In this document: one piece after another, positions 1-64,000 of the stretch | How positions within the stretch are numbered: the stretch's first letter is position 1 | Layout of the letters: each line of letters opens with the position of its first letter | Assembly: GCA_028716785.1 (NCBI GenBank) | Contig: JAQUPD010000006.1 | Span: forward strand, 1 to 64,000 | Length of the DNA stretch: 64,000 nt | Reading direction: 5' to 3' | From: Fidelibacterota bacterium | GTDB taxonomy: Bacteria; Fidelibacterota; Fidelibacteria; Fidelibacterales; Fidelibacteraceae | The notes under the pieces: model-generated | The model's input: the letters and a program-made list of their open reading frames with translations, nothing else | What the model was told of the DNA's origin: nothing | The model's database searches: none | Program-made: the position numbers and the translations under genes

Positions 1-2
1 CT

Positions 3-734
3 GTTATTGGACAAAGTTCTGTCATTAATGTACCTCAGGACTATTCTACGATTTCAGCAGCACTGAATGCAGCCATATCAGGTCAGATCATCAACGTTTC
101 TAATACACAGAATCTTTCTGGTAACTTGGATGTTCCATCAGGAATTACATTGAACATCCAATCTGACGCCGTTGTCAATCTCAGTTCCTATGCCATCACT
201 ACCACCGACGGCACAATCGTTGTCGACTCCGGTGCAACGTTTGATTGTGCTGCCTGTTTGAAGACCGGTTCAACGATAAATACTATATATCCATCCATAA
301 CCCATGCCATATCAGCCGCCACCAGCGGCCAGAGTATCGAAGTCTATGGGGCTCACACACTTGCCGCGAATCTCACCGTTCCCCCGGGGGTGACACTGAC
401 ATTTAAAAACGGGTCGGATATCACGTTAGACAGCCATACCATTCAAAAAGGATCCGGGTCACTTGCTATTGAATCCGGCGCAACATTTACTCCGGATATC
501 CGTCTTAAGTCCGGATCAACGGTTCTGGGGTTGTATTCGAGTCTGGATGCAGCCTATGGAGACGGATCGGATGTGGAAATCCGGGGAACACATACATTTA
601 CGGATTATTATACGGTAAACCCCGGCCGGACACTGAGAGCGGAAAGCGGATCGAAACTGATATTTCCATCGGGAAAATACCTAAATGTCTATGGGACTCT
701 TCATGGTAATCAGGCAGATTATACGAGCACCTAA
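3..734 (+). CDS. T9SS-exported beta-helix protein, upstream part (5' end outside window)
   Basis: The reading frame is open from the left edge, so the true start lies outside; an internal ATG at 126 is unlikely to be the start because matching repeat sequence precedes it. The protein is Ser/Thr/Gly-rich and low in charge, with about three tandem units of 80-90 residues, each containing a Y-x-(S/T)-(I/L)-x-x-A-like segment, then a V-P-x-G-(I/V)-T-L-like strand and a D/E-SGATF turn. This is typical of extracellular parallel beta-helix or adhesin-like proteins. The frame stops at TAA 732-734 but continues in the same frame without another stop to 2345, and the sequence after the stop begins GTWGGIRY, a common beta-helix motif. 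I therefore read this and the next entry as one gene broken by a nonsense mutation or a base-call error. GC content is visibly higher than in the genes after 2500. Confidence 0.75.
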   Translation, partial: VIGQSSVINVPQDYSTISAALNAAISGQIINVSNTQNLSGNLDVPSGITLNIQSDAVVNLSSYAITTTDGTIVVDSGATFDCAACLKTGSTINTIYPSITHAISAATSGQSIEVYGAHTLAANLTVPPGVTLTFKNGSDITLDSHTIQKGSGSLAIESGATFTPDIRLKSGSTVLGLYSSLDAAYGDGSDVEIRGTHTFTDYYTVNPGRTLRAESGSKLIFPSGKYLNVYGTLHGNQADYTST

Positions 735-794
735 GGCACATGGGGCGGTATCCGCTACCGGAGCGGGGGCAGTGGAACCCTAAATCACTGTACG

Positions 795-2345
795 ATGAAC
801 CATGCAACGTACGGGATCCATTCCACATCCACATCCTCATCCCTTCACTTTACAAACAATACGATCAGCGGCTGTTCATACGGAATCTATTGCTCGTCTT
901 CTTCCCCGGAGATCCGGGATAATACGATCAGTACCTGTTCCTCATACGGCATATATCTGTATAACAGCAGCCCAGAGCTGGAATCGAACCGGATCAGCGG
1001 TTCCAAGGTGTATCTGAACAACAGCGATGCCTCCCTGGAGAATAATTTGATCACCGGGGCGTATGGGAATGAAGCGGTATATTTTTATGCTTCATCACCA
1101 TCACTGTATTCCAATACCATCACTTCGGAGTATTCCTTTTTAGCAATTTATGCAACGAATGGCAGTGACCCGGTTTTCGGAGGTTCGGCTCGTGGCGGAT
1201 ATAATTATCTCTCTACTGGCATAAATGCAGATGGCGTTATATGGGCTACAAATAGCTCTAATCCAGTCCTCGGATGGAATGTTGCAGGTGAATGTGAAAC
1301 AGGTCCTTATATTGGTGGGAATAATTCAATAATCGGATATATGGTTCCAGCAGCCGCTATAGACGGAACGTCCAGTATTTCTGCACAATATTGCTGGTGG
1401 GGTCAGACACCTGCACCCCCGTGCGTTGGAAATGTAAATACTAATTGTCCCCTGTCATCGGATCCGGGAACCGGCAGCACCCTGAGTAAAAGCAGCCCTG
1501 AACCGGTTATCGCATCCCATCCGGAAGAAAAACCGGACGACGAAGCGGCCAAAGCCCTGTGGGAAGTCGCTATGAGTGCCGTGTGGGAAAAGAACTATAC
1601 CGGGGCACTCGATGATTTTCAGACCCTGATCCGCTTGTATCCCGCATCCACTTATGCCTACCGGGCTTTAAGCATGTCCGTGCGCCTGTGCCGTGAACAG
1701 AAAACCCGGGATATGATAACGTATCTGGATGAACTTCTGACCGGTGTTGAGGATAAGACCCTCCGAGCTGTGATCAAATCCCGGAAGGTGTCCGAATTCC
1801 GCCGGATGAAAGACATAGAACAGGCAATCACCCTCTCCCGTGAAATCCTCGCGGAAAACCCGGAAACCATCCATGAAACCACGGCCCTTTTTGATCTGTT
1901 TAATCTCTATCAAAAGGATTTAGCGGATAGTGTTCAGGCGGAGTATTATGTAACGGAACTGAAGACAAAATATCCAGAGGATGAACTGACCGGCATTGCC
2001 AGAATTGATTGGGGGGAAGATCCGGAGAAAGTGGTGATCCGGAAACGGACCCTTCCTGAAAAGGAAAAGGACATCCTTCCTGAAACCTTTACGCTTGGAT
2101 CCGCTTATCCTAATCCTTTTAATTCCATGACAACAATCCAATTTTTCCTCCCTGAAGAAATAGATGTTATTCTGAATATCTATGATATCAATGGCCGGTT
2201 GATAACACAGCTTATCAATCAGCACATGCCTGCAGGATATCACACCATAACATGGGATGCTACTCCGTTTAGTTCAGGAATTTATTTTGCCCAATTGCAA
2301 ACACGTGGTGATGTGAAAGTACGGAAACTCATGCTGATGAAATAG
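795..2345 (+). CDS. T9SS-exported beta-helix protein, downstream part with TPR-like region and type A sorting domain
   Basis: Same frame as the preceding segment; coding potential actually resumes at 735, directly after TAA 732-734, and the ATG at 795 has no good ribosome binding site, so it is only a nominal start. Residues about 1-210 (from 795) show right-handed beta-helix repeats (N-x-I-S-G-C-S-Y-G-I-Y style turns). Residues about 250-420 are charged and helical, resembling TPR repeats (ALWEVAM, YTGALDDFQTLIRLYP). The last 80 residues form a T9SS type A C-terminal sorting domain: AYPNPFNSMTTIQF, VILNIYDINGRLI, GYHTITWDA, SSGIYFAQL, then KVRKLMLMK. Such domains direct cargo through the outer membrane to the PorU sortase. 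An intact protein would be a surface or secreted adhesin-like protein. No enzymatic motif was seen. Confidence 0.75.
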   Translation: MNHATYGIHSTSTSSSLHFTNNTISGCSYGIYCSSSSPEIRDNTISTCSSYGIYLYNSSPELESNRISGSKVYLNNSDASLENNLITGAYGNEAVYFYASSPSLYSNTITSEYSFLAIYATNGSDPVFGGSARGGYNYLSTGINADGVIWATNSSNPVLGWNVAGECETGPYIGGNNSIIGYMVPAAAIDGTSSISAQYCWWGQTPAPPCVGNVNTNCPLSSDPGTGSTLSKSSPEPVIASHPEEKPDDEAAKALWEVAMSAVWEKNYTGALDDFQTLIRLYPASTYAYRALSMSVRLCREQKTRDMITYLDELLTGVEDKTLRAVIKSRKVSEFRRMKDIEQAITLSREILAENPETIHETTALFDLFNLYQKDLADSVQAEYYVTELKTKYPEDELTGIARIDWGEDPEKVVIRKRTLPEKEKDILPETFTLGSAYPNPFNSMTTIQFFLPEEIDVILNIYDINGRLITQLINQHMPAGYHTITWDATPFSSGIYFAQLQTRGDVKVRKLMLMK

Positions 2346-2542
2346 AATTGCAAATTTTTGTGGCTATCCTTATTTTTTCCTACCTTTATAAAAATGTCTC
2401 TTTGATACGCCACGCTTCTAAAAATAGATTTTTCAAACAAAGAAGGGCTCCTTTCAATACCTTTTCGAAAATAAATGCTTTTTAATTTTATTATCTCTTC
2501 TTCCTCTTTCTTGTAAAATTTTTTAAAATAGTTCATTGAATC
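2346..2542. other. AT-rich intergenic gap at a composition boundary
   Basis: This 197-base gap is AT-rich with several T and A runs. I see no convincing GC-rich terminator hairpin and no gene. It probably carries the promoter of the nrnA-ispH-pdxST series. The GC-rich codon usage upstream changes to the AT-rich usage of the rest of the window here. Confidence 0.4.
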
Positions 2543-3556
2543 ATGAAAGGAGTTATGGAAAAAATAAGTCAATGGCGAGAGTTTAATCAAAGGCTCCACT
2601 ATGTTACTACTATTATCATTACAACCCATTTGAATCCAGATGGGGATGCCATTGGGTCTGAATTGACAATGGCTGACCATCTTCAAAAATTAGGGAAAAA
2701 AGTCACAATTCTTAACCCTTCTCCTATCCCTACTTCCCTTCGTTTTTTGGATGAAAATAACACAATAAATACCTTTGTTAAGGATATTCATTCTCAAGAT
2801 ATAGAACATGCTGACCTTGTCATTTTTCTTGATATAGGTGATTTTGATAGAGCAGGACACATTGGACATCTTGCACGTGATACAGGGAAAAATATTATTT
2901 CTATCGATCATCACCCTCAAGCGTCCCATGAAAGATATCTCCTTTTTATTGAGGATACCCATGCATCCTCAACAGGCTATATGATTTATGATTACCTGAA
3001 GAATTTTTATCCCACCCATTTAAATGCTTTTACAGCAAAAGCTTTATATGTTGCGGTGATGACAGATACAGGGAATTTTAGATTTTCCAATACACGAGCT
3101 GAAGATCATTGGATGGCTGGAGATCTTATGACCTATGGCATTGAACCTTATAAAATGTATTGCCAAATTTATGAGCAATTTTCTCTTCCCCGCATGGAAT
3201 TACTTGGCTATGTACTTCAAAATCTTCATGTGGAATGTGAAGGAAAATTGGTTTGGTTTGTCATTACAAAGGATGTTTATAAAAAATATAAAGTTACCCA
3301 AGAGGATCTGGATGGATTCAGTGATTTTATGCGTTCAATTGCAGGGGTAGAAGTGAGTGTGATGTTTAAAGAGATGGAGGATGGAACATGTCGTGTGAAT
3401 CTTCGCTCAAAAGGGAGGGTTGTTATTAATAAGGTTGCCCAACATTTTGGAGGAGGAGGACACCCCTTTGCCAGTGGAGCAACGTTAAAAAAGGGAATTG
3501 ATGATGCGATTCCTGCAATTTTAAATGAAGTAAAACGCGTTATTGAGGCTACATGA
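2543..3556 (+). CDS. nrnA: DHH/DHHA1 phosphoesterase, oligoribonuclease NrnA type
   Basis: About 337 residues, the usual length for bacterial NrnA/Orn-like DHH enzymes, which degrade 2-5 nt RNA (and linear pGpG/pApA) and often dephosphorylate pAp. DHH-domain motifs are in order: THLNPDGDAIGSE (about 29-41), FLDIGDFDR, SIDHHPQ (the DHH signature) and MTDTGNFRFS. The C-terminal DHHA1 domain has GGGGHPFASGAT. The start is ambiguous: ATG 2543 lacks a Shine-Dalgarno sequence, while ATG 2555 follows AAAGGAG at only 2 bases. It overlaps ispH by 4 bases, indicating translational coupling. In an organism with c-di-AMP and c-di-GMP synthases (cdaA and the GGDEF gene here), it could finish degradation of the linear dinucleotides; that link is inference. 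Confidence 0.9.
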   Translation: MKGVMEKISQWREFNQRLHYVTTIIITTHLNPDGDAIGSELTMADHLQKLGKKVTILNPSPIPTSLRFLDENNTINTFVKDIHSQDIEHADLVIFLDIGDFDRAGHIGHLARDTGKNIISIDHHPQASHERYLLFIEDTHASSTGYMIYDYLKNFYPTHLNAFTAKALYVAVMTDTGNFRFSNTRAEDHWMAGDLMTYGIEPYKMYCQIYEQFSLPRMELLGYVLQNLHVECEGKLVWFVITKDVYKKYKVTQEDLDGFSDFMRSIAGVEVSVMFKEMEDGTCRVNLRSKGRVVINKVAQHFGGGGHPFASGATLKKGIDDAIPAILNEVKRVIEAT

Positions 3557-4437
3557 TGAAGGAATCATCCATAAAAATTGATCTCGCCAAAGGATGCGGT
3601 TTTTGTGGTGGTGTTCGTCGGGCAGTGCAAATGGCTGAAGAGGCTGCAAAGGACTACATGCATGTAACAATGCTGGGTAATATTGTACACAATGAGACCG
3701 TTGTAAAGGATTTAGAGAAAAAGGGTGTATTTGTGGTTGATTCTTTTGATGCCATTGACCCACGTTATCCTGTTTTATTGCGCGCCCATGGCTCAACTCC
3801 CGCTGTTGAAGAGACCCTCTATGCTATGGGTTTAACAATCCTTGACGCTACATGTCCCCTTGTTCGCGAAATCCATAAGGCGATTAAAGATATTGAAAAA
3901 GAAGGACGTATCTGCCTGATCGTTGGTGATCATGATCACGATGAGGTTGTTGGAATTGCTGGACAAGTAAGTCAGGCAACAATTGTAGCATCACCGGATG
4001 AAGCAAAAAAATTACCTACGATAAAAAAAGCGGGCATTGTAGTCCAAAGTACCCAAACACAAGCCAATTTGCAGGCTGTGGTGGCCGAACTTTTGCCAAA
4101 GGTTATGGATCTTCGGGTGATAAATACAATTTGTGCTCCTAGCCGTTTGTATCAGCAAGAAGCTGAGCGCATTGCCCGGGAAAATGATGCTGTTCTTATC
4201 ATTGGGAGTCCTAATTCAGCGAATACCCGCCGATTGGCGGAAGTTGTTAAACAATTTAATCATCGGGCGATGGTTATTGCTTCTGCAAATGAACTTGATA
4301 TTGATGCTCTGAATGGTGTACACTCAATAGGAATCACAGCAGGTGCAAGTACACCTGATTGTGTGATTCAGGAAGTAATAGAAAAAATAAAACGGTATAA
4401 ACCAAAAGAAGGATACCATGGAAAAAAGTTCTTATGA
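3553..4437 (+). CDS. ispH: 4-hydroxy-3-methylbut-2-enyl diphosphate reductase
   Basis: Last enzyme of the MEP isoprenoid pathway; a [4Fe-4S] enzyme converting HMBPP to IPP and DMAPP. The three cluster cysteines are visible in [10 protein letters not shown] (N-terminus), LDATCPLV (middle) and [11 protein letters not shown] (C-terminal third). Substrate-binding residues fall in [15 protein letters not shown], the HDEVVG loop (His and the catalytic Glu retained, where many homologues have HPEV) and VQSTQTQ; a Ser/Asn pair lies in [11 protein letters not shown]. Length 294 is typical. ATG 3553 overlaps the nrnA stop by 4 bases, and a second ATG follows at 3556. The 3' end overlaps pdxS by 20 bases. 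dxs, the first enzyme of the same pathway, is 1.4 kb downstream. Confidence 0.96.
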
Positions 4438-5299
4438 AGTAAAAGTTGGCCTGGCTGAGATGTTAAAAGGTGGCGTTATTATGGACGTTACCAATGTAGA
4501 TCAGGCAAAAATAGCGGAAGATGCCGGAGCGGTCGCCGTTATGGCTCTGGAACGTATTCCTGCTGATATTCGTACCTATGGAGGCATTGCCAGAATGAGT
4601 AATCCTGAAATAATTTTGAAAATTAAAGAAGCGGTCTCCATTCCTGTTATGGCAAAATGCCGTATTGGACACTTTGCAGAAGCTCAAATTTTGGAAGAAT
4701 TGGGCATTGATTTTATTGATGAGTCAGAGGTTCTTACTCCTGCTGATGAAGAAAATCATATTTGGAAACACGATTTTAAAGTCCCCTTTGTCTGCGGATG
4801 TCGAGATTTAGGAGAAGCACTCCGCCGAATTGGCGAAGGTGCCGCAATGATGCGGACAAAAGGAGAAGCCGGTACGGGTGATATTGTTGAAGCTGTTCGC
4901 CATATGCGTGCCGTAAATCGAGGCATTCGTTGTTTGCAAATGATGGATAAAGAAGAACTCATGGCTGAAGCAAAACGCCTGGGTGCCCCTTTTTCTATTG
5001 TGGAAATTGTAGCTCAAAAAGGGAAACTTCCTGTTCCAAATTTTGCTGCTGGAGGAATTGCAACTCCTGCTGATGCATCCCTCATGATGCAACTGGGCGC
5101 CGAAGCTGTCTTTGTGGGCTCAGGCATTTTTAAATCTGAGGATCCTGCTGCCCGCGCTGAAGCTATTGTAAAAGCTGTGACTTACTATCATGATCCTGCC
5201 GTTCTTTTAGAAGTTTCTAAGGGGCTCAAAGATGCCATGATAGGAAAACCAGCCAAAGAGCTCCCCGATGAGGAACAACTTGCTAAACGGGGGTGGTGA
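4418..5299 (+). CDS. pdxS: pyridoxal 5'-phosphate synthase subunit PdxS
   Basis: Synthase subunit of the DXP-independent PLP pathway: condenses ribose 5-phosphate, glyceraldehyde 3-phosphate and ammonia into PLP in the cytoplasm. It is a (beta/alpha)8 barrel that forms dodecamers with PdxT. The start region [16 protein letters not shown] is the family N-terminus. Catalytic lysines are at about K80 ([10 protein letters not shown]) and K148 ([11 protein letters not shown]), with phosphate-binding glycines in [12 protein letters not shown] and VFVGSGIF. 293 residues, full length. An AAGGA sequence lies before ATG 4418. It is followed directly by pdxT, whose TTG start abuts the stop codon. Confidence 0.98.
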
Positions 5300-5866
5300 T
5301 TGACCCAAATAGGAGTCCTTGCAATCCAAGGCGCTTTTTGTAAACATTTGGATATTCTGCATTCCCTTCATGTCAAGGCAATTCCTGTAAAATATGCCAA
5401 AGACCTTGAATCGTTGGATGGACTTATCATCCCGGGAGGTGAATCAACCGTGATAACACGCCAGCTTGGATTCCGCCTATCCTGGGAGGATATTTATCAC
5501 TTTGCTCAAGAAAAAGCCGTGTTTGGCACCTGTGCCGGACTCATCCTCATGGGAAAAGGATGCTCAGATCCACGCGTACGCCAATTAGGTCTGATGAATG
5601 CTATTATTGAACGAAATGCTTATGGCTCCCAAATTGAATCTTTTACAGAAGATGTGACCCTTTCTTTTGATACCTATCCTTTTCATGCCGTGTTTATACG
5701 GGCACCAAAAATTCTTAAAATTGGCAAGGATGTGGAAATCATTGCCTCTTTTCAAGGTGAAGCAGTGATGATTCAACAAGGTCATCTCTTGGGTGCTGCT
5801 TTTCACCCCGAACTTACTAACGATACACGGGTGCATGAGTATTTTATGCACCACTGTGTCAATTAA
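5300..5866 (+). CDS. pdxT: pyridoxal 5'-phosphate synthase glutaminase subunit PdxT
   Basis: Class I glutamine amidotransferase that hydrolyses glutamine and channels ammonia to PdxS. Motifs: IGVLAIQGAF at the N-terminus, PGGEST (oxyanion region), nucleophile Cys about 78 in GTCAGLIL, and His169/Glu171 in FHPEL, completing the triad. 188 residues, as usual for the family. The start is TTG 5300, immediately after the pdxS TGA; the pdxS end GGGGGTGG supplies purine-rich sequence upstream. The zero-base junction suggests coupled translation giving matched subunit levels. Confidence 0.97.
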   Translation: MTQIGVLAIQGAFCKHLDILHSLHVKAIPVKYAKDLESLDGLIIPGGESTVITRQLGFRLSWEDIYHFAQEKAVFGTCAGLILMGKGCSDPRVRQLGLMNAIIERNAYGSQIESFTEDVTLSFDTYPFHAVFIRAPKILKIGKDVEIIASFQGEAVMIQQGHLLGAAFHPELTNDTRVHEYFMHHCVN

Positions 5867-5879
5867 TTAGAGAAGTAAA

Positions 5880-7736
5880 ATGGATTATCAATACCTGAAC
5901 CAGATAAATTCCCCAACCGATCTTAAAAAATTGAGAGTAAATGAACTTAAAATTCTGGCTACTGAAGTCCGGGATTATATCATTAACAATGTCAAGAAAA
6001 CAGGTGGACATCTGGCACCTTCTTTAGGAACGGTTGAGTTGACAATTGCTCTTCTCTATGTGTTTGATCTTCCTGAAGATAAAATTATTTGGGATGTTGG
6101 ACATCAGGCGTATCCCTTTAAAATTCTTACGGGTCGGAGAGATCAGTTTCCAACACTTCGACAATTTGGCGGTATTAGTGGATTTCTTAAACGTGATGAA
6201 AGTGAATATGACGTTTTTGGCGCAGGACATGCATCTACGTCTATTTCTGCTGCTTTAGGTTTTTCTGTTGCCAACGAACTTACAGGAAAGCCTGGCAAAA
6301 TTTTAGCAGTGGTTGGGGATGGTTCCCTGACAGGCGGGTTGGCCTATGAGGCATTGAACAATCTTGGAAATTTGAAAAAACAGCTTATTATTGTTCTTAA
6401 TGATAATGCCATGTCTATCTCTGCTAATGTTGGGGCTATCTCTAAATACTTGAACAAAATTGTCACGGATCCCATTTATAACCGTATTCGTGATAAAATT
6501 TGGAATGTGACAAGTAAACTTTCTATGGGAAAGTTTATGCTCCGGGGCGGCCTCAAAAAATTGGAGGAAAGCCTGAAAAATTTTCTTGTCCCCGGCATGC
6601 TTTTTGAAGAATTTGGCGTTCGATATATCGGTCCCATCGATGGCCACGATATACAAGACCTTGTTACTACATTCCAACGTCTAAAAAATCTTAAGACACC
6701 AATTCTAGTCCATGTGCTCACAAAAAAGGGGAAAGGACTTGTAGAAGCTGAAGATGACCCAACGACCTTTCATGGTATTCAGGGAGGGAAGGTAGGTCCC
6801 CACCCCCCTTCTCCTACCTATACGAGTGTTTTTGGTTATACTGCTGTTGAACTGGCAGAAAAAAATAGGCAGGTAGTGGTGATTACCGCTGCCATGCGAG
6901 ATGGGACTGGCCTTATTGAGTTTGATAAAAAATTTCCGGATCGTTTTTTTGATGTGGGAATTGCAGAAGGACATGCGGTAACATTTGCTGCAGGCTTGGC
7001 AGCAAACGGGATCCGGCCTATTGTGGCGATTTATTCCACGTTTATGCAACGGGCGATGGATCATGTGATGCATGATGTGGCACTTCAGAGTCTACCTGTA
7101 ATTTTTTGTTTGGATCGGGCAGGACTCGTAGGCGCTGATGGCCCCACCCATCATGGTATGTTTGATATCTCCTTTTTGTCCATGCTTCCTGATATTATTG
7201 TCTCCGCCCCAAAGGATGGTGATGAACTTCGTGATCTCATGCATACGGCTTTGCAAATTACAGATAGACCTTTTGTTATTCGCTATCCTCGAGATACAGC
7301 AGTTCGTTTTGATCCTTCACGCAAACCCCAGTTTCTTACCCCAGGAACCTGGGAAATCCTCCATAAGGGAAAAAAATTAGCCCTCATTGCAACGGGATCA
7401 ATGGTGTATGAGTCTGAACTTGCTTTGCGGATTCTGACAGGTGTGATTCATGAGATCACTTTTGTTAATGCTCGCTATATTAAACCTATTGATGTAGCGA
7501 TGGTGAAGGAATTGATAGGATCTCATAAAGTTCTCTTAACGGTTGAAGAAAATGTGGCAGCTGGCGGCTTGGGACAACACATTCGAAGCCTGTGCCAAAA
7601 TGATGAAAAAGTCCACATAGAAAATATGACCTTGCCAGATGCCTTTGTTCCTCATGGTAAACGAACAGAACTTTTAAATCTTGTGGGCCTTTCAGCGAAC
7701 CATATTGCTAATAAAATCAGGGAATTGCTAAAATAA
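5880..7736 (+). CDS. dxs: 1-deoxy-D-xylulose-5-phosphate synthase
   Basis: Thiamin-diphosphate enzyme that joins pyruvate and glyceraldehyde 3-phosphate, committing carbon to the MEP pathway. The transketolase-like N-terminal domain has VGHQAYPFKILTGR, FGAGHASTSISAALG and the ThDP/Mg motif GDGSLTGGLAYEALNN. The central pyrimidine-binding domain has DVGIAEGHAVTFAAGLA and DRAGLVGADGPTHHG. The C-terminal transketolase domain has TVEENVAAGGLG. 618 residues, full length. ATG 5880 has AGAAG a few bases upstream and follows pdxT by 13 bases. With ispH it places two of the MEP enzymes in one run. Confidence 0.98.
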   Translation: MDYQYLNQINSPTDLKKLRVNELKILATEVRDYIINNVKKTGGHLAPSLGTVELTIALLYVFDLPEDKIIWDVGHQAYPFKILTGRRDQFPTLRQFGGISGFLKRDESEYDVFGAGHASTSISAALGFSVANELTGKPGKILAVVGDGSLTGGLAYEALNNLGNLKKQLIIVLNDNAMSISANVGAISKYLNKIVTDPIYNRIRDKIWNVTSKLSMGKFMLRGGLKKLEESLKNFLVPGMLFEEFGVRYIGPIDGHDIQDLVTTFQRLKNLKTPILVHVLTKKGKGLVEAEDDPTTFHGIQGGKVGPHPPSPTYTSVFGYTAVELAEKNRQVVVITAAMRDGTGLIEFDKKFPDRFFDVGIAEGHAVTFAAGLAANGIRPIVAIYSTFMQRAMDHVMHDVALQSLPVIFCLDRAGLVGADGPTHHGMFDISFLSMLPDIIVSAPKDGDELRDLMHTALQITDRPFVIRYPRDTAVRFDPSRKPQFLTPGTWEILHKGKKLALIATGSMVYESELALRILTGVIHEITFVNARYIKPIDVAMVKELIGSHKVLLTVEENVAAGGLGQHIRSLCQNDEKVHIENMTLPDAFVPHGKRTELLNLVGLSANHIANKIRELLK

Positions 7737-7749
7737 CAAAAGAGAGCCT

Positions 7750-8616
7750 TTGAATACATTTAAACCTTCTTCTGTGCCATGTTATGCCGATCTTCATCTT
7801 CATTCTACTGCTTCCGATGGCATGTATACGCCAGCTGAATTATCAGAACAACTTACTCAAAAAGGTGTTTTGGTTGCTGCACTCACAGATCATGATACCA
7901 TCAATGGCTTTGAGGAATTTCAAAGTCATTTTTCAGGAATTTCAATCATAGGTGTCGAGCTCTCTATTCTCTATGATAGACTTGATTTTCATGTGCTGGG
8001 TTATGGTTTTGATCCTAATAATGATGTTTTAAAAGAGAGACTTCAATATTATCAAGAGGTTCGCGCAGAACGGTTAAATAAAATAATTGTCCACCTTCAG
8101 GCTTTGGGTTTTCCCCTACACCAACACGATGTAGAAGAAGAAGTCTCGCACTCCCTGTCTGCCGGCCGTCTCCATATTGCCCGGGCAATGATAAAACGAG
8201 GCTGGGTTGGCTCTATAAAAGAAGCATTTGATAAATACTTGGGTTACGATAAACCAGCCTATGTCCCAAAAGCTAAAATGAGTTTTGAAGAAGCACTAAC
8301 CCTTATCCATCAAGCTCAGGGAATTGCTGTCCTTGCCCATCCTGGAAAAACATTCCCCAAAATTCTTACACCACTTGTTACCCATTCCGACCTTGACGGT
8401 ATTGAAAGTTGGCATCCTGCACATACACTCGAAATGCGTAAAAAATTGGAAACGATCGCTAAAAAACATGGAAAAATTCTCACAGGCGGCTCTGATTTTC
8501 ATGGAAACGAGGCAATGTCCTTATCACCAGGAGATTTTGGCATAGATATTGAACATTGGATGATAGTTAAAAGATATTTAAAAGAACGTCAAACATTTAT
8601 AGCACCCTATCTGTGA
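7750..8616 (+). CDS. PHP-domain metal-dependent phosphoesterase (RNase AM / YciV-like)
   Basis: About 288 residues. PHP metal-binding motifs appear in order: DLHLHSTASDG (residues about 14-24), LTDHDTINGFEEF, the Glu of IIGVELS, a His in DFHVLGYGFD, a His in VLAHPGK and the C-terminal GSDFHG. This arrangement fits the YciV/TrpH subfamily, whose members act as 5'-3' exonucleases on RNA ends or 3',5'-nucleoside bisphosphate phosphatases. The exact substrate cannot be told from sequence. TTG 7750 preceded by AGAGAG is the probable start; a GTG about 30 bases further in is the alternative. It lies between dxs and a metallo-hydrolase gene 6 bases downstream. Confidence 0.88.
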   Translation: MNTFKPSSVPCYADLHLHSTASDGMYTPAELSEQLTQKGVLVAALTDHDTINGFEEFQSHFSGISIIGVELSILYDRLDFHVLGYGFDPNNDVLKERLQYYQEVRAERLNKIIVHLQALGFPLHQHDVEEEVSHSLSAGRLHIARAMIKRGWVGSIKEAFDKYLGYDKPAYVPKAKMSFEEALTLIHQAQGIAVLAHPGKTFPKILTPLVTHSDLDGIESWHPAHTLEMRKKLETIAKKHGKILTGGSDFHGNEAMSLSPGDFGIDIEHWMIVKRYLKERQTFIAPYL

Positions 8617-8622
8617 GGTATT

Positions 8623-9243
8623 ATGTATATTGATACACTAACTTTGGGAATGTTTCAATCGAATGCCTACCTTCTCACGGAAGGCAACGAAACGCTGATC
8701 ATTGATCCCGGAGAACCTTATAAAAAAATTGATGGCTTTATTGAAAAAAACCATCTAAATCCAGTGGGGATTATCTGTACCCATGGACATCTTGATCATA
8801 TTATTTCAGCCCCAGAATTAATGAAAAAGTATCAGATCCCCTGTTTTCTTCATGAAAAAGAGAAAGAGGTATTAGCTTATCTTCGTCCCATGTGTGCCCA
8901 TTTTCACGTGCCCTATTATGGAGAACCTGATCCTGTAACGTGGCTAAAAGATCATGGTTCTTTAACCGTGGGTCACTTTCAGTTAGATTATCGTCATACC
9001 CCAGGCCACACACTGGGTGGAATTTGTATCCTTACTAAAGAGGGTGTTTTTACGGGAGATACCCTTTTTTATGAATCGGTGGGTCGGACCGATTTTCCAG
9101 GGGGTGATGCGAACATGTTGATGATATCCATTAAGACACAGATTTTATCCCTGCCAGATGAAACGGTTCTTTATCCTGGTCATGGCCCTACAACAACGGT
9201 TAAACACGAAAAAGAACACAATCCATTTCTAAAAGGTTCTTGA
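8623..9243 (+). CDS. metallo-beta-lactamase-fold hydrolase (glyoxalase II-like)
   Basis: 206 residues. Metal-ligand signature THGHLDH, then HTPGHTLGG, FTGDTLF and the final LYPGHGP, all in canonical order. The segment SVGRTDFPGGD is typical of the short YcbL/GloB2-like hydrolases lacking the C-terminal substrate domain of true glyoxalase II. Probably a cytosolic thioester hydrolase; hydroxyacylglutathione hydrolase activity is not guaranteed. ATG 8623 has GTGAGG just upstream. Confidence 0.9.
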   Translation: MYIDTLTLGMFQSNAYLLTEGNETLIIDPGEPYKKIDGFIEKNHLNPVGIICTHGHLDHIISAPELMKKYQIPCFLHEKEKEVLAYLRPMCAHFHVPYYGEPDPVTWLKDHGSLTVGHFQLDYRHTPGHTLGGICILTKEGVFTGDTLFYESVGRTDFPGGDANMLMISIKTQILSLPDETVLYPGHGPTTTVKHEKEHNPFLKGS

Positions 9244-9284
9244 AAAGTAGAGTTTTCAAATCTGTAGTTTCTTATCTTTAAAGT

Positions 9285-10688
9285 ATGTCTGAGTGGTCAA
9301 TGCTTGCACATAAAGTGCATCGATACATTACAACAAAAAAACTCCTTAACCGGGGAGAAAAAATTCTGATAGCCCTATCAGGTGGACGAGACAGTGTTGC
9401 CCTTTTGTACCTTCTTCATGAATTGGCACCTGCATGGGAGTGGGATCTCGTTGCGGGACATGTAAACCATGGACTGCGTCCTGGCGCGGATAATCGGGAA
9501 TCTGATCTGTGTCGCAAAATTACTCAGGAATTGGGAATCCCCCTTGTAGAAGGAAAACTTACAATTCCAGAAAAAGGGAATCTGGAACAAATAGCGCGAG
9601 AACTGCGCTATGAACTCTTAGCAACCTGGGCAAAAGAAAAAGAATGTACAGTTATTGTTACAGCACATCATTTGGATGACCAAGCTGAAACTATTCTTTA
9701 TCGCTTGCTCAAAGGTTCTGGACTCCGGGGCTTACAAGGAATTCATCCAGCTGTGCAAAATCTTCGTCGGCCTCTTTTGGGAATTACCCGGCAAGAAATT
9801 GACACCTATTGCCTAACTCGAGGTATTTTGTTTGCGGAAGATCAATCCAATCAGGATGAGTCTTTTACGCGAAATCATATTCGTTATACCCTTCTACCAT
9901 TTTTAAAAGGTACTGGCTTTCCCAATGTCTCCTTTCACTTGGCAAAATTATCAGAATCTGCAACACATATGTATCATGCATTGGAGATGTATATTCAAGA
10001 GGATTTAAATTCCCTGTTTACTCCCCATCCTGTAGGGTTTGAAATGGATCTTAAAACATGGCGGCGTCTCGATGAGAATCGGCAAATGCTTCTTCTCAAG
10101 GAGTTTTTTGTACGCATGGATTCCCATAAATCCCACGTATCGTGGGAGACACTTCAACAATTGGCAGCTTTCCTTCGAGAAAGTGAGAAAGGAAGAAGCT
10201 TTGAGATAGATTCCAACAGAAAATGGATTGTTGAAACAACATCTGTCATCATTACCTCAGGGATAGACACGGGGAAGATCACCCTGTGGCAACCAGGAAA
10301 AACGATTCAATGGACATCTTGGTTTAGATTGACATGGGAAACTGCATCAGTGCCAAAAACATGGGAAGTAAATCCGTGGGAGGAATATTTTGCAGATGAT
10401 TTAATTCATATAAAAGTGTATATTCGAGGATGGAAACCAGGGGACCGGATTGAACCATGGGGAGAGGGTAAACATTTGGTAAGTGATCTGCTCAAGGATG
10501 CCAGTGTTCCAGCAATGATTCGTCCCCATTATCCTGTGGTTGTCGTTAATGATGATATTCTTTGGATTCCTGGAATTCGTCGGAGCAAAGAATATCCCGT
10601 GCTTCCAACATCAACATCATGTGTCAAACTTACAGGTATCCTTAAAAAGGAGTATTATGACAAAGTCAAACAAAAGTTTAATCATTGA
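9285..10688 (+). CDS. tilS: tRNA(Ile)-lysidine synthase
   Basis: ATP-dependent enzyme that modifies C34 of the CAU-anticodon tRNA-Ile to lysidine, switching decoding from AUG to AUA; essential in most bacteria. PP-loop SGGRDS at residues about 31-36, with ALSGG before it. N-type ATPase motifs: NHGLRPGADNRESDLC, TAHHLDDQAETILYRLLKGSGLRG and RPLLGITRQEI. The C-terminal TilS substrate domain has GWKPGDRIEPWG and SDLLKDASVP, ending in IPGIRRSKEYPV. 467 residues, full length. The last 32 bases overlap the start of hpt, and tilS-hpt-ftsH is a very common bacterial order. Confidence 0.97.
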   Translation: MSEWSMLAHKVHRYITTKKLLNRGEKILIALSGGRDSVALLYLLHELAPAWEWDLVAGHVNHGLRPGADNRESDLCRKITQELGIPLVEGKLTIPEKGNLEQIARELRYELLATWAKEKECTVIVTAHHLDDQAETILYRLLKGSGLRGLQGIHPAVQNLRRPLLGITRQEIDTYCLTRGILFAEDQSNQDESFTRNHIRYTLLPFLKGTGFPNVSFHLAKLSESATHMYHALEMYIQEDLNSLFTPHPVGFEMDLKTWRRLDENRQMLLLKEFFVRMDSHKSHVSWETLQQLAAFLRESEKGRSFEIDSNRKWIVETTSVIITSGIDTGKITLWQPGKTIQWTSWFRLTWETASVPKTWEVNPWEEYFADDLIHIKVYIRGWKPGDRIEPWGEGKHLVSDLLKDASVPAMIRPHYPVVVVNDDILWIPGIRRSKEYPVLPTSTSCVKLTGILKKEYYDKVKQKFNH

Positions 10689-11238
10689 TCATGAAGGGCC
10701 TTTTAAAGGGAAAAAACTAAAATGTATCTTTACGGAAGAGCAGATTCAAAAGCGAGTAAAAGAATTGGCACTAGAAATATCCCAAGATTTAAAGAATGCA
10801 AAGCAACCGCCAATACTTATTGGTGTTCTTAATGGGAGTCTTTTCTTTATGGCTGATCTTATGCGTGCCATGAATATTGAATCTGAAATGGATTTTATAA
10901 AAATTTCTTCTTATCACCATACATCCTCTACAGGAACGGTTCGTCTTGTGAAGGATATTAGTGCCCAAATTACCGATCGTGATGTGTTGATTGTTGAAGA
11001 TATTGTGGATACAGGACTTTCTATTAATTTTCTCCGAAATCGGATGCAGTCTAATTCACCCCATTCCTTGAGTGTTGTAACATTTTTATATAAAAAAGAG
11101 ATAAGTCAGCTTAAAAAGGAACCAGAATACATTGGGTTCGTTATACCCAATTATTATGTGGTGGGTTATGGATTGGATTTGGATCAAAAATACCGGACCC
11201 TTCGGGGTATATATGCTATTGTAGATGAAAAAGAGTAG
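10657..11238 (+). CDS. hpt: hypoxanthine phosphoribosyltransferase
   Basis: Purine salvage enzyme transferring PRPP ribose phosphate to hypoxanthine/guanine. About 193 residues from ATG 10657, which follows AAGGAG at a 4-base spacing; a longer frame back to 10540 would run through tilS coding sequence and is not supported. Motifs: LIGVLNGSLFFMADL, ISSYHHTSSTGTV, the PRPP loop VEDIVDTGLS and the C-terminal GYGLDLDQKYR. It overlaps tilS by 32 bases and precedes ftsH by 3 bases, so the three are likely co-transcribed. Confidence 0.95.
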   Translation: MTKSNKSLIIDHEGPFKGKKLKCIFTEEQIQKRVKELALEISQDLKNAKQPPILIGVLNGSLFFMADLMRAMNIESEMDFIKISSYHHTSSTGTVRLVKDISAQITDRDVLIVEDIVDTGLSINFLRNRMQSNSPHSLSVVTFLYKKEISQLKKEPEYIGFVIPNYYVVGYGLDLDQKYRTLRGIYAIVDEKE

Positions 11239-11241
11239 GGA

Positions 11242-13410
11242 ATGTCTATGCAAGATAAAAAGAATAATAAAAAATTAAACATAAATCGACCTCCAAAAGG
11301 GAAAAATGAAGATCCTTGGCGGTCAGTGCCCCCGGGTAAACGTCCACCCAACGGTCGGCCTCCACGGGGAGCAGGACCTGGGCAGAAACCTGGTAGTGAA
11401 CCTCCAAAAGTGGTAAGAAAACCCCCCAGAACACCTTTTATTTGGATTTTTATTATTGTCGCTATTATCTTTTTGGCCAATATTTTTGCAAGCAATGCTA
11501 TAGGTGAGCGAGAGATTACGTTTACTCAATTCAATGAGTATCTTGAGTCGGGTAGAATCCTGGAGGGCGAGATTATTGGTAATGAATTTCATGGAGTTCT
11601 GAAATCCCCCGAAATTGTTATCGTTAATGGGAAGCAATTTGAATTTACCCGTTTTAAGCTTATTCTTCCGTTTGTTGACAGCACGATGTTGGAAAAGTGG
11701 GATGAATACAATGTGCGCTATACTTTTAAGGAACCCACGACAAAATGGACAGATATTCTTATTGGACTCATTCCTTGGATACTTATTATTGGTCTCTGGA
11801 TCTTTTGGATTCGCAGACTCCAGGGAAGTGCTGAAGGGCAAAAGGGGATTTTTAGTTTTGGGAAAAGTCCGGCCAAAATGTTTAATCCCGAAAAAATACA
11901 AGTTACTTTTAATGATGTTGCTGGATGCGAAGAAGCGAAATATGAACTACAAGAGATTATTGAATTTCTTAAAGATCCAAGTCGATTTCAGCGCTTAGGA
12001 GGAAAAATTCCACGGGGTGCTCTTTTATTGGGACCTCCTGGGACAGGGAAAACGCTCCTTGCAAAAGCCGCTGCTGGTGAAGCAAAAGTCCCCTTTTACA
12101 GCATTTCAGGAGCTGATTTTGTAGAAATGTTTGTAGGAGTAGGGGCAAGCCGGGTTAGAGCACTTTTTGATCAGGCAGTAAAAACGGCTCCCTGTATTAT
12201 TTTTATAGATGAGATAGATGCTGTTGGCCGTCAACGTGGTGCTGGGTTGGGAGGTGGCCACGATGAACGGGAACAAACGTTAAATCAACTTTTGGTTCAA
12301 ATGGATGGCTTTGATTCTGATTCCAGTGTTATTGTGCTTGCTGCAACAAACCGTCCCGATATTCTTGATAAAGCACTGCTGCGTCCAGGCCGCTTTGATC
12401 GTCAAATTGTGGTGGATATCCCCGATGTGAATGGACGGGAAGGAATCCTCAAAGTCCATACAAAAAATATCCCCCTTGGAAAAGATGTAGACCTAAAGAT
12501 TCTTGCAAAAAGTACCCCTGGTATGGTCGGCGCGGATTTAGCTAATATGGTGAATGAAGCAGCCCTGCTTGCCGCCCGAAAAAATAAAAAAGTTGTGGAA
12601 ATGGATGACTTTGAAAATGCAAAAGATAAAGTTTTAATGGGTGCAGAAAGGCGCTCTATGATTATTAGCGAAAAAGATAAGCAAATTACCGCTTACCATG
12701 AAACAGGTCATGCACTTGTCGCCCTCTTTTTACCTGATGCAGATCCTGTCCATAAAGTTTCCATTATTCCACGAGGGCGTGCCTTAGGGGTAACCCATAT
12801 TTTGCCTGTGGATGATAGACACAATTACTCCAAAAGTTATATCCTTTCGCAATTACAAGTTCTTTTGGGAGGGCGCTCTGCTGAAGAAATTGTCTTTCAC
12901 GACATTACTACCGGGGCAGGGAATGACCTTGAAAGAGCTACCAATCTCGCTCGAAAAATGGTCTGCGAATGGGGTATGAGCAGCAAGTTAGGCCCCCTTA
13001 CATTTGGTAAAAAAAATGAAGAAATTTTTCTGGGCCGTGAATTCGGTGTAACAGCTGATTATAGCGAAAAAACTGCCCAGGCAATTGATGCTGAAATTAT
13101 AGATATTGTCTCTTCTGCTCATGAAAATGCAAAGAAAATTATCACTGAATATCTTGATCTTCTTCATAAAATAGCTAAATCACTCCTCGCCCGTGAAATT
13201 TTGGATAGTCAAGAACTCCTGGAAATTGTTCGGGAATCAGGAATCAATATTGAACCACTTGTTAAAAAATTGACGCAGAATCCCCCCAATCCTGAAGAAA
13301 AAGAAACTAACAAGAATACTGCAAAAGCTAAGGAAGAGATAGCAAAAGAAGAAGATGTAAAGAATTCCACATCCAGCGAAAAGGATTCTGAAAAATCCTC
13401 TGAAGGGTAG
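11242..13410 (+). CDS. ftsH: ATP-dependent zinc metalloprotease FtsH
   Basis: Membrane-bound AAA+ protease that degrades misfolded membrane proteins and regulators. Residues 1-62 form a Pro/Arg/Lys-rich cytosolic tail that is longer than in most FtsH proteins. The first membrane segment is about 66-86, the periplasmic domain about 90-170 and the second membrane segment about 172-190. Walker A GPPGTGKT is at about 264-271, followed by Walker [10 protein letters not shown] and the second region of homology RPGRFDR. The zinc site HETGH is at about 486-490. The last 45 residues are Lys/Glu-rich. 722 residues. Either ATG 11242 or 11248 may be used; AGGGA precedes both. Confidence 0.97.
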
Positions 13411-13481
13411 AGGTTCCAGAAAAAGTGGAGGCAAAACGTAAAGACTCTCAAGGAGACTAAGAAATCAACGCATTTAAATAG

Positions 13482-13541
13482 AAATCTCTAATACAATTTC
13501 CTTAAGGCATCTGTAAAGGATGCTTTCTAAAAGAGATTTTT
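13482..13541 (+). terminator. Nested hairpin after ftsH, possible terminator or attenuator
   Basis: In the 159-base ftsH-folP gap, the 8-base arm AAATCTCT (13482-13489) pairs with AGAGATTT (13532-13539), and inside it GCATC (13507-13511) pairs with GATGC (13519-13523). The outer right arm runs into five Ts (13537-13541). The T-run overlaps the stem, so termination would probably be partial. Seen in sequence; function inferred. Confidence 0.4.
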
Positions 13542-13569
13542 GACTGAATGAAGAGGAAAGCTTAACTTT

Positions 13570-14787
13570 TTGAGAAAAACGCAGCAACGATCCATGCGGG
13601 AAGTTTTCATAAAAAATAAAAGGGACTTAACACACCTGTTTCACACAATCGGTGTTCATCCAATGGGCATTGAACGCATGATTCCTAGAGGAATGTTCCA
13701 TACAGTTTTATTAGAAAAAATTAAGCCCATCCCGGCAAATATCCTCAAACAAGAATGCCTTTCTGTTGGAGCAGAGTGTGCTATCCATGAAGGTAGCATG
13801 ACGCACCACATTGAATCAACTCAGGCTCTTATGATGGCCACTGAAGAACAGTACCACCTCTTGATAAAAAATTTAGAAGGTCAACCTTTTGGACTCCCAA
13901 AAATCGGGGAGGAATTAAAGAGATTACTTTTTTCTCCTTCCAATGATCTCGTTCTCTTAGCCCATGATAAAACCCTCGATCTCTCAAAAAAAACAGCTGT
14001 GATGGGCATTTTAAATGTCACCCCCGATTCTTTTAGTGATGGAGGACTTTATACAACACTAAATAAGGCACGAGAACGTGCTGAAAGCATGATCCAAGAA
14101 GGCGCAGATATCATCGATATTGGTGGGGAATCTACCCGTCCTGGTGCAGAAAAAATTTCCGCAGTGGAAGAAATAGATCGGGTAATTCCACTTATTGAAG
14201 CCCTCTCCCAGATAGCGCCAATCATTTCTATCGATACCACAAAACCTGAGGTGGCTGAAGATGCATTGAAGGCAGGTGCTCATATTGTAAACGATATTTT
14301 TGGCTTTCATGGCTCAATGGATATGGCAAAAATTGCTGCAAAGTATGATGCTGGTGTTGTGTTGATGCACATTCAAGGAACTCCCGAAACCATGCAGAAA
14401 AATCCTCGATATTCAGATTTAATGAGAGAAGTTATAACCTACCTGGAAGAAAGTATTCATCTTGCAGAAATGGCTGGACTCTCGTTAAATCATGTGATCA
14501 TTGATCCTGGAATTGGTTTTGGAAAAACAGTAGAACACAATCTTGAACTTTTACAAAGACTTCGTGAACTAACAGCTCTAAAAGTCCCAATTCTTGTGGG
14601 AACATCTCGAAAATCATTTATTGGAAAAATTGATGGCTCTTCTGTGACCCAACGCATGGGAGGTTCCCTTGCAACAGCTGTAACTTCTGTTTTGAATGGC
14701 GCTTCTATCGTCCGCGTTCACGATGTGAAAGAAACTGTTCAGGCAATTCGCGTGATTGATACAATGATGAAAGAAAAAAATGTTTGA
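13570..14787 (+). CDS. folP: dihydropteroate synthase
   Basis: Folate pathway enzyme condensing 6-hydroxymethyl-7,8-dihydropterin diphosphate with p-aminobenzoate. The DHPS TIM barrel starts near residue 140: GILNVTPDSFSDGG, IDIGGESTRPGAE, SIDTTKPEVAEDAL, HIQGTPETMQ, IDPGIGFGKT, VGTSRKSFIG and the final VRVHDV. About 135 residues precede the barrel, as in the longer DHPS subfamily; their role is not evident. The start is uncertain: TTG 13570 lies about 13 bases after GAGGAAAG, while an ATG 24 bases inside has no better site. Overlaps cdaA by 8 bases. Confidence 0.95.
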   Translation: MRKTQQRSMREVFIKNKRDLTHLFHTIGVHPMGIERMIPRGMFHTVLLEKIKPIPANILKQECLSVGAECAIHEGSMTHHIESTQALMMATEEQYHLLIKNLEGQPFGLPKIGEELKRLLFSPSNDLVLLAHDKTLDLSKKTAVMGILNVTPDSFSDGGLYTTLNKARERAESMIQEGADIIDIGGESTRPGAEKISAVEEIDRVIPLIEALSQIAPIISIDTTKPEVAEDALKAGAHIVNDIFGFHGSMDMAKIAAKYDAGVVLMHIQGTPETMQKNPRYSDLMREVITYLEESIHLAEMAGLSLNHVIIDPGIGFGKTVEHNLELLQRLRELTALKVPILVGTSRKSFIGKIDGSSVTQRMGGSLATAVTSVLNGASIVRVHDVKETVQAIRVIDTMMKEKNV

Positions 14788-15553
14788 ACTTTTTCATATT
14801 GGTTATCTTACTGTGACCCTTTTGGATATTATTGATATCCTTCTTGTAACTGTTTTGATTTATATGATTTATAATTTTTTCCGTCAATCGCGGGCAAAAC
14901 AAATGGTGGTGGGACTCATTATCCTTATTTTGATAGGAGCTTTTGCGCGTCTGTTAAATCTTCAAGCTCTTTCCTGGATTCTTGGAAGCTTACAAACAGC
15001 TTGGCTTATCTTTTTCGTCATTGTTTTTCAACCGGAACTTCGTCGACTCTTATTGATTGTAGGGCAAATTCCCCTTATTAGACGCATTTTTTCTCCTGAA
15101 ACCTATGATGTCACCGAAGAACTTGTCTACGCCGTAATGGAACTCCAACGCCGTAAAATTGGTGCCCTGATTGTGGTTTTAAGAGATTTAGGATTTAAAA
15201 GCATTACTGAAAAAGGTGTTCCAATTAATGGCACCCTTTCAACTCCCTTAGTTCTATCTATTTTTAATCCAGAATCTCCCCTGCATGATGGTGCAATTAT
15301 TGTCTATCAAGACCAAGTGATTGCTGCTAAATGTATTTTACCCCTTAGTGAAAATATCGATTTGGATCCTACCATTGGAACCCGCCATTTGGCAGCGTTA
15401 GGACTCTCAGAAGAAAGTGATGCATTTGTGATCGTGGTTTCTGAAGAAACGGGGAAAATTTCTACTGCTTATCGGGGAATTTTAAAGCGAGGACTCGATG
15501 AATCATCATTAAGAACAGATTTAGTAAAATATCTTTCTGGTCGAAATGTGTAA
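14780..15553 (+). CDS. cdaA: diadenylate cyclase, CdaA/DacA membrane type
   Basis: Makes cyclic di-AMP from two ATP at the inner membrane. Three hydrophobic segments fill residues about 13-80, followed by the DAC domain: LVYAVMELQRRKIGALIVV, SPLHDGAIIVYQD (DGA motif) and the conserved GTRHLAALGLSEESDAF segment. The usual RHR motif reads RHL here. 257 residues, slightly shorter than Gram-positive CdaA. The folP-cdaA overlap (8 bases) and cdaA-porU overlap (8 bases) place it in one transcriptional unit. The folP-cdaA neighbourhood is common; the fusion of this unit to T9SS genes is unusual in my experience. Confidence 0.93.
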   Translation: MFELFHIGYLTVTLLDIIDILLVTVLIYMIYNFFRQSRAKQMVVGLIILILIGAFARLLNLQALSWILGSLQTAWLIFFVIVFQPELRRLLLIVGQIPLIRRIFSPETYDVTEELVYAVMELQRRKIGALIVVLRDLGFKSITEKGVPINGTLSTPLVLSIFNPESPLHDGAIIVYQDQVIAAKCILPLSENIDLDPTIGTRHLAALGLSEESDAFVIVVSEETGKISTAYRGILKRGLDESSLRTDLVKYLSGRNV

Positions 15554-18500
15554 ATCAATAAAAATATTCTTTATTCTTTTATGTATCATTCCACTTACAG
15601 CGATGAGTGATGAACTAAATTTGACTAAGGAAAAGGGACGTGTAATTGTTACGTTTGATGGAAACCCTGCCATGTTCGAAGATATGGCACAAACAACCAT
15701 GTTCGACGTTAATGGATTTTGGACGCCAGTTATAATCTATCTTTTTCAGGGTGATCCTCAACACATAATGGTTACGTCTGAAATTCTGGAAACAAAAACA
15801 TTTACTCGAGAAACACCCTTTTCACCAGTACATGAAAAGGCAACAGGAAATAGTCAACCAATCCAGATTGAATCTTCTCGAGAAAGAATCACTTCCCATT
15901 GGCACATTCACTCCTTACCAGGGGGTGGGTTTTCCCTCATAATTTATCCTGTTTTGCCCCATTCTTCGACGCGATATGATGGAATTACACGGTTAAAATT
16001 AACGCTAACTTCAGGGAGTGGTGACCTTGAACCGTACACAGAAAAAAAACGTATACAACGTCCTTCTCTAAAGAAAAATATTTCTCCAATAAGTGATGGC
16101 CCCTTTGCAAATATTCATTTTTCTGAACCGGGGATGATTAGTATAGACGGGAAAATGCTTCAAAAGGCAGGTATAAATCTTCGCGATCTCCGCCCCGATA
16201 TGCTACAGGTGTATCACTGGGGGAAGGCAATCCCTGCCCGCGTTATTTCTCGCTCACCCAATTATCTGAGTCCCGAAGATCAAATCCTGGTATGGATCGA
16301 TTCCCTGGCAAATCCTTATGGGAACTATCGCCATAATCCCCATGAGCCCTATGATGTACTTCAACTAACCTGGAATCGTGAAAAGGGACTTCGTTTTACA
16401 GAAGAATCAGGACAAGTAACAGGTCATGTTGATTATCAACCTGAAAGTTTTATTGATATTGTACATCTTGAACGAGCAGAACGGTGGGAAAAACTCTCAC
16501 AAATCGATCAAGATCAGTTAACCGAAGTGTCTGATCACTGGTTTTTTAAGAATCCAATTATCGCTGGAACATCAGATACCTTTCTTATTCCTCTTGAACA
16601 TCCTAAAAAAAATTCTGAACGCCAAGTAAAAGTTCATCTAAACTTTCAGGGTATTACCTATGGTTCCACACAGCATGAATTGACACTCTTGCTAAACAAT
16701 CGATTTCTTGCTGTGGATAATTGGTCAGGTCAAACAGAAAAAATTATTTCCAGCGAAGGACAAAATTTTTCCCATGGCCATTTACAAAATGGATTAAATC
16801 AGCTTACGGTTGTTATGTCCGGCGATCCAACCATTGACAGACAATACGATATGGTTCTTCTGGATTGGGCTGAAATTGAATATGAGCGGTATTTTCAATC
16901 CTATCATGATCAACTGCGCTTTAAAAAACCTGTGGAAACAGGTCTTGGGGCGTATTTGTATGAACTCAAAGGGTTTTCATCCCCAGATGTAATGATTATA
17001 AAAGATAACCAGTTTTGGCTTCGCGATTATCTTGTGTATTACGATTCAAAATATCGGGGATATTCTGTGATTTTTCAGGATGAATCCCTTACAGGAAAGG
17101 AAAAATATGTTGCGGTAGGGCTTGAAGGAGTGGTGCCGGTGGATACGGTTATTTTTCGAAATCCTGCTGAAAATCTCTGGAACGATGATCAAGGAGACTA
17201 TCTTATTATTGCCCATCCAGATTTTTTAGAAGCGTTAGATGACTTTGTTGATTTACAGAAATCCCGTGGTTTTACGCCTGTTGTTGTCGATGTAACTCGG
17301 TTGTATGATCGGTATACATGGGGAAATCAATCCCCTTATGCTATTCGGGATTACTTGAAAGAAGCCTGGGATACCTGGCATATTCGCCCACGATATGTCC
17401 TTCTTGTGGGCGATACCGGGCCTACTGGCCGATCAACGTATAAACAGGGAATGTTTATTCCAACTCAATTTTTTCAAACCTATCACTATGGTGCTTGCAT
17501 TACCGATAGCTGGTATGGCGATGTAGATGATGATCTTAATGAAGAAATTTCCGTGGGACGTTTACCCGTTCGCGATATTGAACAACTTACTTTTGCCTTT
17601 GACAAATTTCGTGCGTGGCATGAAAAACCTGTTGTTAATCAATGGCTTAATCGAATTGTCATGATTGCGGGATATGAAGATGAATTTAAACGGCAAACAG
17701 AAACAGTCATTAGTCAAGCTATCCCTGCCAGTGTTCAAGTTGATCGCCTATATATAAATCCCAGTGCGGAAACGGGTCCCTTTTTTGGTACTACAAAAAA
17801 TCTTTCAGATATGATGAATGATGGGAGAGTGATTATAAATTTTCGGGGTCATGGGGGAGGTGCCGTTTGGTCAGATCGGAGTCTTTTTACCCTGGAGGAT
17901 GTTGGAACACTGGAAAATGCTGAAAAGCCCAACATTATTACTTCTTTTACCTGTTTTACTGCCGCCTTTGAAACAGAGCAGGGGCTTGGTGAGGGACTAA
18001 TTTGCCAAGAAGGGGGATCGGCTGGCTTTATTGGGTCATCAGGATTAGGATGGGTTGTCAATGACTACCTGATGTTGCAGGCAATTTATCACTATTTTTT
18101 TGAGGAAGGTGTAAGCTTTGGAGAAGCAGTGCAACGTGGTAAGTTGCAATATGTGTCCACAACAGGCTGGCCAACACATACTAAAACAGGCTTTTATCAA
18201 TATAATATTCTGGGGGATCCATCCCTCGTTTTGCCCTTTGATTATCAAAAAAACAATCTTACAACCCTTCCACCGGATGCAGCACCCGGTGAAAAATTAA
18301 CACTCAATATTCCTAACTTTTCAGCCCCCTCTGCAGTTATCGACCTTACTGTTCGAGGGAGTCAGGATAAAAAATACCCTATTTTTCAAAATATTTTATT
18401 TAAACCTGCCAGTGAATCCAACATTACAATTACCCTTCCTGATACACTTACAGCAGAAAAAGGTGATATTACTGTCTTTTATTGGAATGAAAACACCAAA

Positions 18501-20102
18501 ACGTACAAAGCGGGTCATGCTCCCTTAAGCTTTGGCGCGTCTGTCATTTTTGATCCTTCTTTTTCGGGGAATATCCCTGAGGTGGGGGGAATAGCTGCTT
18601 TTTATGTTAAAATTTTGGATTCCCAAGGTGTTGATAGCGTCTGGGTAAGATGGAGCCAGGGAACTGAGGATCTTTTAACGCCTTTAGGGAGCAATCTTTT
18701 TGAATCGCCACGTGTTACATGGGATTCCCCCCATGGGAAAACCTTTACAATCCGGGTTAAAGATGAAAATGGCATGGAAACTTTATCCGACGCTTTTCTT
18801 TTAAAACCATTACCTGCAGCTGATTTGGCTATCTATAATGTAGCGACTTCTGAAAAAGGCCTCCGTCTTTCTCTAGGATCTACTGTGGATGATGAAATTC
18901 CTGTTTTTGCCCAGTGCGCTCTTTCAGGAATGCCTTCCCTTACTGATACCCTTTACCTTATTAAGGGAGCTGCCGAGTATTACCCCAAATGGGTTCTTCC
19001 TTATGGCAATGTAACAATGACTCTTAAAATTTTTCCTTTAGATTATCATGAGTTGGATTCTACCAACAATGTGTGGATGGGGACGATTACAAATCCGTGG
19101 ATTTATGTGGAAAAGGAAGGTATCCGAGGCTATTCGGAGGGATTTCCCCTGAATCATTCTACCTTTCAAAAAATATCCATGATGACTTCAGGAGATCCTC
19201 TGTTCGTAAAAATAATGGCTGTAGATACCCTTTTTGATCTCACATCCTTGGGAGGAACCATGGATTCCTCCCAAATCGTTCTTCTTGATTATGATTCGGA
19301 GCATATTACGTATAGCGTTCAACAAGCGTCAGGAAAAGACACGACAGATATCTCTGCAGTGTATAATCCATCATCAAACCAACTTTTAGCTTTAGTACCA
19401 CATGATGGAAGCTTTAGAGGGATGCTTCCTGGTTATCTCTTAGACATTCATCTCCTGGATACTGAAGCGCCGCAGATCGAAATTACCGTGAACTCTCGTG
19501 AAATTCTCCCAGGTTCCTATATTTCTGATGGCGCACGCTTTTCTGCCATAATTACGGATAATATAACCGTTCATACCGATCCCCTTACGTGGGGCGTTTA
19601 TTTAGATGGGGAAAAGTTGGATGAATCCCTTATAAAATATGTCTCTGATCCATCAGGTCGGCAGTTAGGACTCAATTTTAGTCCTGAATTTACGTTGGGA
19701 CGAACCCATACCCTTTCGGTTAGCGCGATGGATGGGTTAGGAAATCAATCACAATCACCAGAATATGAACTCATTACATCCCGGTCTGCTCAAATTATTG
19801 ATTATGGCTGTTTTCCAAATCCCTTTGGAGCTAAAACGCAAATTATTTACGAACTTACGTCACAATTTGATGAAGTTTATATCGAAATATACACCCTTTC
19901 AGGGCGACGTATTTTGCGGATAGATCGCTTTAATGCTGAAACAGACCTTCCCCTTAATGATGTAGGATATCATGAAATTCCCTGGTATGGCCGGGATAAA
20001 AATGACGAATTTGTGGCAAATGGGGTTTATTTTTATCGAATTTATGGCAAAATTGGCGCCGAAAGCTTATCATCCAAAGGGAAGGTTGTAAAACTTAAAT
20101 GA
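15546..20102 (+). CDS. porU: PorU-like T9SS sortase, gingipain-type C25 peptidase
   Basis: 1518 residues. PorU is the cell-surface C25 cysteine peptidase that removes C-terminal sorting domains from T9SS cargo and joins cargo to anionic lipopolysaccharide. There is a signal peptide at residues 1-20. An N-terminal beta region precedes a gingipain-like domain at about 550-910, with LLVGDTGPTGRS, the catalytic His about 769 in FRGHGGG and the catalytic Cys about 803 in SFTCFTAAFE, then YNILGDPSLVLP. Ig-like beta regions follow, and the C-terminal 90 residues resemble a sorting domain (FPNPFGAKTQIIYEL, NGVYFYRIYG). The His-Cys spacing of 34 fits gingipains. ATG 15546 overlaps the cdaA stop, and the stop overlaps porV by 4 bases. 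A secreted C25 protease other than PorU is possible, but the porV linkage favours PorU. Confidence 0.88.
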   Translation: MCKSIKIFFILLCIIPLTAMSDELNLTKEKGRVIVTFDGNPAMFEDMAQTTMFDVNGFWTPVIIYLFQGDPQHIMVTSEILETKTFTRETPFSPVHEKATGNSQPIQIESSRERITSHWHIHSLPGGGFSLIIYPVLPHSSTRYDGITRLKLTLTSGSGDLEPYTEKKRIQRPSLKKNISPISDGPFANIHFSEPGMISIDGKMLQKAGINLRDLRPDMLQVYHWGKAIPARVISRSPNYLSPEDQILVWIDSLANPYGNYRHNPHEPYDVLQLTWNREKGLRFTEESGQVTGHVDYQPESFIDIVHLERAERWEKLSQIDQDQLTEVSDHWFFKNPIIAGTSDTFLIPLEHPKKNSERQVKVHLNFQGITYGSTQHELTLLLNNRFLAVDNWSGQTEKIISSEGQNFSHGHLQNGLNQLTVVMSGDPTIDRQYDMVLLDWAEIEYERYFQSYHDQLRFKKPVETGLGAYLYELKGFSSPDVMIIKDNQFWLRDYLVYYDSKYRGYSVIFQDESLTGKEKYVAVGLEGVVPVDTVIFRNPAENLWNDDQGDYLIIAHPDFLEALDDFVDLQKSRGFTPVVVDVTRLYDRYTWGNQSPYAIRDYLKEAWDTWHIRPRYVLLVGDTGPTGRSTYKQGMFIPTQFFQTYHYGACITDSWYGDVDDDLNEEISVGRLPVRDIEQLTFAFDKFRAWHEKPVVNQWLNRIVMIAGYEDEFKRQTETVISQAIPASVQVDRLYINPSAETGPFFGTTKNLSDMMNDGRVIINFRGHGGGAVWSDRSLFTLEDVGTLENAEKPNIITSFTCFTAAFETEQGLGEGLICQEGGSAGFIGSSGLGWVVNDYLMLQAIYHYFFEEGVSFGEAVQRGKLQYVSTTGWPTHTKTGFYQYNILGDPSLVLPFDYQKNNLTTLPPDAAPGEKLTLNIPNFSAPSAVIDLTVRGSQDKKYPIFQNILFKPASESNITITLPDTLTAEKGDITVFYWNENTKTYKAGHAPLSFGASVIFDPSFSGNIPEVGGIAAFYVKILDSQGVDSVWVRWSQGTEDLLTPLGSNLFESPRVTWDSPHGKTFTIRVKDENGMETLSDAFLLKPLPAADLAIYNVATSEKGLRLSLGSTVDDEIPVFAQCALSGMPSLTDTLYLIKGAAEYYPKWVLPYGNVTMTLKIFPLDYHELDSTNNVWMGTITNPWIYVEKEGIRGYSEGFPLNHSTFQKISMMTSGDPLFVKIMAVDTLFDLTSLGGTMDSSQIVLLDYDSEHITYSVQQASGKDTTDISAVYNPSSNQLLALVPHDGSFRGMLPGYLLDIHLLDTEAPQIEITVNSREILPGSYISDGARFSAIITDNITVHTDPLTWGVYLDGEKLDESLIKYVSDPSGRQLGLNFSPEFTLGRTHTLSVSAMDGLGNQSQSPEYELITSRSAQIIDYGCFPNPFGAKTQIIYELTSQFDEVYIEIYTLSGRRILRIDRFNAETDLPLNDVGYHEIPWYGRDKNDEFVANGVYFYRIYGKIGAESLSSKGKVVKLK

Positions 20103-21106
20103 CAAAACGACTCATCATAATAATTCTTTTAACGATTTCCAGTCTAAGTGCTGGTAAATATGGTGATGCGTTTATGTTAACAGCTTATCCTGCTGCTGCA
20201 ATGGGAGCAGGACATGTAGGCGTGACAAACTTAACAGGTATTCGTTCGGTGCCTATGAATCCTGCAGGACTCTCAGAGGGAGAAAGGATGGAGGCCTTTT
20301 TACAATATCATTCTCTCTATGGACTGGGATTTCAATATGCACTAGGATATAAAAATTTGTACGCGGATGTCTGGCACTGGGCTGTTCTGTGGAACCGTGT
20401 GGGAGTAAATGATATTGAGGAACACCCTGATTTGTCTTCGATGACACCCTTAGAGCGACGTAACTTCGTCCGGACGAATCAGGATGCCTATTCGACATTT
20501 AACTCCCGTGAGGATTTGGTCACGCTTACCCTTGCGCGCTATCTGCGGCATCGAATTGATTTGGGATGGCAGTATGATACCTTTTATATTGATAATCCAA
20601 TAGGAGTTTCTGTGAAAGTCCTTCATAAATCCATGGGCGGTGAGACTGCTCACGGTATTGGTGCTGATGCAGGATTCCGGTTTATTGTTCCTGGTAATGA
20701 AATTTTTTATATCCGTAACTTGGGTGATTTTGTTTTTGCGATGACAGCACAAAATGTTTATACAACCGGCATATATTGGTCAACAGGACATGTGGATCAA
20801 GCAAGAATGCGCCTTTTATGGGGGGTAGCCCTGGATCAGCCCCTTCATTTTTTGTATTCTGATTTACGACTTATGATTCAAAATGTGCTCCTTGATGAAC
20901 CGACTTTTCGGTGGGGCATTGAATGGGAAATTATGGACATGTTAGTGTTTCGCTTGGGAAAAGATGATTTAAGCATCAATGCCGGCGCTGGATTTCGATT
21001 CCCAATAGGAAAAATAAATCTTATCCTTGATTATGCCTTTCAGGATCATCCTCTTGATGTGGGTCACAAAATTTCATTGACCCTGACCGGGGGAAAGAAA
21101 CCATGA
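20099..21106 (+). CDS. porV: PorV/PorQ-family outer-membrane beta-barrel protein
   Basis: 335 residues with a cleavable signal peptide (residues about 1-19, LLTISSLSAG). The mature N-terminus DAFMLTAYPAAAMGAGHVG and PMNPAGL are the hallmark of the PorV/PorQ/UPF0164 group of FadL-like barrels. PorV binds cargo sorting domains and shuttles them from the translocon to PorU. The remainder shows alternating aromatic/hydrophobic strands ending in a barrel-like C-terminus. Overlap with porU (ATGA) supports a PorU-PorV partnership. PorQ, a paralogue, cannot be excluded from sequence alone. Confidence 0.85.
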   Translation: MTKRLIIIILLTISSLSAGKYGDAFMLTAYPAAAMGAGHVGVTNLTGIRSVPMNPAGLSEGERMEAFLQYHSLYGLGFQYALGYKNLYADVWHWAVLWNRVGVNDIEEHPDLSSMTPLERRNFVRTNQDAYSTFNSREDLVTLTLARYLRHRIDLGWQYDTFYIDNPIGVSVKVLHKSMGGETAHGIGADAGFRFIVPGNEIFYIRNLGDFVFAMTAQNVYTTGIYWSTGHVDQARMRLLWGVALDQPLHFLYSDLRLMIQNVLLDEPTFRWGIEWEIMDMLVFRLGKDDLSINAGAGFRFPIGKINLILDYAFQDHPLDVGHKISLTLTGGKKP

Positions 21107-21882
21107 AATCCTTGATTTTCTCTTTTTTGATAGGTTGTTGTCTTTTTTTTCTTGCAGGATGTGACGATGTTGAAGATCCTAATCCCCCTCATCGACCCTA
21201 TTTTGTCCCGAAATCGCTCCCCTGGGAATATGATGAAAGAGGGATTGATGCTGATGATAAGGTACAAGGCATTTGCTTGGAATGGCACCGAAATGCGGAT
21301 CCTGAATTGGAAGGATATATTATTTATCGAGCTCCCGATACCAGTGAAACAGGCGAGCTAAAATTTTTTCCCATTGATACAGTTTTTACGTTTGCTTTAA
21401 ATCCAGTGATTTCTGATACAATGTATGTAGATACTGATATCACACTTGGCACGATGTATTATTATTATCTTAGAGCCTTAGATGTTTCAGAAAATAAGAG
21501 CGAGCCCTCTGATACTGTACGATATGCCCTGGCACCACCACCCAGTGATTGTCGTCCCACTCTTTCTCAAAAAGCACAACTAATCCCTGAATTTAGCTGG
21601 AAATTTTCCAATGACTTTCAATATTCCATCAATTATTATTATATTCGCCTTGAAAATATAACAACTCGCCAGGTTGTTTGGTTCTATGGTGTAGAACGAA
21701 AGGATTATACAGGAGGAGGTCAATCTGTAAACTTTAATGCAGATAACACCGCCACAGAACCTGTACTCTCTGGTGAAGATACCTATCGATGGAAAGTCGA
21801 TGCTATTGGCAGACAAGATCCGGCTGGATTTGAAATTGAAGGTAGTGAAAGTCCATGGATAACTTTTCAGGTAGAGGAATAA
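21103..21882 (+). CDS. lipoprotein with fibronectin type III-like domains
   Basis: 259 residues. Lipoprotein signal with lipobox LAGC (Cys about 21) followed by Asp residues. Residues about 50-145 look like an FN3 domain: ICLEWHRNADPELEGYIIYR is the typical B/C strand pattern, then YYYYLRALDVSENKSEPS near the end. A second beta-rich segment follows (about 150-255). No catalytic motif. Overlapping porV by 4 bases, it may be a T9SS accessory or surface-exposed lipoprotein; that is inference from position only. Confidence 0.75.
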   Translation: MKSLIFSFLIGCCLFFLAGCDDVEDPNPPHRPYFVPKSLPWEYDERGIDADDKVQGICLEWHRNADPELEGYIIYRAPDTSETGELKFFPIDTVFTFALNPVISDTMYVDTDITLGTMYYYYLRALDVSENKSEPSDTVRYALAPPPSDCRPTLSQKAQLIPEFSWKFSNDFQYSINYYYIRLENITTRQVVWFYGVERKDYTGGGQSVNFNADNTATEPVLSGEDTYRWKVDAIGRQDPAGFEIEGSESPWITFQVEE

Positions 21883-21884
21883 AA

Positions 21885-22376
21885 ATGATTAAAAAATATA
21901 GCATGGCTCTTTTTCTCTTTTTGCTTATAGGGGAAACACTCACGGCACAAATCCTTGGCTCTACAACAGGAAGTGGGTATTATTTAGGGCGTCAGGAACA
22001 AACAGAACTTCTTTATCCTGTAAAAATCTGGGGTGAGGTTGTGCGGCCTGGGATTTATGATGTTCCGCTTACGAGTGATATTATTGGTATCATTTCGTAT
22101 GCAGGGGGTCCGACAAATATGGCTAAATTGACCAACGTTCGTCTTTTAAGAAATGAGCGAACTGAAGATGGGGAGAAAATCCTGATTATTGTGGATATTG
22201 AGAAATATATTGAGACGGGGGATAAATCCTTGCTCCCCATTATTCGTCCTGGTGATACTATTATGATTCCCCCGAAATTCATGAAACAAGTCACCGATGT
22301 TTTAGGTCCTTTTAGCGCTATATTATCTGTAATTAACGTTTTTGCTATGACATCATGGTATTTGTCTAGACCTTGA
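21885..22376 (+). CDS. periplasmic SLBB-domain protein, polysaccharide-export-like
   Basis: 163 residues from ATG 21885, chosen because AGAGGAA precedes it at good spacing; a longer frame from 21855 would run inside the upstream gene. There is a signal peptide at residues about 1-22. The central region KIWGEVVRPGIYDVP and DIIGIISYAGGPTN is an SLBB (soluble ligand-binding beta-grasp) repeat as in Wza/GfcC-type proteins; RPGDTIMIPP follows. The C-terminus ends in a hydrophobic stretch (about 142-160) that may be an amphipathic or membrane helix. It lacks the long Wza core, so it is an SLBB-only protein with possible roles in glycan export. Confidence 0.7.
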   Translation: MIKKYSMALFLFLLIGETLTAQILGSTTGSGYYLGRQEQTELLYPVKIWGEVVRPGIYDVPLTSDIIGIISYAGGPTNMAKLTNVRLLRNERTEDGEKILIIVDIEKYIETGDKSLLPIIRPGDTIMIPPKFMKQVTDVLGPFSAILSVINVFAMTSWYLSRP

Positions 22377-22389
22377 GAAGAGGAAAAGC

Positions 22390-22734
22390 ATGAATTATAT
22401 TGAAGAACGCCCGTGGGGAACTTTTGAAATTCTTTTGGAAGAATCCACCTATAAAGTGAAACGGATTACTGTTTTTCCAAGAAAACGCCTTTCCCTCCAA
22501 TCCCATAGACAACGCAATGAGCATTGGGTGATAGCCGAAGGAAAAGTAAAGGTCGTGAATAATGATGATGGCAAATTATATCATGTCGGTGATCATATTT
22601 TTATTCCCCGGGGCAATAAACATCGGATTGAAAATATAGGAAATGAGAAAGCAGTTTTTATAGAAGTTCAATTAGGTGAGTATTTAGGCGAAGATGATAT
22701 TATCCGGTATGAAGATGATTATCAACGAGTATAA
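22390..22734 (+). CDS. mannose-6-phosphate isomerase type II-like cupin
   Basis: 114 residues, a single cupin domain equal to the C-terminal domain of bifunctional ManC/AlgA. ERPWGTFEILLEE at the start, the metal-binding half SHRQRNEHWVI, then GDHIFIPRGNKHRIEN and the conserved end GEYLGEDDIIRYEDDY. It probably interconverts fructose 6-phosphate and mannose 6-phosphate or acts on a related sugar phosphate, feeding GDP-mannose-dependent glycans. AGAGGAAA precedes ATG 22390. No nucleotidyltransferase domain is encoded next to it. Confidence 0.85.
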   Translation: MNYIEERPWGTFEILLEESTYKVKRITVFPRKRLSLQSHRQRNEHWVIAEGKVKVVNNDDGKLYHVGDHIFIPRGNKHRIENIGNEKAVFIEVQLGEYLGEDDIIRYEDDYQRV

Positions 22735-22748
22735 TGGGAAGGTGATTA

Positions 22749-24158
22749 ATGGATTATAAAGTTCGTGATATTTCTTTAGCTGATTTTGGCCGAAAAGAAA
22801 TTGAATTTGCAGAGAAGGAAATGCCGGGTCTTATGGCCCTGCGAGAAGAATACCGTGAAAAACAGCCATTGAAAGGAGCCCGGATTACAGGGAGCCTTCA
22901 TATGACGATTCAAACAGCTGTTTTGATTGAAACACTCAGCGCTTTAGGTGCTAACGTTCGGTGGGCTAGTTGTAATATTTTTTCTACTCAAGATCATGCT
23001 GCTGCTGCCATTGCTAAAGTAGGGATTCCTGTTTTTGCCTGGAAAGGTGAAACTCTAGAAGAATATTGGTGGTGTACACAAATGGCACTTTTCCATGGAA
23101 AGCAAGGACCACACCTTATTGTCGATGATGGGGGAGATGCTACCCTTTTTATCCATGAAGGAGTGCGTCTTGAGAAAATTTATGCTGAGACAGGTAAATT
23201 GCCAGAAATAAACACGGAGAATAAAGAACTTAGCATCATGCATCGCCTGATTTTAAAAGAGATGAAATCCAATCCTCAGCGCTGGCATCACATTGCTGAA
23301 AATATCCGCGGGGTAAGTGAAGAAACAACAACGGGCGTTCATCGCCTTTACGAGTTTATGAAAAAAGGAACCTTGCTTTTCCCTGCCATTAATGTAAATG
23401 ACTCCGTAACAAAGTCTAAATTTGATAATCTTTATGGATGTCGTGAGTCATTGGCAGATGGTATAAAACGAGCGACAGATGTAATGGTGGCAGGAAAAAC
23501 TGTGATGATTTGTGGCTATGGTGATGTCGGTAAAGGATGTGCCCAATCCATGAAGGGATTTGGCGCTCGCGTTCTTATTTCAGAAATTGATCCCATTTGC
23601 GCTCTTCAAGCTGCTATGGAAGGCTATGAAGTTAAACCTGTTGAAGATGCTATTCGAGATGATAATCCCGATATTTTTGTGACGGCTACTGGAAATTGTG
23701 ATGTTATTACAGTGGATCACATGGCTGCTATGAAAGATATGGCTATTGTGTGTAATATTGGGCATTTTGATAATGAAATTCAGGTAGATGCCCTCTTAGC
23801 TCGGCCAGATACTAAAAAAATTCCAGTGAAACCCCAGGTTGATCAAATTCGCTTTTCCGATGGACATTCCATTCTTCTTCTTTCAGAAGGTCGGCTTGTA
23901 AATTTGGGTAACGCAACAGGCCATTCCTCATTTGTGATGAGCAATTCATTTAGCAATCAGGTTTTAGCGCAAATTGAACTGTGGACAAACGATCATGAGA
24001 AAAAAGTCTACTTTTTACCAAAAATACTGGATGAAAAAGTAGCTCGACTTCATCTGAAAAAATTAGGCGTAAAACTTACCACGCTTACACAAAAACAAGC
24101 AGAGTATATCGGCACACCGGTCGAAGGACCCTATAAGCCCGAACACTACCGATATTAA
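22749..24158 (+). CDS. ahcY: adenosylhomocysteinase
   Basis: Hydrolyses S-adenosylhomocysteine to adenosine and homocysteine, relieving product inhibition of methyltransferases. 469 residues, in the long bacterial form. N-terminal substrate region: [32 protein letters not shown]-binding motif [20 protein letters not shown], then [11 protein letters not shown] and NIGHFDNEI. The C-terminus PYKPEHYRY carries the conserved Lys/Tyr that reach the neighbouring subunit. GGAAGGTGAT lies just before ATG 22749. No SAH riboswitch-like structure was found in the 14-base gap. Confidence 0.98.
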
Positions 24159-24169
24159 TCCTTCTAAAA

Positions 24170-25273
24170 GTGGATTTTTCAATGAATCAATGGCGTAGCC
24201 ACTTGCGACGGAAAAAGCGTGAGAGAAATGTTACACAACCCCTTTTTATCCTTCTTCTGTGTCTATTGATCGTAGGCATTTTTCTTTTCCAAATTCCTCA
24301 AAAAACTGCAAATTCCCTTGATCCCAATATGGTCCTTACCTTTTATATCCCGCGGGGGACTCCCTTTTCTCAGATTTCCGATTCTTTGGAAGCGAAAGGA
24401 TTCATTGAAACACCATCCTTTTTTTATTTGAGTGCAAGATTAAAAGGAAAAACAACAAAACTCAAAGCGGGAACCTACAAAATTCCAGGTGGACTCACTT
24501 ATGGGAGACTTGTTGATCTTCTTTCTGCAGCAAAACTCCTTCAAATCCGCGTAACAATTCCGGAAGGACTCGAATTTGAAGAAATTGCGGATTCCTTAAG
24601 CAAACATTTTCACTTTTCACGGGAAGATTTTCTTGCCTATAAAGATAGCACAGATCTTTTTGATTTTCCCCTTCCCGTTTCTTCATTGGAAGGATATCTT
24701 TTTCCTGAAACCTATTACTTTTATGAAAATGCTACGCCCCCTGACATTATTTCGCGAATGATTCAGCAATTTTTTGTGGTAGTTAATGATTCGCTTCAGC
24801 AGGAAATCACAAAAAATGGCCACACTGTTCATGAAATCGTAACACTTGCATCAATTATTCAAGGAGAGGCAATGATTCATGAAGAAATGCCTGTTATTGC
24901 TTCTGTTTATTATAATCGTTTACAACGTGGAATGAAACTCCAGGCTGACCCAACGATACAATATCTAGTCCCTGGGCCAAAAATCCGACTGCAAACGCAA
25001 CATCTCGAGATTGATTCTCCCTATAATACCTATCGATATCCAGGACTTCCTCCTGGTCCAATTAATAATCCTGGAAAAGATGCGATATTAGCTGCAATTT
25101 ACCCAGATACAACAGAGTATCTTTATTTTGTTGCACAGGGTAATGGATCTCATGTTTTTTCACGGACTCATCAGGAACATTTAAAAGCGAAACAAGCATT
25201 TCAACAAGTACGATGGAATGTCTATCGTCAACAACAACGGGAAAAGGCAGCATTGAATGACTCACCTTCTTGA
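24170..25273 (+). CDS. mltG: endolytic murein transglycosylase MltG
   Basis: Inner-membrane lytic transglycosylase thought to end nascent peptidoglycan strands. One N-terminal membrane helix (residues about 24-43) follows a Lys/Arg-rich start. A LysM-like region precedes the YceG core: LEGYLFPETYYF, the catalytic Glu in ASIIQGEAM, VYYNRLQRGMKLQADPTIQY, then GPINNPGKDAILAAIYP and the terminal YLYFVAQGNGSHVFS. 367 residues. GTG 24170 and ATG 24182 are both possible starts and neither has a strong ribosome site. It overlaps pcrA by 17 bases. Confidence 0.95.
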   Translation: MDFSMNQWRSHLRRKKRERNVTQPLFILLLCLLIVGIFLFQIPQKTANSLDPNMVLTFYIPRGTPFSQISDSLEAKGFIETPSFFYLSARLKGKTTKLKAGTYKIPGGLTYGRLVDLLSAAKLLQIRVTIPEGLEFEEIADSLSKHFHFSREDFLAYKDSTDLFDFPLPVSSLEGYLFPETYYFYENATPPDIISRMIQQFFVVVNDSLQQEITKNGHTVHEIVTLASIIQGEAMIHEEMPVIASVYYNRLQRGMKLQADPTIQYLVPGPKIRLQTQHLEIDSPYNTYRYPGLPPGPINNPGKDAILAAIYPDTTEYLYFVAQGNGSHVFSRTHQEHLKAKQAFQQVRWNVYRQQQREKAALNDSPS

Positions 25274-27497
25274 AAATCTCAATCCCCCTCAACGAGAAGC
25301 TGTTTTAACCACAGAGGGACCGCTTCTTATTTTTGCAGGTGCTGGAAGTGGTAAAACACGGGTTTTAATTCGCAAAATAGCTTACCTGCTTGAACAGAAA
25401 AAAACAGTCCCCGAACGTATTTTGGCCGTAACTTTTACTAATAAAGCTGCTGGTGAAATGCGGATACGCCTGAATAACATGTTAGGCTCTAAAGCTGATC
25501 GCGTTACCATGGGGACATTTCACAGCATTAATGCACGTTTTTTGCGAAAAGAAGCTCATCGCCTTGGATATACACGCGATTTTACCATTTATGATTCTGA
25601 TGATTCACTTCAGCTTATTCGTGCTGTGATGAATGACCTGACTATTAATGCTGCCTCGCTTACGCATCATGGTATGAAATATTTCATCAGCGATTGTAAA
25701 CAAAATATGCTTCTTCCACACGAAGCCAAAATAGAAGTCAGGGGCGATTTTCTGGGAGAAAAGAAAGTCCAAATCTACCACGCATATCAACAGCGACTTA
25801 AAAATAATAATGCCATGGATTTTGATGACCTGCTCATCATGCCGCTCTTCCTATTTAAACAATTCCCTGATGTTCTTACCTTTATGCAATATCGGTGGGA
25901 TTATATTTTGGTCGATGAATATCAAGACACAAATCGGGCACAATTTCTTTTTTTACAAGCAATTAGCGAACGTCACCACAATATTTGTGTTGTAGGTGAT
26001 GATGACCAATCCATTTATGGATGGAGGGGTGCAGATATCCGTAATATTCTGGAATTCGAACAGACTTTTCCCAATGCTACTGTCATTAAGTTGGAACAAA
26101 ATTATCGTTCGACCGGCATGATTTTAAAAGCTGCTTCGGCGTTAGTGAAAAAAAATAAGAATCGTAAAGATAAAACCTTGTGGACCAAATCCGAAGAAGG
26201 CGAAAAAATTATTTTTCATCAGGCATCGAGTGATCATGATGAAGCCAACTACATTGCCAAGATGATAAAAGAAAATTATTTAAAAGGATTTCACTATCGT
26301 GATCACGCGATTCTCTATCGGACAAATGCTCAATCCAGACAGCTGGAAGAGGCGCTTATCAATCGTCAGATACGCTATATCATTGTAGGCGGAACCCGAT
26401 TTTATGATCGAAAAGAGATTAAAGATATTTTAGCTTATTTACGAGTTTTGGTGAATCCAAAAGATCAGTTGAGTTTGAAACGTATCATTAATTCGCCAGC
26501 GCGAGGCATTGGAAAAACAAGTCTGGAACGCTTAGAACACTTTGCGAATGAAACGCATCGAACACTCTGGGAAGCTCTTCAATATCCTGATGAAGCAGGA
26601 CTAAAAGGTGTATCAGCCCATCACGTGAAAAATTTCCTTTCAATGATGCTTGCCTTAAAAGAGAGGCTGAACCTGTTAACGCTTACGGATGGCGTGATAG
26701 AAGTATTAGAGAAAACGGGGTATAAAAGCGCCTATGAAATGGATAATGCTAGTAAGGAAAATGAAGAGCGCTTGAAAAATTTAGAGGAATTTGTTAACAG
26801 TGCCAGTGAATTTGAACAAAATAATGAAGAGGCAACCTTAGAAAATTTTCTGCAGGATATTTCTTTACTAACAGATATTGATCAATGGGAGGATGCTGCA
26901 GATGCTGTTGTTTTGATGACACTCCACAGCGCGAAAGGATTGGAATTCCCTATTGTTTTTATTTCAGGATTAGAAGACGGACTATTTCCCCTTGAGCGTG
27001 CCAAAAAAAATGATGATGAATTGGAAGAAGAACGACGTCTTTTTTATGTAGGAATAACCAGGGCTATGAAACGGTGTATTCTTACGTGTGCCCGGCAACG
27101 ACGTCGATATGGCAATTGGATGCCTTCCCTGCCAAGCTCTTTTATCGATGATATCCCTTTAGAGTGCCTTAAAAAAACAGGTTTTACAAAGAAAACCTCT
27201 TCTAATGATTTTCTCTTTGGATTCAATGAGTCCGAAATAACCCCAACATTTAGGCACAGATCACCCCAAATGTCATGGAATAGCGCTTCTTCGTCTAAAA
27301 GAGAAACAAAAAAAGGAATTTCTCTGCAACTCTCACCTTCCCAGAAAATTTGTGTGGGCGATTGTGTAATGCACAAAATATTTGGCAAGGGGAAGGTTTT
27401 AGAGGCTGTCCATAGCTCACAACCAGCTTTTCGCGTTGCTTTTCAAGGAGGTGTAGTGAAAATAATTGCAGCCAAATTTTTACAACTACTGGAATAA
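25257..27497 (+). CDS. pcrA: UvrD/PcrA-type DNA helicase
   Basis: Superfamily 1A 3'-5' helicase for repair and removal of protein roadblocks. Helicase motifs in order: Q-motif LNPPQREAV, Walker A GAGSGKTRVL, Ia TFTNKAAGEMR, II VDEYQDTN, III DDQSIYGWRGA, IV EQNYRST, V TLHSAKGLEFPIVFI and VI EERRLFYVGITRA. The C-terminal 50 residues (GDCVMHKIFGKGKVLEA) form the Tudor-like domain that binds RNA polymerase in PcrA/UvrD. 746 residues, full length. No AddB-type or exonuclease domain, so RecB/AddA is excluded. Confidence 0.96.
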   Translation: MTHLLENLNPPQREAVLTTEGPLLIFAGAGSGKTRVLIRKIAYLLEQKKTVPERILAVTFTNKAAGEMRIRLNNMLGSKADRVTMGTFHSINARFLRKEAHRLGYTRDFTIYDSDDSLQLIRAVMNDLTINAASLTHHGMKYFISDCKQNMLLPHEAKIEVRGDFLGEKKVQIYHAYQQRLKNNNAMDFDDLLIMPLFLFKQFPDVLTFMQYRWDYILVDEYQDTNRAQFLFLQAISERHHNICVVGDDDQSIYGWRGADIRNILEFEQTFPNATVIKLEQNYRSTGMILKAASALVKKNKNRKDKTLWTKSEEGEKIIFHQASSDHDEANYIAKMIKENYLKGFHYRDHAILYRTNAQSRQLEEALINRQIRYIIVGGTRFYDRKEIKDILAYLRVLVNPKDQLSLKRIINSPARGIGKTSLERLEHFANETHRTLWEALQYPDEAGLKGVSAHHVKNFLSMMLALKERLNLLTLTDGVIEVLEKTGYKSAYEMDNASKENEERLKNLEEFVNSASEFEQNNEEATLENFLQDISLLTDIDQWEDAADAVVLMTLHSAKGLEFPIVFISGLEDGLFPLERAKKNDDELEEERRLFYVGITRAMKRCILTCARQRRRYGNWMPSLPSSFIDDIPLECLKKTGFTKKTSSNDFLFGFNESEITPTFRHRSPQMSWNSASSSKRETKKGISLQLSPSQKICVGDCVMHKIFGKGKVLEAVHSSQPAFRVAFQGGVVKIIAAKFLQLLE

Positions 27498-27524
27498 AAG
27501 CACAAGGTTAAAGGGGGTAATGTG

Positions 27525-27974
27525 ATGGATCCTAAAGTTATGGATGAAATTCTCCAAAGACTTCAAAAAGAAGGAATAAAAATTACCCAACAGCGGAAAA
27601 AAATTATTGAAATTATCTATGATCAACAGAATCATATTAATGCTGATACCCTTTATGCTATCCTAAAAAAGCAAAAAGCAGGTGTAAGTCGCGCAACCAT
27701 TTATCGTACTCTTGATCTGCTTGTAGAAAAACGCTATATCCAAAAAATGGATTTTGGGGAGGGACGATGCGTTTATGAATTCAAATTGGGACAACCTCAC
27801 CACGATCATATGAAATGTTTAAGATGTGGAAAAGTTATTGAGTTTAATGATCATATTATTGAACTTCGCCAACATACAATCTGTCAAAATCATAAATTTT
27901 ATCCAATGTCACATGTAATGCAAATATATGGTATCTGTCATGAATGCCGGGAAAAGGAGAAGAAAAATCTGTGA
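27525..27974 (+). CDS. Fur-family metalloregulator
   Basis: 149 residues. The N-terminal winged helix includes KITQQRKKIIEIIY and the recognition segment VSRATIYRTLDLLVEK. The C-terminal dimerization/metal domain has HHDHMKCLRCGKVIEF and a later CHEC pair, giving the two CxxC structural zinc sites. This could be Fur, Zur or PerR; sequence alone does not decide. GTG 27522 immediately precedes ATG 27525; AAGGGGG sits 7 bases before the ATG, which I prefer. The end overlaps the following phosphatase gene (GTGA). Confidence 0.92.
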   Translation: MDPKVMDEILQRLQKEGIKITQQRKKIIEIIYDQQNHINADTLYAILKKQKAGVSRATIYRTLDLLVEKRYIQKMDFGEGRCVYEFKLGQPHHDHMKCLRCGKVIEFNDHIIELRQHTICQNHKFYPMSHVMQIYGICHECREKEKKNL

Positions 27975-28639
27975 TTAACCCAGATATTCTTAGTTATGAT
28001 TTGGATGGAACCCTTGTGGATTCCATTCCGGATATAACCTTATCCATGAATATGACACTCAAAGAGAAAAGCTTACCCCCCATTAGTCAGGAGCAAATGA
28101 AAACCTTTGTGGGTAATGGTATTCCTGCAATGGTAGAACGGGCTTTAAAAGTTTCTTTGGCGGAGATCCATGCTCCTAATACTTTTGAAACACTATACCA
28201 AGAAATCCTTGATCGCTATAAACAGATTTATCAAGAACATTGCACAGATGAAACACGCCTTTATACAGGAGCAAAAGAAATTGTTACGCATTTTAGTTAT
28301 AAAATACAAGTTTTAATAACGAATAAAGCAGAATCCATGACCCGAAAAATTCTTAATTATTTCGGTCTTGAAAATGCTTTTTCTGTTATTGTGGGGGGAG
28401 ATACCCTGCCAGAAAAAAAACCTAATCCTGCTGTTATTGCCTATATCTATAAAAAAACGGCACTCCAAAGAACACTTTGCCATATTGGTGATAGTCCTAT
28501 CGATATTGAAACAGCTCTTGCTTCAAACTGTACAGCCATAGCAGTGAGTTGGGGATATTCCAGTCGACAAGCACTTATAAATGCCCATCCTCATTATATC
28601 ATAGATCATTTTAATGAATTAAAAGAAATTATTGCATAA
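27971..28639 (+). CDS. gph: HAD-family phosphatase, phosphoglycolate phosphatase-like
   Basis: About 222 residues from GTG 27971, which overlaps the fur stop as GTGA and lies after GGAGAAG; a longer frame from 27944 exists but would add residues before the usual Gph N-terminus. HAD motif I YDLDGTLVDS (nucleophile Asp within DLDGT), motif II around LITNKAES and motifs III/IV around EKKPNPAVI and HIGDSPIDIETA. The alpha-helical cap between I and II fits the Gph group. Expected role: dephosphorylation of 2-phosphoglycolate formed in DNA repair; substrate not certain. Confidence 0.87.
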   Translation: MINPDILSYDLDGTLVDSIPDITLSMNMTLKEKSLPPISQEQMKTFVGNGIPAMVERALKVSLAEIHAPNTFETLYQEILDRYKQIYQEHCTDETRLYTGAKEIVTHFSYKIQVLITNKAESMTRKILNYFGLENAFSVIVGGDTLPEKKPNPAVIAYIYKKTALQRTLCHIGDSPIDIETALASNCTAIAVSWGYSSRQALINAHPHYIIDHFNELKEIIA

Positions 28640-28672
28640 ATCTCAAAATACAAGTATATTGATTAGTGTAAC

Positions 28673-28738
28673 ATAATTTTACTTATACTTTGCATATTCT
28701 TTATATCGGGTTGTTCATCTGAGTCAGAAGAATTCACT
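28673..28738 (+). other. In-frame lipoprotein signal sequence lacking a normal start codon
   Basis: The frame of the next gene is open upstream to TAG 28664. From 28673 it reads I-I-L-L-I-L-C-I-F-F-I-S-G-C-S-S-E-S-E-E-F-T, i.e. a hydrophobic core and lipobox ISGC followed by Ser/Glu. No ATG, GTG or TTG lies between the stop and the lipobox; ATA 28673 or ATT 28676 would have to serve, or an ATG has been mutated (ATA differs from ATG by one base). Seen directly; its meaning is inferred. Confidence 0.6.
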
Positions 28739-29608
28739 GTGATGTTTTGGAATGTTGAAAATTTATTTGATATGGTGGATGATTCCATAACGGCAGATGA
28801 AGAATTTTTGTCAGAAAGTTATTTAGGATGGAATGAAAGGGTATATCAATACAAAGTGGAGCAAATATCTCGGATAATTAATGATGAAAAGCCACAAATT
28901 GTTGGTCTTGCAGAAGTTGAAAATCGTGAAGTTTTAGAAGCATTGTGCAATAAGATGGATAATTCAGAGGTATGGGGAATTATCCATCAGGATGGAGATG
29001 ATCCGCGAGGAATTGACTGTGCACTTTTATATCGCACTGATTTTTTCACAGTAATCCATGAAAGATATTATCGGCCTCACTTAGTATCGGGAGGTAAAAC
29101 ACGAGACTTTTTGCTGGTAGAATTGGCCATCAAAAATGTTACAGCGGACCCCTTTGTTGTTGGTGTTCTCCATTTTCCCTCTAAGCGGGGAGGAGAATCC
29201 CGGTCTGAACCTGATCGTCTTGCATGTTCTCGTCAGTTGGTAACGCTATTACATGATCAATACAAGGGTAAAAAGATACTTCTTATGGGCGATTTAAATG
29301 CTGGATCTAACGATGAACCTGTGAAGATATTGAGGAATTTTTTTTCACCGCTTATTACAGACGTCTGGACCTATGTTTATCGCGCCCAAAAAGAGCAATT
29401 GGATCATCTCTTTGCAAGTTCGGAATTTTTTATAGGTACACCCTCTATTTGTAAAGAGTCTGCCAAAGTACTCTATCACCCTGCAATGCAGAACGAATTT
29501 GGCTTTCCAGAAGCCTTTATTCAGCAGCGGCAGGTTGTTGGAGGTTTTTCAGATCATTATCCCCTTTCAGTAACCCTCGTGTATCAAAAAAATTTTTTAC
29601 CTCATTAA
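28739..29608 (+). CDS. endonuclease/exonuclease/phosphatase-family protein, probable lipoprotein
   Basis: 289 residues from the first standard start, GTG 28739 (ATG at 28742). EEP-fold motifs: MFWNVENLFD (Asn/Glu metal site), IVGLAEVENREVLEAL (catalytic Glu), GVLHFPSKRGGESRS, LLMGDLNAGSND (Asp-x-Asn) and the terminal SDHYPLSV (Asp-His). These residues are complete, so the enzyme core looks active; the substrate may be DNA, RNA or a phosphodiester. GTG 28739 falls right at the edge of the conserved domain and has no ribosome site, and an in-frame lipobox lies just before it. The native protein is therefore probably a lipoprotein starting near 28673. Confidence 0.8.
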   Translation: MMFWNVENLFDMVDDSITADEEFLSESYLGWNERVYQYKVEQISRIINDEKPQIVGLAEVENREVLEALCNKMDNSEVWGIIHQDGDDPRGIDCALLYRTDFFTVIHERYYRPHLVSGGKTRDFLLVELAIKNVTADPFVVGVLHFPSKRGGESRSEPDRLACSRQLVTLLHDQYKGKKILLMGDLNAGSNDEPVKILRNFFSPLITDVWTYVYRAQKEQLDHLFASSEFFIGTPSICKESAKVLYHPAMQNEFGFPEAFIQQRQVVGGFSDHYPLSVTLVYQKNFLPH

Positions 29609-29863
29609 ACTTAGATAAACAATTTGTTGATATTGATAGGATAAACAAGCAAAGTTTTAGTTAAAAAAGCCAGAGAGAAACGACACTTTTTCAAAATCTT
29701 GCCAGCTAAATTTATAGATAAATACCCATGCTTTGAAAAACAAAAATGTTGGTAAAAACAGAGTCGTTTTCTTGTGGGGAATAGGAATATGTCCATTTTA
29801 GTGAATTTTTTGTGAAGAGAATGACAAAAACGTATAAATTTACCAATTTGATAATTTATCCTA
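29609..29863. other. Intergenic stretch between convergent genes
   Basis: Between the plus-strand phosphodiesterase-family gene and the minus-strand htrA gene there are 319 bases. The htrA-proximal end holds the terminator at 29864-29896. In the rest I see AT-rich sequence and no gene; a 98-codon minus-strand frame covering it runs through the terminator and has no family resemblance. Confidence 0.5.
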
Positions 29864-29896
29864 TAAAAAAGAGAGGGTCGTTCATAGAACGACCCT
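29864..29896 (-). terminator. Rho-independent terminator of the htrA gene
   Basis: A perfect 10-base inverted repeat, AGGGTCGTTC (29874-29883) and GAACGACCCT (29887-29896), with a 3-base loop. On the minus strand the stem is followed by CTC and six Ts (complement of AAAAAA at 29865-29870). It begins 32 bases after the htrA stop, in the right orientation to end that transcript. Confidence 0.88.
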
Positions 29897-29927
29897 GTGA
29901 GGAGCATTGAGGGGATTTGAGAAGTAT

Positions 29928-31316
29928 CTATTGTATGGTAAGCGCGACAAAAAGTTTCAATGTTTTTCGTTGAATAAGCAATAACACAGTATCGCCTTTT
30001 TTATATTTTTCAAATTCTTTGTTAAACTCCTTCACTGTTGAGACTTCTTGATTGCCCACGCTGAGAATAATGTCACCTGGACGGAGTCCTTTTTTTGATG
30101 CTTCCGAATTGGGTTTTACTTCTGTGATAACAACACCGCTTTCATTTTTTAGGCCAAATTGAGTAGCAAGATTTTTATCAAGGTCCTGAACCGTAAAGCC
30201 TGGCCCTTCCACGGGCTTTTCAGATTGAGCCGACTGATCTAAATCCTCAGGAAGTTCTGTGAGGACGACATCTATATTTTTTTCTTTTCCATTTCTCAGA
30301 ATTGTGAGTGTCACTTTTTCATTGGGTCTGCATGCAGAAATAGTATTTCTTAACTCTGCCGAAGTATGAATCTTTTTTTCATTGACTTTTAAAACAAGAT
30401 CGCCTGTTTTTAAGCCAGCTTTGTCGGCAGGAGTATCTTTTACAACATCGGCAATTAAGGCACCTACAACTTCATTTAATCCCAAAGACTGGGCAATTTG
30501 ATAATCCACTTCTTGAATCTGGACACCCAAATATCCTCGGATAACCCTGCCATGTTCAATTAAATCTTTCATGACCCGCTTTGCAAGATTGATTGGGATG
30601 GCAAAACCAACTCCCTGAGAGCCCCCAGATCGGGTTGCAATTGCAGAATTAATCCCAATCACTTCTCCCTTTAAATTTACGAGAGCACCGCCAGAATTTC
30701 CCGGATTGATGGGAGCATCCGTCTGAATGAAATCCTCATAATCTACAAGTCCTACCCTTGAGCGCCCTAAAGCAGAAACAATTCCGTGGGTTACGGTGCT
30801 GTATAATTGATCACTAAAGGGATTTCCAATGGCTAAAACCCATTGACCAACGTGTAGTTCGTCCGAATTTCCCAATGTTGCTTCTGGAAGGTTTTTCCCC
30901 TCAATTCGCAAAACAGCAATGTCTGATTTAGGATCACGACCTATGATTTCCGCTTTGTATTCAAAACGAGTACTTAAATGAACCGTGATCTCTTCAACAT
31001 TTTCAACAACATGATTGTTCGTTAAAATGTACCCATCATTGATCAAAACACCTGATCCTAAGACATTTGTTTTGTACTCAATCTCTCGATCCTGAGGAAT
31101 ATGAAAACCAAAAAAGTCATACTCCCATCCACCAAAGATATTAGGTCGTCGAATCACTTTTTCTGCTATAATGGTTACAACGGTAGGACTCACTTCGTTT
31201 GCAACTTTTACAAACTGTTCACTTAAATCATTAAGAACATCCGCGCCTAAGGGCAAGATAAATACAATCAGTAAAAACAAAACTTTTATAAAAAACGCCT
31301 TGTGAAATTGTTTCAT
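29928..31316 (-). CDS. degQ: HtrA/DegQ-family periplasmic serine protease with two PDZ domains
   Basis: Envelope quality-control protease. Signal peptide residues about 1-25 (LLIVFILPLGA). Trypsin-like domain with catalytic His102 (TNNHVV), Asp132 (KSDIAVL) and Ser208 (PGNSGGAL). PDZ1 spans about 255-350 (GYLGVQIQEV, GDLVLKVNEKKI) and PDZ2 about 370-460 (GLRPGDIILSVGNQEV). 462 residues, full length. On the minus strand AAGGATAAAACG precedes ATG. It is the only minus-strand gene in the window, with its own terminator and a divergent upstream region shared with porX. The DegP/DegQ/DegS assignment within the family is not resolved. Confidence 0.95.
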   Translation of the reverse strand: MKQFHKAFFIKVLFLLIVFILPLGADVLNDLSEQFVKVANEVSPTVVTIIAEKVIRRPNIFGGWEYDFFGFHIPQDREIEYKTNVLGSGVLINDGYILTNNHVVENVEEITVHLSTRFEYKAEIIGRDPKSDIAVLRIEGKNLPEATLGNSDELHVGQWVLAIGNPFSDQLYSTVTHGIVSALGRSRVGLVDYEDFIQTDAPINPGNSGGALVNLKGEVIGINSAIATRSGGSQGVGFAIPINLAKRVMKDLIEHGRVIRGYLGVQIQEVDYQIAQSLGLNEVVGALIADVVKDTPADKAGLKTGDLVLKVNEKKIHTSAELRNTISACRPNEKVTLTILRNGKEKNIDVVLTELPEDLDQSAQSEKPVEGPGFTVQDLDKNLATQFGLKNESGVVITEVKPNSEASKKGLRPGDIILSVGNQEVSTVKEFNKEFEKYKKGDTVLLLIQRKTLKLFVALTIQ

Positions 31317-31447
31317 CGTTTTATCCTTCTTTTTTTATATTCTTTGTATGTAGACATTCCAAAATTTGTTCCGAACACGGGAACTTTATCATTTGTCCTC
31401 TTTAAAGTCATTGGGACAATTTAAAAAGATGGAGTAAATTAAAAATT
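31317..31447. promoter_or_regulatory. Divergent htrA/porX control region with two inverted repeats
   Basis: This 131-base region must drive both genes. It contains GTTCC-N7-GGAAC at 31368-31384 and TTGTCC-N15-GGACAA at 31393-31419. The first is a compact dyad that could be an operator. No convincing -35/-10 pair was assigned. The dyads are seen directly; regulatory use is inferred. Confidence 0.45.
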
Positions 31448-33013
31448 ATGAAAAATGAGAAAAAACAAAAAATTGTGTGGGTTGATGATGAAATTCATCT
31501 TTTAAAACCTCACATTCTTTTTCTTGAAAATAAAGGTTATGACGTTTTAACTGCAACGAATGGGGTTGATGCCCTTGATATTATTCGCAGCCAATATATT
31601 CATGCGGTATTGCTGGATGAAATGATGGATGGCGTGAATGGCTTAGCGGTTCTTGAAAAAATTAAGCATCTTCGTCCCTCATTGCCAGTTATTATGATTA
31701 CTAAAAATGAAGAAGAATCCCTCATGGAAGATGCTATTGGAAGGAAAATTTCCGATTATCTTACAAAGCCAATCAATCCATCCCAAATTTTATTGGTTTT
31801 AAAAAAGAATCTGGAAGGGCATCACATCACACAGGAAGCTCAAGCCCAACAGTATATGAAAAATTTTGGTGAGATGAATATAAGGATTAATGAGGATAAA
31901 AGTTCACTCAAACACTGGGCTACCCTTCATACCGATTTGTGTCGGTGGGAAATCGAATTTGATGAAAATCCTCAAGAAGAATTAAAAAATATTTTAAATG
32001 ATCAAATTTTCGAAGCCAATGTCCGCTTTGAAAAACAAGTCATTGAAAATTATGAATCTTGGATAAACGGCTCTGCAGATTTGCCCATGTCTCACCAAGT
32101 GTTGGATACCTACGTTTTACCTTCTTTGAAAAACGGTGAAAAAGTGCTTCTTCTTGTGATTGATTGCATGCGCTTAGATCAATGGCTTATGCTTTCTCCA
32201 ATTATTGATCAACGTTTTGATTCTGAGCTGTATCATCAAGTAAGTATTCTTCCAACGGCTACCCCATACAGCAGAAATGCCTTGTTTGCAGGTGATACTA
32301 CCGATAAAATCTATAAACGTTACCCAGATATCTATGATGACCCGGAATCTGAAGAGAGCATGAATCGTTATGAACGGAATTTGTTAGAGGATTATCTTGA
32401 AAATCGCGGACTTTCAAAATCTGTTTCCAGTAAATTCCAAAAGATTATTCATTCACAGCAGGGGGAACAGATTGCCGCTCACTTTTCTGATTACTTGGGA
32501 GTAAATTTTCTCACATTTGTAGTAAACTTTGTGGATATTCTTGCCCATCGCCGATCTGAATCCGACATTCTTCAGGAAATTGTTCCCAATGAATCGAGCT
32601 ATCGAAAGATTGTCCGAAGCTGGTTTGAAAATTCTTACCTTTTAAAAATTCTAGAAAAAGCAGCTATGCAAGATTATACCTTAATTGTAACCTCAGATCA
32701 TGGAAGTCGGAAAGTTTCACGAGGATGCCTTGTAAAAGCTGATAAAGAGACATCCACGAGTGTTCGATATAAGGTAGGGCGAAATTTAAAGGTGCCTGAT
32801 AAACAAGCCTATTGTATCCGCGATCCCAAACGTTTTCGCCTTCCTGAAACCCAGGTTTATACCAATTATATCTTTGCTCGAAGTGATTATTTCTTTCTCT
32901 ATCCGAACAATTTGCGAAAATATGAAAAAAATTATCCTGATTCATTTCAGCATGGGGGAATCTCACTCCACGAAATGATTTTACCCGTTGCTATTCTTCA
33001 TCCCAGGAAATAA
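31448..33013 (+). CDS. porX: PorX-like two-component response regulator with PglZ domain
   Basis: 521 residues. Receiver domain about 1-120: acidic pair VDDE (about 12-15), phosphoacceptor Asp57 in AVLLDEMMDG, the Thr/Ser position in MITKN and Lys107 in LTKPI. A helical linker leads to a C-terminal alkaline-phosphatase-like PglZ domain with VIDCMRLDQW (metal Asp), TATPYSRNALFAGD (likely nucleophile Thr/Ser region) and VTSDHGS (Asp-His). This is the domain order of PorX, the T9SS regulator partnered with PorY and an ECF sigma factor; PorX PglZ domains have been reported to hydrolyse cyclic and linear oligonucleotides. tsaE follows 3 bases later. No histidine kinase gene is present here. Confidence 0.9.
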   Translation: MKNEKKQKIVWVDDEIHLLKPHILFLENKGYDVLTATNGVDALDIIRSQYIHAVLLDEMMDGVNGLAVLEKIKHLRPSLPVIMITKNEEESLMEDAIGRKISDYLTKPINPSQILLVLKKNLEGHHITQEAQAQQYMKNFGEMNIRINEDKSSLKHWATLHTDLCRWEIEFDENPQEELKNILNDQIFEANVRFEKQVIENYESWINGSADLPMSHQVLDTYVLPSLKNGEKVLLLVIDCMRLDQWLMLSPIIDQRFDSELYHQVSILPTATPYSRNALFAGDTTDKIYKRYPDIYDDPESEESMNRYERNLLEDYLENRGLSKSVSSKFQKIIHSQQGEQIAAHFSDYLGVNFLTFVVNFVDILAHRRSESDILQEIVPNESSYRKIVRSWFENSYLLKILEKAAMQDYTLIVTSDHGSRKVSRGCLVKADKETSTSVRYKVGRNLKVPDKQAYCIRDPKRFRLPETQVYTNYIFARSDYFFLYPNNLRKYEKNYPDSFQHGGISLHEMILPVAILHPRK

Positions 33014-33016
33014 ACT

Positions 33017-33478
33017 ATGAGCGTCTATAAAAAAGTTTTTCGTACATACAATGCTGAAGAAACAGAAAACTTAGGAAAAGAAATTGCAAAAGCATTGAAG
33101 CCTGGTGATGTTTTGGCACTTTATGGTGATTTAGCTGTGGGAAAAACAACCTTAACACGGGGACTAACAAAAGGATTTCATTCAAATCAATTGGCGACAA
33201 GTCCGACCTTTACGCTGATTAATGAATATCCTGGAGCTCTGACCCTCTATCACATTGATTGTTATCGCATTAAAAATCCTCAAGAAATTCTCTATCTTGG
33301 TTTTGAAGAGTATTTAGATAAAGGAGGCATTGTTGTTATAGAATGGCCACAGAAAATCGAGGCGTTTCTTCCAGAAAATACTATTCGGATTTCACTAAAT
33401 CGTCTGGATTTGCAAGAAAATATCCGAGACATTGTTATTGAATCTCCGGAGAAGTTACATGTTACTTTTAGCTGTTGA
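33017..33478 (+). CDS. tsaE: tRNA threonylcarbamoyladenosine biosynthesis protein TsaE
   Basis: 153-residue P-loop ATPase needed with TsaB and TsaD for t6A37 formation in ANN-decoding tRNAs. Walker A GDLAVGKTTLTRGL (more often GDLGAGKTT), then SPTFTLINEY, YHIDCYRI, LGFEEYLDKGGIVVIEWP and the C-terminal beta strands. AGGAAATAAACT lies before ATG 33017. It overlaps tsaB by 20 bases; tsaE-tsaB-rimI is a conserved bacterial trio. Confidence 0.95.
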   Translation: MSVYKKVFRTYNAEETENLGKEIAKALKPGDVLALYGDLAVGKTTLTRGLTKGFHSNQLATSPTFTLINEYPGALTLYHIDCYRIKNPQEILYLGFEEYLDKGGIVVIEWPQKIEAFLPENTIRISLNRLDLQENIRDIVIESPEKLHVTFSC

Positions 33479-34097
33479 AACCTCTTCGTACGTGTGCGGG
33501 GTTTCCCTGTGTACTCCCGAAGGAGAAAAAGATCAACAAATACTTATTGATACCAAAATTCATGCTGAAAAATTGGCTGGAATATGTAACGATCTTCTGA
33601 CTCGCAATGGTATAAACGTTTCTCAGTTGGATGGTATTGCTGTTTCGGCAGGGCCAGGCTCTTTTACAGGTCTTCGCATTGGGATGAGTTTTGTTAAAGG
33701 ATTAGCTTACAGCGATAAAATTCCAATTGCCGCCGTTAATACTCTTTTTGCTTTTCGATATGCAACCCAACATATACCAGAAAACAACGATAATCCTGTG
33801 TGGGTGATTCATTCACATCGGGATTATATTTATACCCTTGGTAAAAATGAAGAAAAAATTTATTACCTAAAAGTGAGCGAGGTTAAAAAAAAATATCCTG
33901 AGTGTCAACAGGTTCTTACGAATGGTGGCCTATCAGAGTTATCCTCTATGAAAGAAAGCATCTATAACATTCTACCGGCCTGGATTGGTGACTATGCCTT
34001 GCATGGCGAATCTTCATCCTTTACAACAACGTATGATCAGGTGAAGATCAATTATGGTTCCCGCTATGACCCTGTCAGGTGGCAAACACATGGATAA
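33459..34097 (+). CDS. tsaB: tRNA threonylcarbamoyladenosine biosynthesis protein TsaB
   Basis: 212 residues from ATG 33459, preceded by GGAGAAG; the frame continues upstream to 33432 but only through tsaE sequence. ASKHA-fold protein, the non-catalytic partner of TsaD. N-terminus LLAVETSSYVCGVSL and the conserved SAGPGSFTGLRIGMSFVKGLAY match the family. The C-terminal half is short and divergent, as common for TsaB. It overlaps rimI by 8 bases. Confidence 0.93.
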   Translation: MLLLAVETSSYVCGVSLCTPEGEKDQQILIDTKIHAEKLAGICNDLLTRNGINVSQLDGIAVSAGPGSFTGLRIGMSFVKGLAYSDKIPIAAVNTLFAFRYATQHIPENNDNPVWVIHSHRDYIYTLGKNEEKIYYLKVSEVKKKYPECQQVLTNGGLSELSSMKESIYNILPAWIGDYALHGESSSFTTTYDQVKINYGSRYDPVRWQTHG

Positions 34098-34566
34098 AAC
34101 AAAAAAGAAAATCACTTTAGGAGATGTTTCCTTTCGTCCCATGAGGATGGATGATTTAGATCGTGTATTAGAGATTGAGCAACAATGTTATATTGACCCT
34201 TGGCATAGAGACAATTTTGAATACGAAATATCTGTCAGTTCTGTTTCTAAAATGATGGTTCTTGAAATAAAAGATACGTTGGTAGGCTATATGGGGCTCT
34301 GGATTTTACCCCCGGAGATTCATATTACAAATCTTGCTGTTGCCCCTGACTATCGATTCCATGGATTAGGGTCATATATGTTGGAATACGTGATACATCT
34401 TGCGTATGATATGAGAATCAAGCAGATTACTCTTGAGGTACGTCACAATAATATGGCAGCTTTGGCTTTGTATCGTAAATTTGGGTTTGAAATAAAAGGA
34501 ATAAGAAAAAATTATTATGCTGCTGAAAAAGCACATGCATTGATAATGAGTCGAACAGTGAGGTGA
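34090..34566 (+). CDS. rimI: ribosomal-protein-alanine N-acetyltransferase RimI-like
   Basis: 158 residues from ATG 34090, with CAGGTGG seven bases upstream; a longer frame from 34054 overlaps tsaB more and lacks a site. GNAT fold: FRPMRMDDLDRVLEIEQ at the N-terminus, acetyl-CoA motif A LAVAPDYRFHGLGSYML and motif B LEVRHNNMAALALYRKFGFE, followed by RKNYYAAEKAHALIM. Placement beside tsaB supports RimI, which acetylates ribosomal protein S18, but other GNAT substrates are possible. Confidence 0.9.
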   Translation: MDKTKKKITLGDVSFRPMRMDDLDRVLEIEQQCYIDPWHRDNFEYEISVSSVSKMMVLEIKDTLVGYMGLWILPPEIHITNLAVAPDYRFHGLGSYMLEYVIHLAYDMRIKQITLEVRHNNMAALALYRKFGFEIKGIRKNYYAAEKAHALIMSRTVR

Positions 34567-34570
34567 TAAG

Positions 34571-35413
34571 ATGGCAAAATGGTATGAACGAACAGAGAAA
34601 TCAATTTTAAGTGATGATAAAAAGGAAATTCCTGAAGGCGTTTGGAAAAAATGTCCTCAATGCGGCGAAATCATTTATTATAAAGAGCTTGCTCGCCATC
34701 AACATGTCTGTTTTAAATGCAATTATCATTTTCGAATTAATTCTGACCATTACCTTGTAATGTTATGTGATGGAGGAACATATAAAGAATATGACGCAGG
34801 GATGCGTTCAGGGAATCCTTTAGATTTTTCAGATCCGATACCTTATGAGGAGCAATTAGCAGCGGCCATTCAGAAAACAGGGCTCAATGAAGCTGTAAGA
34901 ACGGTAGAATCAAAATTAAATGGCATGTCTATCCATTTAGCCGTGATGGATTTTCGCTTCATTGGTGGCAGCATGGGGTCTGTTGTTGGTGAAAAAATTG
35001 CCCGAATCATTGATCGATCTTTAGAAAAGAAATTTCCTCTCATTATTATAAGTGCTTCGGGAGGTGCTCGTATGCAAGAGGGTGTTTTATCCCTTATGCA
35101 AATGGTAAAAACAGCTTCTCGCCTTGCGCGTCTTCATGATGCGGGCATTCCCTATATCAGTGTTTTAACGCATCCAACCACAGGAGGTGTAACGGCCAGT
35201 TTTGCTATGTTAGGTGATGTTATTTTTGCAGAACCCGGTGCTCTTATTGGGTTCGCAGGGCCGAGAGTTATTCGTCAAACCATCGGAGAAGAACTCCCTG
35301 AAGGCTTTCAAACTGCCGAATTCCTTCTTAAAAAAGGCTTTGTGGATGCAGTTGTAGACAGGAGAAACTTAAAAAAATCTATTGATGAGGTTTTAAAATT
35401 TTATTATGCCTGA
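34571..35413 (+). CDS. accD: acetyl-CoA carboxylase carboxyltransferase subunit beta
   Basis: 280 residues. N-terminal zinc ribbon: CPQCG and CFKCN pairs (residues about 27-55). Carboxyltransferase core: GGSMGSVVGEKIARI, SASGGARMQEGVLSLMQM, the biotin/CoA region HPTTGGVTASFAMLGDV and IGFAGPRVIRQT. Works with AccA, AccB and AccC in the first step of fatty-acid synthesis; none of those partners is in this window. ATG 34571 follows GTGAGGTGATA. It overlaps surE by 8 bases. Confidence 0.97.
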   Translation: MAKWYERTEKSILSDDKKEIPEGVWKKCPQCGEIIYYKELARHQHVCFKCNYHFRINSDHYLVMLCDGGTYKEYDAGMRSGNPLDFSDPIPYEEQLAAAIQKTGLNEAVRTVESKLNGMSIHLAVMDFRFIGGSMGSVVGEKIARIIDRSLEKKFPLIIISASGGARMQEGVLSLMQMVKTASRLARLHDAGIPYISVLTHPTTGGVTASFAMLGDVIFAEPGALIGFAGPRVIRQTIGEELPEGFQTAEFLLKKGFVDAVVDRRNLKKSIDEVLKFYYA

Positions 35414-36212
35414 AAAACCCTCATTTTTATTAGTGAACGATGATGGTATTGTAGCGCCAGGACTCCAAGCCCTTGCAGATGCCCTGTCGGGATTGGGATC
35501 ATTGACTATTGTCGCTCCAGAAAAGGAACGGAGCGCTACCGGTCATGCCATTACACTCCATGATGTCATCTATCCTCGAAAATATTATAAAAATGGGAAA
35601 TTTTTTGGTATAGCGATTTCAGGAATGCCTGCCGATTGTTCCAAATTTGCCCTTCATAAATTGATGAAAAAATTACCAGATTTAGTGATTAGCGGCATTA
35701 ACCTTGGAAGTAATACGGGGTATAATGTTTTATATTCAGGAACTGTAGCCGCTGCTGCCGAAGGGACAATTATGGGGATTCCATCACTTGCTGTTAGTTT
35801 GACGACTTATGTAGACCCTCATTTTGAACCAGCACAGATTTTTATTCGTCATGTTGTTGAAAAAATCCTTGAAAAAGGACTTCCAAAAGGTGTCTTGCTA
35901 AATATAAATGTCCCCAATGTCTGTTCCCTTTCTGATATTCAAGGGGTAGAAATTACCCGACAAGGAAGCGCCCAGTGGCGAGAGATTTTTGTTGAACGGA
36001 TAAATCCCAAACAGGAACCTTATTATTGGCTATCAGGTGAAAAAGTTGCAGGAACAGAAGCTGCAGAAACCGATGAAGCGGCTATCCTTGAACAAAAAAT
36101 TTCTATAACTCCTTTAAAATTTGATCTAACAGACATCAAGGCTTTATCATCACTTAAATCGTATGGGTTTAACCTTTATTCTGAGGAGGCACGTGACAAA
36201 ACAGTATCATAA
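35406..36212 (+). CDS. surE: 5'-nucleotidase SurE
   Basis: 268 residues. Metal-dependent nucleoside monophosphate phosphatase. Signature LLVNDDGIVAPGLQAL at the N-terminus gives the Asp-Asp metal site; VAPEKERSATGHAITLHD, ISGINLGSNTGYNVLYSGTV and AAAEGTIMGIPSLAVSL follow. The C-terminal ITPLKFDLTD is typical. The start ATG overlaps the accD stop by 8 bases, and the end overlaps the next gene by 20 bases. Confidence 0.96.
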   Translation: MPEKPSFLLVNDDGIVAPGLQALADALSGLGSLTIVAPEKERSATGHAITLHDVIYPRKYYKNGKFFGIAISGMPADCSKFALHKLMKKLPDLVISGINLGSNTGYNVLYSGTVAAAAEGTIMGIPSLAVSLTTYVDPHFEPAQIFIRHVVEKILEKGLPKGVLLNINVPNVCSLSDIQGVEITRQGSAQWREIFVERINPKQEPYYWLSGEKVAGTEAAETDEAAILEQKISITPLKFDLTDIKALSSLKSYGFNLYSEEARDKTVS

Positions 36213-37998
36213 TCGTTTTGTACTTATTTTAATCTTTTGCTTGCTCCCGGCAATGGATTTTGCCTCAACCAAGCCATTTGTAGAAAAGGGGTTAAAAGAG
36301 TTTGAACGGGAAAATTACTATGAGGCATATTTGCTTTTTCATAAAGCCTATCATACCCTTCCTGTTGATGTGAACCCCAATGCTTCTACTGCTCTTTTTA
36401 TGGTTATCCGTAGTTTATATTTTTTGGATCGTCATGAAGAGGTTTTGGAAGAATCGATAGAGTTTTTGGATCTCTTTTCTGAAAGCCGATACTATGAACA
36501 TGTGATTTACACAAAGAGTGCGTCGCTCATAAAAACAGGGCGCTATCTACCTGCTGTTTCTTTTGCCCTGTATGTGGTGTATCATACCGATGATGAATCC
36601 TTACGGAATAAAGCACTCTATCTGGCACGAGAAGGATCCCGACAGTTTTTATCTCTTGAGGATATTCAAACCCTTAAAGCGCTTGCTCAAAGTCAGGCAG
36701 AATTGCGTGGTATTGAACTGCTTCGAGCCGAAAAAATGAAAGATGAAGGAGATCCTGAAGCTGCACGGCAAATTCTTACAGCAGTTAAAACATCTCTTAT
36801 GACCCTTTTTGAAGTGAATTACTATCATCAAATTATGGAGGATTTAAAGCAAGAATCTCGTCCAAAGGTAGATTTGGCGGTTATTCTTCCGTTGAGTGGT
36901 TCTGACGCAGCAGCTGGGGAAAATTTATTGGATGGAATGCTTTATGCACTTGATCGATTTCGGAATGAACTCCTTTATAATGTGACTCTTGTAGTGCTTG
37001 ATAATGAAAGTGATGTTATGAAAAGCATCCATCTTGCTCAAACTGTTGCAGATATGAAAAAGGTCGTCGCTATTTTAGGCCCCCTCACAAGCCAGGATGC
37101 TATTGCTATGGCACCTATTTGCAATTATGAAAGAATTCCTCTCTTTACCCCTACAGCAAATCGCGACGGATTAGCTTCTTTAAGTCCTTACGTGTTCCAA
37201 TTGAATCCTGATCAGGATGAACGGGCTTATGCTTTGGCAAAATATGCCGTGGATTCTCTGGGCTATAAAACATTTGCAATTTTAGCCCCTGCCGATGACT
37301 ACGGTCGGCGAATTTCAGACAGCTTTTCTAAAACAGTCTCTCAATATGGTGGTATGGTGCTCCGAAGAGAGTGGTTCACAGATCCAAATGATCTGCGATC
37401 CCAATTTATGCGCATCAGAAAAGCAGCCTTTGAGCTGCAAGCCGCTGATACCCTAAATGCCAATAATGTCCTTTTAAATCCAAATTTGGTGTTAAAAACA
37501 CAAGCAGATTCTTTAAAAGTAACCCTTACATCTCTTGATGCGATTTATCTCCCTATCTATCATAACCAAATTGAATCACTTGCCCCCCAGTTGGCTTACT
37601 ATAACTTTGATACGCACCTTTTGGGAGACGGGAATTGGTTAGATGAAGCGCTTTTATCACGCTATCGGCGCTATGTAGATGGAATAATTATTTCGGCCGA
37701 TCATCTTATGCTGGATCAAGATCCCCGAGTAAGTTATTTTCGTGAAAATTATGCCAGTCACACAGGAAAAGAACCAGAACGCTTTACAATCTATGGCTAT
37801 GAAACCATGGTCCTCATCCTTAATTTTATTGAAAATGGGGGTACATCACGAGAAGCCATGCTACAAGCCGCACATGAGATGGGTGAGTTTAAGGGAATTA
37901 TCCGAAATGTTCGCTTTTCTAAGCGAAAACCCGGTGTAAACACGGCTGTCCGACTTATTGAAGTTAAAAATAATATGATTTATACCCTTCAGGAATAA
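36193..37998 (+). CDS. TPR plus LivJ-like periplasmic protein (possible penicillin-binding protein activator)
   Basis: 601 residues from GTG 36193, preceded by GAGGAGG at 5 bases; a start at 36163 would hide the signal peptide. Signal peptide residues about 1-25. Residues about 30-220 are helical TPR-like repeats (FERENYYEAYLLFHKAY). Residues about 230-600 form a type I periplasmic-binding fold: DLAVILPLSGSDAAAGENLLDGM, ILGPLTSQDAIAMAP, FAILAPADDYGRRI, and YGYETMVLIL near the end. This TPR plus Peripla_BP_6 order resembles LpoA, but amino-acid-sensing or receptor roles are also possible. No ABC permease genes are nearby, which argues against a transport role. Confidence 0.75.
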   Translation: MTKQYHNRFVLILIFCLLPAMDFASTKPFVEKGLKEFERENYYEAYLLFHKAYHTLPVDVNPNASTALFMVIRSLYFLDRHEEVLEESIEFLDLFSESRYYEHVIYTKSASLIKTGRYLPAVSFALYVVYHTDDESLRNKALYLAREGSRQFLSLEDIQTLKALAQSQAELRGIELLRAEKMKDEGDPEAARQILTAVKTSLMTLFEVNYYHQIMEDLKQESRPKVDLAVILPLSGSDAAAGENLLDGMLYALDRFRNELLYNVTLVVLDNESDVMKSIHLAQTVADMKKVVAILGPLTSQDAIAMAPICNYERIPLFTPTANRDGLASLSPYVFQLNPDQDERAYALAKYAVDSLGYKTFAILAPADDYGRRISDSFSKTVSQYGGMVLRREWFTDPNDLRSQFMRIRKAAFELQAADTLNANNVLLNPNLVLKTQADSLKVTLTSLDAIYLPIYHNQIESLAPQLAYYNFDTHLLGDGNWLDEALLSRYRRYVDGIIISADHLMLDQDPRVSYFRENYASHTGKEPERFTIYGYETMVLILNFIENGGTSREAMLQAAHEMGEFKGIIRNVRFSKRKPGVNTAVRLIEVKNNMIYTLQE

Positions 37999-37999
37999 G

Positions 38000-38683
38000 A
38001 TGGATCCTCGCTATTTTGATATCTTTCCGTTCTTTGATACTATGACAGGAACTTTAGCCCTAACAACGACGCGAAAGTTTTTTGATGAGGGTTTATCCTC
38101 CCAAGGCTTAAAAGAGATTGTGTTTAAAAAATTGGGGTGGAATCTTAAGAATGCAGTTTGGCCTGTTCAATGTCATTCAGGACATGTAATTTTCACACGA
38201 AATTCTGGCCCTGTGCCAGAATGCGATGGCATAATAACAGATCGGGAAGATTTGATTCTCCTTGTTAGCACTGCCGATTGCGTGCCTGTTTTTATAGCGG
38301 ATAAAAGGGGAGAGATGCGGGGACTTATCCATGCAGGATGGCGGGGACTCAAAGAAAACATTGTTGTCCATGCCGTAACTCTTTTTCAAGAAAATGGAAT
38401 TTCACAAGATAACATGGTGATTACAACAGGACCTTCTATTTGTGAAAAATGTTACGAAATTGGTCAGGATGTGGCTTCTTTTTTTCCAGGACATACTTAC
38501 GTGAATGAACATAAAAAAATGTTAAATCTTAAAAACATTATTCGCGAACAACTTTTGCAAAGAGGGATTCCAAGCGAAAATATTTTGCTAACTAATCGAT
38601 GCACTCGGTGTCAAAAGGAAAGATATGTTTCTTATCGACATAACAAAACAGATCAGCGACTTCTATCATTATTGAGGAAATGA
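38000..38683 (+). CDS. pgeF: purine nucleoside phosphorylase / polyphenol oxidase PgeF-like (YfiH family)
   Basis: 227 residues. DUF152/YfiH (laccase-domain) protein: CHSGHVIFT, CDGIITDREDLILLVSTADC, HAGWRGLKENIV, GPSICEKCYEIG and the C-terminal CTRCQKERYVSYRHNKTDQR. The zinc-binding His (in CHSGH), Cys (TADC) and His (HAGWRG) are all present. Family members act on adenosine/inosine and related nucleosides and also influence muropeptide accuracy. One base separates the start from the preceding stop; uppP starts directly after the stop. Confidence 0.9.
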   Translation: MDPRYFDIFPFFDTMTGTLALTTTRKFFDEGLSSQGLKEIVFKKLGWNLKNAVWPVQCHSGHVIFTRNSGPVPECDGIITDREDLILLVSTADCVPVFIADKRGEMRGLIHAGWRGLKENIVVHAVTLFQENGISQDNMVITTGPSICEKCYEIGQDVASFFPGHTYVNEHKKMLNLKNIIREQLLQRGIPSENILLTNRCTRCQKERYVSYRHNKTDQRLLSLLRK

Positions 38684-39490
38684 ATGTCTGTACTAAACGT
38701 GATTATTATTGCTGTAGTTCAGGGGCTAACAGAATTTTTACCCGTCAGCAGTTCAGGTCATATGGTTTTAACAGAAGCTCTATTAGGGTTGCACATTCCT
38801 GGCATAACCCTTGAAATTGCCCTTCATTTTGGGACCTTTATGAGCGTATTAGTTGTCTTTAGAAAAGAGGTGGGGGCAATTTTAGCAGCATTTTTTACAA
38901 AAATCTGGAAAATTCGACACATTCCAAAAAATTATCGCGACGATGAGTGGTTTCGGATGTCTTTACTCATTCTTCTTTCGATGATTCCAGCAGGCGTGAT
39001 TGGCTTGTTCTTTCAGGATTTTTTTGTGTCATTATTTGATAGTACACGAGCCATAGGTATTGCTCTCATAATAACAGGTATTCTTCTTTTTCTTACACAA
39101 TGGGCACCCAAAACAAAACGTCCCCTGAAAGCATGGAATGTACTTGTTATGGGACTCTTTCAAGCGTTTGCAATTATCCCTGGGATTTCACGAAGTGGAA
39201 GTACAATTTCAGCTGGACTTCTTACAGGGGTGGAACGTGAAAACGCTGCAAAATTTTCGTTTATCATGGCTTTGCCCTTAATGATAGGAACCACCCTTCT
39301 TGAAATTCCTGAGATACAGGCTGGAGGACACGTTGGACTTTTAAACATTTTCATTGGGGTTGTTGTAGCTTTTCTTGTGGGGATTTTAGCACTTAAATGG
39401 TTAATTCGACTTTTAATGCGTGGACGCCTGACATCTTTTTCTTATTATTGTGTTTTATTGGGGTTTTTAACAATTGCCTTGAGTGGATGA
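38684..39490 (+). CDS. uppP: undecaprenyl-diphosphatase
   Basis: 268 residues, about eight membrane segments. Recycles the undecaprenyl lipid carrier needed for peptidoglycan and surface glycans. BacA/UppP motifs: GLTEFLPVSSSGHMVL (residues about 13-28) and ISRSGSTISAGLLTGVERENAAKFSFIMALP (start about residue 165). ATG 38684 is immediately after the pgeF stop, and the end overlaps holA as ATGA. Confidence 0.97.
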   Translation: MSVLNVIIIAVVQGLTEFLPVSSSGHMVLTEALLGLHIPGITLEIALHFGTFMSVLVVFRKEVGAILAAFFTKIWKIRHIPKNYRDDEWFRMSLLILLSMIPAGVIGLFFQDFFVSLFDSTRAIGIALIITGILLFLTQWAPKTKRPLKAWNVLVMGLFQAFAIIPGISRSGSTISAGLLTGVERENAAKFSFIMALPLMIGTTLLEIPEIQAGGHVGLLNIFIGVVVAFLVGILALKWLIRLLMRGRLTSFSYYCVLLGFLTIALSG

Positions 39491-40467
39491 GGGTGTTATC
39501 AGAATATTTTAAAAAATTGGAGCAGGTGGGGACTGGAAATCTTCAGCCAGTCTATTTTCTCTATGGGAGTGACTTTTATTTAAAAACCACGTTTATCCAG
39601 GAAATTAAAAACGTCATGGTTAAACAAGGTATTGACCGCCAATATGTAACGGCAAAGGAACTCAGAGTCAGTGATCTTCAGCAACTTCTCTATGGCATCT
39701 CTCTTTTACAAAGCAGAAATTTTATTCTTATTGAAGAAATCAAACAAATGATTCCGACGGTGCGAAAGGCCTTTTTAAAATATCTTGAGAATCCTTTAGA
39801 GACGAATATATTAATCCTGACAGCAAGTGTTATTGAAAAACGCCATGAATTTCTTTCAAAAGTTTCTCAAAGCGCAACAACCATCTATGTGAATCCTCCT
39901 CCAGATAATGAAATTCCTCAGTGGGTAGAGAGGTATGTAAAAAAAATGAAACGGCATATAGAGCAGGATGCTATTTATACCCTTATTCAAATGACGGGGA
40001 ATGATTTAAATGACCTATCCAATGAGCTAGAAAAGCTTGATTTGATGCTTCCTGAAGAGGATCCAATCACCACGGAATCTATTATGAAATCAGCTGGCTA
40101 TCAGCGAACATGGACCCCTGAGGATTTGGCAGAAAGTCTGGGTGAAAAAAAGAGGGAAAAGGCCGTGACTATTGCCAAAAATCTTATCAATCATGGGGTA
40201 AGTGAGGCATTTATTAACATAACACTATTTCATTATTTGTGGAATTTGCGCATAATAAGAGATCCGCGGGTTGAAAAAGGACAACAGCTCACGCGGACAT
40301 GGCGGCGGGATAAGTATGAAAAACTGTTGAAAGCCTCAAAACAATATTCAAATGCTGACCTTGCAAGAGGGATTGAGGCGGTTCTTCATGCTGATGAAGA
40401 CTTAAAAACAACCAGAGGCGATTCGCTTACACGTTTGCTCTTAACAGTGGATAAAATACTTGGTTAA
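39487..40467 (+). CDS. holA: DNA polymerase III subunit delta
   Basis: 326 residues from ATG 39487, which overlaps the uppP stop as ATGA; extending to 39397 would read through uppP. HolA clamp-loader subunit: PVYFLYGSDFYLKTTFIQEI at the N-terminus, LLQSRNFILIEEIKQM, then the Pol3_delta helical part (GNDLNDLSNELEKLDLM) and the C-terminal domain with DLARGIEAVLHADEDLKT, a typical delta segment. It lacks Walker motifs, as expected for delta. Confidence 0.92.
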   Translation: MRVLSEYFKKLEQVGTGNLQPVYFLYGSDFYLKTTFIQEIKNVMVKQGIDRQYVTAKELRVSDLQQLLYGISLLQSRNFILIEEIKQMIPTVRKAFLKYLENPLETNILILTASVIEKRHEFLSKVSQSATTIYVNPPPDNEIPQWVERYVKKMKRHIEQDAIYTLIQMTGNDLNDLSNELEKLDLMLPEEDPITTESIMKSAGYQRTWTPEDLAESLGEKKREKAVTIAKNLINHGVSEAFINITLFHYLWNLRIIRDPRVEKGQQLTRTWRRDKYEKLLKASKQYSNADLARGIEAVLHADEDLKTTRGDSLTRLLLTVDKILG

Positions 40468-40468
40468 T

Positions 40469-41047
40469 ATGCGAGATAAAGCAAAATATACAGATGAAGA
40501 ATTAATTGTTCTTTTTCAAAAGGGGGAGGAACGAGCCTATCTGGAATTAGTCCACCGGTATAAAGATAGACTGACAAATTTTGTCTTTCGGTTTGTAGGC
40601 TCTCGGGAAATGGCTGAGGATATTGTCCAGGATACCTTTTTAAAGCTCTATACCAGCAGTCATATGTATAAAGAAATTGCCCGGTTTAGTACCTGGATAT
40701 ATACCATTGCAGGAAATCTGGCAAAAACAGAGCTTCGAAAGCGCAAACGTCGGAAAATTTATTCTATTCATGACATGGGAATTGATGAGAAGGAATTTGA
40801 AATTCCCTCTGATACGTATAATCCTGAACGAGAAACCCGAACAGCTTATCAAGAAAAAGAAATTCAAACAGCAATTTCACGTTTACCGGAACAATTTAAA
40901 ACGGCAATCATTTTAAGAGATATTCAGGAACTATCTTATGAAGAAATCAGTAAGATAGTGGGTGTTCCTGTAGGAACGGTGAAAAGCCGGATAAATAGAG
41001 GTCGACAGAAATTGCAGGAATTATTGAAAGAATTAAAAGATAAGTAA
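40469..41047 (+). CDS. ECF-type RNA polymerase sigma factor
   Basis: 192 residues from ATG 40469 (TTG 40460 is an alternative; no clear Shine-Dalgarno sequence for either). Region 2: ERAYLELVHRYKDRLTNFVFRFVG, DIVQDTFLKLY, FSTWIYTIAGNLAKTELRKR. Region 4: LPEQFKTAIILRDIQ, LSYEEISKIVGVPVGTVKSRINRGRQKL. RpoE-like group with an anti-sigma gene 19 bases downstream. In P. gingivalis PorX works with an ECF sigma factor; whether this one serves porX here is only inference. Confidence 0.94.
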   Translation: MRDKAKYTDEELIVLFQKGEERAYLELVHRYKDRLTNFVFRFVGSREMAEDIVQDTFLKLYTSSHMYKEIARFSTWIYTIAGNLAKTELRKRKRRKIYSIHDMGIDEKEFEIPSDTYNPERETRTAYQEKEIQTAISRLPEQFKTAIILRDIQELSYEEISKIVGVPVGTVKSRINRGRQKLQELLKELKDK

Positions 41048-41065
41048 GGAGGGTGTGCTTATAGA

Positions 41066-41641
41066 ATGGATTGTTACAGTTTTTCAAAGTATTTAACAGA
41101 TTACCTTGATAATCAGCTAAAGCTCCCCCAGCGCCGTGAAGTTGAATCTCACATGCGCGAATGTCCTGTATGCCAGGGAAAAGTTGAAGATATGAAAAAT
41201 CTTCTTAATGCCTTGCACATGCTTCAAAAAGTCTCTGCTTCTGATTCTTTTGAGGCTGAACTCCTGGAAAAGATTCATATCTATCAGAATAATCTTGAGC
41301 ATTCTCATACGTTTCGCACATTTTTTTTCAATCACATTCGGACCTTTTCTGCAGTTGCAGCTGTTATTCTTGTGATAGTGAGCACCTTAGTGATTTGGCA
41401 GAGCTATCATCCTCGTGCGGGGAACCTTCCGGCTGGTATGAATTCTGCTCCTGTGATGTCATCGATGGGTTCGTCAAGTTCTTCGCCCCGACAGGAACCG
41501 GCTACAAATCCTGTAAATCCTCCTCCTAAAACAACTCCTATGGCTTTAACCGATTCTCTGAATAATGAAATGGTTCCTGATGATACGTTCAATCTGGATT
41601 TCTTGAAAAATCGGATTCAACTTGTCAATGAGCAACGTTGA
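41066..41641 (+). CDS. zinc-finger anti-sigma factor, membrane-anchored
   Basis: 191 residues. Zinc-binding anti-sigma signature in the cytosolic N-terminus: YLDNQLKLPQRREVESH then HMRECPVCQG (His-x3-Cys-x2-Cys, residues about 29-37). One membrane helix at about 93-112 (VAAVILVIVSTLVIWQ). The remaining 75 residues, Pro/Ser/Asn-rich, would lie in the periplasm. It should bind and hold the sigma factor encoded just upstream. AAGGAGGG lies about 18 bases before ATG 41066. Confidence 0.88.
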   Translation: MDCYSFSKYLTDYLDNQLKLPQRREVESHMRECPVCQGKVEDMKNLLNALHMLQKVSASDSFEAELLEKIHIYQNNLEHSHTFRTFFFNHIRTFSAVAAVILVIVSTLVIWQSYHPRAGNLPAGMNSAPVMSSMGSSSSSPRQEPATNPVNPPPKTTPMALTDSLNNEMVPDDTFNLDFLKNRIQLVNEQR

Positions 41642-41697
41642 ATAAACGTCCTATTTTATTTAAATTTCGTTTGCTTTAGTAATGCAATGAGGGGTGA

Positions 41698-42879
41698 ATG
41701 AAAAAAGCGGGTTTTGGCATTCTTAGTGTAATCTGGGTCTTGGGTTTTTTTATCTGGGTTTTACCCCTTTCTGATAATTCCGTATGGTTGAAGAGTGCGC
41801 GTGTTGCCCTGTGGATTTTATTGGGATTAAGCATATACCTTTTATATTCAATGAGCAAAAAAGCATCACACCAAGATGAAGAAGAATCCTTTGGTGTCTA
41901 TCTAGAAAAATTAAATTCAGCAAACACAGAAGAAGATATCTTAAAAATACTCAGGAATATGCTTTCATCAAGCTTTTTATACGATAAATTAACCGTGTGT
42001 CTTCTAAATCCCCAAGTTCCTACCGTTCTTCGTGTTATTTATACCGATGGCATGATAGATTCTCCGAAAGTTGATGATAACCTTTCGATAAAAGAAGGAC
42101 TTTGGGCTTATCTTTTTAAGCAAAAAGAGTCTCTTGTTTTAAATCGCTATCGTGAAAAGGCTCCTTTTGAATACAGGCTTACCCCGGGGGATTTTCATTA
42201 TACTCTTTACAATAGCTTGATGGGGCTGTGTCTACAATTTGAAACCCTTAAAGGCATTGTTATTACCCTTGAAAGTTATAATCCTGCTGAATATTCTCAA
42301 AAATATCTTGATACCTTCCATCAAATATGTTTAAACTTTGCGCTTGCATATCACAGGCTAACAACGCTGGATATGCTTAATCATTATGCAACGGTGGACG
42401 GGTTAACGGGTGTTTTTAACCATCGTGCATTTAAAGAAAAGCTCTTTGAAGAAGTCTACCGGGCACGGCGCTATGATCAACCCCTAACCCTATTAATGAT
42501 GGATCTTGATAATTTCAAAAAGATCAATGATACCTACGGACACCTTTATGGGGATTACATTTTGAGGATTGTGGCGGATATTATCAAAAACAATGTTCGA
42601 ATGGTGGATATTGTCGCTCGGTATGGTGGAGAAGAATTTACGGTGATCCTGGCCAATGCTGAAAAAGAGGCTGTCAAAGGAACAGCTGAGAGAATCCGTC
42701 AAAAAATTTCCGAATATCCCTTTGAACAAGATGGCATTCGGGAAACCATTACCGTAAGTATTGGAATGGCATCTTTTCCAGAAGATAGTAAAGACGGTAT
42801 TTCTCTGATTCAGGCTGCTGATAATGCCATGTATAAAGCAAAACGGTCTGGAAAAAATCGTGTTGAAATTTATCAATAA
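41698..42879 (+). CDS. diguanylate cyclase with N-terminal membrane helices and GAF-like domain
   Basis: 393 residues. Two N-terminal membrane helices (about 6-24 and 32-49). A GAF-like sensor occupies about 60-215. The GGDEF domain starts at TVDGLTGVFNHRAFKEKL and continues with LLMMDLDNFKKINDTYGHLYGD, the active-site RYGGEEF and SIGMASFPEDS. The signature is intact as GGEEF, so c-di-GMP synthesis is likely. No RxxD inhibitory site was evident. GAGGGGTGA lies before ATG 41698. Confidence 0.93.
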   Translation: MKKAGFGILSVIWVLGFFIWVLPLSDNSVWLKSARVALWILLGLSIYLLYSMSKKASHQDEEESFGVYLEKLNSANTEEDILKILRNMLSSSFLYDKLTVCLLNPQVPTVLRVIYTDGMIDSPKVDDNLSIKEGLWAYLFKQKESLVLNRYREKAPFEYRLTPGDFHYTLYNSLMGLCLQFETLKGIVITLESYNPAEYSQKYLDTFHQICLNFALAYHRLTTLDMLNHYATVDGLTGVFNHRAFKEKLFEEVYRARRYDQPLTLLMMDLDNFKKINDTYGHLYGDYILRIVADIIKNNVRMVDIVARYGGEEFTVILANAEKEAVKGTAERIRQKISEYPFEQDGIRETITVSIGMASFPEDSKDGISLIQAADNAMYKAKRSGKNRVEIYQ

Positions 42880-42896
42880 AAATATGGAGGTTCTTA

Positions 42897-43088
42897 ATGG
42901 CTCGTCCCAGTGGATTTGGTGCGAAAATTGCAAACCGGCAAAAAGAAGGTAAAAAATGCCCTGTCTGTGGAGAAGCAATTGTTCACCTGAAAGTGTTTAA
43001 ATCTGTCAGTACTGAAAATCAAAGCGTTAAATATAATCAAAAGATGGTTTCAGTCTGTGCGTGTAATAAACAAGAAATTTTCAATTGA
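42897..43088 (+). CDS. small zinc-ribbon-like protein of unknown function
   Basis: 63 residues, very Lys-rich. It has one CPVC pair near residue 20 and a CAC pair near residue 54, suggesting one zinc site formed by the two ends. GGAGG sits six bases before the ATG 42897, an optimal ribosome site, and a strong terminator follows 22 bases after the stop, so it is the last gene of its unit. Not matched to any family I can name with certainty. The basic charge suggests nucleic-acid or ribosome contact, which is inference. Confidence 0.65.
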   Translation: MARPSGFGAKIANRQKEGKKCPVCGEAIVHLKVFKSVSTENQSVKYNQKMVSVCACNKQEIFN

Positions 43089-43109
43089 CAGGTAGATAAA
43101 ATGAAAAGT

Positions 43110-43134
43110 AACCCCTGGTTTTCAGGGGTTTTTT
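43110..43134 (+). terminator. Rho-independent terminator
   Basis: Stem AACCCCTG (43110-43117) pairs with CAGGGGTT (43123-43130) across a 5-base loop, followed by a T-run of six within 43129-43134 and TTAT. It is the clearest plus-strand terminator in the window, ending the unit that includes the sigma factor, GGDEF and 63-residue protein genes. Confidence 0.92.
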
Positions 43135-43186
43135 ATTTAAGCAAACATTTTGTATAAATATTATTTTGTTGGTAAATTTTAATATT

Positions 43187-44779
43187 ATGAGAAAGTATTC
43201 ATTATACACATTGTTGTTTTTTTTCTTAGGGATATTTTCAGGATGCACAAGTCGGGGAATTCTTGAAAAACCTGCTGAAGAAAAGCCGAAGTCTTATCCC
43301 ACACGAGCGGTTCAGAAATTTGCTTATGGTGAATTATATCGGCAGGCAGGTGATTATGGCAGAGCTCTTATTGAGTATGAAGAAGCGGCAGCCATCGATT
43401 CAACAAGTCCCATTATTTATGAAAGAATCGGTGAAATCTATTTTGCTCTAAATAGTATGTCAAGAGCAAGAGATGCTTTTATGAAAACTGTGGCATTGAA
43501 TCCTGATAACCCTGAGCTCTACGATATGATTGCGCTGACCTACATTATTGATAGGAAAGCAGAGGAAGCGGAAAAAATCTGGAAATATTTGATTGAAACG
43601 TATCCTGAATATGAGGATGCCTGGTATAATTTGTCGGATTATTATTTTGCTCAAAACGACACGACAAAAGGTCTTGAAATTCTTGAAAAGTTTTATCATA
43701 AAAACCCCGAGAATGCCGATGTTCTTGCGCGAATTGCAGATGTTTTACATCAATCAGGTCGCTATGAGTCATCAATTCCTTATCTTGTAAAATTGATTGA
43801 ATTAGTGCCTGACAATCACCAATTTTATCAACGGCTTTTTACCTCATACTTGGCAGTAGGAAATGTTGAAGAAGCTTATAAAACCTTACAACACTGGCGA
43901 AATCAAGTGGGGGTTACTCCTCAGACGGAACTTTTGTATGCAGATATGTTAATCCGCAATGAAGCATGGGATCAAGCCTTGGATATTCTTTATCGAGGAC
44001 ATTCGCTTTGGCCCGATCAATGGACTTTTCCTCATTTAATTGCAATTGCCTATATTCAAAAAGAAGAGCCTGATAGTGTAAGAAAATATTATAATTTAGC
44101 CTTGAGTAAAGGAACGCCTCTCCCCATTGCCTATCAAAATTATGCTTTTTGGTTGGCAGATCACGGAGATATACAAACAGCTATGGATGTTGTTTTGGAA
44201 GGTCGAGATCTTTATCCCCAAAATGAGGATTTAATGTATCTTGAAGCTTTATTCCTGGATGAACTGGATGAATCACTGAAAGCAATTACTCTTTTGGAAA
44301 ATCTCCGTACGCTCCAGCCAGAGAATGAAGAGGTGTTAAAAATGCTTGCTGCTTTATACGATAAAACGGGGCAACCCGCTCGGGCGGAAGCTCTGTATCA
44401 ACAACTCCTTGACAAAAATGAGGAAGATCCTCTTGTACTAAATAATTATAGCTATCTACTGGCAGTTCAAAATAAAGAGATCGATCGTGCGTGGATGATG
44501 ATTCAAAAAGCGTTGAGTATGGAACCGAACAATGCAGCCTATTTAGATACAGCGGCATGGGTTCTCTATTGCCTAGGACGATATTCTGAAGCCTTGGATT
44601 ATATTAATCGTGCTCTTTTAATCCTTCCCTATGATCATGAAATACTCTATCATAAAGCCATGATTCTTCTTTCAATGGATCAAAAAGATTCAGCTATTGA
44701 ATATCTACAAAAATCCCTCGAAAATAAACCAGATTACAAACCTGCTTTTCTTCAATTGGAGGCAATAAATCATGATTGA
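43187..44779 (+). CDS. TPR-repeat lipoprotein
   Basis: 530 residues from ATG 43187. Signal peptide with lipobox FSGC (Cys about 20). About eleven TPR-like units follow, with canonical residues such as AYGELYRQAGDYGRALIEY, IYERIGEIYFALN and YLDTAAWVLYCLGRYSEAL. Such proteins scaffold outer-membrane assemblies; a specific partner is not indicated. It opens a new unit after the terminator and overlaps the first glycosyltransferase by 8 bases, tying it to the surface-glycan genes. Confidence 0.85.
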   Translation: MRKYSLYTLLFFFLGIFSGCTSRGILEKPAEEKPKSYPTRAVQKFAYGELYRQAGDYGRALIEYEEAAAIDSTSPIIYERIGEIYFALNSMSRARDAFMKTVALNPDNPELYDMIALTYIIDRKAEEAEKIWKYLIETYPEYEDAWYNLSDYYFAQNDTTKGLEILEKFYHKNPENADVLARIADVLHQSGRYESSIPYLVKLIELVPDNHQFYQRLFTSYLAVGNVEEAYKTLQHWRNQVGVTPQTELLYADMLIRNEAWDQALDILYRGHSLWPDQWTFPHLIAIAYIQKEEPDSVRKYYNLALSKGTPLPIAYQNYAFWLADHGDIQTAMDVVLEGRDLYPQNEDLMYLEALFLDELDESLKAITLLENLRTLQPENEEVLKMLAALYDKTGQPARAEALYQQLLDKNEEDPLVLNNYSYLLAVQNKEIDRAWMMIQKALSMEPNNAAYLDTAAWVLYCLGRYSEALDYINRALLILPYDHEILYHKAMILLSMDQKDSAIEYLQKSLENKPDYKPAFLQLEAINHD

Positions 44780-45701
44780 TGTGTCCATTGTTATTCCTGT
44801 CTTCAATGAAGAAGGTACCGTTCAACCCTTAACGGAAAAAATTCTCTCCGTATTGAACCGTGAAAGTCTTACAGGAGAGATTTATTTTGTAGATGATGGT
44901 TCAACAGATAAAACGACACAAATTTTAGATGAATTGGAAAAAACATTTGATAATGTTCATGTAATTCATTTCAGAAGAAATCGGGGGAAAGCAGCTGCTC
45001 TCCAGGCAGGCTTTCGAAAAGCAAAAGGTAAATTTGTCATCACCATGGATGGGGATCTTCAGGATGACCCTGAAGAAATTCCAAACCTTCTTCAAAAATT
45101 ACATGAAGGGTGGGATATGGTCTCGGGATGGAAAAAAATTCGCCATGATCCTGTAAGCAAAACACTCCCCAGCAAAATTTTTAATAAAACAACCAGTTTT
45201 CTCACTGGAATTCGCATTCATGATTTTAATTGTGGATTAAAAGCTTATCGCAAAGAAGTTGTTCAATCCATCAGTCTTTATGGGGAACTCCATCGCTATA
45301 TCCCGGTTTTAGCAAAAATGGAAGGATTCCGTGTTACCGAGATTCCTGTCACTCACCATCCACGGACATCCGGAAAAAGTAAATACGGAACCAGCAGGAT
45401 GCTAAAAGGTTTTTTCGACCTTATTACCGTTCTTTTCCTTGCTCGTTTTACACAACGTCCCATGCATTTTTTTGGGATGTTGGGAATTTTATCGGTGATA
45501 ATTGGTGTCATTGTTGAAATATGGGTGCTTGTTTTAAAATATGCCTTTCATGAACCCTTTCAATCTCATTTGGCCATGCTGCTTTTTGGGATTTTGCTCT
45601 TAATTTTAGGAATTCAACTTTTTTCGATGGGACTCATCGGTGAAATGCTTGTCTATCAATTCAGAAAAAATCGAGGAAAGTATGGAGAAGAAAATGAATA
45701 A
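44772..45701 (+). CDS. GT2 family glycosyltransferase, dolichol-phosphate-mannose-synthase-like
   Basis: 309 residues. GT-A fold with VSIVIPVFNEEGTV, FVDDGSTDKT and the MDGDLQDDPEEI nucleotide/metal site; then FNCGLKAYRKEVV and HHPRTSGKSKYG. Two membrane helices lie at about 235-260 and 270-297. This GtrB/ArnC/DPMS-like architecture transfers a sugar to a polyprenyl phosphate at the inner membrane. Overlaps the next gene by 20 bases. Confidence 0.93.
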   Translation: MIDVSIVIPVFNEEGTVQPLTEKILSVLNRESLTGEIYFVDDGSTDKTTQILDELEKTFDNVHVIHFRRNRGKAAALQAGFRKAKGKFVITMDGDLQDDPEEIPNLLQKLHEGWDMVSGWKKIRHDPVSKTLPSKIFNKTTSFLTGIRIHDFNCGLKAYRKEVVQSISLYGELHRYIPVLAKMEGFRVTEIPVTHHPRTSGKSKYGTSRMLKGFFDLITVLFLARFTQRPMHFFGMLGILSVIIGVIVEIWVLVLKYAFHEPFQSHLAMLLFGILLLILGIQLFSMGLIGEMLVYQFRKNRGKYGEENE

Positions 45702-46728
45702 GGAATATCCCTATCTTTTTTCTGTCATTATTCCTACTTATAATCGTCTTTCTGAAATTCAGGAACTGCTTTTCTCCCTTCGCAATCAAACACTGTCTCC
45801 AGATTCCTTTGAAGTCTTAATTGTTGATGATGGATCTACCGATAAAACAGAAGAATTTGTCGAAGCCTTTAAAAACGAAGCCCCCTTTACCCTTCGCTTT
45901 ATCCGTCAAGATCATCAAGGACCTGGTGCTGCCAGAAATCTTGGTATGCAGCATGCCAAGGGGAATTATTTTATTTTTGTGGATAGTGATTGTATCGCGC
46001 ATCCAAACTGGCTTCAGGCTTATGCCAAAGCTATTTCAAAACAAAAAGTGGCAGGTTTTGGAGGACCTGATCACGTAAGAAAAGATTTTTCTCCACTCCA
46101 AAAAGCAATTGATTACAGCATGACATCCTTTCTTACAACGGGAGGTATTCGAGGGCATTCTAAAAAAAAGTTATCTAAATACTACCCCCGGAGTTTCAAC
46201 ATGGGTGTTCGTGCTGATATTGTTAAAAAGATAGGTGGAATGAATGATCTTCGCCATGGTCAAGATATTGAATTTAGCAATCGAATTCTGGCAGTGGGAG
46301 AACCTGTCATCAAGGTAGATGATGCCATTGTCTATCATAAACGCCGTACGTCTCTCCAAAAATTTTTTAAACAGGTCTTTAATTGGGGTGTTGCACGCAT
46401 TAACCTTTATAAAATTGATAAGAAGATGCTTGAACCCATTCACTTTTTACCTGCTATTGGAACCCTTGTGATATTTCTTGTTCTTATTCTTTTTATTTTT
46501 AATCCCGGTTTTTTTTGGCCTCTGTTGGCGTTGGGAGTTGCTATTCTTTTGCTTATGGGGATTCACGGAGTCATTCGCTATAAAGATATCCGTGTTTTTT
46601 TTTATATCCCTCTGGTTGTGCCCATCCAAATTATTGGGTATGGTCTGGGATTTATGGACGCCTTTTTAAAGCGCATTCTTTTAAAAAAAGAGCCCTACAC
46701 AGGATTTGTTCGTAATTATTATCAATAA
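45682..46728 (+). CDS. GT2 family glycosyltransferase with C-terminal membrane helices
   Basis: About 348 residues. ATG 45682 follows GAGGAAAGT; ATG 45694 follows GGAGAAG and overlaps the previous stop as ATGAATAA. Either may be used, and the longer frame to 45640 is unlikely. GT-A fold: FSVIIPTYNRLSEI, LIVDDGSTDKTE, GPGAARNLGMQHAKG and IFVDSDCIAHPN. The segment FNMGVRADIVKKIGGMND is characteristic of GT2 acceptor regions. About three membrane helices follow between residues 245 and 330. Donor and acceptor are unknown. Confidence 0.9.
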   Translation: MEKKMNKEYPYLFSVIIPTYNRLSEIQELLFSLRNQTLSPDSFEVLIVDDGSTDKTEEFVEAFKNEAPFTLRFIRQDHQGPGAARNLGMQHAKGNYFIFVDSDCIAHPNWLQAYAKAISKQKVAGFGGPDHVRKDFSPLQKAIDYSMTSFLTTGGIRGHSKKKLSKYYPRSFNMGVRADIVKKIGGMNDLRHGQDIEFSNRILAVGEPVIKVDDAIVYHKRRTSLQKFFKQVFNWGVARINLYKIDKKMLEPIHFLPAIGTLVIFLVLILFIFNPGFFWPLLALGVAILLLMGIHGVIRYKDIRVFFYIPLVVPIQIIGYGLGFMDAFLKRILLKKEPYTGFVRNYYQ

Positions 46729-46749
46729 ATAACCAAAAGTGAGAAAACC

Positions 46750-49206
46750 ATGACGGACAAAAAGGTAAAAATCTCGGCATGGGAATCATTAAGTCCAAAG
46801 AAAACTCTTTTAATTGCTCTAATTATTCTGGCGATTCCTGTGTTAATCATGTATGCCGAATTTATTTTTGAAGGGGTCAGGCCGTTTGGGGTAGATTCAA
46901 TAGCCTCTATAGCTGGCACTCATCAATATCTGGAATGGGAAAAAGAAAGTGGTGAAAGAGCCCTTTGGAATCCAAGCTATTTTTGCGGGATGCCAACCTA
47001 TCATCGGTTAACTCCTCCTTTATTTCATCTTGATACCCTTGTCTCTTATCTTGGGAAGGTTATCTATCTCTATTTTTGGTATTTGCTCCTTGGCGGTTTT
47101 GGCATGTTTATCCTTCTTTATTATCGTAAAATTCCCTGGTATGCTGCTCTTATTGTTGCAATAGGATTTATTTTACTTCCTCATTGGCAATCCCTTATTC
47201 ATGTAGGTCACTATAGTAAATTGCGGGCTTTTATGGTTATGCCCTGGTTAATTTTAAGCTTTCAGCACCTTGTTGAAAAACGGCAATGGATAAGCGTTGG
47301 TTTTTTTGCTCTTATTTTTTCCTGGATGGTGCGAACTCAACACATTCAAGTTGTTTTTTATGGAATTTTGATTCTTCTTTTTCTCTACATTGTTCCCTTT
47401 TTTCAGCCCCTTTTTAAAAAAGAATACCGGAAATTTTTGGATTTGCTGCTAAAATTTGTCGTTGGTGTTACTCTAACGATCATGATATCAGCGCAACCCT
47501 TTTTTAGTCTGCAAGAATACACACCCCATTCTACACGGGGTGGAAATTCCCTGAAAATCGGCGAAGAAAAAGTCTCAGCCGCTCAAGCAAAGGGCGTTGA
47601 TTTGGAATATGCAACCCGATGGTCTCTTGCACCAAAAGAAATTCTCAACTTTTTCTTCCCTCGCTTTTTTGGCGGAATGTCTGCTGAAAAATATGATGGG
47701 TCAGCTATTCCGCAATTAAAAGGACAAACTATCCCAGGCTATTGGGGCGACATGCCCTTTACCCAAAGCTACGATTCCATGGGATTTCTTCTCTTTCTTT
47801 TCGCACTGCTGGGAGTCCTGCGCTATCATAAAAAAGGAGAAGTCCGAGCTTTAGCAATTTTTGCCGTTTTTTCCATTCTTTTAGGATTTGGCCACCATTT
47901 TATGCCCCTTTATAAACTCTTTTTTAACTATTTTCCCTATTTTTCTAAATTTCGAGTCCCTGTGATGATTGTCAATATGACCTTCATTTCTTTATTAATT
48001 TTAGCAGGATACGGACTTAAGAGTCTTTTCCATCCCTCTGAAAAGAAAAAGGATTTTCTTGAACTTTATCTTTTTGGAGGGGGGATAATTTTTATTCTTC
48101 TTTTACTTCTTTTGAGGGGAAGCTTTTCTTATATGGCTCCAGGAGAGGCAGGCCGCTATCCGCGCGAAACTCTCACTATTTTGCAAACCATTCGAAAAGA
48201 AATTTTAACGGGTGAACTCTTGCGCGCCTTTTGGGTAACGCTCTTTGCTGGTGTAGCAGTTACAGCTTGGCGGTTTAAAAAATTGGCAAAAATTCCCCTC
48301 TTTTTAATAATCTTAGCGCTTGTTTCAATCGAATTGGGCTCTATCACAAAAAGAGCCTATGATCAAATTCCTCTCGTAAATAGAAAAGTTATGGAAAGAC
48401 GCCAATTTACAGAGTCTGAGATAACCCGAACACTTGAACAGGCACCGGTAGGATATCGGGCTTTGGTCTTGGGACAAGGCTTTCAAGATAATTATTATGC
48501 TTATTGGTATCCTCTTATTAATGGGTATAGTGCCATAAAGCTCCAAATTATTCAAGATGCCATCGATTATCTCCTTTTTAAAGGATCAGGACCAACTCGC
48601 TTAAATTGGAATGTGGTCAACATGTTAAATGGTCGCTATATTATTGTTCCGGGCCAGCTAGACCTTCCTTTTCTTGAAATGCGAGCCATTGATAGAAATC
48701 GACAAGAAATCCTCTATGAAAATAAAAATGCTCTTCCTAAAGCCTGGTTGGTACAACATGTTGAAAAAGTTTCTACTTGGGAAGAGGCGATTTCTCTGAT
48801 GAATCAAGAGACTTTTGATCCTTCAAACGTTTCCTATGCACTTCATTGGGAGGGGGAATATCGTGGAGAAGGGGAGATTTACCTTGAGTCATATACTCCC
48901 AATACCCTTACATTTTCTGTAGATATCCCAGAAAAACAATTTGCTGTGATTTCTGAAATGTTCTACGATGAGGGATGGCGTGTGGAATTTCAAGGAAAAG
49001 AATTACCTATTCTTCAGGTAAATTATCTTCTTCGGGGAGTGGAAATTCCTGCAGGACAAGGGACGTTGGTTATGACGTTTAATCCTCCTACCTATCAACG
49101 AGCCCTTATTATGTGCTGGATAGGGGTGATTATTGCCTGGTTGTTGATTGGTCTTGGATTCTGGCAGCGCTACAAAAACGGTTCAGAGCTACCATCTGAT
49201 GCCTAA
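46750..49206 (+). CDS. YfhO-family multi-pass membrane protein, putative glycosyltransferase
   Basis: 818 residues. About thirteen hydrophobic segments fill residues 20-560, and a large soluble domain follows (about 565-780) before a final membrane helix near 785-808. The N-terminal loop GVDSIASIAG and the WNPSYFCGMPTYH motif resemble the periplasmic loop of YfhO and related GT-C proteins, some of which attach sugars from polyprenyl-phosphate donors. It lies directly between GT2 and GT4 genes; the GT2 at 44772 could provide its lipid-linked sugar (inference). Confidence 0.85.
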   Translation: MTDKKVKISAWESLSPKKTLLIALIILAIPVLIMYAEFIFEGVRPFGVDSIASIAGTHQYLEWEKESGERALWNPSYFCGMPTYHRLTPPLFHLDTLVSYLGKVIYLYFWYLLLGGFGMFILLYYRKIPWYAALIVAIGFILLPHWQSLIHVGHYSKLRAFMVMPWLILSFQHLVEKRQWISVGFFALIFSWMVRTQHIQVVFYGILILLFLYIVPFFQPLFKKEYRKFLDLLLKFVVGVTLTIMISAQPFFSLQEYTPHSTRGGNSLKIGEEKVSAAQAKGVDLEYATRWSLAPKEILNFFFPRFFGGMSAEKYDGSAIPQLKGQTIPGYWGDMPFTQSYDSMGFLLFLFALLGVLRYHKKGEVRALAIFAVFSILLGFGHHFMPLYKLFFNYFPYFSKFRVPVMIVNMTFISLLILAGYGLKSLFHPSEKKKDFLELYLFGGGIIFILLLLLLRGSFSYMAPGEAGRYPRETLTILQTIRKEILTGELLRAFWVTLFAGVAVTAWRFKKLAKIPLFLIILALVSIELGSITKRAYDQIPLVNRKVMERRQFTESEITRTLEQAPVGYRALVLGQGFQDNYYAYWYPLINGYSAIKLQIIQDAIDYLLFKGSGPTRLNWNVVNMLNGRYIIVPGQLDLPFLEMRAIDRNRQEILYENKNALPKAWLVQHVEKVSTWEEAISLMNQETFDPSNVSYALHWEGEYRGEGEIYLESYTPNTLTFSVDIPEKQFAVISEMFYDEGWRVEFQGKELPILQVNYLLRGVEIPAGQGTLVMTFNPPTYQRALIMCWIGVIIAWLLIGLGFWQRYKNGSELPSDA

Positions 49207-50491
49207 AGTCTTGATTATAACATACTATTGGCCACCTGCAGGAGGGCCGGGAGTGCAACGCATATTGGGCTTTGTGCGGTATCTCCCCATGTTTGGTTGG
49301 GAACCTGTGGTAGTTACAGTATTAAAAGGAGATTATTCGAACGAAGATCCTTCTTTACTCCAACAAGTACCTGAAAAGGTGAAGGTTTATAAAATTCCCG
49401 CCCGAGAACCTTTTAATCTGTATCGCCGTCTTACGGGGAAAAAAAGAGATGAGAAAATTCCTACTCATATTCTGGCTGCAGAAAAGAATCAATCCTTCAG
49501 GGAACGACTCTCTCGTTTTATTCGTCTGAATTTTTTTATTCCTGATGCCCGCATTGGGTGGATTCCATATTTAACAAAAACTGGGACACAGATCGTTCAA
49601 AAAGAAATCCCTGATATTCTTATCAGTTCTTCTCCGCCCCATTCTTTACAACTGGCTACAAAGAAGATTGCACGGAAAACAGACATTAAATGGATTGCCG
49701 ATTTTAGAGATCCGTGGACAGATTTTTTCCATTATCAGGAAAAAGGACGTTTATGCTTTGCACGATATCTTGATAGATATTTTGAAAAATCGATTCTTAA
49801 AAGTGTCGATGCTGCAGTTACTGTGAGTCCTTCCCTTAGCGCTTTATTTAAAAAGAAAGTCCCTACCTTAAAAGCAACGGTTATTACCAATGGTTTTGAT
49901 CCGGAAGAGTATAACGATCTGTTAATAAAAAAACACCCACACTTCACCCTTTTTTATGCCGGTAGCATGAGAAAATCCCAGTGTCCCATGACCTTCTTCG
50001 ATGCCTTGCAAGCTCTCATTAAAAAGGGAAAAACACCCTTTAATATTCGGATTGCCGGGAGTATTCATCCTCATATCAAACAAGCGATAGAAGAGAGGGA
50101 TTTAACAGAGTCTTTTACTTTTCTTGGGTATCTTGAACATCGAAAAGTGCTTCAAGAAATGATAAATGCTCATCTTCTTCTTTTGCTGATTCCTAATACA
50201 GAACAAAATGAAGGGATTCTTACGGGGAAACTTTTTGAATATATGGCATCAGGAACACCCATTCTGGGGTTTGGCCCCGAACAAGGAGATGCAGCCGCTA
50301 TCCTAAAAGAAACAAAAACAGGGATAATGATTGATTATGACAAAGACCCAACATCCCTTTTGGAAATAGCCTACGATGCAGTTAAAGTCGAGCAAAAACA
50401 GGGGAAGCATCACATTCCTGACGCTGTTTTAAAATATAGCCGATATGAAACGACACGAAAACTTGCAGAATTACTGGAAGACATCTTGTGA
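49199..50491 (+). CDS. GT4 family glycosyltransferase
   Basis: 430 residues from ATG 49199, which overlaps the YfhO gene stop by 8 bases; the frame extends to 49148 but only through that gene. GT-B fold: VLIITYYWPPAGGPGVQR at the N-terminus (acceptor domain), SSSPPHSLQLATKKIA, WIADFRDPWTDFF, then the donor domain with NGFDPEEYN, LFYAGSMR, FTFLGYLEHRK and the EGILTGKLFEYMASGTPILG nucleotide-sugar site. Likely transfers a hexose in surface glycan assembly. The next 1.46 kb contain no intact gene. Confidence 0.92.
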   Translation: MPKVLIITYYWPPAGGPGVQRILGFVRYLPMFGWEPVVVTVLKGDYSNEDPSLLQQVPEKVKVYKIPAREPFNLYRRLTGKKRDEKIPTHILAAEKNQSFRERLSRFIRLNFFIPDARIGWIPYLTKTGTQIVQKEIPDILISSSPPHSLQLATKKIARKTDIKWIADFRDPWTDFFHYQEKGRLCFARYLDRYFEKSILKSVDAAVTVSPSLSALFKKKVPTLKATVITNGFDPEEYNDLLIKKHPHFTLFYAGSMRKSQCPMTFFDALQALIKKGKTPFNIRIAGSIHPHIKQAIEERDLTESFTFLGYLEHRKVLQEMINAHLLLLLIPNTEQNEGILTGKLFEYMASGTPILGFGPEQGDAAAILKETKTGIMIDYDKDPTSLLEIAYDAVKVEQKQGKHHIPDAVLKYSRYETTRKLAELLEDIL

Positions 50492-50605
50492 TATTAAAAA
50501 ATATTTTTTTATGGCCTGTAAATTTTCTCTGATCTTAAAAGGCCAAAACAGGCATTTGAGATTGTCAATGACATTCGTTCAGAAAAATGAGGGTTTTATT
50601 ACTTT

Positions 50606-51481
50606 ATGTTTCGGGAAGAGAGAATTGCTGCTGGAAAAGATCAGAAATTAATCAAGCACTTTGATAAGAAAGGTATTCCTCTCAATAAAACTTATATCGA
50701 TGTCAGCGATAAAGAATACGTTTATTTTCCAATTTTTTGTGGACAGATGGGGCTTGCAGTCTATCATACCTAGCTGAAAACTGGGACTGAACAGGATAAA
50801 GAACGGTTTTTACACTTTGCGGAATGGTTTTATCATCATGCAGATCTCAACGAAGAAATGTGTGCCCGCTGGCTGACGGATTTTTCCTTGCCCGCCTATA
50901 ACAATCAAGGTCCATGGCAATCGGCCTTTTCCCAAAGTCGGGGCATTTCTATCCTTTTGAAGGAAGGATAAATAACTGGTAGAAAGAATTATTTTGTTCT
51001 GGCAGAAAAGGCATTGCTTCCTTTTTCTTTGGCTGTTGAACAAGGATGGGTAACCGTATTTACACCCTGGGGACCTTTTTACGAAGAATATACAGCGTCG
51101 GTACCTACTCTCGTTTTGAATGGAATGATTGTTCTCTCTTTGGGTTATATGATTTTGTAAGAGTTTTTCAAAATCATGAAGGTGCCCGTTCCCTTTTTGA
51201 AGAGGGTATCAATACTCTTGAAAAGATTCTTCCCGAAAGTATGATAAGGGATATTGGTCAAGATATAATATGTTCAGGGCAGACTGGTATCTTCCTGTTG
51301 ATTCTGCAACCATCGGATATCAACGCCTCCACGCTACTCAACTCAATGTGCTTTATCGATTGACATGGAAAGAGATTTTTAGACATATCATGATCGTTTT
51401 AGAGAACAAGACAACCTGATCAATGCAATAAAAATGTATCACGTTAAATATCAGGCTTTGAAGACAGTGAACAGACTGTAA
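50606..51481 (+). pseudogene. Decayed D-glucuronyl C5-epimerase-like gene (C5-epim_C domain)
   Basis: Translating piecewise gives one family, but three frames are needed. Frame at 50606: stop TAG 50771, then HFAEWFYHHADLN and GPWQSAFSQSRGISILLKE, stop TAA 50969, then FYEEYTASVPTLVLNG and MIVLSLG to about 51144. A shift at about 51144 gives LYDFVRVFQNHEGARSLFEEG and INTLEKILPE. A shift near 51238 gives YDKGYWSRYNMF and YQRLHATQLNVLYRLTW. A shift near 51383 gives YHDRFREQDNLINAI, ending at TAA 51479-51481. The W-x-S-A-x-x-Q-x-(R)GIS, YEEY-P-VLNG, LYD, YDxGYWSRY and LHxxQL pattern is the heparosan-glucuronate C5-epimerase C-terminal domain. Two nonsense codons and three frameshifts make it a pseudogene. 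The 5' part before 50606 is not recognisable. Confidence 0.8.
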
Positions 51482-51950
51482 TGCACGAGATATATAGAAA
51501 AATTCTTGATTCCTATTCTTACTTTGGCAACTCTTCTATAAAATAGTGGAAATACTTCTGAGTAATTAAACTTTTGTTTTTTGATAGAACGGTTATATCA
51601 TTTTTCTCAAATCTCAGACAATTCTTTAAGAATAACTTCGATGCGGTTAGAATCAATGAAACAGGGATTTTTATAGCACACTTATATATCTTAAATGATT
51701 CACCTTGCTGTAGGCAATTGCCCTATCGCACTATGGTTGAGAAAAGGCGTAAAAGGATCCACTTAAAGAAAATACCCCGTATGTGTCTGAATCTTCGATG
51801 AAATGAAACAGAGGTTCAAAGATTTACGCTATTTTGCTCCAAAACACGAGAAGTACACAATCAAAATTCCCTTATTTATAAGCATTTATAGGAATAAATA
51901 TGCCTTTTAATATGATTTACCCTTAAACATTGAAATGATTAAATTATAAA
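51482..51950. other. Gene-free stretch, possible debris of a decayed gene
   Basis: Between the decayed epimerase and the flippase gene. Only short frames occur (for example a 75-codon frame at 51574-51801), with no family motif that I recognise and no ribosome site. Base composition is AT-rich. It may be remains of another glycan gene or promoter sequence for the flippase gene; I cannot support a function. Confidence 0.35.
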
Positions 51951-53417
51951 ATGCTTGATAACCTTAAGTACATGGCAAAACATTCCAGCATTTATCTCAT
52001 TGGGAATATATCATCCAAACTTATTGGCCTGGTACTTCTTCCTTTGTATACCTCACGAATCACTCTTTCAGATTATGGTTTTTATGCTCTATTTGACGTC
52101 TCTATCCAGTTTTGTCAAGGCTTTTTGCATTTAGGAATTCCCAATGCACTTTTTCGATGGATGAATTTGGAACAAAAGGAAACAGAAAAAAAAGCCATCT
52201 TTTTTTCATCCTACCTCTTTACTGTTTTGTTTCTTCTTATCATTTGTCTGCCCCTCTTTTTTCTTTCGACATCTCTTGCTCGGGGAATTTTAGGGGATGC
52301 CTCTATGAATATTTATTTTCAGCTAAGTACACTTATTATCTTTTTTTCTATTTTGAATATGATTCCCCTTTTTACCCTTCGGGTTCGCGAAAAATCACTC
52401 TATTACGTGGTGGCTGTCCTTGCAAAATTTGTTGTTCAATTGCTTGTAACCATTCTTGCGATTGTCCAGTATGACAAAGGGATTCTTGGAATTTTTCTGG
52501 GACTTGTCGTCAGTGAAGTCTTGATGTTTGTGATGTTGCTTCCTTTTGTTATTCGGCAAACAGTCTTACGCGTTCTTCCCAAAGAGTTGAAAGAAATGAT
52601 TCGTTTTGGCTTTCCCTTATCGTTATCAGGCCTTGCCAGTAGAGTCTTAAATATTGGTGATCGCTATGTATTGGGATATCTTACCACTCTAGAAGTGGTG
52701 GGGGCTTATGATATTGGTTATAGAATTGCAAATGCCGTGGATGTTATTCTTATCCATTCCTTTCAAAATTCTTTTCAACAATTGGTCTGGAAAAATGTGA
52801 AAGCTCCCAATATTCGACGCTTGGTTCGAAAATTATTAGATTATTTTCTTTTTGTGTTTTTATGGATTATTCTTGCTGTGTCTGTTTTTTCCTACGACCT
52901 TGTCAACCTGTTAACAGTGACGTATGAAGAATACCTTGCAGCAGCTGTGATTATTCCCACCATTCTGCTATCAATTGTCTTTCGAGGTGCCGGTTTTATT
53001 TTTAATCAAACCCTACAAATGGCCAATAAAACTGCACCCATTGCTTATATTATGACGGGAACAGCCATTTTGAATATAGGACTCAATTTTCTTTTTATTC
53101 CTTTTTGGGGGATGCAAGGTGCAGCCCTGGCAACGCTTTTTTCATTTATTATTTATTCTGGTATTAGTGCCTACCTCAGTGAAAAATATTTTCAGATAAC
53201 TTATACATGGTCCAACATAGGCAAACTCTTTGTTACGACTGTATTCCTTTATGGCGCTATTACACTTTTACCTCCTTTACCGCCAGTTCCTCTGATCATC
53301 ATAAAAATTGTGTTTATTGCCCTTTTCCCTTTCCTCCTTTATGTTTTTCGCTTCTATGAACTCCGCGAACTTACTACCCTTAAAAATTTGTTGAGTAAAA
53401 AGTCCCTAAAAAAGTAG
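51951..53417 (+). CDS. Wzx-type lipid-linked oligosaccharide flippase
   Basis: 488 residues with 12-14 hydrophobic segments. The N-terminus HSSIYLIGNISSKLIGLVLLPLYT plus DYGFYALFDV is characteristic of polysaccharide-transporter (PST/RfbX) members of the MOP superfamily, and NIGDRYVLGYL in the middle matches the charged loop of this group. Moves undecaprenyl-linked glycan units across the inner membrane. It fits the upstream glycosyltransferases; no Wzy polymerase was identified in the window. No strong ribosome site is seen at ATG 51951. Confidence 0.9.
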   Translation: MLDNLKYMAKHSSIYLIGNISSKLIGLVLLPLYTSRITLSDYGFYALFDVSIQFCQGFLHLGIPNALFRWMNLEQKETEKKAIFFSSYLFTVLFLLIICLPLFFLSTSLARGILGDASMNIYFQLSTLIIFFSILNMIPLFTLRVREKSLYYVVAVLAKFVVQLLVTILAIVQYDKGILGIFLGLVVSEVLMFVMLLPFVIRQTVLRVLPKELKEMIRFGFPLSLSGLASRVLNIGDRYVLGYLTTLEVVGAYDIGYRIANAVDVILIHSFQNSFQQLVWKNVKAPNIRRLVRKLLDYFLFVFLWIILAVSVFSYDLVNLLTVTYEEYLAAAVIIPTILLSIVFRGAGFIFNQTLQMANKTAPIAYIMTGTAILNIGLNFLFIPFWGMQGAALATLFSFIIYSGISAYLSEKYFQITYTWSNIGKLFVTTVFLYGAITLLPPLPPVPLIIIKIVFIALFPFLLYVFRFYELRELTTLKNLLSKKSLKK

Positions 53418-53489
53418 GAGAAAGATGAAAATCCTCGGAAATAGAGTGTTTATACTCACTTTTTAATAAAAAGAAATGTATATTTTAAA

Positions 53490-56400
53490 ATGAGAATTCA
53501 CCGAATAAAACATATTCTCTCACTAAACATTCTTTTCATGAGTTTAGGTTTTATGGCTTGTGATAAAGAGTCGATAGACCTTGAAAATGTTGAATTTTTG
53601 GGGCCTTATCCGGGATCAAAAATTTTGGGGAATGGAACATTTTGCCTTTCAGCGTCAGGATTACCGCGAGACACCTTAGCCTTGCCCGGCATTCAAACTC
53701 TGTATCTTAAAGATTATACGCGAAATTTTGTCAACTCCATTCGTTTAGACCTAAAAGGGGTTCAGGGCCCTCAGTGGCTTGCTTCTTCAAGCGATCCTTT
53801 TTTTGCTGAAGCAACCCAATGGAAAGCAGGGTCTCTTCAGTATGTAACACGTCTTTATGCCCTTCCTGATCCAAACATAATGGCCTTTGTATGGGAAGGA
53901 GAAATTGTCAATACGGGTCATCGAAAAATTTCCTTTTATCTTGAACCCATTTTTGATTTTTCCCGTCCTAGTACCGCTGATTATGGCGAGACCAAGGTTC
54001 AGTATTTTGTGGATGAATTTATTTTAACGGTAGGTTTTACAAATCCTCAAAAAAATGATATTGAAAAGGGATACTTTAGCAGATCAATTACCTTGGCGCC
54101 TTCTGAACGTCATAAATTTTCTTTATTAGTGACAATTTCAGAAAATCAGCTTCAGGGATTACACGTTTGGGATACCTTAGCCGTGAAAGACCTTCGATCT
54201 TTTGCTCAGGCAGGATGGGAAGCCTGGCTTGCCGAAGGAGAAGAGCCGTCTTTTGTCTCTCGGGAGGATTCGCTTCGCTTCCGCGCCAACCTTGTCTCGG
54301 TGAAAGCTCTTACCTTAAACGGTGCTGTCCCTGCAGATATTACCGGCCAGTTTGTTACAAATGGACTCCCACAGCTTTATCCTCGTGATGCTTTCATGAC
54401 AGCCCGCATGTTTTTGGAAACGGGGCACCTCTCTGAAGTAAGGCAAATTCTTTGTTTTTGGGAAAATGTTCCCTATAAAGAAACAGGGGAGTGGTTCGCT
54501 CGCTATGATGCCTTTGGTAGTCCCACTGAAGGGGGAAGTGGCGCACGATATGATGTGCCAGAGTGGGATAGCAATGGCTATTATACAACTCTTGTTTATG
54601 ATGCGTTTCTTCGACATCACATATGGATTGGCGATTTTCAGCGTATTCAAGAACTTTTGAATTTTGTTGAACTCCGGTTAAGTTCCGATGGCTTGCTTTA
54701 CGAAGGGGGAATTGTGGAATGGGAAGGATTTCTTCCTTCAACCAATATGAGTCTGGCAGCAGCTTTTAAACAAGCTGCTTTTATGGCAACATGGAGAAAT
54801 GAAAAAAACTTGTCCTCACGATGGCTCACTATCGCCAAAAGCATAGATAAAGGATTGGAAAGGCTCTTCGATCCTATAGACAAAACCTATAAAGATTTAA
54901 GACATAACACCTACGCCTGGAACACCTCGGCACTTTTTGGATGGATTTGGGGCTATGAAGACCATCAGCACCTGCAACTTAGCACTGAATATTGGTGGAA
55001 TCACTGTCGAAAAATGGAGAATGGCATCCAATATTTTGATAGTGAAGGCTATGGGGATGACCTTTTTGGATTTACGACCGCCGCAATGGCTCAGTATTAT
55101 GCTGCTCATCACAGATCAGACCGTTATTTGCCCTTAAAAACTTGGCTCGATGCGAATACAAATATCTACGGACTAATGCCAGAGCGTATTTACTACCCTT
55201 CTCAGGACGGAAAAATAAGTGAAGCGTCACCCCTTACATGGTGTTCTGCAGAATATGTGATGGCCCTTTTGGAAGGATCCAGACACTTGATGTTAAGTGA
55301 AGATATTCAACAAACAGAAAAATTGGCAAGCAGCTTGTGTCAAAACGTACTCTCGGCACAGATTCCTCTTAAGGATTCCCTATCCCGCGAGGCATGTGTC
55401 CATTTTTTAAAAGACCCTTCTTTTTGGCAAAATAATTTTTGTCGTGATAAAGAAACCATTGAAGCCCTTTTAGGCTCAGCATCCCTTAAAAGAGCTGGAA
55501 TTTCTGTCAATATGGGCTCCTATCCCTTAACGTTGCTCAATGATACCCCTTTTGATATTCCCTTTCGTATTTCTCTCACACAACCTGTAAGTCGTATACA
55601 CGTTGTGTCCAAATATGCCACACCAGACTGGCTCATTGAAACACCCTCGGTAAATGAAAAGGGCAAATATACTGTTCGTGTAATTCCTTCTCTTTCCTTA
55701 CCTGTTTCGGATCACTTTGGCTACTTTTTGGTGGAATGGAATTTTTATGTGGAAGATCTTTGTGTCCCTATTCTTTTTCCTATTCACTATCATATTCTTT
55801 CTCCGTACAAAATATTTTTAAAAGATTCGCTTGTTGTAAACAATCCCGTTTTTTTCGGTCTAAACAGATCAGATAGTCCCATTTATCTTTGGTGGGATGA
55901 GGATTCTTTGAGTCAAACACTGACATTACTGCCAGGTTTTGAGGATGAGTTCGTTATTCCTTTTCCTGATACAGCAAACTGGATAGATAGCCTTCATCTC
56001 CATATTTTGTATCATAACGAAGAGTATGTTGAATCTTTTACCTGGATACCTTGCTGGGAAATTGATCTTTCAGAAGGCTGGGAATTTAATCCAATCCAAC
56101 AGGTGAATCAGTGTTATAAACTTGAATATCAAGACTCCTTTTGGAATGCGATTCCCGTTCCTGCTTTTTGGGAAGATGTTGGATTTCCTACCCTGAATGG
56201 TACGTATTGGTATCGAAAAGTCTTTTCGTTGCCCCATACTTTTCATAATCATCGAATATGGCTGGATTTTGGGGGAATCGATGATGAAGATGAAACCTTT
56301 ATTAATTGTGATAGAGTGGGTACCACAGCAGGATGGACTCTTTATCGACGATACCAAATTTCTCCTGGAAAAGCTTGGATTTTGTGGAATAAAAATAATT

Positions 56401-56510
56401 TTATTCACGTGAAAGTGACAGATTTGGGTGATAAAGGAGGAATATATAAGGGGCCGGTACGATTTTTAATTGAAAAGACCCCAAAAAGTCAAGATGTTCT
56501 TGTAGAATAG
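53490..56510 (+). CDS. Lipoprotein with glucoamylase-like (GH15-type) catalytic region and jelly-roll C-terminus
   Basis: 1006 residues. N-terminal signal with FMAC lipobox (Cys about 24). Residues about 30-260 are a beta-rich super-sandwich. Residues about 270-620 form an alpha/alpha barrel with QLYPRDAFMTARMFLETG, EWDSNGYYTTLVYDAFL, SLAAAFKQAAFMATW, NTSALFGWIWGYEDH and ASPLTWCSAEYVMALL. The final W-C/S-A-E-x-x-x-A-L pattern and YPRDA resemble GH15/GH65-type glycosidases. Residues about 840-1000 look like the GH2 sugar-binding jelly roll (GTYWYRKVFSLP, IWLDFGGIDDED, NFIHVKVTD). Catalytic acids are not assigned. Likely an outer-membrane glycan hydrolase; substrate unknown. Confidence 0.75.
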   Translation: MRIHRIKHILSLNILFMSLGFMACDKESIDLENVEFLGPYPGSKILGNGTFCLSASGLPRDTLALPGIQTLYLKDYTRNFVNSIRLDLKGVQGPQWLASSSDPFFAEATQWKAGSLQYVTRLYALPDPNIMAFVWEGEIVNTGHRKISFYLEPIFDFSRPSTADYGETKVQYFVDEFILTVGFTNPQKNDIEKGYFSRSITLAPSERHKFSLLVTISENQLQGLHVWDTLAVKDLRSFAQAGWEAWLAEGEEPSFVSREDSLRFRANLVSVKALTLNGAVPADITGQFVTNGLPQLYPRDAFMTARMFLETGHLSEVRQILCFWENVPYKETGEWFARYDAFGSPTEGGSGARYDVPEWDSNGYYTTLVYDAFLRHHIWIGDFQRIQELLNFVELRLSSDGLLYEGGIVEWEGFLPSTNMSLAAAFKQAAFMATWRNEKNLSSRWLTIAKSIDKGLERLFDPIDKTYKDLRHNTYAWNTSALFGWIWGYEDHQHLQLSTEYWWNHCRKMENGIQYFDSEGYGDDLFGFTTAAMAQYYAAHHRSDRYLPLKTWLDANTNIYGLMPERIYYPSQDGKISEASPLTWCSAEYVMALLEGSRHLMLSEDIQQTEKLASSLCQNVLSAQIPLKDSLSREACVHFLKDPSFWQNNFCRDKETIEALLGSASLKRAGISVNMGSYPLTLLNDTPFDIPFRISLTQPVSRIHVVSKYATPDWLIETPSVNEKGKYTVRVIPSLSLPVSDHFGYFLVEWNFYVEDLCVPILFPIHYHILSPYKIFLKDSLVVNNPVFFGLNRSDSPIYLWWDEDSLSQTLTLLPGFEDEFVIPFPDTANWIDSLHLHILYHNEEYVESFTWIPCWEIDLSEGWEFNPIQQVNQCYKLEYQDSFWNAIPVPAFWEDVGFPTLNGTYWYRKVFSLPHTFHNHRIWLDFGGIDDEDETFINCDRVGTTAGWTLYRRYQISPGKAWILWNKNNFIHVKVTDLGDKGGIYKGPVRFLIEKTPKSQDVLVE

Positions 56511-56529
56511 CTGATAAGAAAAGGTTACA

Positions 56530-58764
56530 ATGAAGAAAATTTTTCCTTTCTTTTTATGGTTTATTTGTGGATTAGGGATGGTAAATGCGGAGGAAGTTAG
56601 CCATTATCCAAAAGTTGGTTTGGCTCTTAGTGGGGGTGGTGCAAAAGGAATTTCTCATGCAGGGGTGATCAAAGCTTTTGAAGAATCAGGAATACCCATT
56701 CATTGCATCAGTGGAGTAAGTGCGGGGGCACTTATTGCAGGGCTTTATGCTTCAGGATGGGAGATCCATCAGCTCGAAACATTTCTGAAATCTGCAGAGG
56801 TATGGGACCTATTTGCTGGCATTCAAGATAGGCGGGATATTCCTATCGAAAACCGAATGGATGCCCTGCCAGAACAAGTAAATATTTTTCTTGATGAAGA
56901 AGGGAGTACGCTCTTACCCATGGGATTGATATCAGATAGACAGATTAAACAATTTCTACAGATTGAAACTCTTCCAGCACAAGTGTATTCTAAAGGAAAT
57001 TTTGATTCCTTGGCACTTCCACTCCGTGTGGTAGCTGCCGATATGTTCGAACAAAAAGCGGTATCTTTCTCACAAGGGAATCTGGCAGAAATCATGCGAG
57101 CTTCTATGGCTTATCCCATTGTTTTTGAACCCATTTTTTTGGATACAACCCTTTATATGGATGGAGGGTTTTATGATAATTTGCCAATAAATGCGACAAA
57201 AGAAATGGGTGCTGACTTTGTTATTGCTGTAAATGTCAGCGATATCCCCCCGAAAAAAGAAGAAATTTCCGATATTGAAGATATTTTTTCCTATTTAAAT
57301 ACTGTCCTTACAGCCAGAAGTGATTCAGAAGCGGTGAGTGGTTATGATTATTTTATTCAAATTAATAATCCTGATATAACGATGTTCGAATTTTTAAAAG
57401 GAGATATCCTTTTTGAACGGGGATATGAAGCTGGTCTTAAAGCAGCTCAAGAGCTCCACGCAATGTTTGAAGAACGATGGGATACCACTGCCCTTCACAA
57501 AAAACAACAAACAATCCGCACATGGCTGGATGATCGGGCAGGTTATAAAATTTTAATTCAGGGCAATAAACGCTTTTCTAATGAACAAATTTTAAATCTT
57601 ATGAGCTATCAGGAGAATTCTCCCTATTCGTTGGAAATGCTTAATAAAGATATCGATAGGCTCTATGGAAGTGGCTATTTTAGTGATATTGATGTGTCTG
57701 CCAATGAAATTCCTGGCACAGATTCTATCACCTTTATTCTTATCCTTAAAGAAAATGTAAATCGTAGCATACAAGGTGGTTTATATTTTGATAGCAATGC
57801 TGGAATGAATATTTATGTCACTGAATTTAACCGACAACTTTTTAATACCTCCATGTTTTTGAAAAATTATGTGTTTATCGGGAATTATCACATGGGTGCC
57901 CAAACCAAGCTATCAGGGATTCAGACCCTTGAATTTCCCTTCATTAAATTTCGTTTTACTCGATCATTTCAAATTGCAGCCCACCGCTATCAATACGATA
58001 CCAACCTTTTCGATTCACACACCCTTCGTAAAAATATGTTCAAAATAAGTCTTTTAGCATCAGCATCCATCGATTGGAATCGCCTTATGCATGTTGAAAG
58101 TGGCATTGTTTCTGGGGGCTATCAGCCCTCACAAACAAATATTCATGATTACATCCGACGATTAAATACCGAAAACCCCTATCTTTACCTGAGTATTTTT
58201 TATCTTGAGGATAAGCGGACACGCATTACACCCATTGATGCAGGATATGCCTTTGAGATAACCCTTAATGGTGGGCGGTCTTTTTTGGAAGAATTTCACC
58301 CTGTTCTTAAGATGGATAAATATGCTGCCTATTATCTAAAGGGAGAAGCAAAATTTACAGGTGGTAAATGGTTAAATCGCCGTTTTGGCTTTTTTGGGGA
58401 TGTCCACATAAGCCATATCCTAGGCTATCCACCCCTTTTGGAATTTATCAAGCCAGATAATCCCGAGCATTTGCGGTATTTTATAGGTAAAGACTTTTTA
58501 ACAACAGATTTAAAAGGGGGATCTTTAGGGGTTGTTTACAATATTTGGATGGATAACTTATGGTTGAAACCCAAAATATTTATCAATCATCGTACCTTTC
58601 GAACATGGCAAGATGTTAAAAAATATGACTCCTTTTTTGATTATGGCTTAGAAATCCCTCTAATTTATGATACCATTTTAGGACCCATTAGCTATGGAAT
58701 AGTATTTCATAAAGAAGATAAATTTCAATTAAATTCATGGGCAAGGATAGGTTTTGAATTTTAG
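56530..58764 (+). CDS. patatin-like phospholipase with BamA-type barrel (type Vd autotransporter-like)
   Basis: 744 residues. Signal peptide about 1-21. Patatin domain about 28-320: LALSGGGAKGISHAGV (oxyanion hole), GVSAGAL with nucleophile Ser in GxSxG, and the catalytic Asp in DGGFYDNLPI. A POTRA-like domain spans about 340-420 (ILIQGNKRFSNEQILNL). The C-terminal half has alternating hydrophobic strands ending in Phe, a BamA/Omp85-type barrel. The order matches PlpD/FplA-type proteins, which display or release a phospholipase at the cell surface. All catalytic residues are present. Confidence 0.92.
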   Translation: MKKIFPFFLWFICGLGMVNAEEVSHYPKVGLALSGGGAKGISHAGVIKAFEESGIPIHCISGVSAGALIAGLYASGWEIHQLETFLKSAEVWDLFAGIQDRRDIPIENRMDALPEQVNIFLDEEGSTLLPMGLISDRQIKQFLQIETLPAQVYSKGNFDSLALPLRVVAADMFEQKAVSFSQGNLAEIMRASMAYPIVFEPIFLDTTLYMDGGFYDNLPINATKEMGADFVIAVNVSDIPPKKEEISDIEDIFSYLNTVLTARSDSEAVSGYDYFIQINNPDITMFEFLKGDILFERGYEAGLKAAQELHAMFEERWDTTALHKKQQTIRTWLDDRAGYKILIQGNKRFSNEQILNLMSYQENSPYSLEMLNKDIDRLYGSGYFSDIDVSANEIPGTDSITFILILKENVNRSIQGGLYFDSNAGMNIYVTEFNRQLFNTSMFLKNYVFIGNYHMGAQTKLSGIQTLEFPFIKFRFTRSFQIAAHRYQYDTNLFDSHTLRKNMFKISLLASASIDWNRLMHVESGIVSGGYQPSQTNIHDYIRRLNTENPYLYLSIFYLEDKRTRITPIDAGYAFEITLNGGRSFLEEFHPVLKMDKYAAYYLKGEAKFTGGKWLNRRFGFFGDVHISHILGYPPLLEFIKPDNPEHLRYFIGKDFLTTDLKGGSLGVVYNIWMDNLWLKPKIFINHRTFRTWQDVKKYDSFFDYGLEIPLIYDTILGPISYGIVFHKEDKFQLNSWARIGFEF

Positions 58765-58788
58765 CAAATTCTGAAAGGAGGAATATCC

Positions 58789-59490
58789 ATGAGTCGCTCA
58801 AATCTTTCTCAGAAAAAAGTCATTGCTATTGTGTTGATTGTTTTAGCCGTTTTAATTTTTCTTAATAACGTTTTTGACTGGCATTTCTTTGCTTCGTTAA
58901 ATAAGTTATGGCCTTTGTTACTCATTCTATTTGGCCTTGTACACCTCATTTCAACCCATGGGAATAAAACGTTAGGGACTATTGTTTTAGTTCTGGGTAT
59001 TATTTTTCAACTGATAGCACTTAATTCGTTACATTTTAATTTTACCGATTTATTCTGGCCTGCTCTGCTTTTAATCCTTGGAGTTAGTTTATTGAGAAAG
59101 AATCCTGTTCAAGGAACATCTTCGAAAGAGGGTGCACCGTCAGGAAAAGATATTTTAGATCATTTTGGAATCTTTAGCGGATCAAAGCAAACTTTTGTTT
59201 CTCAGGATTTTAAGGGAGGAAGCTGCAATGTTCTTTTTGGGGGCGTGCAAATCGATTTAAAAGCGGTAAAAACAAATCAAAAAGAGCTTACCATTAATCT
59301 CTCTGCTCTTTTTGGGGGGATTGATTTGGCTGTTCCAAACACATGGAAGGTTAACGCCAAAGGGACTCCTATTTTAGGAGGATTTACAGATAATCGAAAA
59401 GACATCACATCTGATCCTGAAGCACCAGTTCTTGAAATTCATTACTTTGTATTTTGTGGGGGTATTTCTCTTGTTGATGACCTTAAATAA
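58789..59490 (+). CDS. LiaF-like membrane protein with cell-wall-stress domain
   Basis: 233 residues. Four hydrophobic segments occupy about 9-105 (LNKLWPLLLILFGLVHLI and LFWPALLLILGVSLL are typical of the LiaI-LiaF N-terminal region). The C-terminal half (about 130-232) has repeated beta strands: FGGVQIDLKAV, LFGGIDLAVPNTW and VFCGGISLVDDLK, matching the LiaF-like domain. In Bacillota LiaF restrains the LiaRS stress system; in other phyla the role is open. GAAAGGAGG precedes ATG 58789. No LiaR/S genes were found here. Confidence 0.82.
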   Translation: MSRSNLSQKKVIAIVLIVLAVLIFLNNVFDWHFFASLNKLWPLLLILFGLVHLISTHGNKTLGTIVLVLGIIFQLIALNSLHFNFTDLFWPALLLILGVSLLRKNPVQGTSSKEGAPSGKDILDHFGIFSGSKQTFVSQDFKGGSCNVLFGGVQIDLKAVKTNQKELTINLSALFGGIDLAVPNTWKVNAKGTPILGGFTDNRKDITSDPEAPVLEIHYFVFCGGISLVDDLK

Positions 59491-59518
59491 GTCGGTCATT
59501 TCTAAAAAAGATTGGAGT

Positions 59519-59619
59519 TAAGCTTTTATAAGGCTTAGTGGAAGTGATGAATGCCCTCGCCATCACAGAATCTTGAAGGGAATTCAAAGTCCTTCTCTCT
59601 GCTAAAGAAGGACTTTGAA
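59519..59619. other. Tandem hairpins in the gap before the YihY gene
   Basis: In 185 intergenic bases, GTGATG (59544-59549) pairs with CATCAC (59561-59566) and, just downstream, a perfect 14-base arm TTCAAAGTCCTTCT (59583-59596) pairs with AGAAGGACTTTGAA (59606-59619) over a 9-base loop. A weak AAGC/GCTT pair precedes them. No T-run follows, so a simple Rho-independent terminator is unlikely. It could be an RNA structure, attenuator or protein-binding dyad. Confidence 0.5.
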
Positions 59620-59675
59620 CACATCATGGAAATTCTCTTTTAAATTCTATAAAATAAGAGATGTAAGAAGAAAAG

Positions 59676-61124
59676 ATGGTGACTGAAGAGACATATTTTT
59701 CTTCTTTGATTCAGAGAATCAAAGATAAATTAGAAGCAATATTCCCTTATGAAATTGAAGAGAAGGGTCATGTAAAAAAGTTTATTCTTCGAGTCGGTTG
59801 GATTTGTTCAATAACCTTTAAAAAATTCATAAATGATTTATGTTTTGAGCAAGCGGCTGGCTTGGCATATATCACGGTGATTTCTTTAATTCCTCTTTCG
59901 GTTTTATTTTTTAGTATTGCAGGCGCCTTTGGAGTTGGCGAAGAAATTATTAATTATGTACAGGATCGTGTCTTTCCATTTGTCGCTCCAGAATTTCATG
60001 AGCAATTAAGTGTCTGGCTCGAAAGATATATTTCACCAACAGCATTTCGAGGCATAAAAAGCGGCATTATTGGGTTGATTGCGATTGTGAGTTTGTTGTT
60101 AGCTTCCATGGCTGTGTTTGTGATGGCTGAAAGAGTTTTTAATCACATTTGGAAAGTCCGTGAAAGGCGGAGTTATTTTCAAAAAGTGATTGCCTTTTGG
60201 GTGCTTTTAACCACAAGTCCCTTTCTTATCCTTACGTCTATTTGGTTCATGAATTATCTTAATCCACCCGGTGGTGTGATCGATCAGCTGATTCAAACCT
60301 CTTTGGCATTTCGACTTTTGTATAATACCCTTGTCCCCCTAGCTGTGAGCTTTTTAGCCTTTACCCTTATAAATATTATTGTTCCTTCCATTCACGTAAA
60401 ACTGAAATATGCTGCGGTGGGAGGAATCGCGTCAGCAATTCTCTGGGAAATTTCAAAAAGAGGATTTTATCTCTACGTGGGACGTATTGGCCATGTGACA
60501 AACTTTTATAAATCCCTAGCAACAATCCCCCTCTTTCTCATTTGGATCTATTTAACCTGGGTTTTGATTTTGTTGGGTGCTCAATTGGCATATACTTTTC
60601 AAAATAAGATAATCCTACAAAAACTCCACGAATATCAGTATAAAGATCGCTTTTATTCAAAAAAGTTTCTCGCTGTGATGATTCTTGCCTATATAGGAAA
60701 AGCGTTTCGTAAAGGCGAAACCGTCCCTACATTAGATGAAATTAGCCAAAAGACAGGTATTCAAATTGAAATATTAGATGAAGTTACAAACGTTCTTGTC
60801 CAACATGATTTTCTCTTTCCAAATACAGCTTTAAACCGAGCCTATTTTTTGGAAAAAGATCCCCGCTATATTTACCTTTCAGATGTTATTCGATGTGTCC
60901 ATCTTGATGAGTATCCAGCAGAAACACGTATTTTCCCCGGGTCAGGATACAGAAAAGCGTCAGAAAAAGATCCTATTATGCAAAAGACACAAGCTATTTT
61001 TTCCCAGGTTTATTATGAGATGTCGATGGGGTTATCCAAAATGACACTGGATACTCTTCTGAATGGTGAAAATAAGCTTCTTGAAGCAAACTCCTCAGAT
61101 GATATAAAAGAAGTTCATGCTTAA
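59676..61124 (+). CDS. YihY/BrkB-family inner-membrane protein with C-terminal winged-helix extension
   Basis: 482 residues. Six hydrophobic segments in residues 30-315 carry the YihY/virulence-factor-BrkB pattern: GLAYITVISLIPLSVLFFS, AVFVMAERVFNHIW, AVGGIASAILWEISKRGFYLYV and IPLFLIWIYLTWVLILLGAQL. After residue 330 is a soluble tail with TVPTLDEISQKTGIQIEILDEV, which looks like a winged-helix DNA-binding-like fold found on some family members. Once called RNase BN, this family is now treated as a transporter-like protein of unknown function. The start is ATG 59676. Confidence 0.87.
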   Translation: MVTEETYFSSLIQRIKDKLEAIFPYEIEEKGHVKKFILRVGWICSITFKKFINDLCFEQAAGLAYITVISLIPLSVLFFSIAGAFGVGEEIINYVQDRVFPFVAPEFHEQLSVWLERYISPTAFRGIKSGIIGLIAIVSLLLASMAVFVMAERVFNHIWKVRERRSYFQKVIAFWVLLTTSPFLILTSIWFMNYLNPPGGVIDQLIQTSLAFRLLYNTLVPLAVSFLAFTLINIIVPSIHVKLKYAAVGGIASAILWEISKRGFYLYVGRIGHVTNFYKSLATIPLFLIWIYLTWVLILLGAQLAYTFQNKIILQKLHEYQYKDRFYSKKFLAVMILAYIGKAFRKGETVPTLDEISQKTGIQIEILDEVTNVLVQHDFLFPNTALNRAYFLEKDPRYIYLSDVIRCVHLDEYPAETRIFPGSGYRKASEKDPIMQKTQAIFSQVYYEMSMGLSKMTLDTLLNGENKLLEANSSDDIKEVHA

Positions 61125-61236
61125 AGGATGGATTGCGCTATTCGCCATGAAGAATTTTTTTGAAATCATGAGGCCTTTTCTAAATGTCCAAAAAATTACC
61201 TATCTTTACTCGTGTAAAGTTTGAATATATTCTTTG

Positions 61237-61271
61237 TCCTTTTGGCGTGGGAACAAAAATGCCAAGAAGGA
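61237..61271. other. Bulged inverted repeat before a small outer-membrane protein gene
   Basis: TCCTTTTGGC (61237-61246) pairs with GCCAAGAAGGA (61261-61271) apart from one bulged base, across a 14-base loop, in the 199-base gap between the YihY gene and the next gene. No T-run follows. It might shape the leader of the downstream gene. Seen directly; function unknown. Confidence 0.35.
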
Positions 61272-61323
61272 TTAAATATAAAGGCTTGAGATAATGCGTG
61301 CAATCAATAACGTTGAGTAAAAG

Positions 61324-61923
61324 ATGAAAAAAATTGCAATACTTTTGATAATTTTTTCAACAGTTCTTTTGGGTCGTACGCCAGAATCCATGTCAAATAT
61401 TCAGCGTTTTACTGCCTTGGATGTTCATGTGACAAATTTTGGAACAGGCCTCGGTGGTTATTACCAATTTTCGCCTATTGGTCGTTTTCATCCAGGTATC
61501 AATGCCCTTTTTGTAATTGTGTCTGGGAAAGATGAATATACTTGGTACGATATTTATGGGTATCCACATGTGGAAAATGAAGTAAGTTTGAATATTATCA
61601 ATCTTGGCGTAAATGGGAAATATCACTTGTTTAAAGGGAAACTCGCCAATACCTTTTCTCCCTTTATCAGTGCGAAAATAGATTATGCCCTCGCTCTGGA
61701 CACGCCTGAAGGTGTTCGGTTTACGGAAAAAATAAAACACATTGATCGTGTAAATGGTATAAATACAGGATTTTTTGGTGGTGTAGATTTCGCAGTGGGC
61801 GAAGATTATGGTTTTTCAATCGCCATCGGAAATCAGTGGAATTACTTTGAACGTAAAGTAGATAATCAAAAAGTCTGGGATGGAACATCAATTGTCATTC
61901 AATATGGCAAAATTATTCCCTAA
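61324..61923 (+). CDS. Small outer-membrane beta-barrel-like protein
   Basis: 199 residues. Signal peptide about 1-17 (IAILLIIFSTVLLG). The mature part alternates polar and hydrophobic residues in about eight strands with aromatic residues at the ends (GLGGYYQFSPIGRFH, GVNGKYHLF, GFSIAIGNQWNYFE) and finishes with QYGKIIP. It resembles small OmpA/OmpW-like barrels only in general pattern; I do not recognise a family. ATG 61324 has AGTAAAAG upstream. Confidence 0.65.
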   Translation: MKKIAILLIIFSTVLLGRTPESMSNIQRFTALDVHVTNFGTGLGGYYQFSPIGRFHPGINALFVIVSGKDEYTWYDIYGYPHVENEVSLNIINLGVNGKYHLFKGKLANTFSPFISAKIDYALALDTPEGVRFTEKIKHIDRVNGINTGFFGGVDFAVGEDYGFSIAIGNQWNYFERKVDNQKVWDGTSIVIQYGKIIP

Positions 61924-62055
61924 ACGGAACGGAGCAATTCCTCTTTTAACTTTTTTTACATGAAGCATACCTAGTGCATGTATCAGGGCATCTCTCTTTC
62001 CTCTGAAGGGGTTAAAAGGTCAATTTTTTGAGAGTCGGAAGAAAGACATCGCACG

Positions 62056-62775
62056 ATGGCAAATGAACAGTATGTATACGTCCCCTCGTGGCATCCTGAC
62101 CAAGTTGACGTAGAAATTCAGCAGGATGAACATCATCACCTTTTTCGCGTGTTGCGGAAAATTCGGGGTGATCACATCATTATTGTGAATGGAAAAGGCG
62201 CTGGCGCTGTTGCTGAAATTTGTGACATCACCAAAGAAAAGACCCGATGTCAGATTCTAACCGTTCTTGAATCGCCGAGGACCTCTCGCTATCAAGTTCA
62301 TCTTGCCGTTGGTGTTATTCGTCGGCCACGATGGGAATGGTTGCTTGAGAAAACAGTAGAGTTGGGTGTTTCAACCCTTATTCCCCTTTATTCTCAATTT
62401 ACTCTTCGAAATTCCTCTTCTCCCGAAAGAGAACAAAAAATAATGATTTCAGCCCTTAAGCAATGTGGTCGTTTTACGTTACCCCTTCTTACTAAACCAA
62501 TATCGTTTCAGGAAGCTATTAAAAAAGCATCGGGAGAAAAAATTTTGCTCCATTATGCTCCGGAAGTGTCATATTTAAGCGATCTTTCTCTAAAAGGAAA
62601 TGAAATTACCCTTTTTATTGGACCTGAAGGTGGATTTTCAAAAGAGGAAGTTGCGTATGCAGATCAAGAAAACGTTCAAAAAGCCCATTTGGGTAATATA
62701 AGACTTCGGACCGAAACTGCAGCCATAAACAGTGCTGCCTATTTTACCTATTGGAAAAAGGAGGTTTATCCATGA
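62056..62775 (+). CDS. rsmE: 16S rRNA (uracil1498-N3)-methyltransferase
   Basis: 239 residues. SPOUT-fold methyltransferase that modifies U1498 of 16S rRNA near the decoding centre. N-terminal PUA-like region with HHLFRVLRKIRGDHI; SPOUT core with RRPRWEWLLEKTVELGVSTL, LFIGPEGGFSKEEV and the knot loop NIRLRTETAAINSAAY. Length typical. The last 4 bases overlap the HIT gene. Confidence 0.95.
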   Translation: MANEQYVYVPSWHPDQVDVEIQQDEHHHLFRVLRKIRGDHIIIVNGKGAGAVAEICDITKEKTRCQILTVLESPRTSRYQVHLAVGVIRRPRWEWLLEKTVELGVSTLIPLYSQFTLRNSSSPEREQKIMISALKQCGRFTLPLLTKPISFQEAIKKASGEKILLHYAPEVSYLSDLSLKGNEITLFIGPEGGFSKEEVAYADQENVQKAHLGNIRLRTETAAINSAAYFTYWKKEVYP

Positions 62776-63113
62776 TAGATTGTTTGTTTTGCAAAATTGT
62801 AGAGGGTGAAATTCCCTCTGAAAAAGTCTATGAAGATGAACACTTTCTTGCATTTAAGGATATCAATCCCAAAGCACCTGTTCATATCCTTATTATTCCA
62901 AAAGAACATATTTCTCGTGTAGAAAATCTTGAGGAAAATCAGGTGGAAATGGTGGGAAGACTTATCCTTCTTGCAAAAGACATTGCACATCAGCAAAGGA
63001 TAAAAAATGGGTTTAGACTAATTTTTAATAATGGACCTGATGCTGGACAAGCAGTAGAACATATCCATCTTCATCTTTTGGGAGGTCGAAAACTTACGTG
63101 GCCACCCGGGTAA
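62772..63113 (+). CDS. HIT-family hydrolase (HinT-like)
   Basis: 113 residues from ATG 62772, preceded by the strongest ribosome site in the window (AAAGGAGG, within the rsmE end). CLFCKIVEGEIPSEKVYED at the N-terminus with a CxxC pair, PVHILIIPKEHI in the core and the histidine triad HIHLHLLGG. It hydrolyses purine nucleoside phosphoramidates such as AMP-lysine. Overlaps rsmE by 4 bases. Confidence 0.95.
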   Translation: MIDCLFCKIVEGEIPSEKVYEDEHFLAFKDINPKAPVHILIIPKEHISRVENLEENQVEMVGRLILLAKDIAHQQRIKNGFRLIFNNGPDAGQAVEHIHLHLLGGRKLTWPPG

Positions 63114-63458
63114 TGCTTGCAAATCAAAATGGCATGCTTTTACCATCATCCTTCTTTAGCTTCAAGTGTCATATAACAAGGGCTAAAAATTGTCCTTAAA
63201 AGGGAGATATTCTCTTAAAAATTAACCATTCCAAGGATGTGTGATTGACATTCAAGGAAAGATGACACTCTTGAAACTTCATAAAGTGATAACAGGTGAT
63301 TTAAAGAAAATAAAATCCATAAAGGTAAAGAATATCTTGAAGATTTACAGCGAGGACTCTTAGGAGGATAAATTTATGGGATGGTGACTGTTTTTAGGGG
63401 TTGTGAATGATAAAAACTATTTGGTTTGGTACTGGAGATGAAATAACTTTCTAAACGT
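63114..63458. other. Intergenic stretch before smc with small-frame debris
   Basis: 345 bases. It contains a 33-codon frame, 63262-63363, preceded by AAGGAAAG, then AGGAGG (63362-63367) before an ATG at 63376 that stops after three codons (Met-Gly-Trp). These look like a decayed or leader coding region; no family similarity is visible. It must also hold the smc promoter. Confidence 0.4.
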
Positions 63459-64000
63459 ATGTATATTTCAAAACTTGAAATTACAGGATTCAAATCCTTT
63501 GCACAAAAGACCCAATTGACCTTTGGGAATGGCATTACGTCAATTGTGGGACCTAATGGGTGTGGCAAGACCAATGTGGTGGATGCGATTCGTTGGGTGC
63601 TGGGAGAACAAAAATCCAGTCTTTTGCGCTCGGAAGTGATGACGGATGTCATTTTTAATGGCTCAAAACACCGTAAACCCATCAATTATTGCGAGGTTTC
63701 GCTGACTATTCATAATAATCGGGGACTCTTAGGAGTTGCTTATAATCAAGTAATTATTACCCGTCGGCTTTACCGGGATGGAACCAGTGAGTATTTTTTA
63801 AATAACACGCCAGTTCGTTTAAAAGATATTCATGATCTTTTTGTGGATACAGGCATGGGTTCGGATGCCTATTCGGTGATTGAGCTAAAAATGGTGGAAG
63901 AAATCCTCAGTGAAAACAAGGAAAGTCGGAAGCATCTTTTTGAAGAAGCTGCGGGAATTAATAAATATAAAAGTCAGCGAAAAAGTGCCTATCGAAAATT
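63459..64000 (+). CDS. smc: chromosome segregation protein SMC, N-terminal part (cut by window edge)
   Basis: ATG 63459 opens a frame that runs to the right edge without a stop. N-terminal ATPase head: YISKLEITGFKSFAQKTQL, Walker A GPNGCGKTNVVDAIRWVLGE, then EYFLNNTPVRLKDIHDLF and the Q-loop/hinge-facing VIELKMVEEIL and FEEAAGINKYKSQRK, where the coiled coil would begin. This is the standard Smc start, the organiser of chromosome compaction and segregation. Walker A Lys is retained; the remaining roughly 1000 residues lie outside the window. Confidence 0.95.
   Translation, partial: MYISKLEITGFKSFAQKTQLTFGNGITSIVGPNGCGKTNVVDAIRWVLGEQKSSLLRSEVMTDVIFNGSKHRKPINYCEVSLTIHNNRGLLGVAYNQVIITRRLYRDGTSEYFLNNTPVRLKDIHDLFVDTGMGSDAYSVIELKMVEEILSENKESRKHLFEEAAGINKYKSQRKSAYRK

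What the first reader, a model, noticed from the sequence alone, without database searches (positions are those of the whole stretch)
50606..51481. Decayed glucuronyl C5-epimerase gene in the glycan cluster
Reading across three frames recovers the C5-epimerase C-terminal domain, including GPWQSAFSQSRGIS, YEEY, VLNG, YDKGYWSRY and YQRLHATQLNVLY. C5-epimerases act on heparosan- or alginate-like chains and are rare in bacteria. Its loss between intact glycosyltransferase and flippase genes implies a recent change in surface glycan chemistry, from an iduronate-containing or related polymer to something else.
Basis: partly seen in the sequence, partly recalled or inferred. Interest (0 to 1): 0.65.

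Follow-up and report, generated by a model that had tools for sequence, protein, structure and literature searches.

The report
Recently broken sugar-acid epimerase gene
This bacterium of the phylum Fidelibacterota carries the wreck of a gene for an enzyme that flips a sugar acid inside a surface sugar chain; its relatives keep the gene intact beside the same partner gene, so this lineage recently lost that step, which is a real but modest case of gene loss.

Summary
Read in frame it is 70% identical (323 residues) to an intact 331-aa gene in the same genus, and is broken by three stops and four frameshifts. It is the only true copy in the genome. Intact orthologues lie directly after a GT4 glycosyltransferase gene, often overlapping it by 4 nt, in Fidelibacterota, Calditrichota and Cloacimonadota. 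The decay is recent: codon-position divergence still looks constrained, but 8 of 86 family-invariant residues have changed, against 0-2 in most intact orthologues and 0 of 267 in three neighbouring genes. That also argues against assembly error. Best reading: recent, lineage-specific loss of the uronate-epimerising step of an otherwise intact surface-glycan cluster. The substrate is unknown; heparosan is untested, and alginate epimerases are another family. A side finding may matter more: three sister genomes carry a divergent epimerase (human N510 is D, Y560 is F) beside AsnB, a deacetylase-family gene and, in two of them, sulfotransferases.

The parts
50490..51481 (+). Pseudogene of a type-A D-glucuronyl C5-epimerase (PF06662), full length; terminal stop TAA 51479-51481
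50588..50590 (+). In-frame premature stop TGA
50771..50773 (+). In-frame premature stop TAG
50969..50971 (+). In-frame premature stop TAA
50523..50524 (+). Frameshift (approximate position)
51131..51132 (+). Frameshift (approximate position)
51235..51239 (+). Frameshift (approximate position)
51381..51382 (+). Frameshift (approximate position)
49148..50491 (+). Intact GT4 glycosyltransferase, partner of the epimerase (true start may be the ATG at 49199); 64% to G001, 38% to the G004 type
46750..49206 (+). YfhO-like membrane protein
45640..46728 (+). GT2 glycosyltransferase
44772..45701 (+). GT2 glycosyltransferase
43166..44779 (+). TPR protein, conserved first gene of the locus
51482..51950 (.). 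Non-coding spacer with no homologue in 20 relatives
51951..53417 (+). Intact Wzx-type flippase (Polysacc_synt); 68-69% to G002/G004/G005, 23% to G001
53490..56510 (+). Conserved large protein with a C-terminal GH2_N-like sugar-binding domain

Best explanation
The feature is a recently inactivated, single-copy pseudogene of a GlcE-type D-glucuronyl C5-epimerase. The intact enzyme, translated together with the GT4 gene before it, probably converted a glucuronate laid down in a cell-surface or periplasmic glycan into its C5 epimer (iduronate) before flippase export. This species lost the epimerase by several stops and frameshifts while keeping the transferases and flippase, so its glycan is predicted to be exported with the uronate unepimerised. 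Shown here: family, full-length homology, lesions, single copy, conserved position, recent loss of constraint, intact neighbours. Inferred: the activity, the substrate, the order of steps and the effect on the glycan.
For: PF06662 hits. Full-length 70% alignment with 7 lesions; all three stop codons occur, which argues against a stop-reassignment reading. Frame-aware score far above controls. Sister of intact G001 with support 98/96. Only true copy in the genome. Same locus order in G001, G002, G004, G005, and GT4 directly before the epimerase in Calditrichota and Cloacimonadota, often with 4-nt overlap. All five GlcE catalytic residues (E499, Y500, N510, Y560, Y578; PMC13308652) are present in the intact type-A orthologues and still readable in the pseudogene. 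The predicted fold of the intact orthologue has human and zebrafish GlcE as its top eight PDB hits, E 2.9e-07 to 1.7e-06. Recent decay: position identities 0.77/0.84/0.46 are like intact genes, but 8/86 invariant residues changed, against 0-2 in all but one orthologue and 0/88, 0/96, 0/83 in three intact neighbours. A UDP-glucose 6-dehydrogenase-like protein, so a likely GlcA donor, is present.
Against: No reads were available, so assembly error is argued against but not excluded. No enzyme of this exact subgroup is known to me to have been assayed. The epimerase may have been replaced in function by an unrelated enzyme not sought here. Which glycan this cluster makes is unknown.
Confidence: 0.85

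Rival explanations
1. The gene is intact in nature and the frameshifts and stops are sequencing or assembly errors in a draft assembly.
For: G000 is a draft of 71 contigs and no reads could be examined; overall divergence still looks like a constrained gene.
Against: Seven lesions, three of them stops, fall in one gene while the neighbours on both sides are open. Changes at 8 of 86 family-invariant residues, against 0 of 267 in three neighbours, and a terminal branch twice that of G001 (0.42 against 0.21), are expected from decay and not from scattered errors.
Confidence: 0.07
2. The lesions mark a still-used gene, read through by programmed frameshifting or stop recoding.
For: All five catalytic residues survive.
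Against: Three different stop codons and four frameshifts would all need recoding; intact orthologues need none; invariant residues are being lost.
Confidence: 0.01
3. The pseudogene is a by-product of cluster exchange: a recombination joined a G001-type left half (GT4 and epimerase) to a G004-type flippase, and the epimerase then decayed or was broken at the join.
For: GT4 and epimerase are G001-like, but the flippase is G002/G004/G005-like; an orphan spacer lies between them.
Against: The flippase identity to G004 (68%) is like that of flanking genes (65-72%), which fits vertical descent, with GT4 and epimerase replaced in the G002/G004/G005 clade and the flippase replaced in G001. Homology to the epimerase runs to its last codon, and lesions are spread along the gene.
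Confidence: 0.07

Closest known systems
GlcE, heparan sulfate D-glucuronyl C5-epimerase (human 6HZZ/6I01, zebrafish 4PW2/4PXQ)
   Same: PF06662 domain; all five catalytic residues in the intact orthologues; best sequence and fold match in the PDB.
   Different: 331 aa against 617 in human (own knowledge); mainly the helical catalytic part, with most of the beta-sandwich and the N-terminal hairpin missing by length; the copy here is dead.
[quoted passage not shown]
   Same: Bacterial GlcE-like enzyme with activity shown on desulfated heparin or heparan sulfate.
   Different: Not compared directly here because its sequence was not at hand; its natural target is unknown.
Agl32 of Halobacterium salinarum (PMC13308652)
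   Same: A prokaryotic C5-epimerase acting on a short assembled glycan in a glycosylation gene cluster: a working model for the role.
   Different: It lacks the GlcE catalytic residues and has a different predicted structure, so it is an analogue and not a family member.

Membership tests
D-glucuronyl C5-epimerase, GlcE type (PF06662) | Match to the C5-epim_C profile above its curated cut-off | tested here: met
   102.4 bits for the composite, 51.3 and 24.5 bits for separate pieces, cut-off 23.3
D-glucuronyl C5-epimerase, GlcE type (PF06662) | Catalytic residues E499, Y500, N510, Y560, Y578 (human numbering) | tested here: met
   All five in intact type-A orthologues and readable in the pseudogene; D and F at N510 and Y560 in G002/G004/G005/G028
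D-glucuronyl C5-epimerase, GlcE type (PF06662) | GlcE-like fold of the catalytic domain | tested here: met
   Model of the intact G001 orthologue, pLDDT 75.5, pTM 0.82; top eight PDB hits are GlcE, though TM-score is only 0.47 on query length
D-glucuronyl C5-epimerase, GlcE type (PF06662) | Three-domain layout of the animal enzyme (beta-hairpin, beta-sandwich, helical domain) | tested here: not met
   331 aa; the phmmer alignment matches essentially the C-terminal catalytic part. It is a minimal bacterial form; this layout defines the animal enzymes and not PF06662.
D-glucuronyl C5-epimerase, GlcE type (PF06662) | An intact, translatable gene in this genome | tested here: not met
   3 stops and 4 frameshifts; no other true copy. 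It is a pseudogene.
D-glucuronyl C5-epimerase, GlcE type (PF06662) | GlcA to IdoA activity on a glycan | not testable with these tools
   Needs a biochemical assay of an intact orthologue
Heparosan/heparan-type polymer pathway | Heparosan synthase-type polymerase in the genome | not tested
   No specific profile was at hand; the GT2/GT4 enzymes of the locus match only general families
Alginate C5-epimerase (AlgG/AlgE) | Right-handed parallel beta-helix epimerase profile | tested here: not met
   The only Pfam family hit is PF06662, with a helical model

The most novel reading that the evidence does not exclude
The GT4 plus C5-epimerase pair is a widespread bacterial module that builds iduronate-type surface glycans. 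In the genus it has diverged three ways: kept (G001), lost (this genome), and replaced by a divergent epimerase with AsnB, a PIG-L deacetylase-family gene and sulfotransferases (G002, G004; G005 in part), which would be a bacterial counterpart of heparan sulfate-style modification.
Probability: 0.25. Interest if true: 0.7.

Novelty: new member of a known kind. Interest (0 to 1): 0.35.

Why it matters
[quoted passage not shown] The intact relatives found here, tied to one glycosyltransferase gene in several phyla, give a testable set of candidates, and this genome gives a natural loss to compare with. The pseudogene alone is ordinary gene loss.

Tried and rejected
Rfam scan of the window: nothing. 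Spacer 51482-51950: no Pfam hit for the three of its six frames that were scanned, no match to the sister cargo genes, no DNA homologue in 20 relatives, no terminator. G003 as a test of the loss: no hit for the epimerase or YfhO, but its copy of the gene at 53490 is only partial, apparently cut by a contig end, so it is uninformative. Weak PF06662 hits in ~600-aa proteins of sister genomes (24-25 bits) are not counted as epimerases. A search of solved structures for the GT4 gave nothing, so its donor sugar stays unknown. Two original papers on bacterial epimerases (PMC3068255, PMC3750135) were not held.

Full report
What was checked. The quoted motifs are in the sequence, in three frames. The separate open pieces match PF06662 at 1.3e-13 and 2.1e-05, and joined with X at each break at 2.7e-29. 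A frame-aware alignment against the intact gene of G001 (331 aa) covers residues 2-331 at window 50490-51478, with 225 of 323 residues identical, three in-frame stops (TGA 50588, TAG 50771, TAA 50969) and four frameshifts near 50523, 51131, 51235 and 51381. The same scoring gives 1139 here and at most 45 on shuffled, reversed or other window DNA.

Whose gene it is. The genome belongs to Fidelibacterota (formerly Candidatus Marinimicrobia): contig C101 of same-genus genome G001 is the UBA6817 contig DKER01000210.1 (same length, 100% match). The genome has no other true epimerase copy. Intact copies exist in same-genus genomes G001, G002, G004 and G005, in nine genomes of two other genera of the family, and, at 56-69% identity to G001, in Calditrichota, Cloacimonadota, one Saprospiraceae genome and other Fidelibacterota.

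The locus. In five genomes of the genus the order is TPR, GT2, GT2, YfhO-like, GT4, epimerase, cargo, flippase, large GH2_N-bearing protein (Pfam). In G001 nothing lies between epimerase and flippase, and its flippase is only 23% identical to the window's. In G002 and G004 eleven genes lie there: AsnB, PIG-L, ATP-grasp, LysR, a probable outer-membrane protein without a Pfam name, a sulfonate-type ABC transporter (three genes), GT4 and two sulfotransferases; in G005 the contig ends after the transporter. In the window only the dead epimerase and a 469-base spacer remain. Window GT4 and pseudogene are G001-like (64% and 70%, against 38-39% to G004), but the flippase is G004-like (68%). The simplest history is vertical descent in the window's lineage, replacement of GT4 and epimerase plus cargo in the G002/G004/G005 clade, and flippase replacement in G001; this is an inference.

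The partner. The GT4 gene directly precedes the epimerase in most loci across phyla, with a 4-nt overlap in eight of those examined. Some genomes of a sister genus (G006, G008, G016, G017, G018) keep the epimerase in a different neighbourhood. AsnB or a divergent AsnB-like gene is often next door; this genome has no match to the G004 AsnB.

How recent. Identity by codon position between pseudogene and G001 (0.77, 0.84, 0.46) is like that of intact genes, so the gene was under constraint for most of the time since the split. Yet 8 of 86 residues invariant in 22 intact orthologues have changed, against 0-2 in all but one orthologue and 0 of 267 for three intact neighbours, and the window branch is 0.42 against 0.21 for G001. 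This fits recent decay and speaks against random assembly error, although reads were not available. Third positions are near saturation, so no date is given.

What the intact enzyme does. The catalytic residues of human GlcE, E499, Y500, N510, Y560 and Y578 (PMC13308652; Y560/Y578 also discussed in PMC8006597), are all present in the 22 type-A orthologues. A model of the G001 enzyme (pLDDT 75.5, with low confidence around the active-site loops) has human and zebrafish GlcE as its top eight PDB hits. A TuaD-like UDP-glucose 6-dehydrogenase (below NCBIfam's cut-off for that exact name) lies in a capsule-type cluster of this genome at C11, so a glucuronate donor is likely. Activity, substrate and the changed glycan are inferred.

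Verdict. As a finding it is ordinary lineage-specific gene loss; the conserved GT4-epimerase module and the sister clade's cargo are the more interesting leads.

Noticed in passing
L023:8451-9458 (G004), and the G002, G005, G028 copies: A divergent epimerase clade (support 100/100) has D at human N510 and F at human Y560, shared by all four genomes and 88-92% conserved among the three of the genus, so it is not decaying and may have a different activity.
   Followed up: partly
G002:C42:81148-92120 and G004:C1:375460-386429: Beside that epimerase lie AsnB, a PIG-L deacetylase-family gene (weak BshB1 similarity), a SsuA-type sulfonate ABC transporter and two sulfotransferases. A strong APS kinase hit occurs in G002, G003 and G004 but not in G000, G001 or G005. 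It recalls heparan sulfate modification.
   Followed up: partly
window 51482-51950: A 469-base orphan spacer with no homologue in 20 relatives and no terminator; what it once was is unknown.
   Followed up: yes
window 53490-56510: A conserved neighbour of 1006 aa in all five same-genus loci; only its C-terminal sugar-binding domain has a family name.
   Followed up: partly
L092:2550-4406, L095:7698-9548, L107:5882-7747: A ~620-aa protein directly after the epimerase in several phyla, with only weak AsnB/GATase similarity or no Pfam hit.
   Followed up: partly
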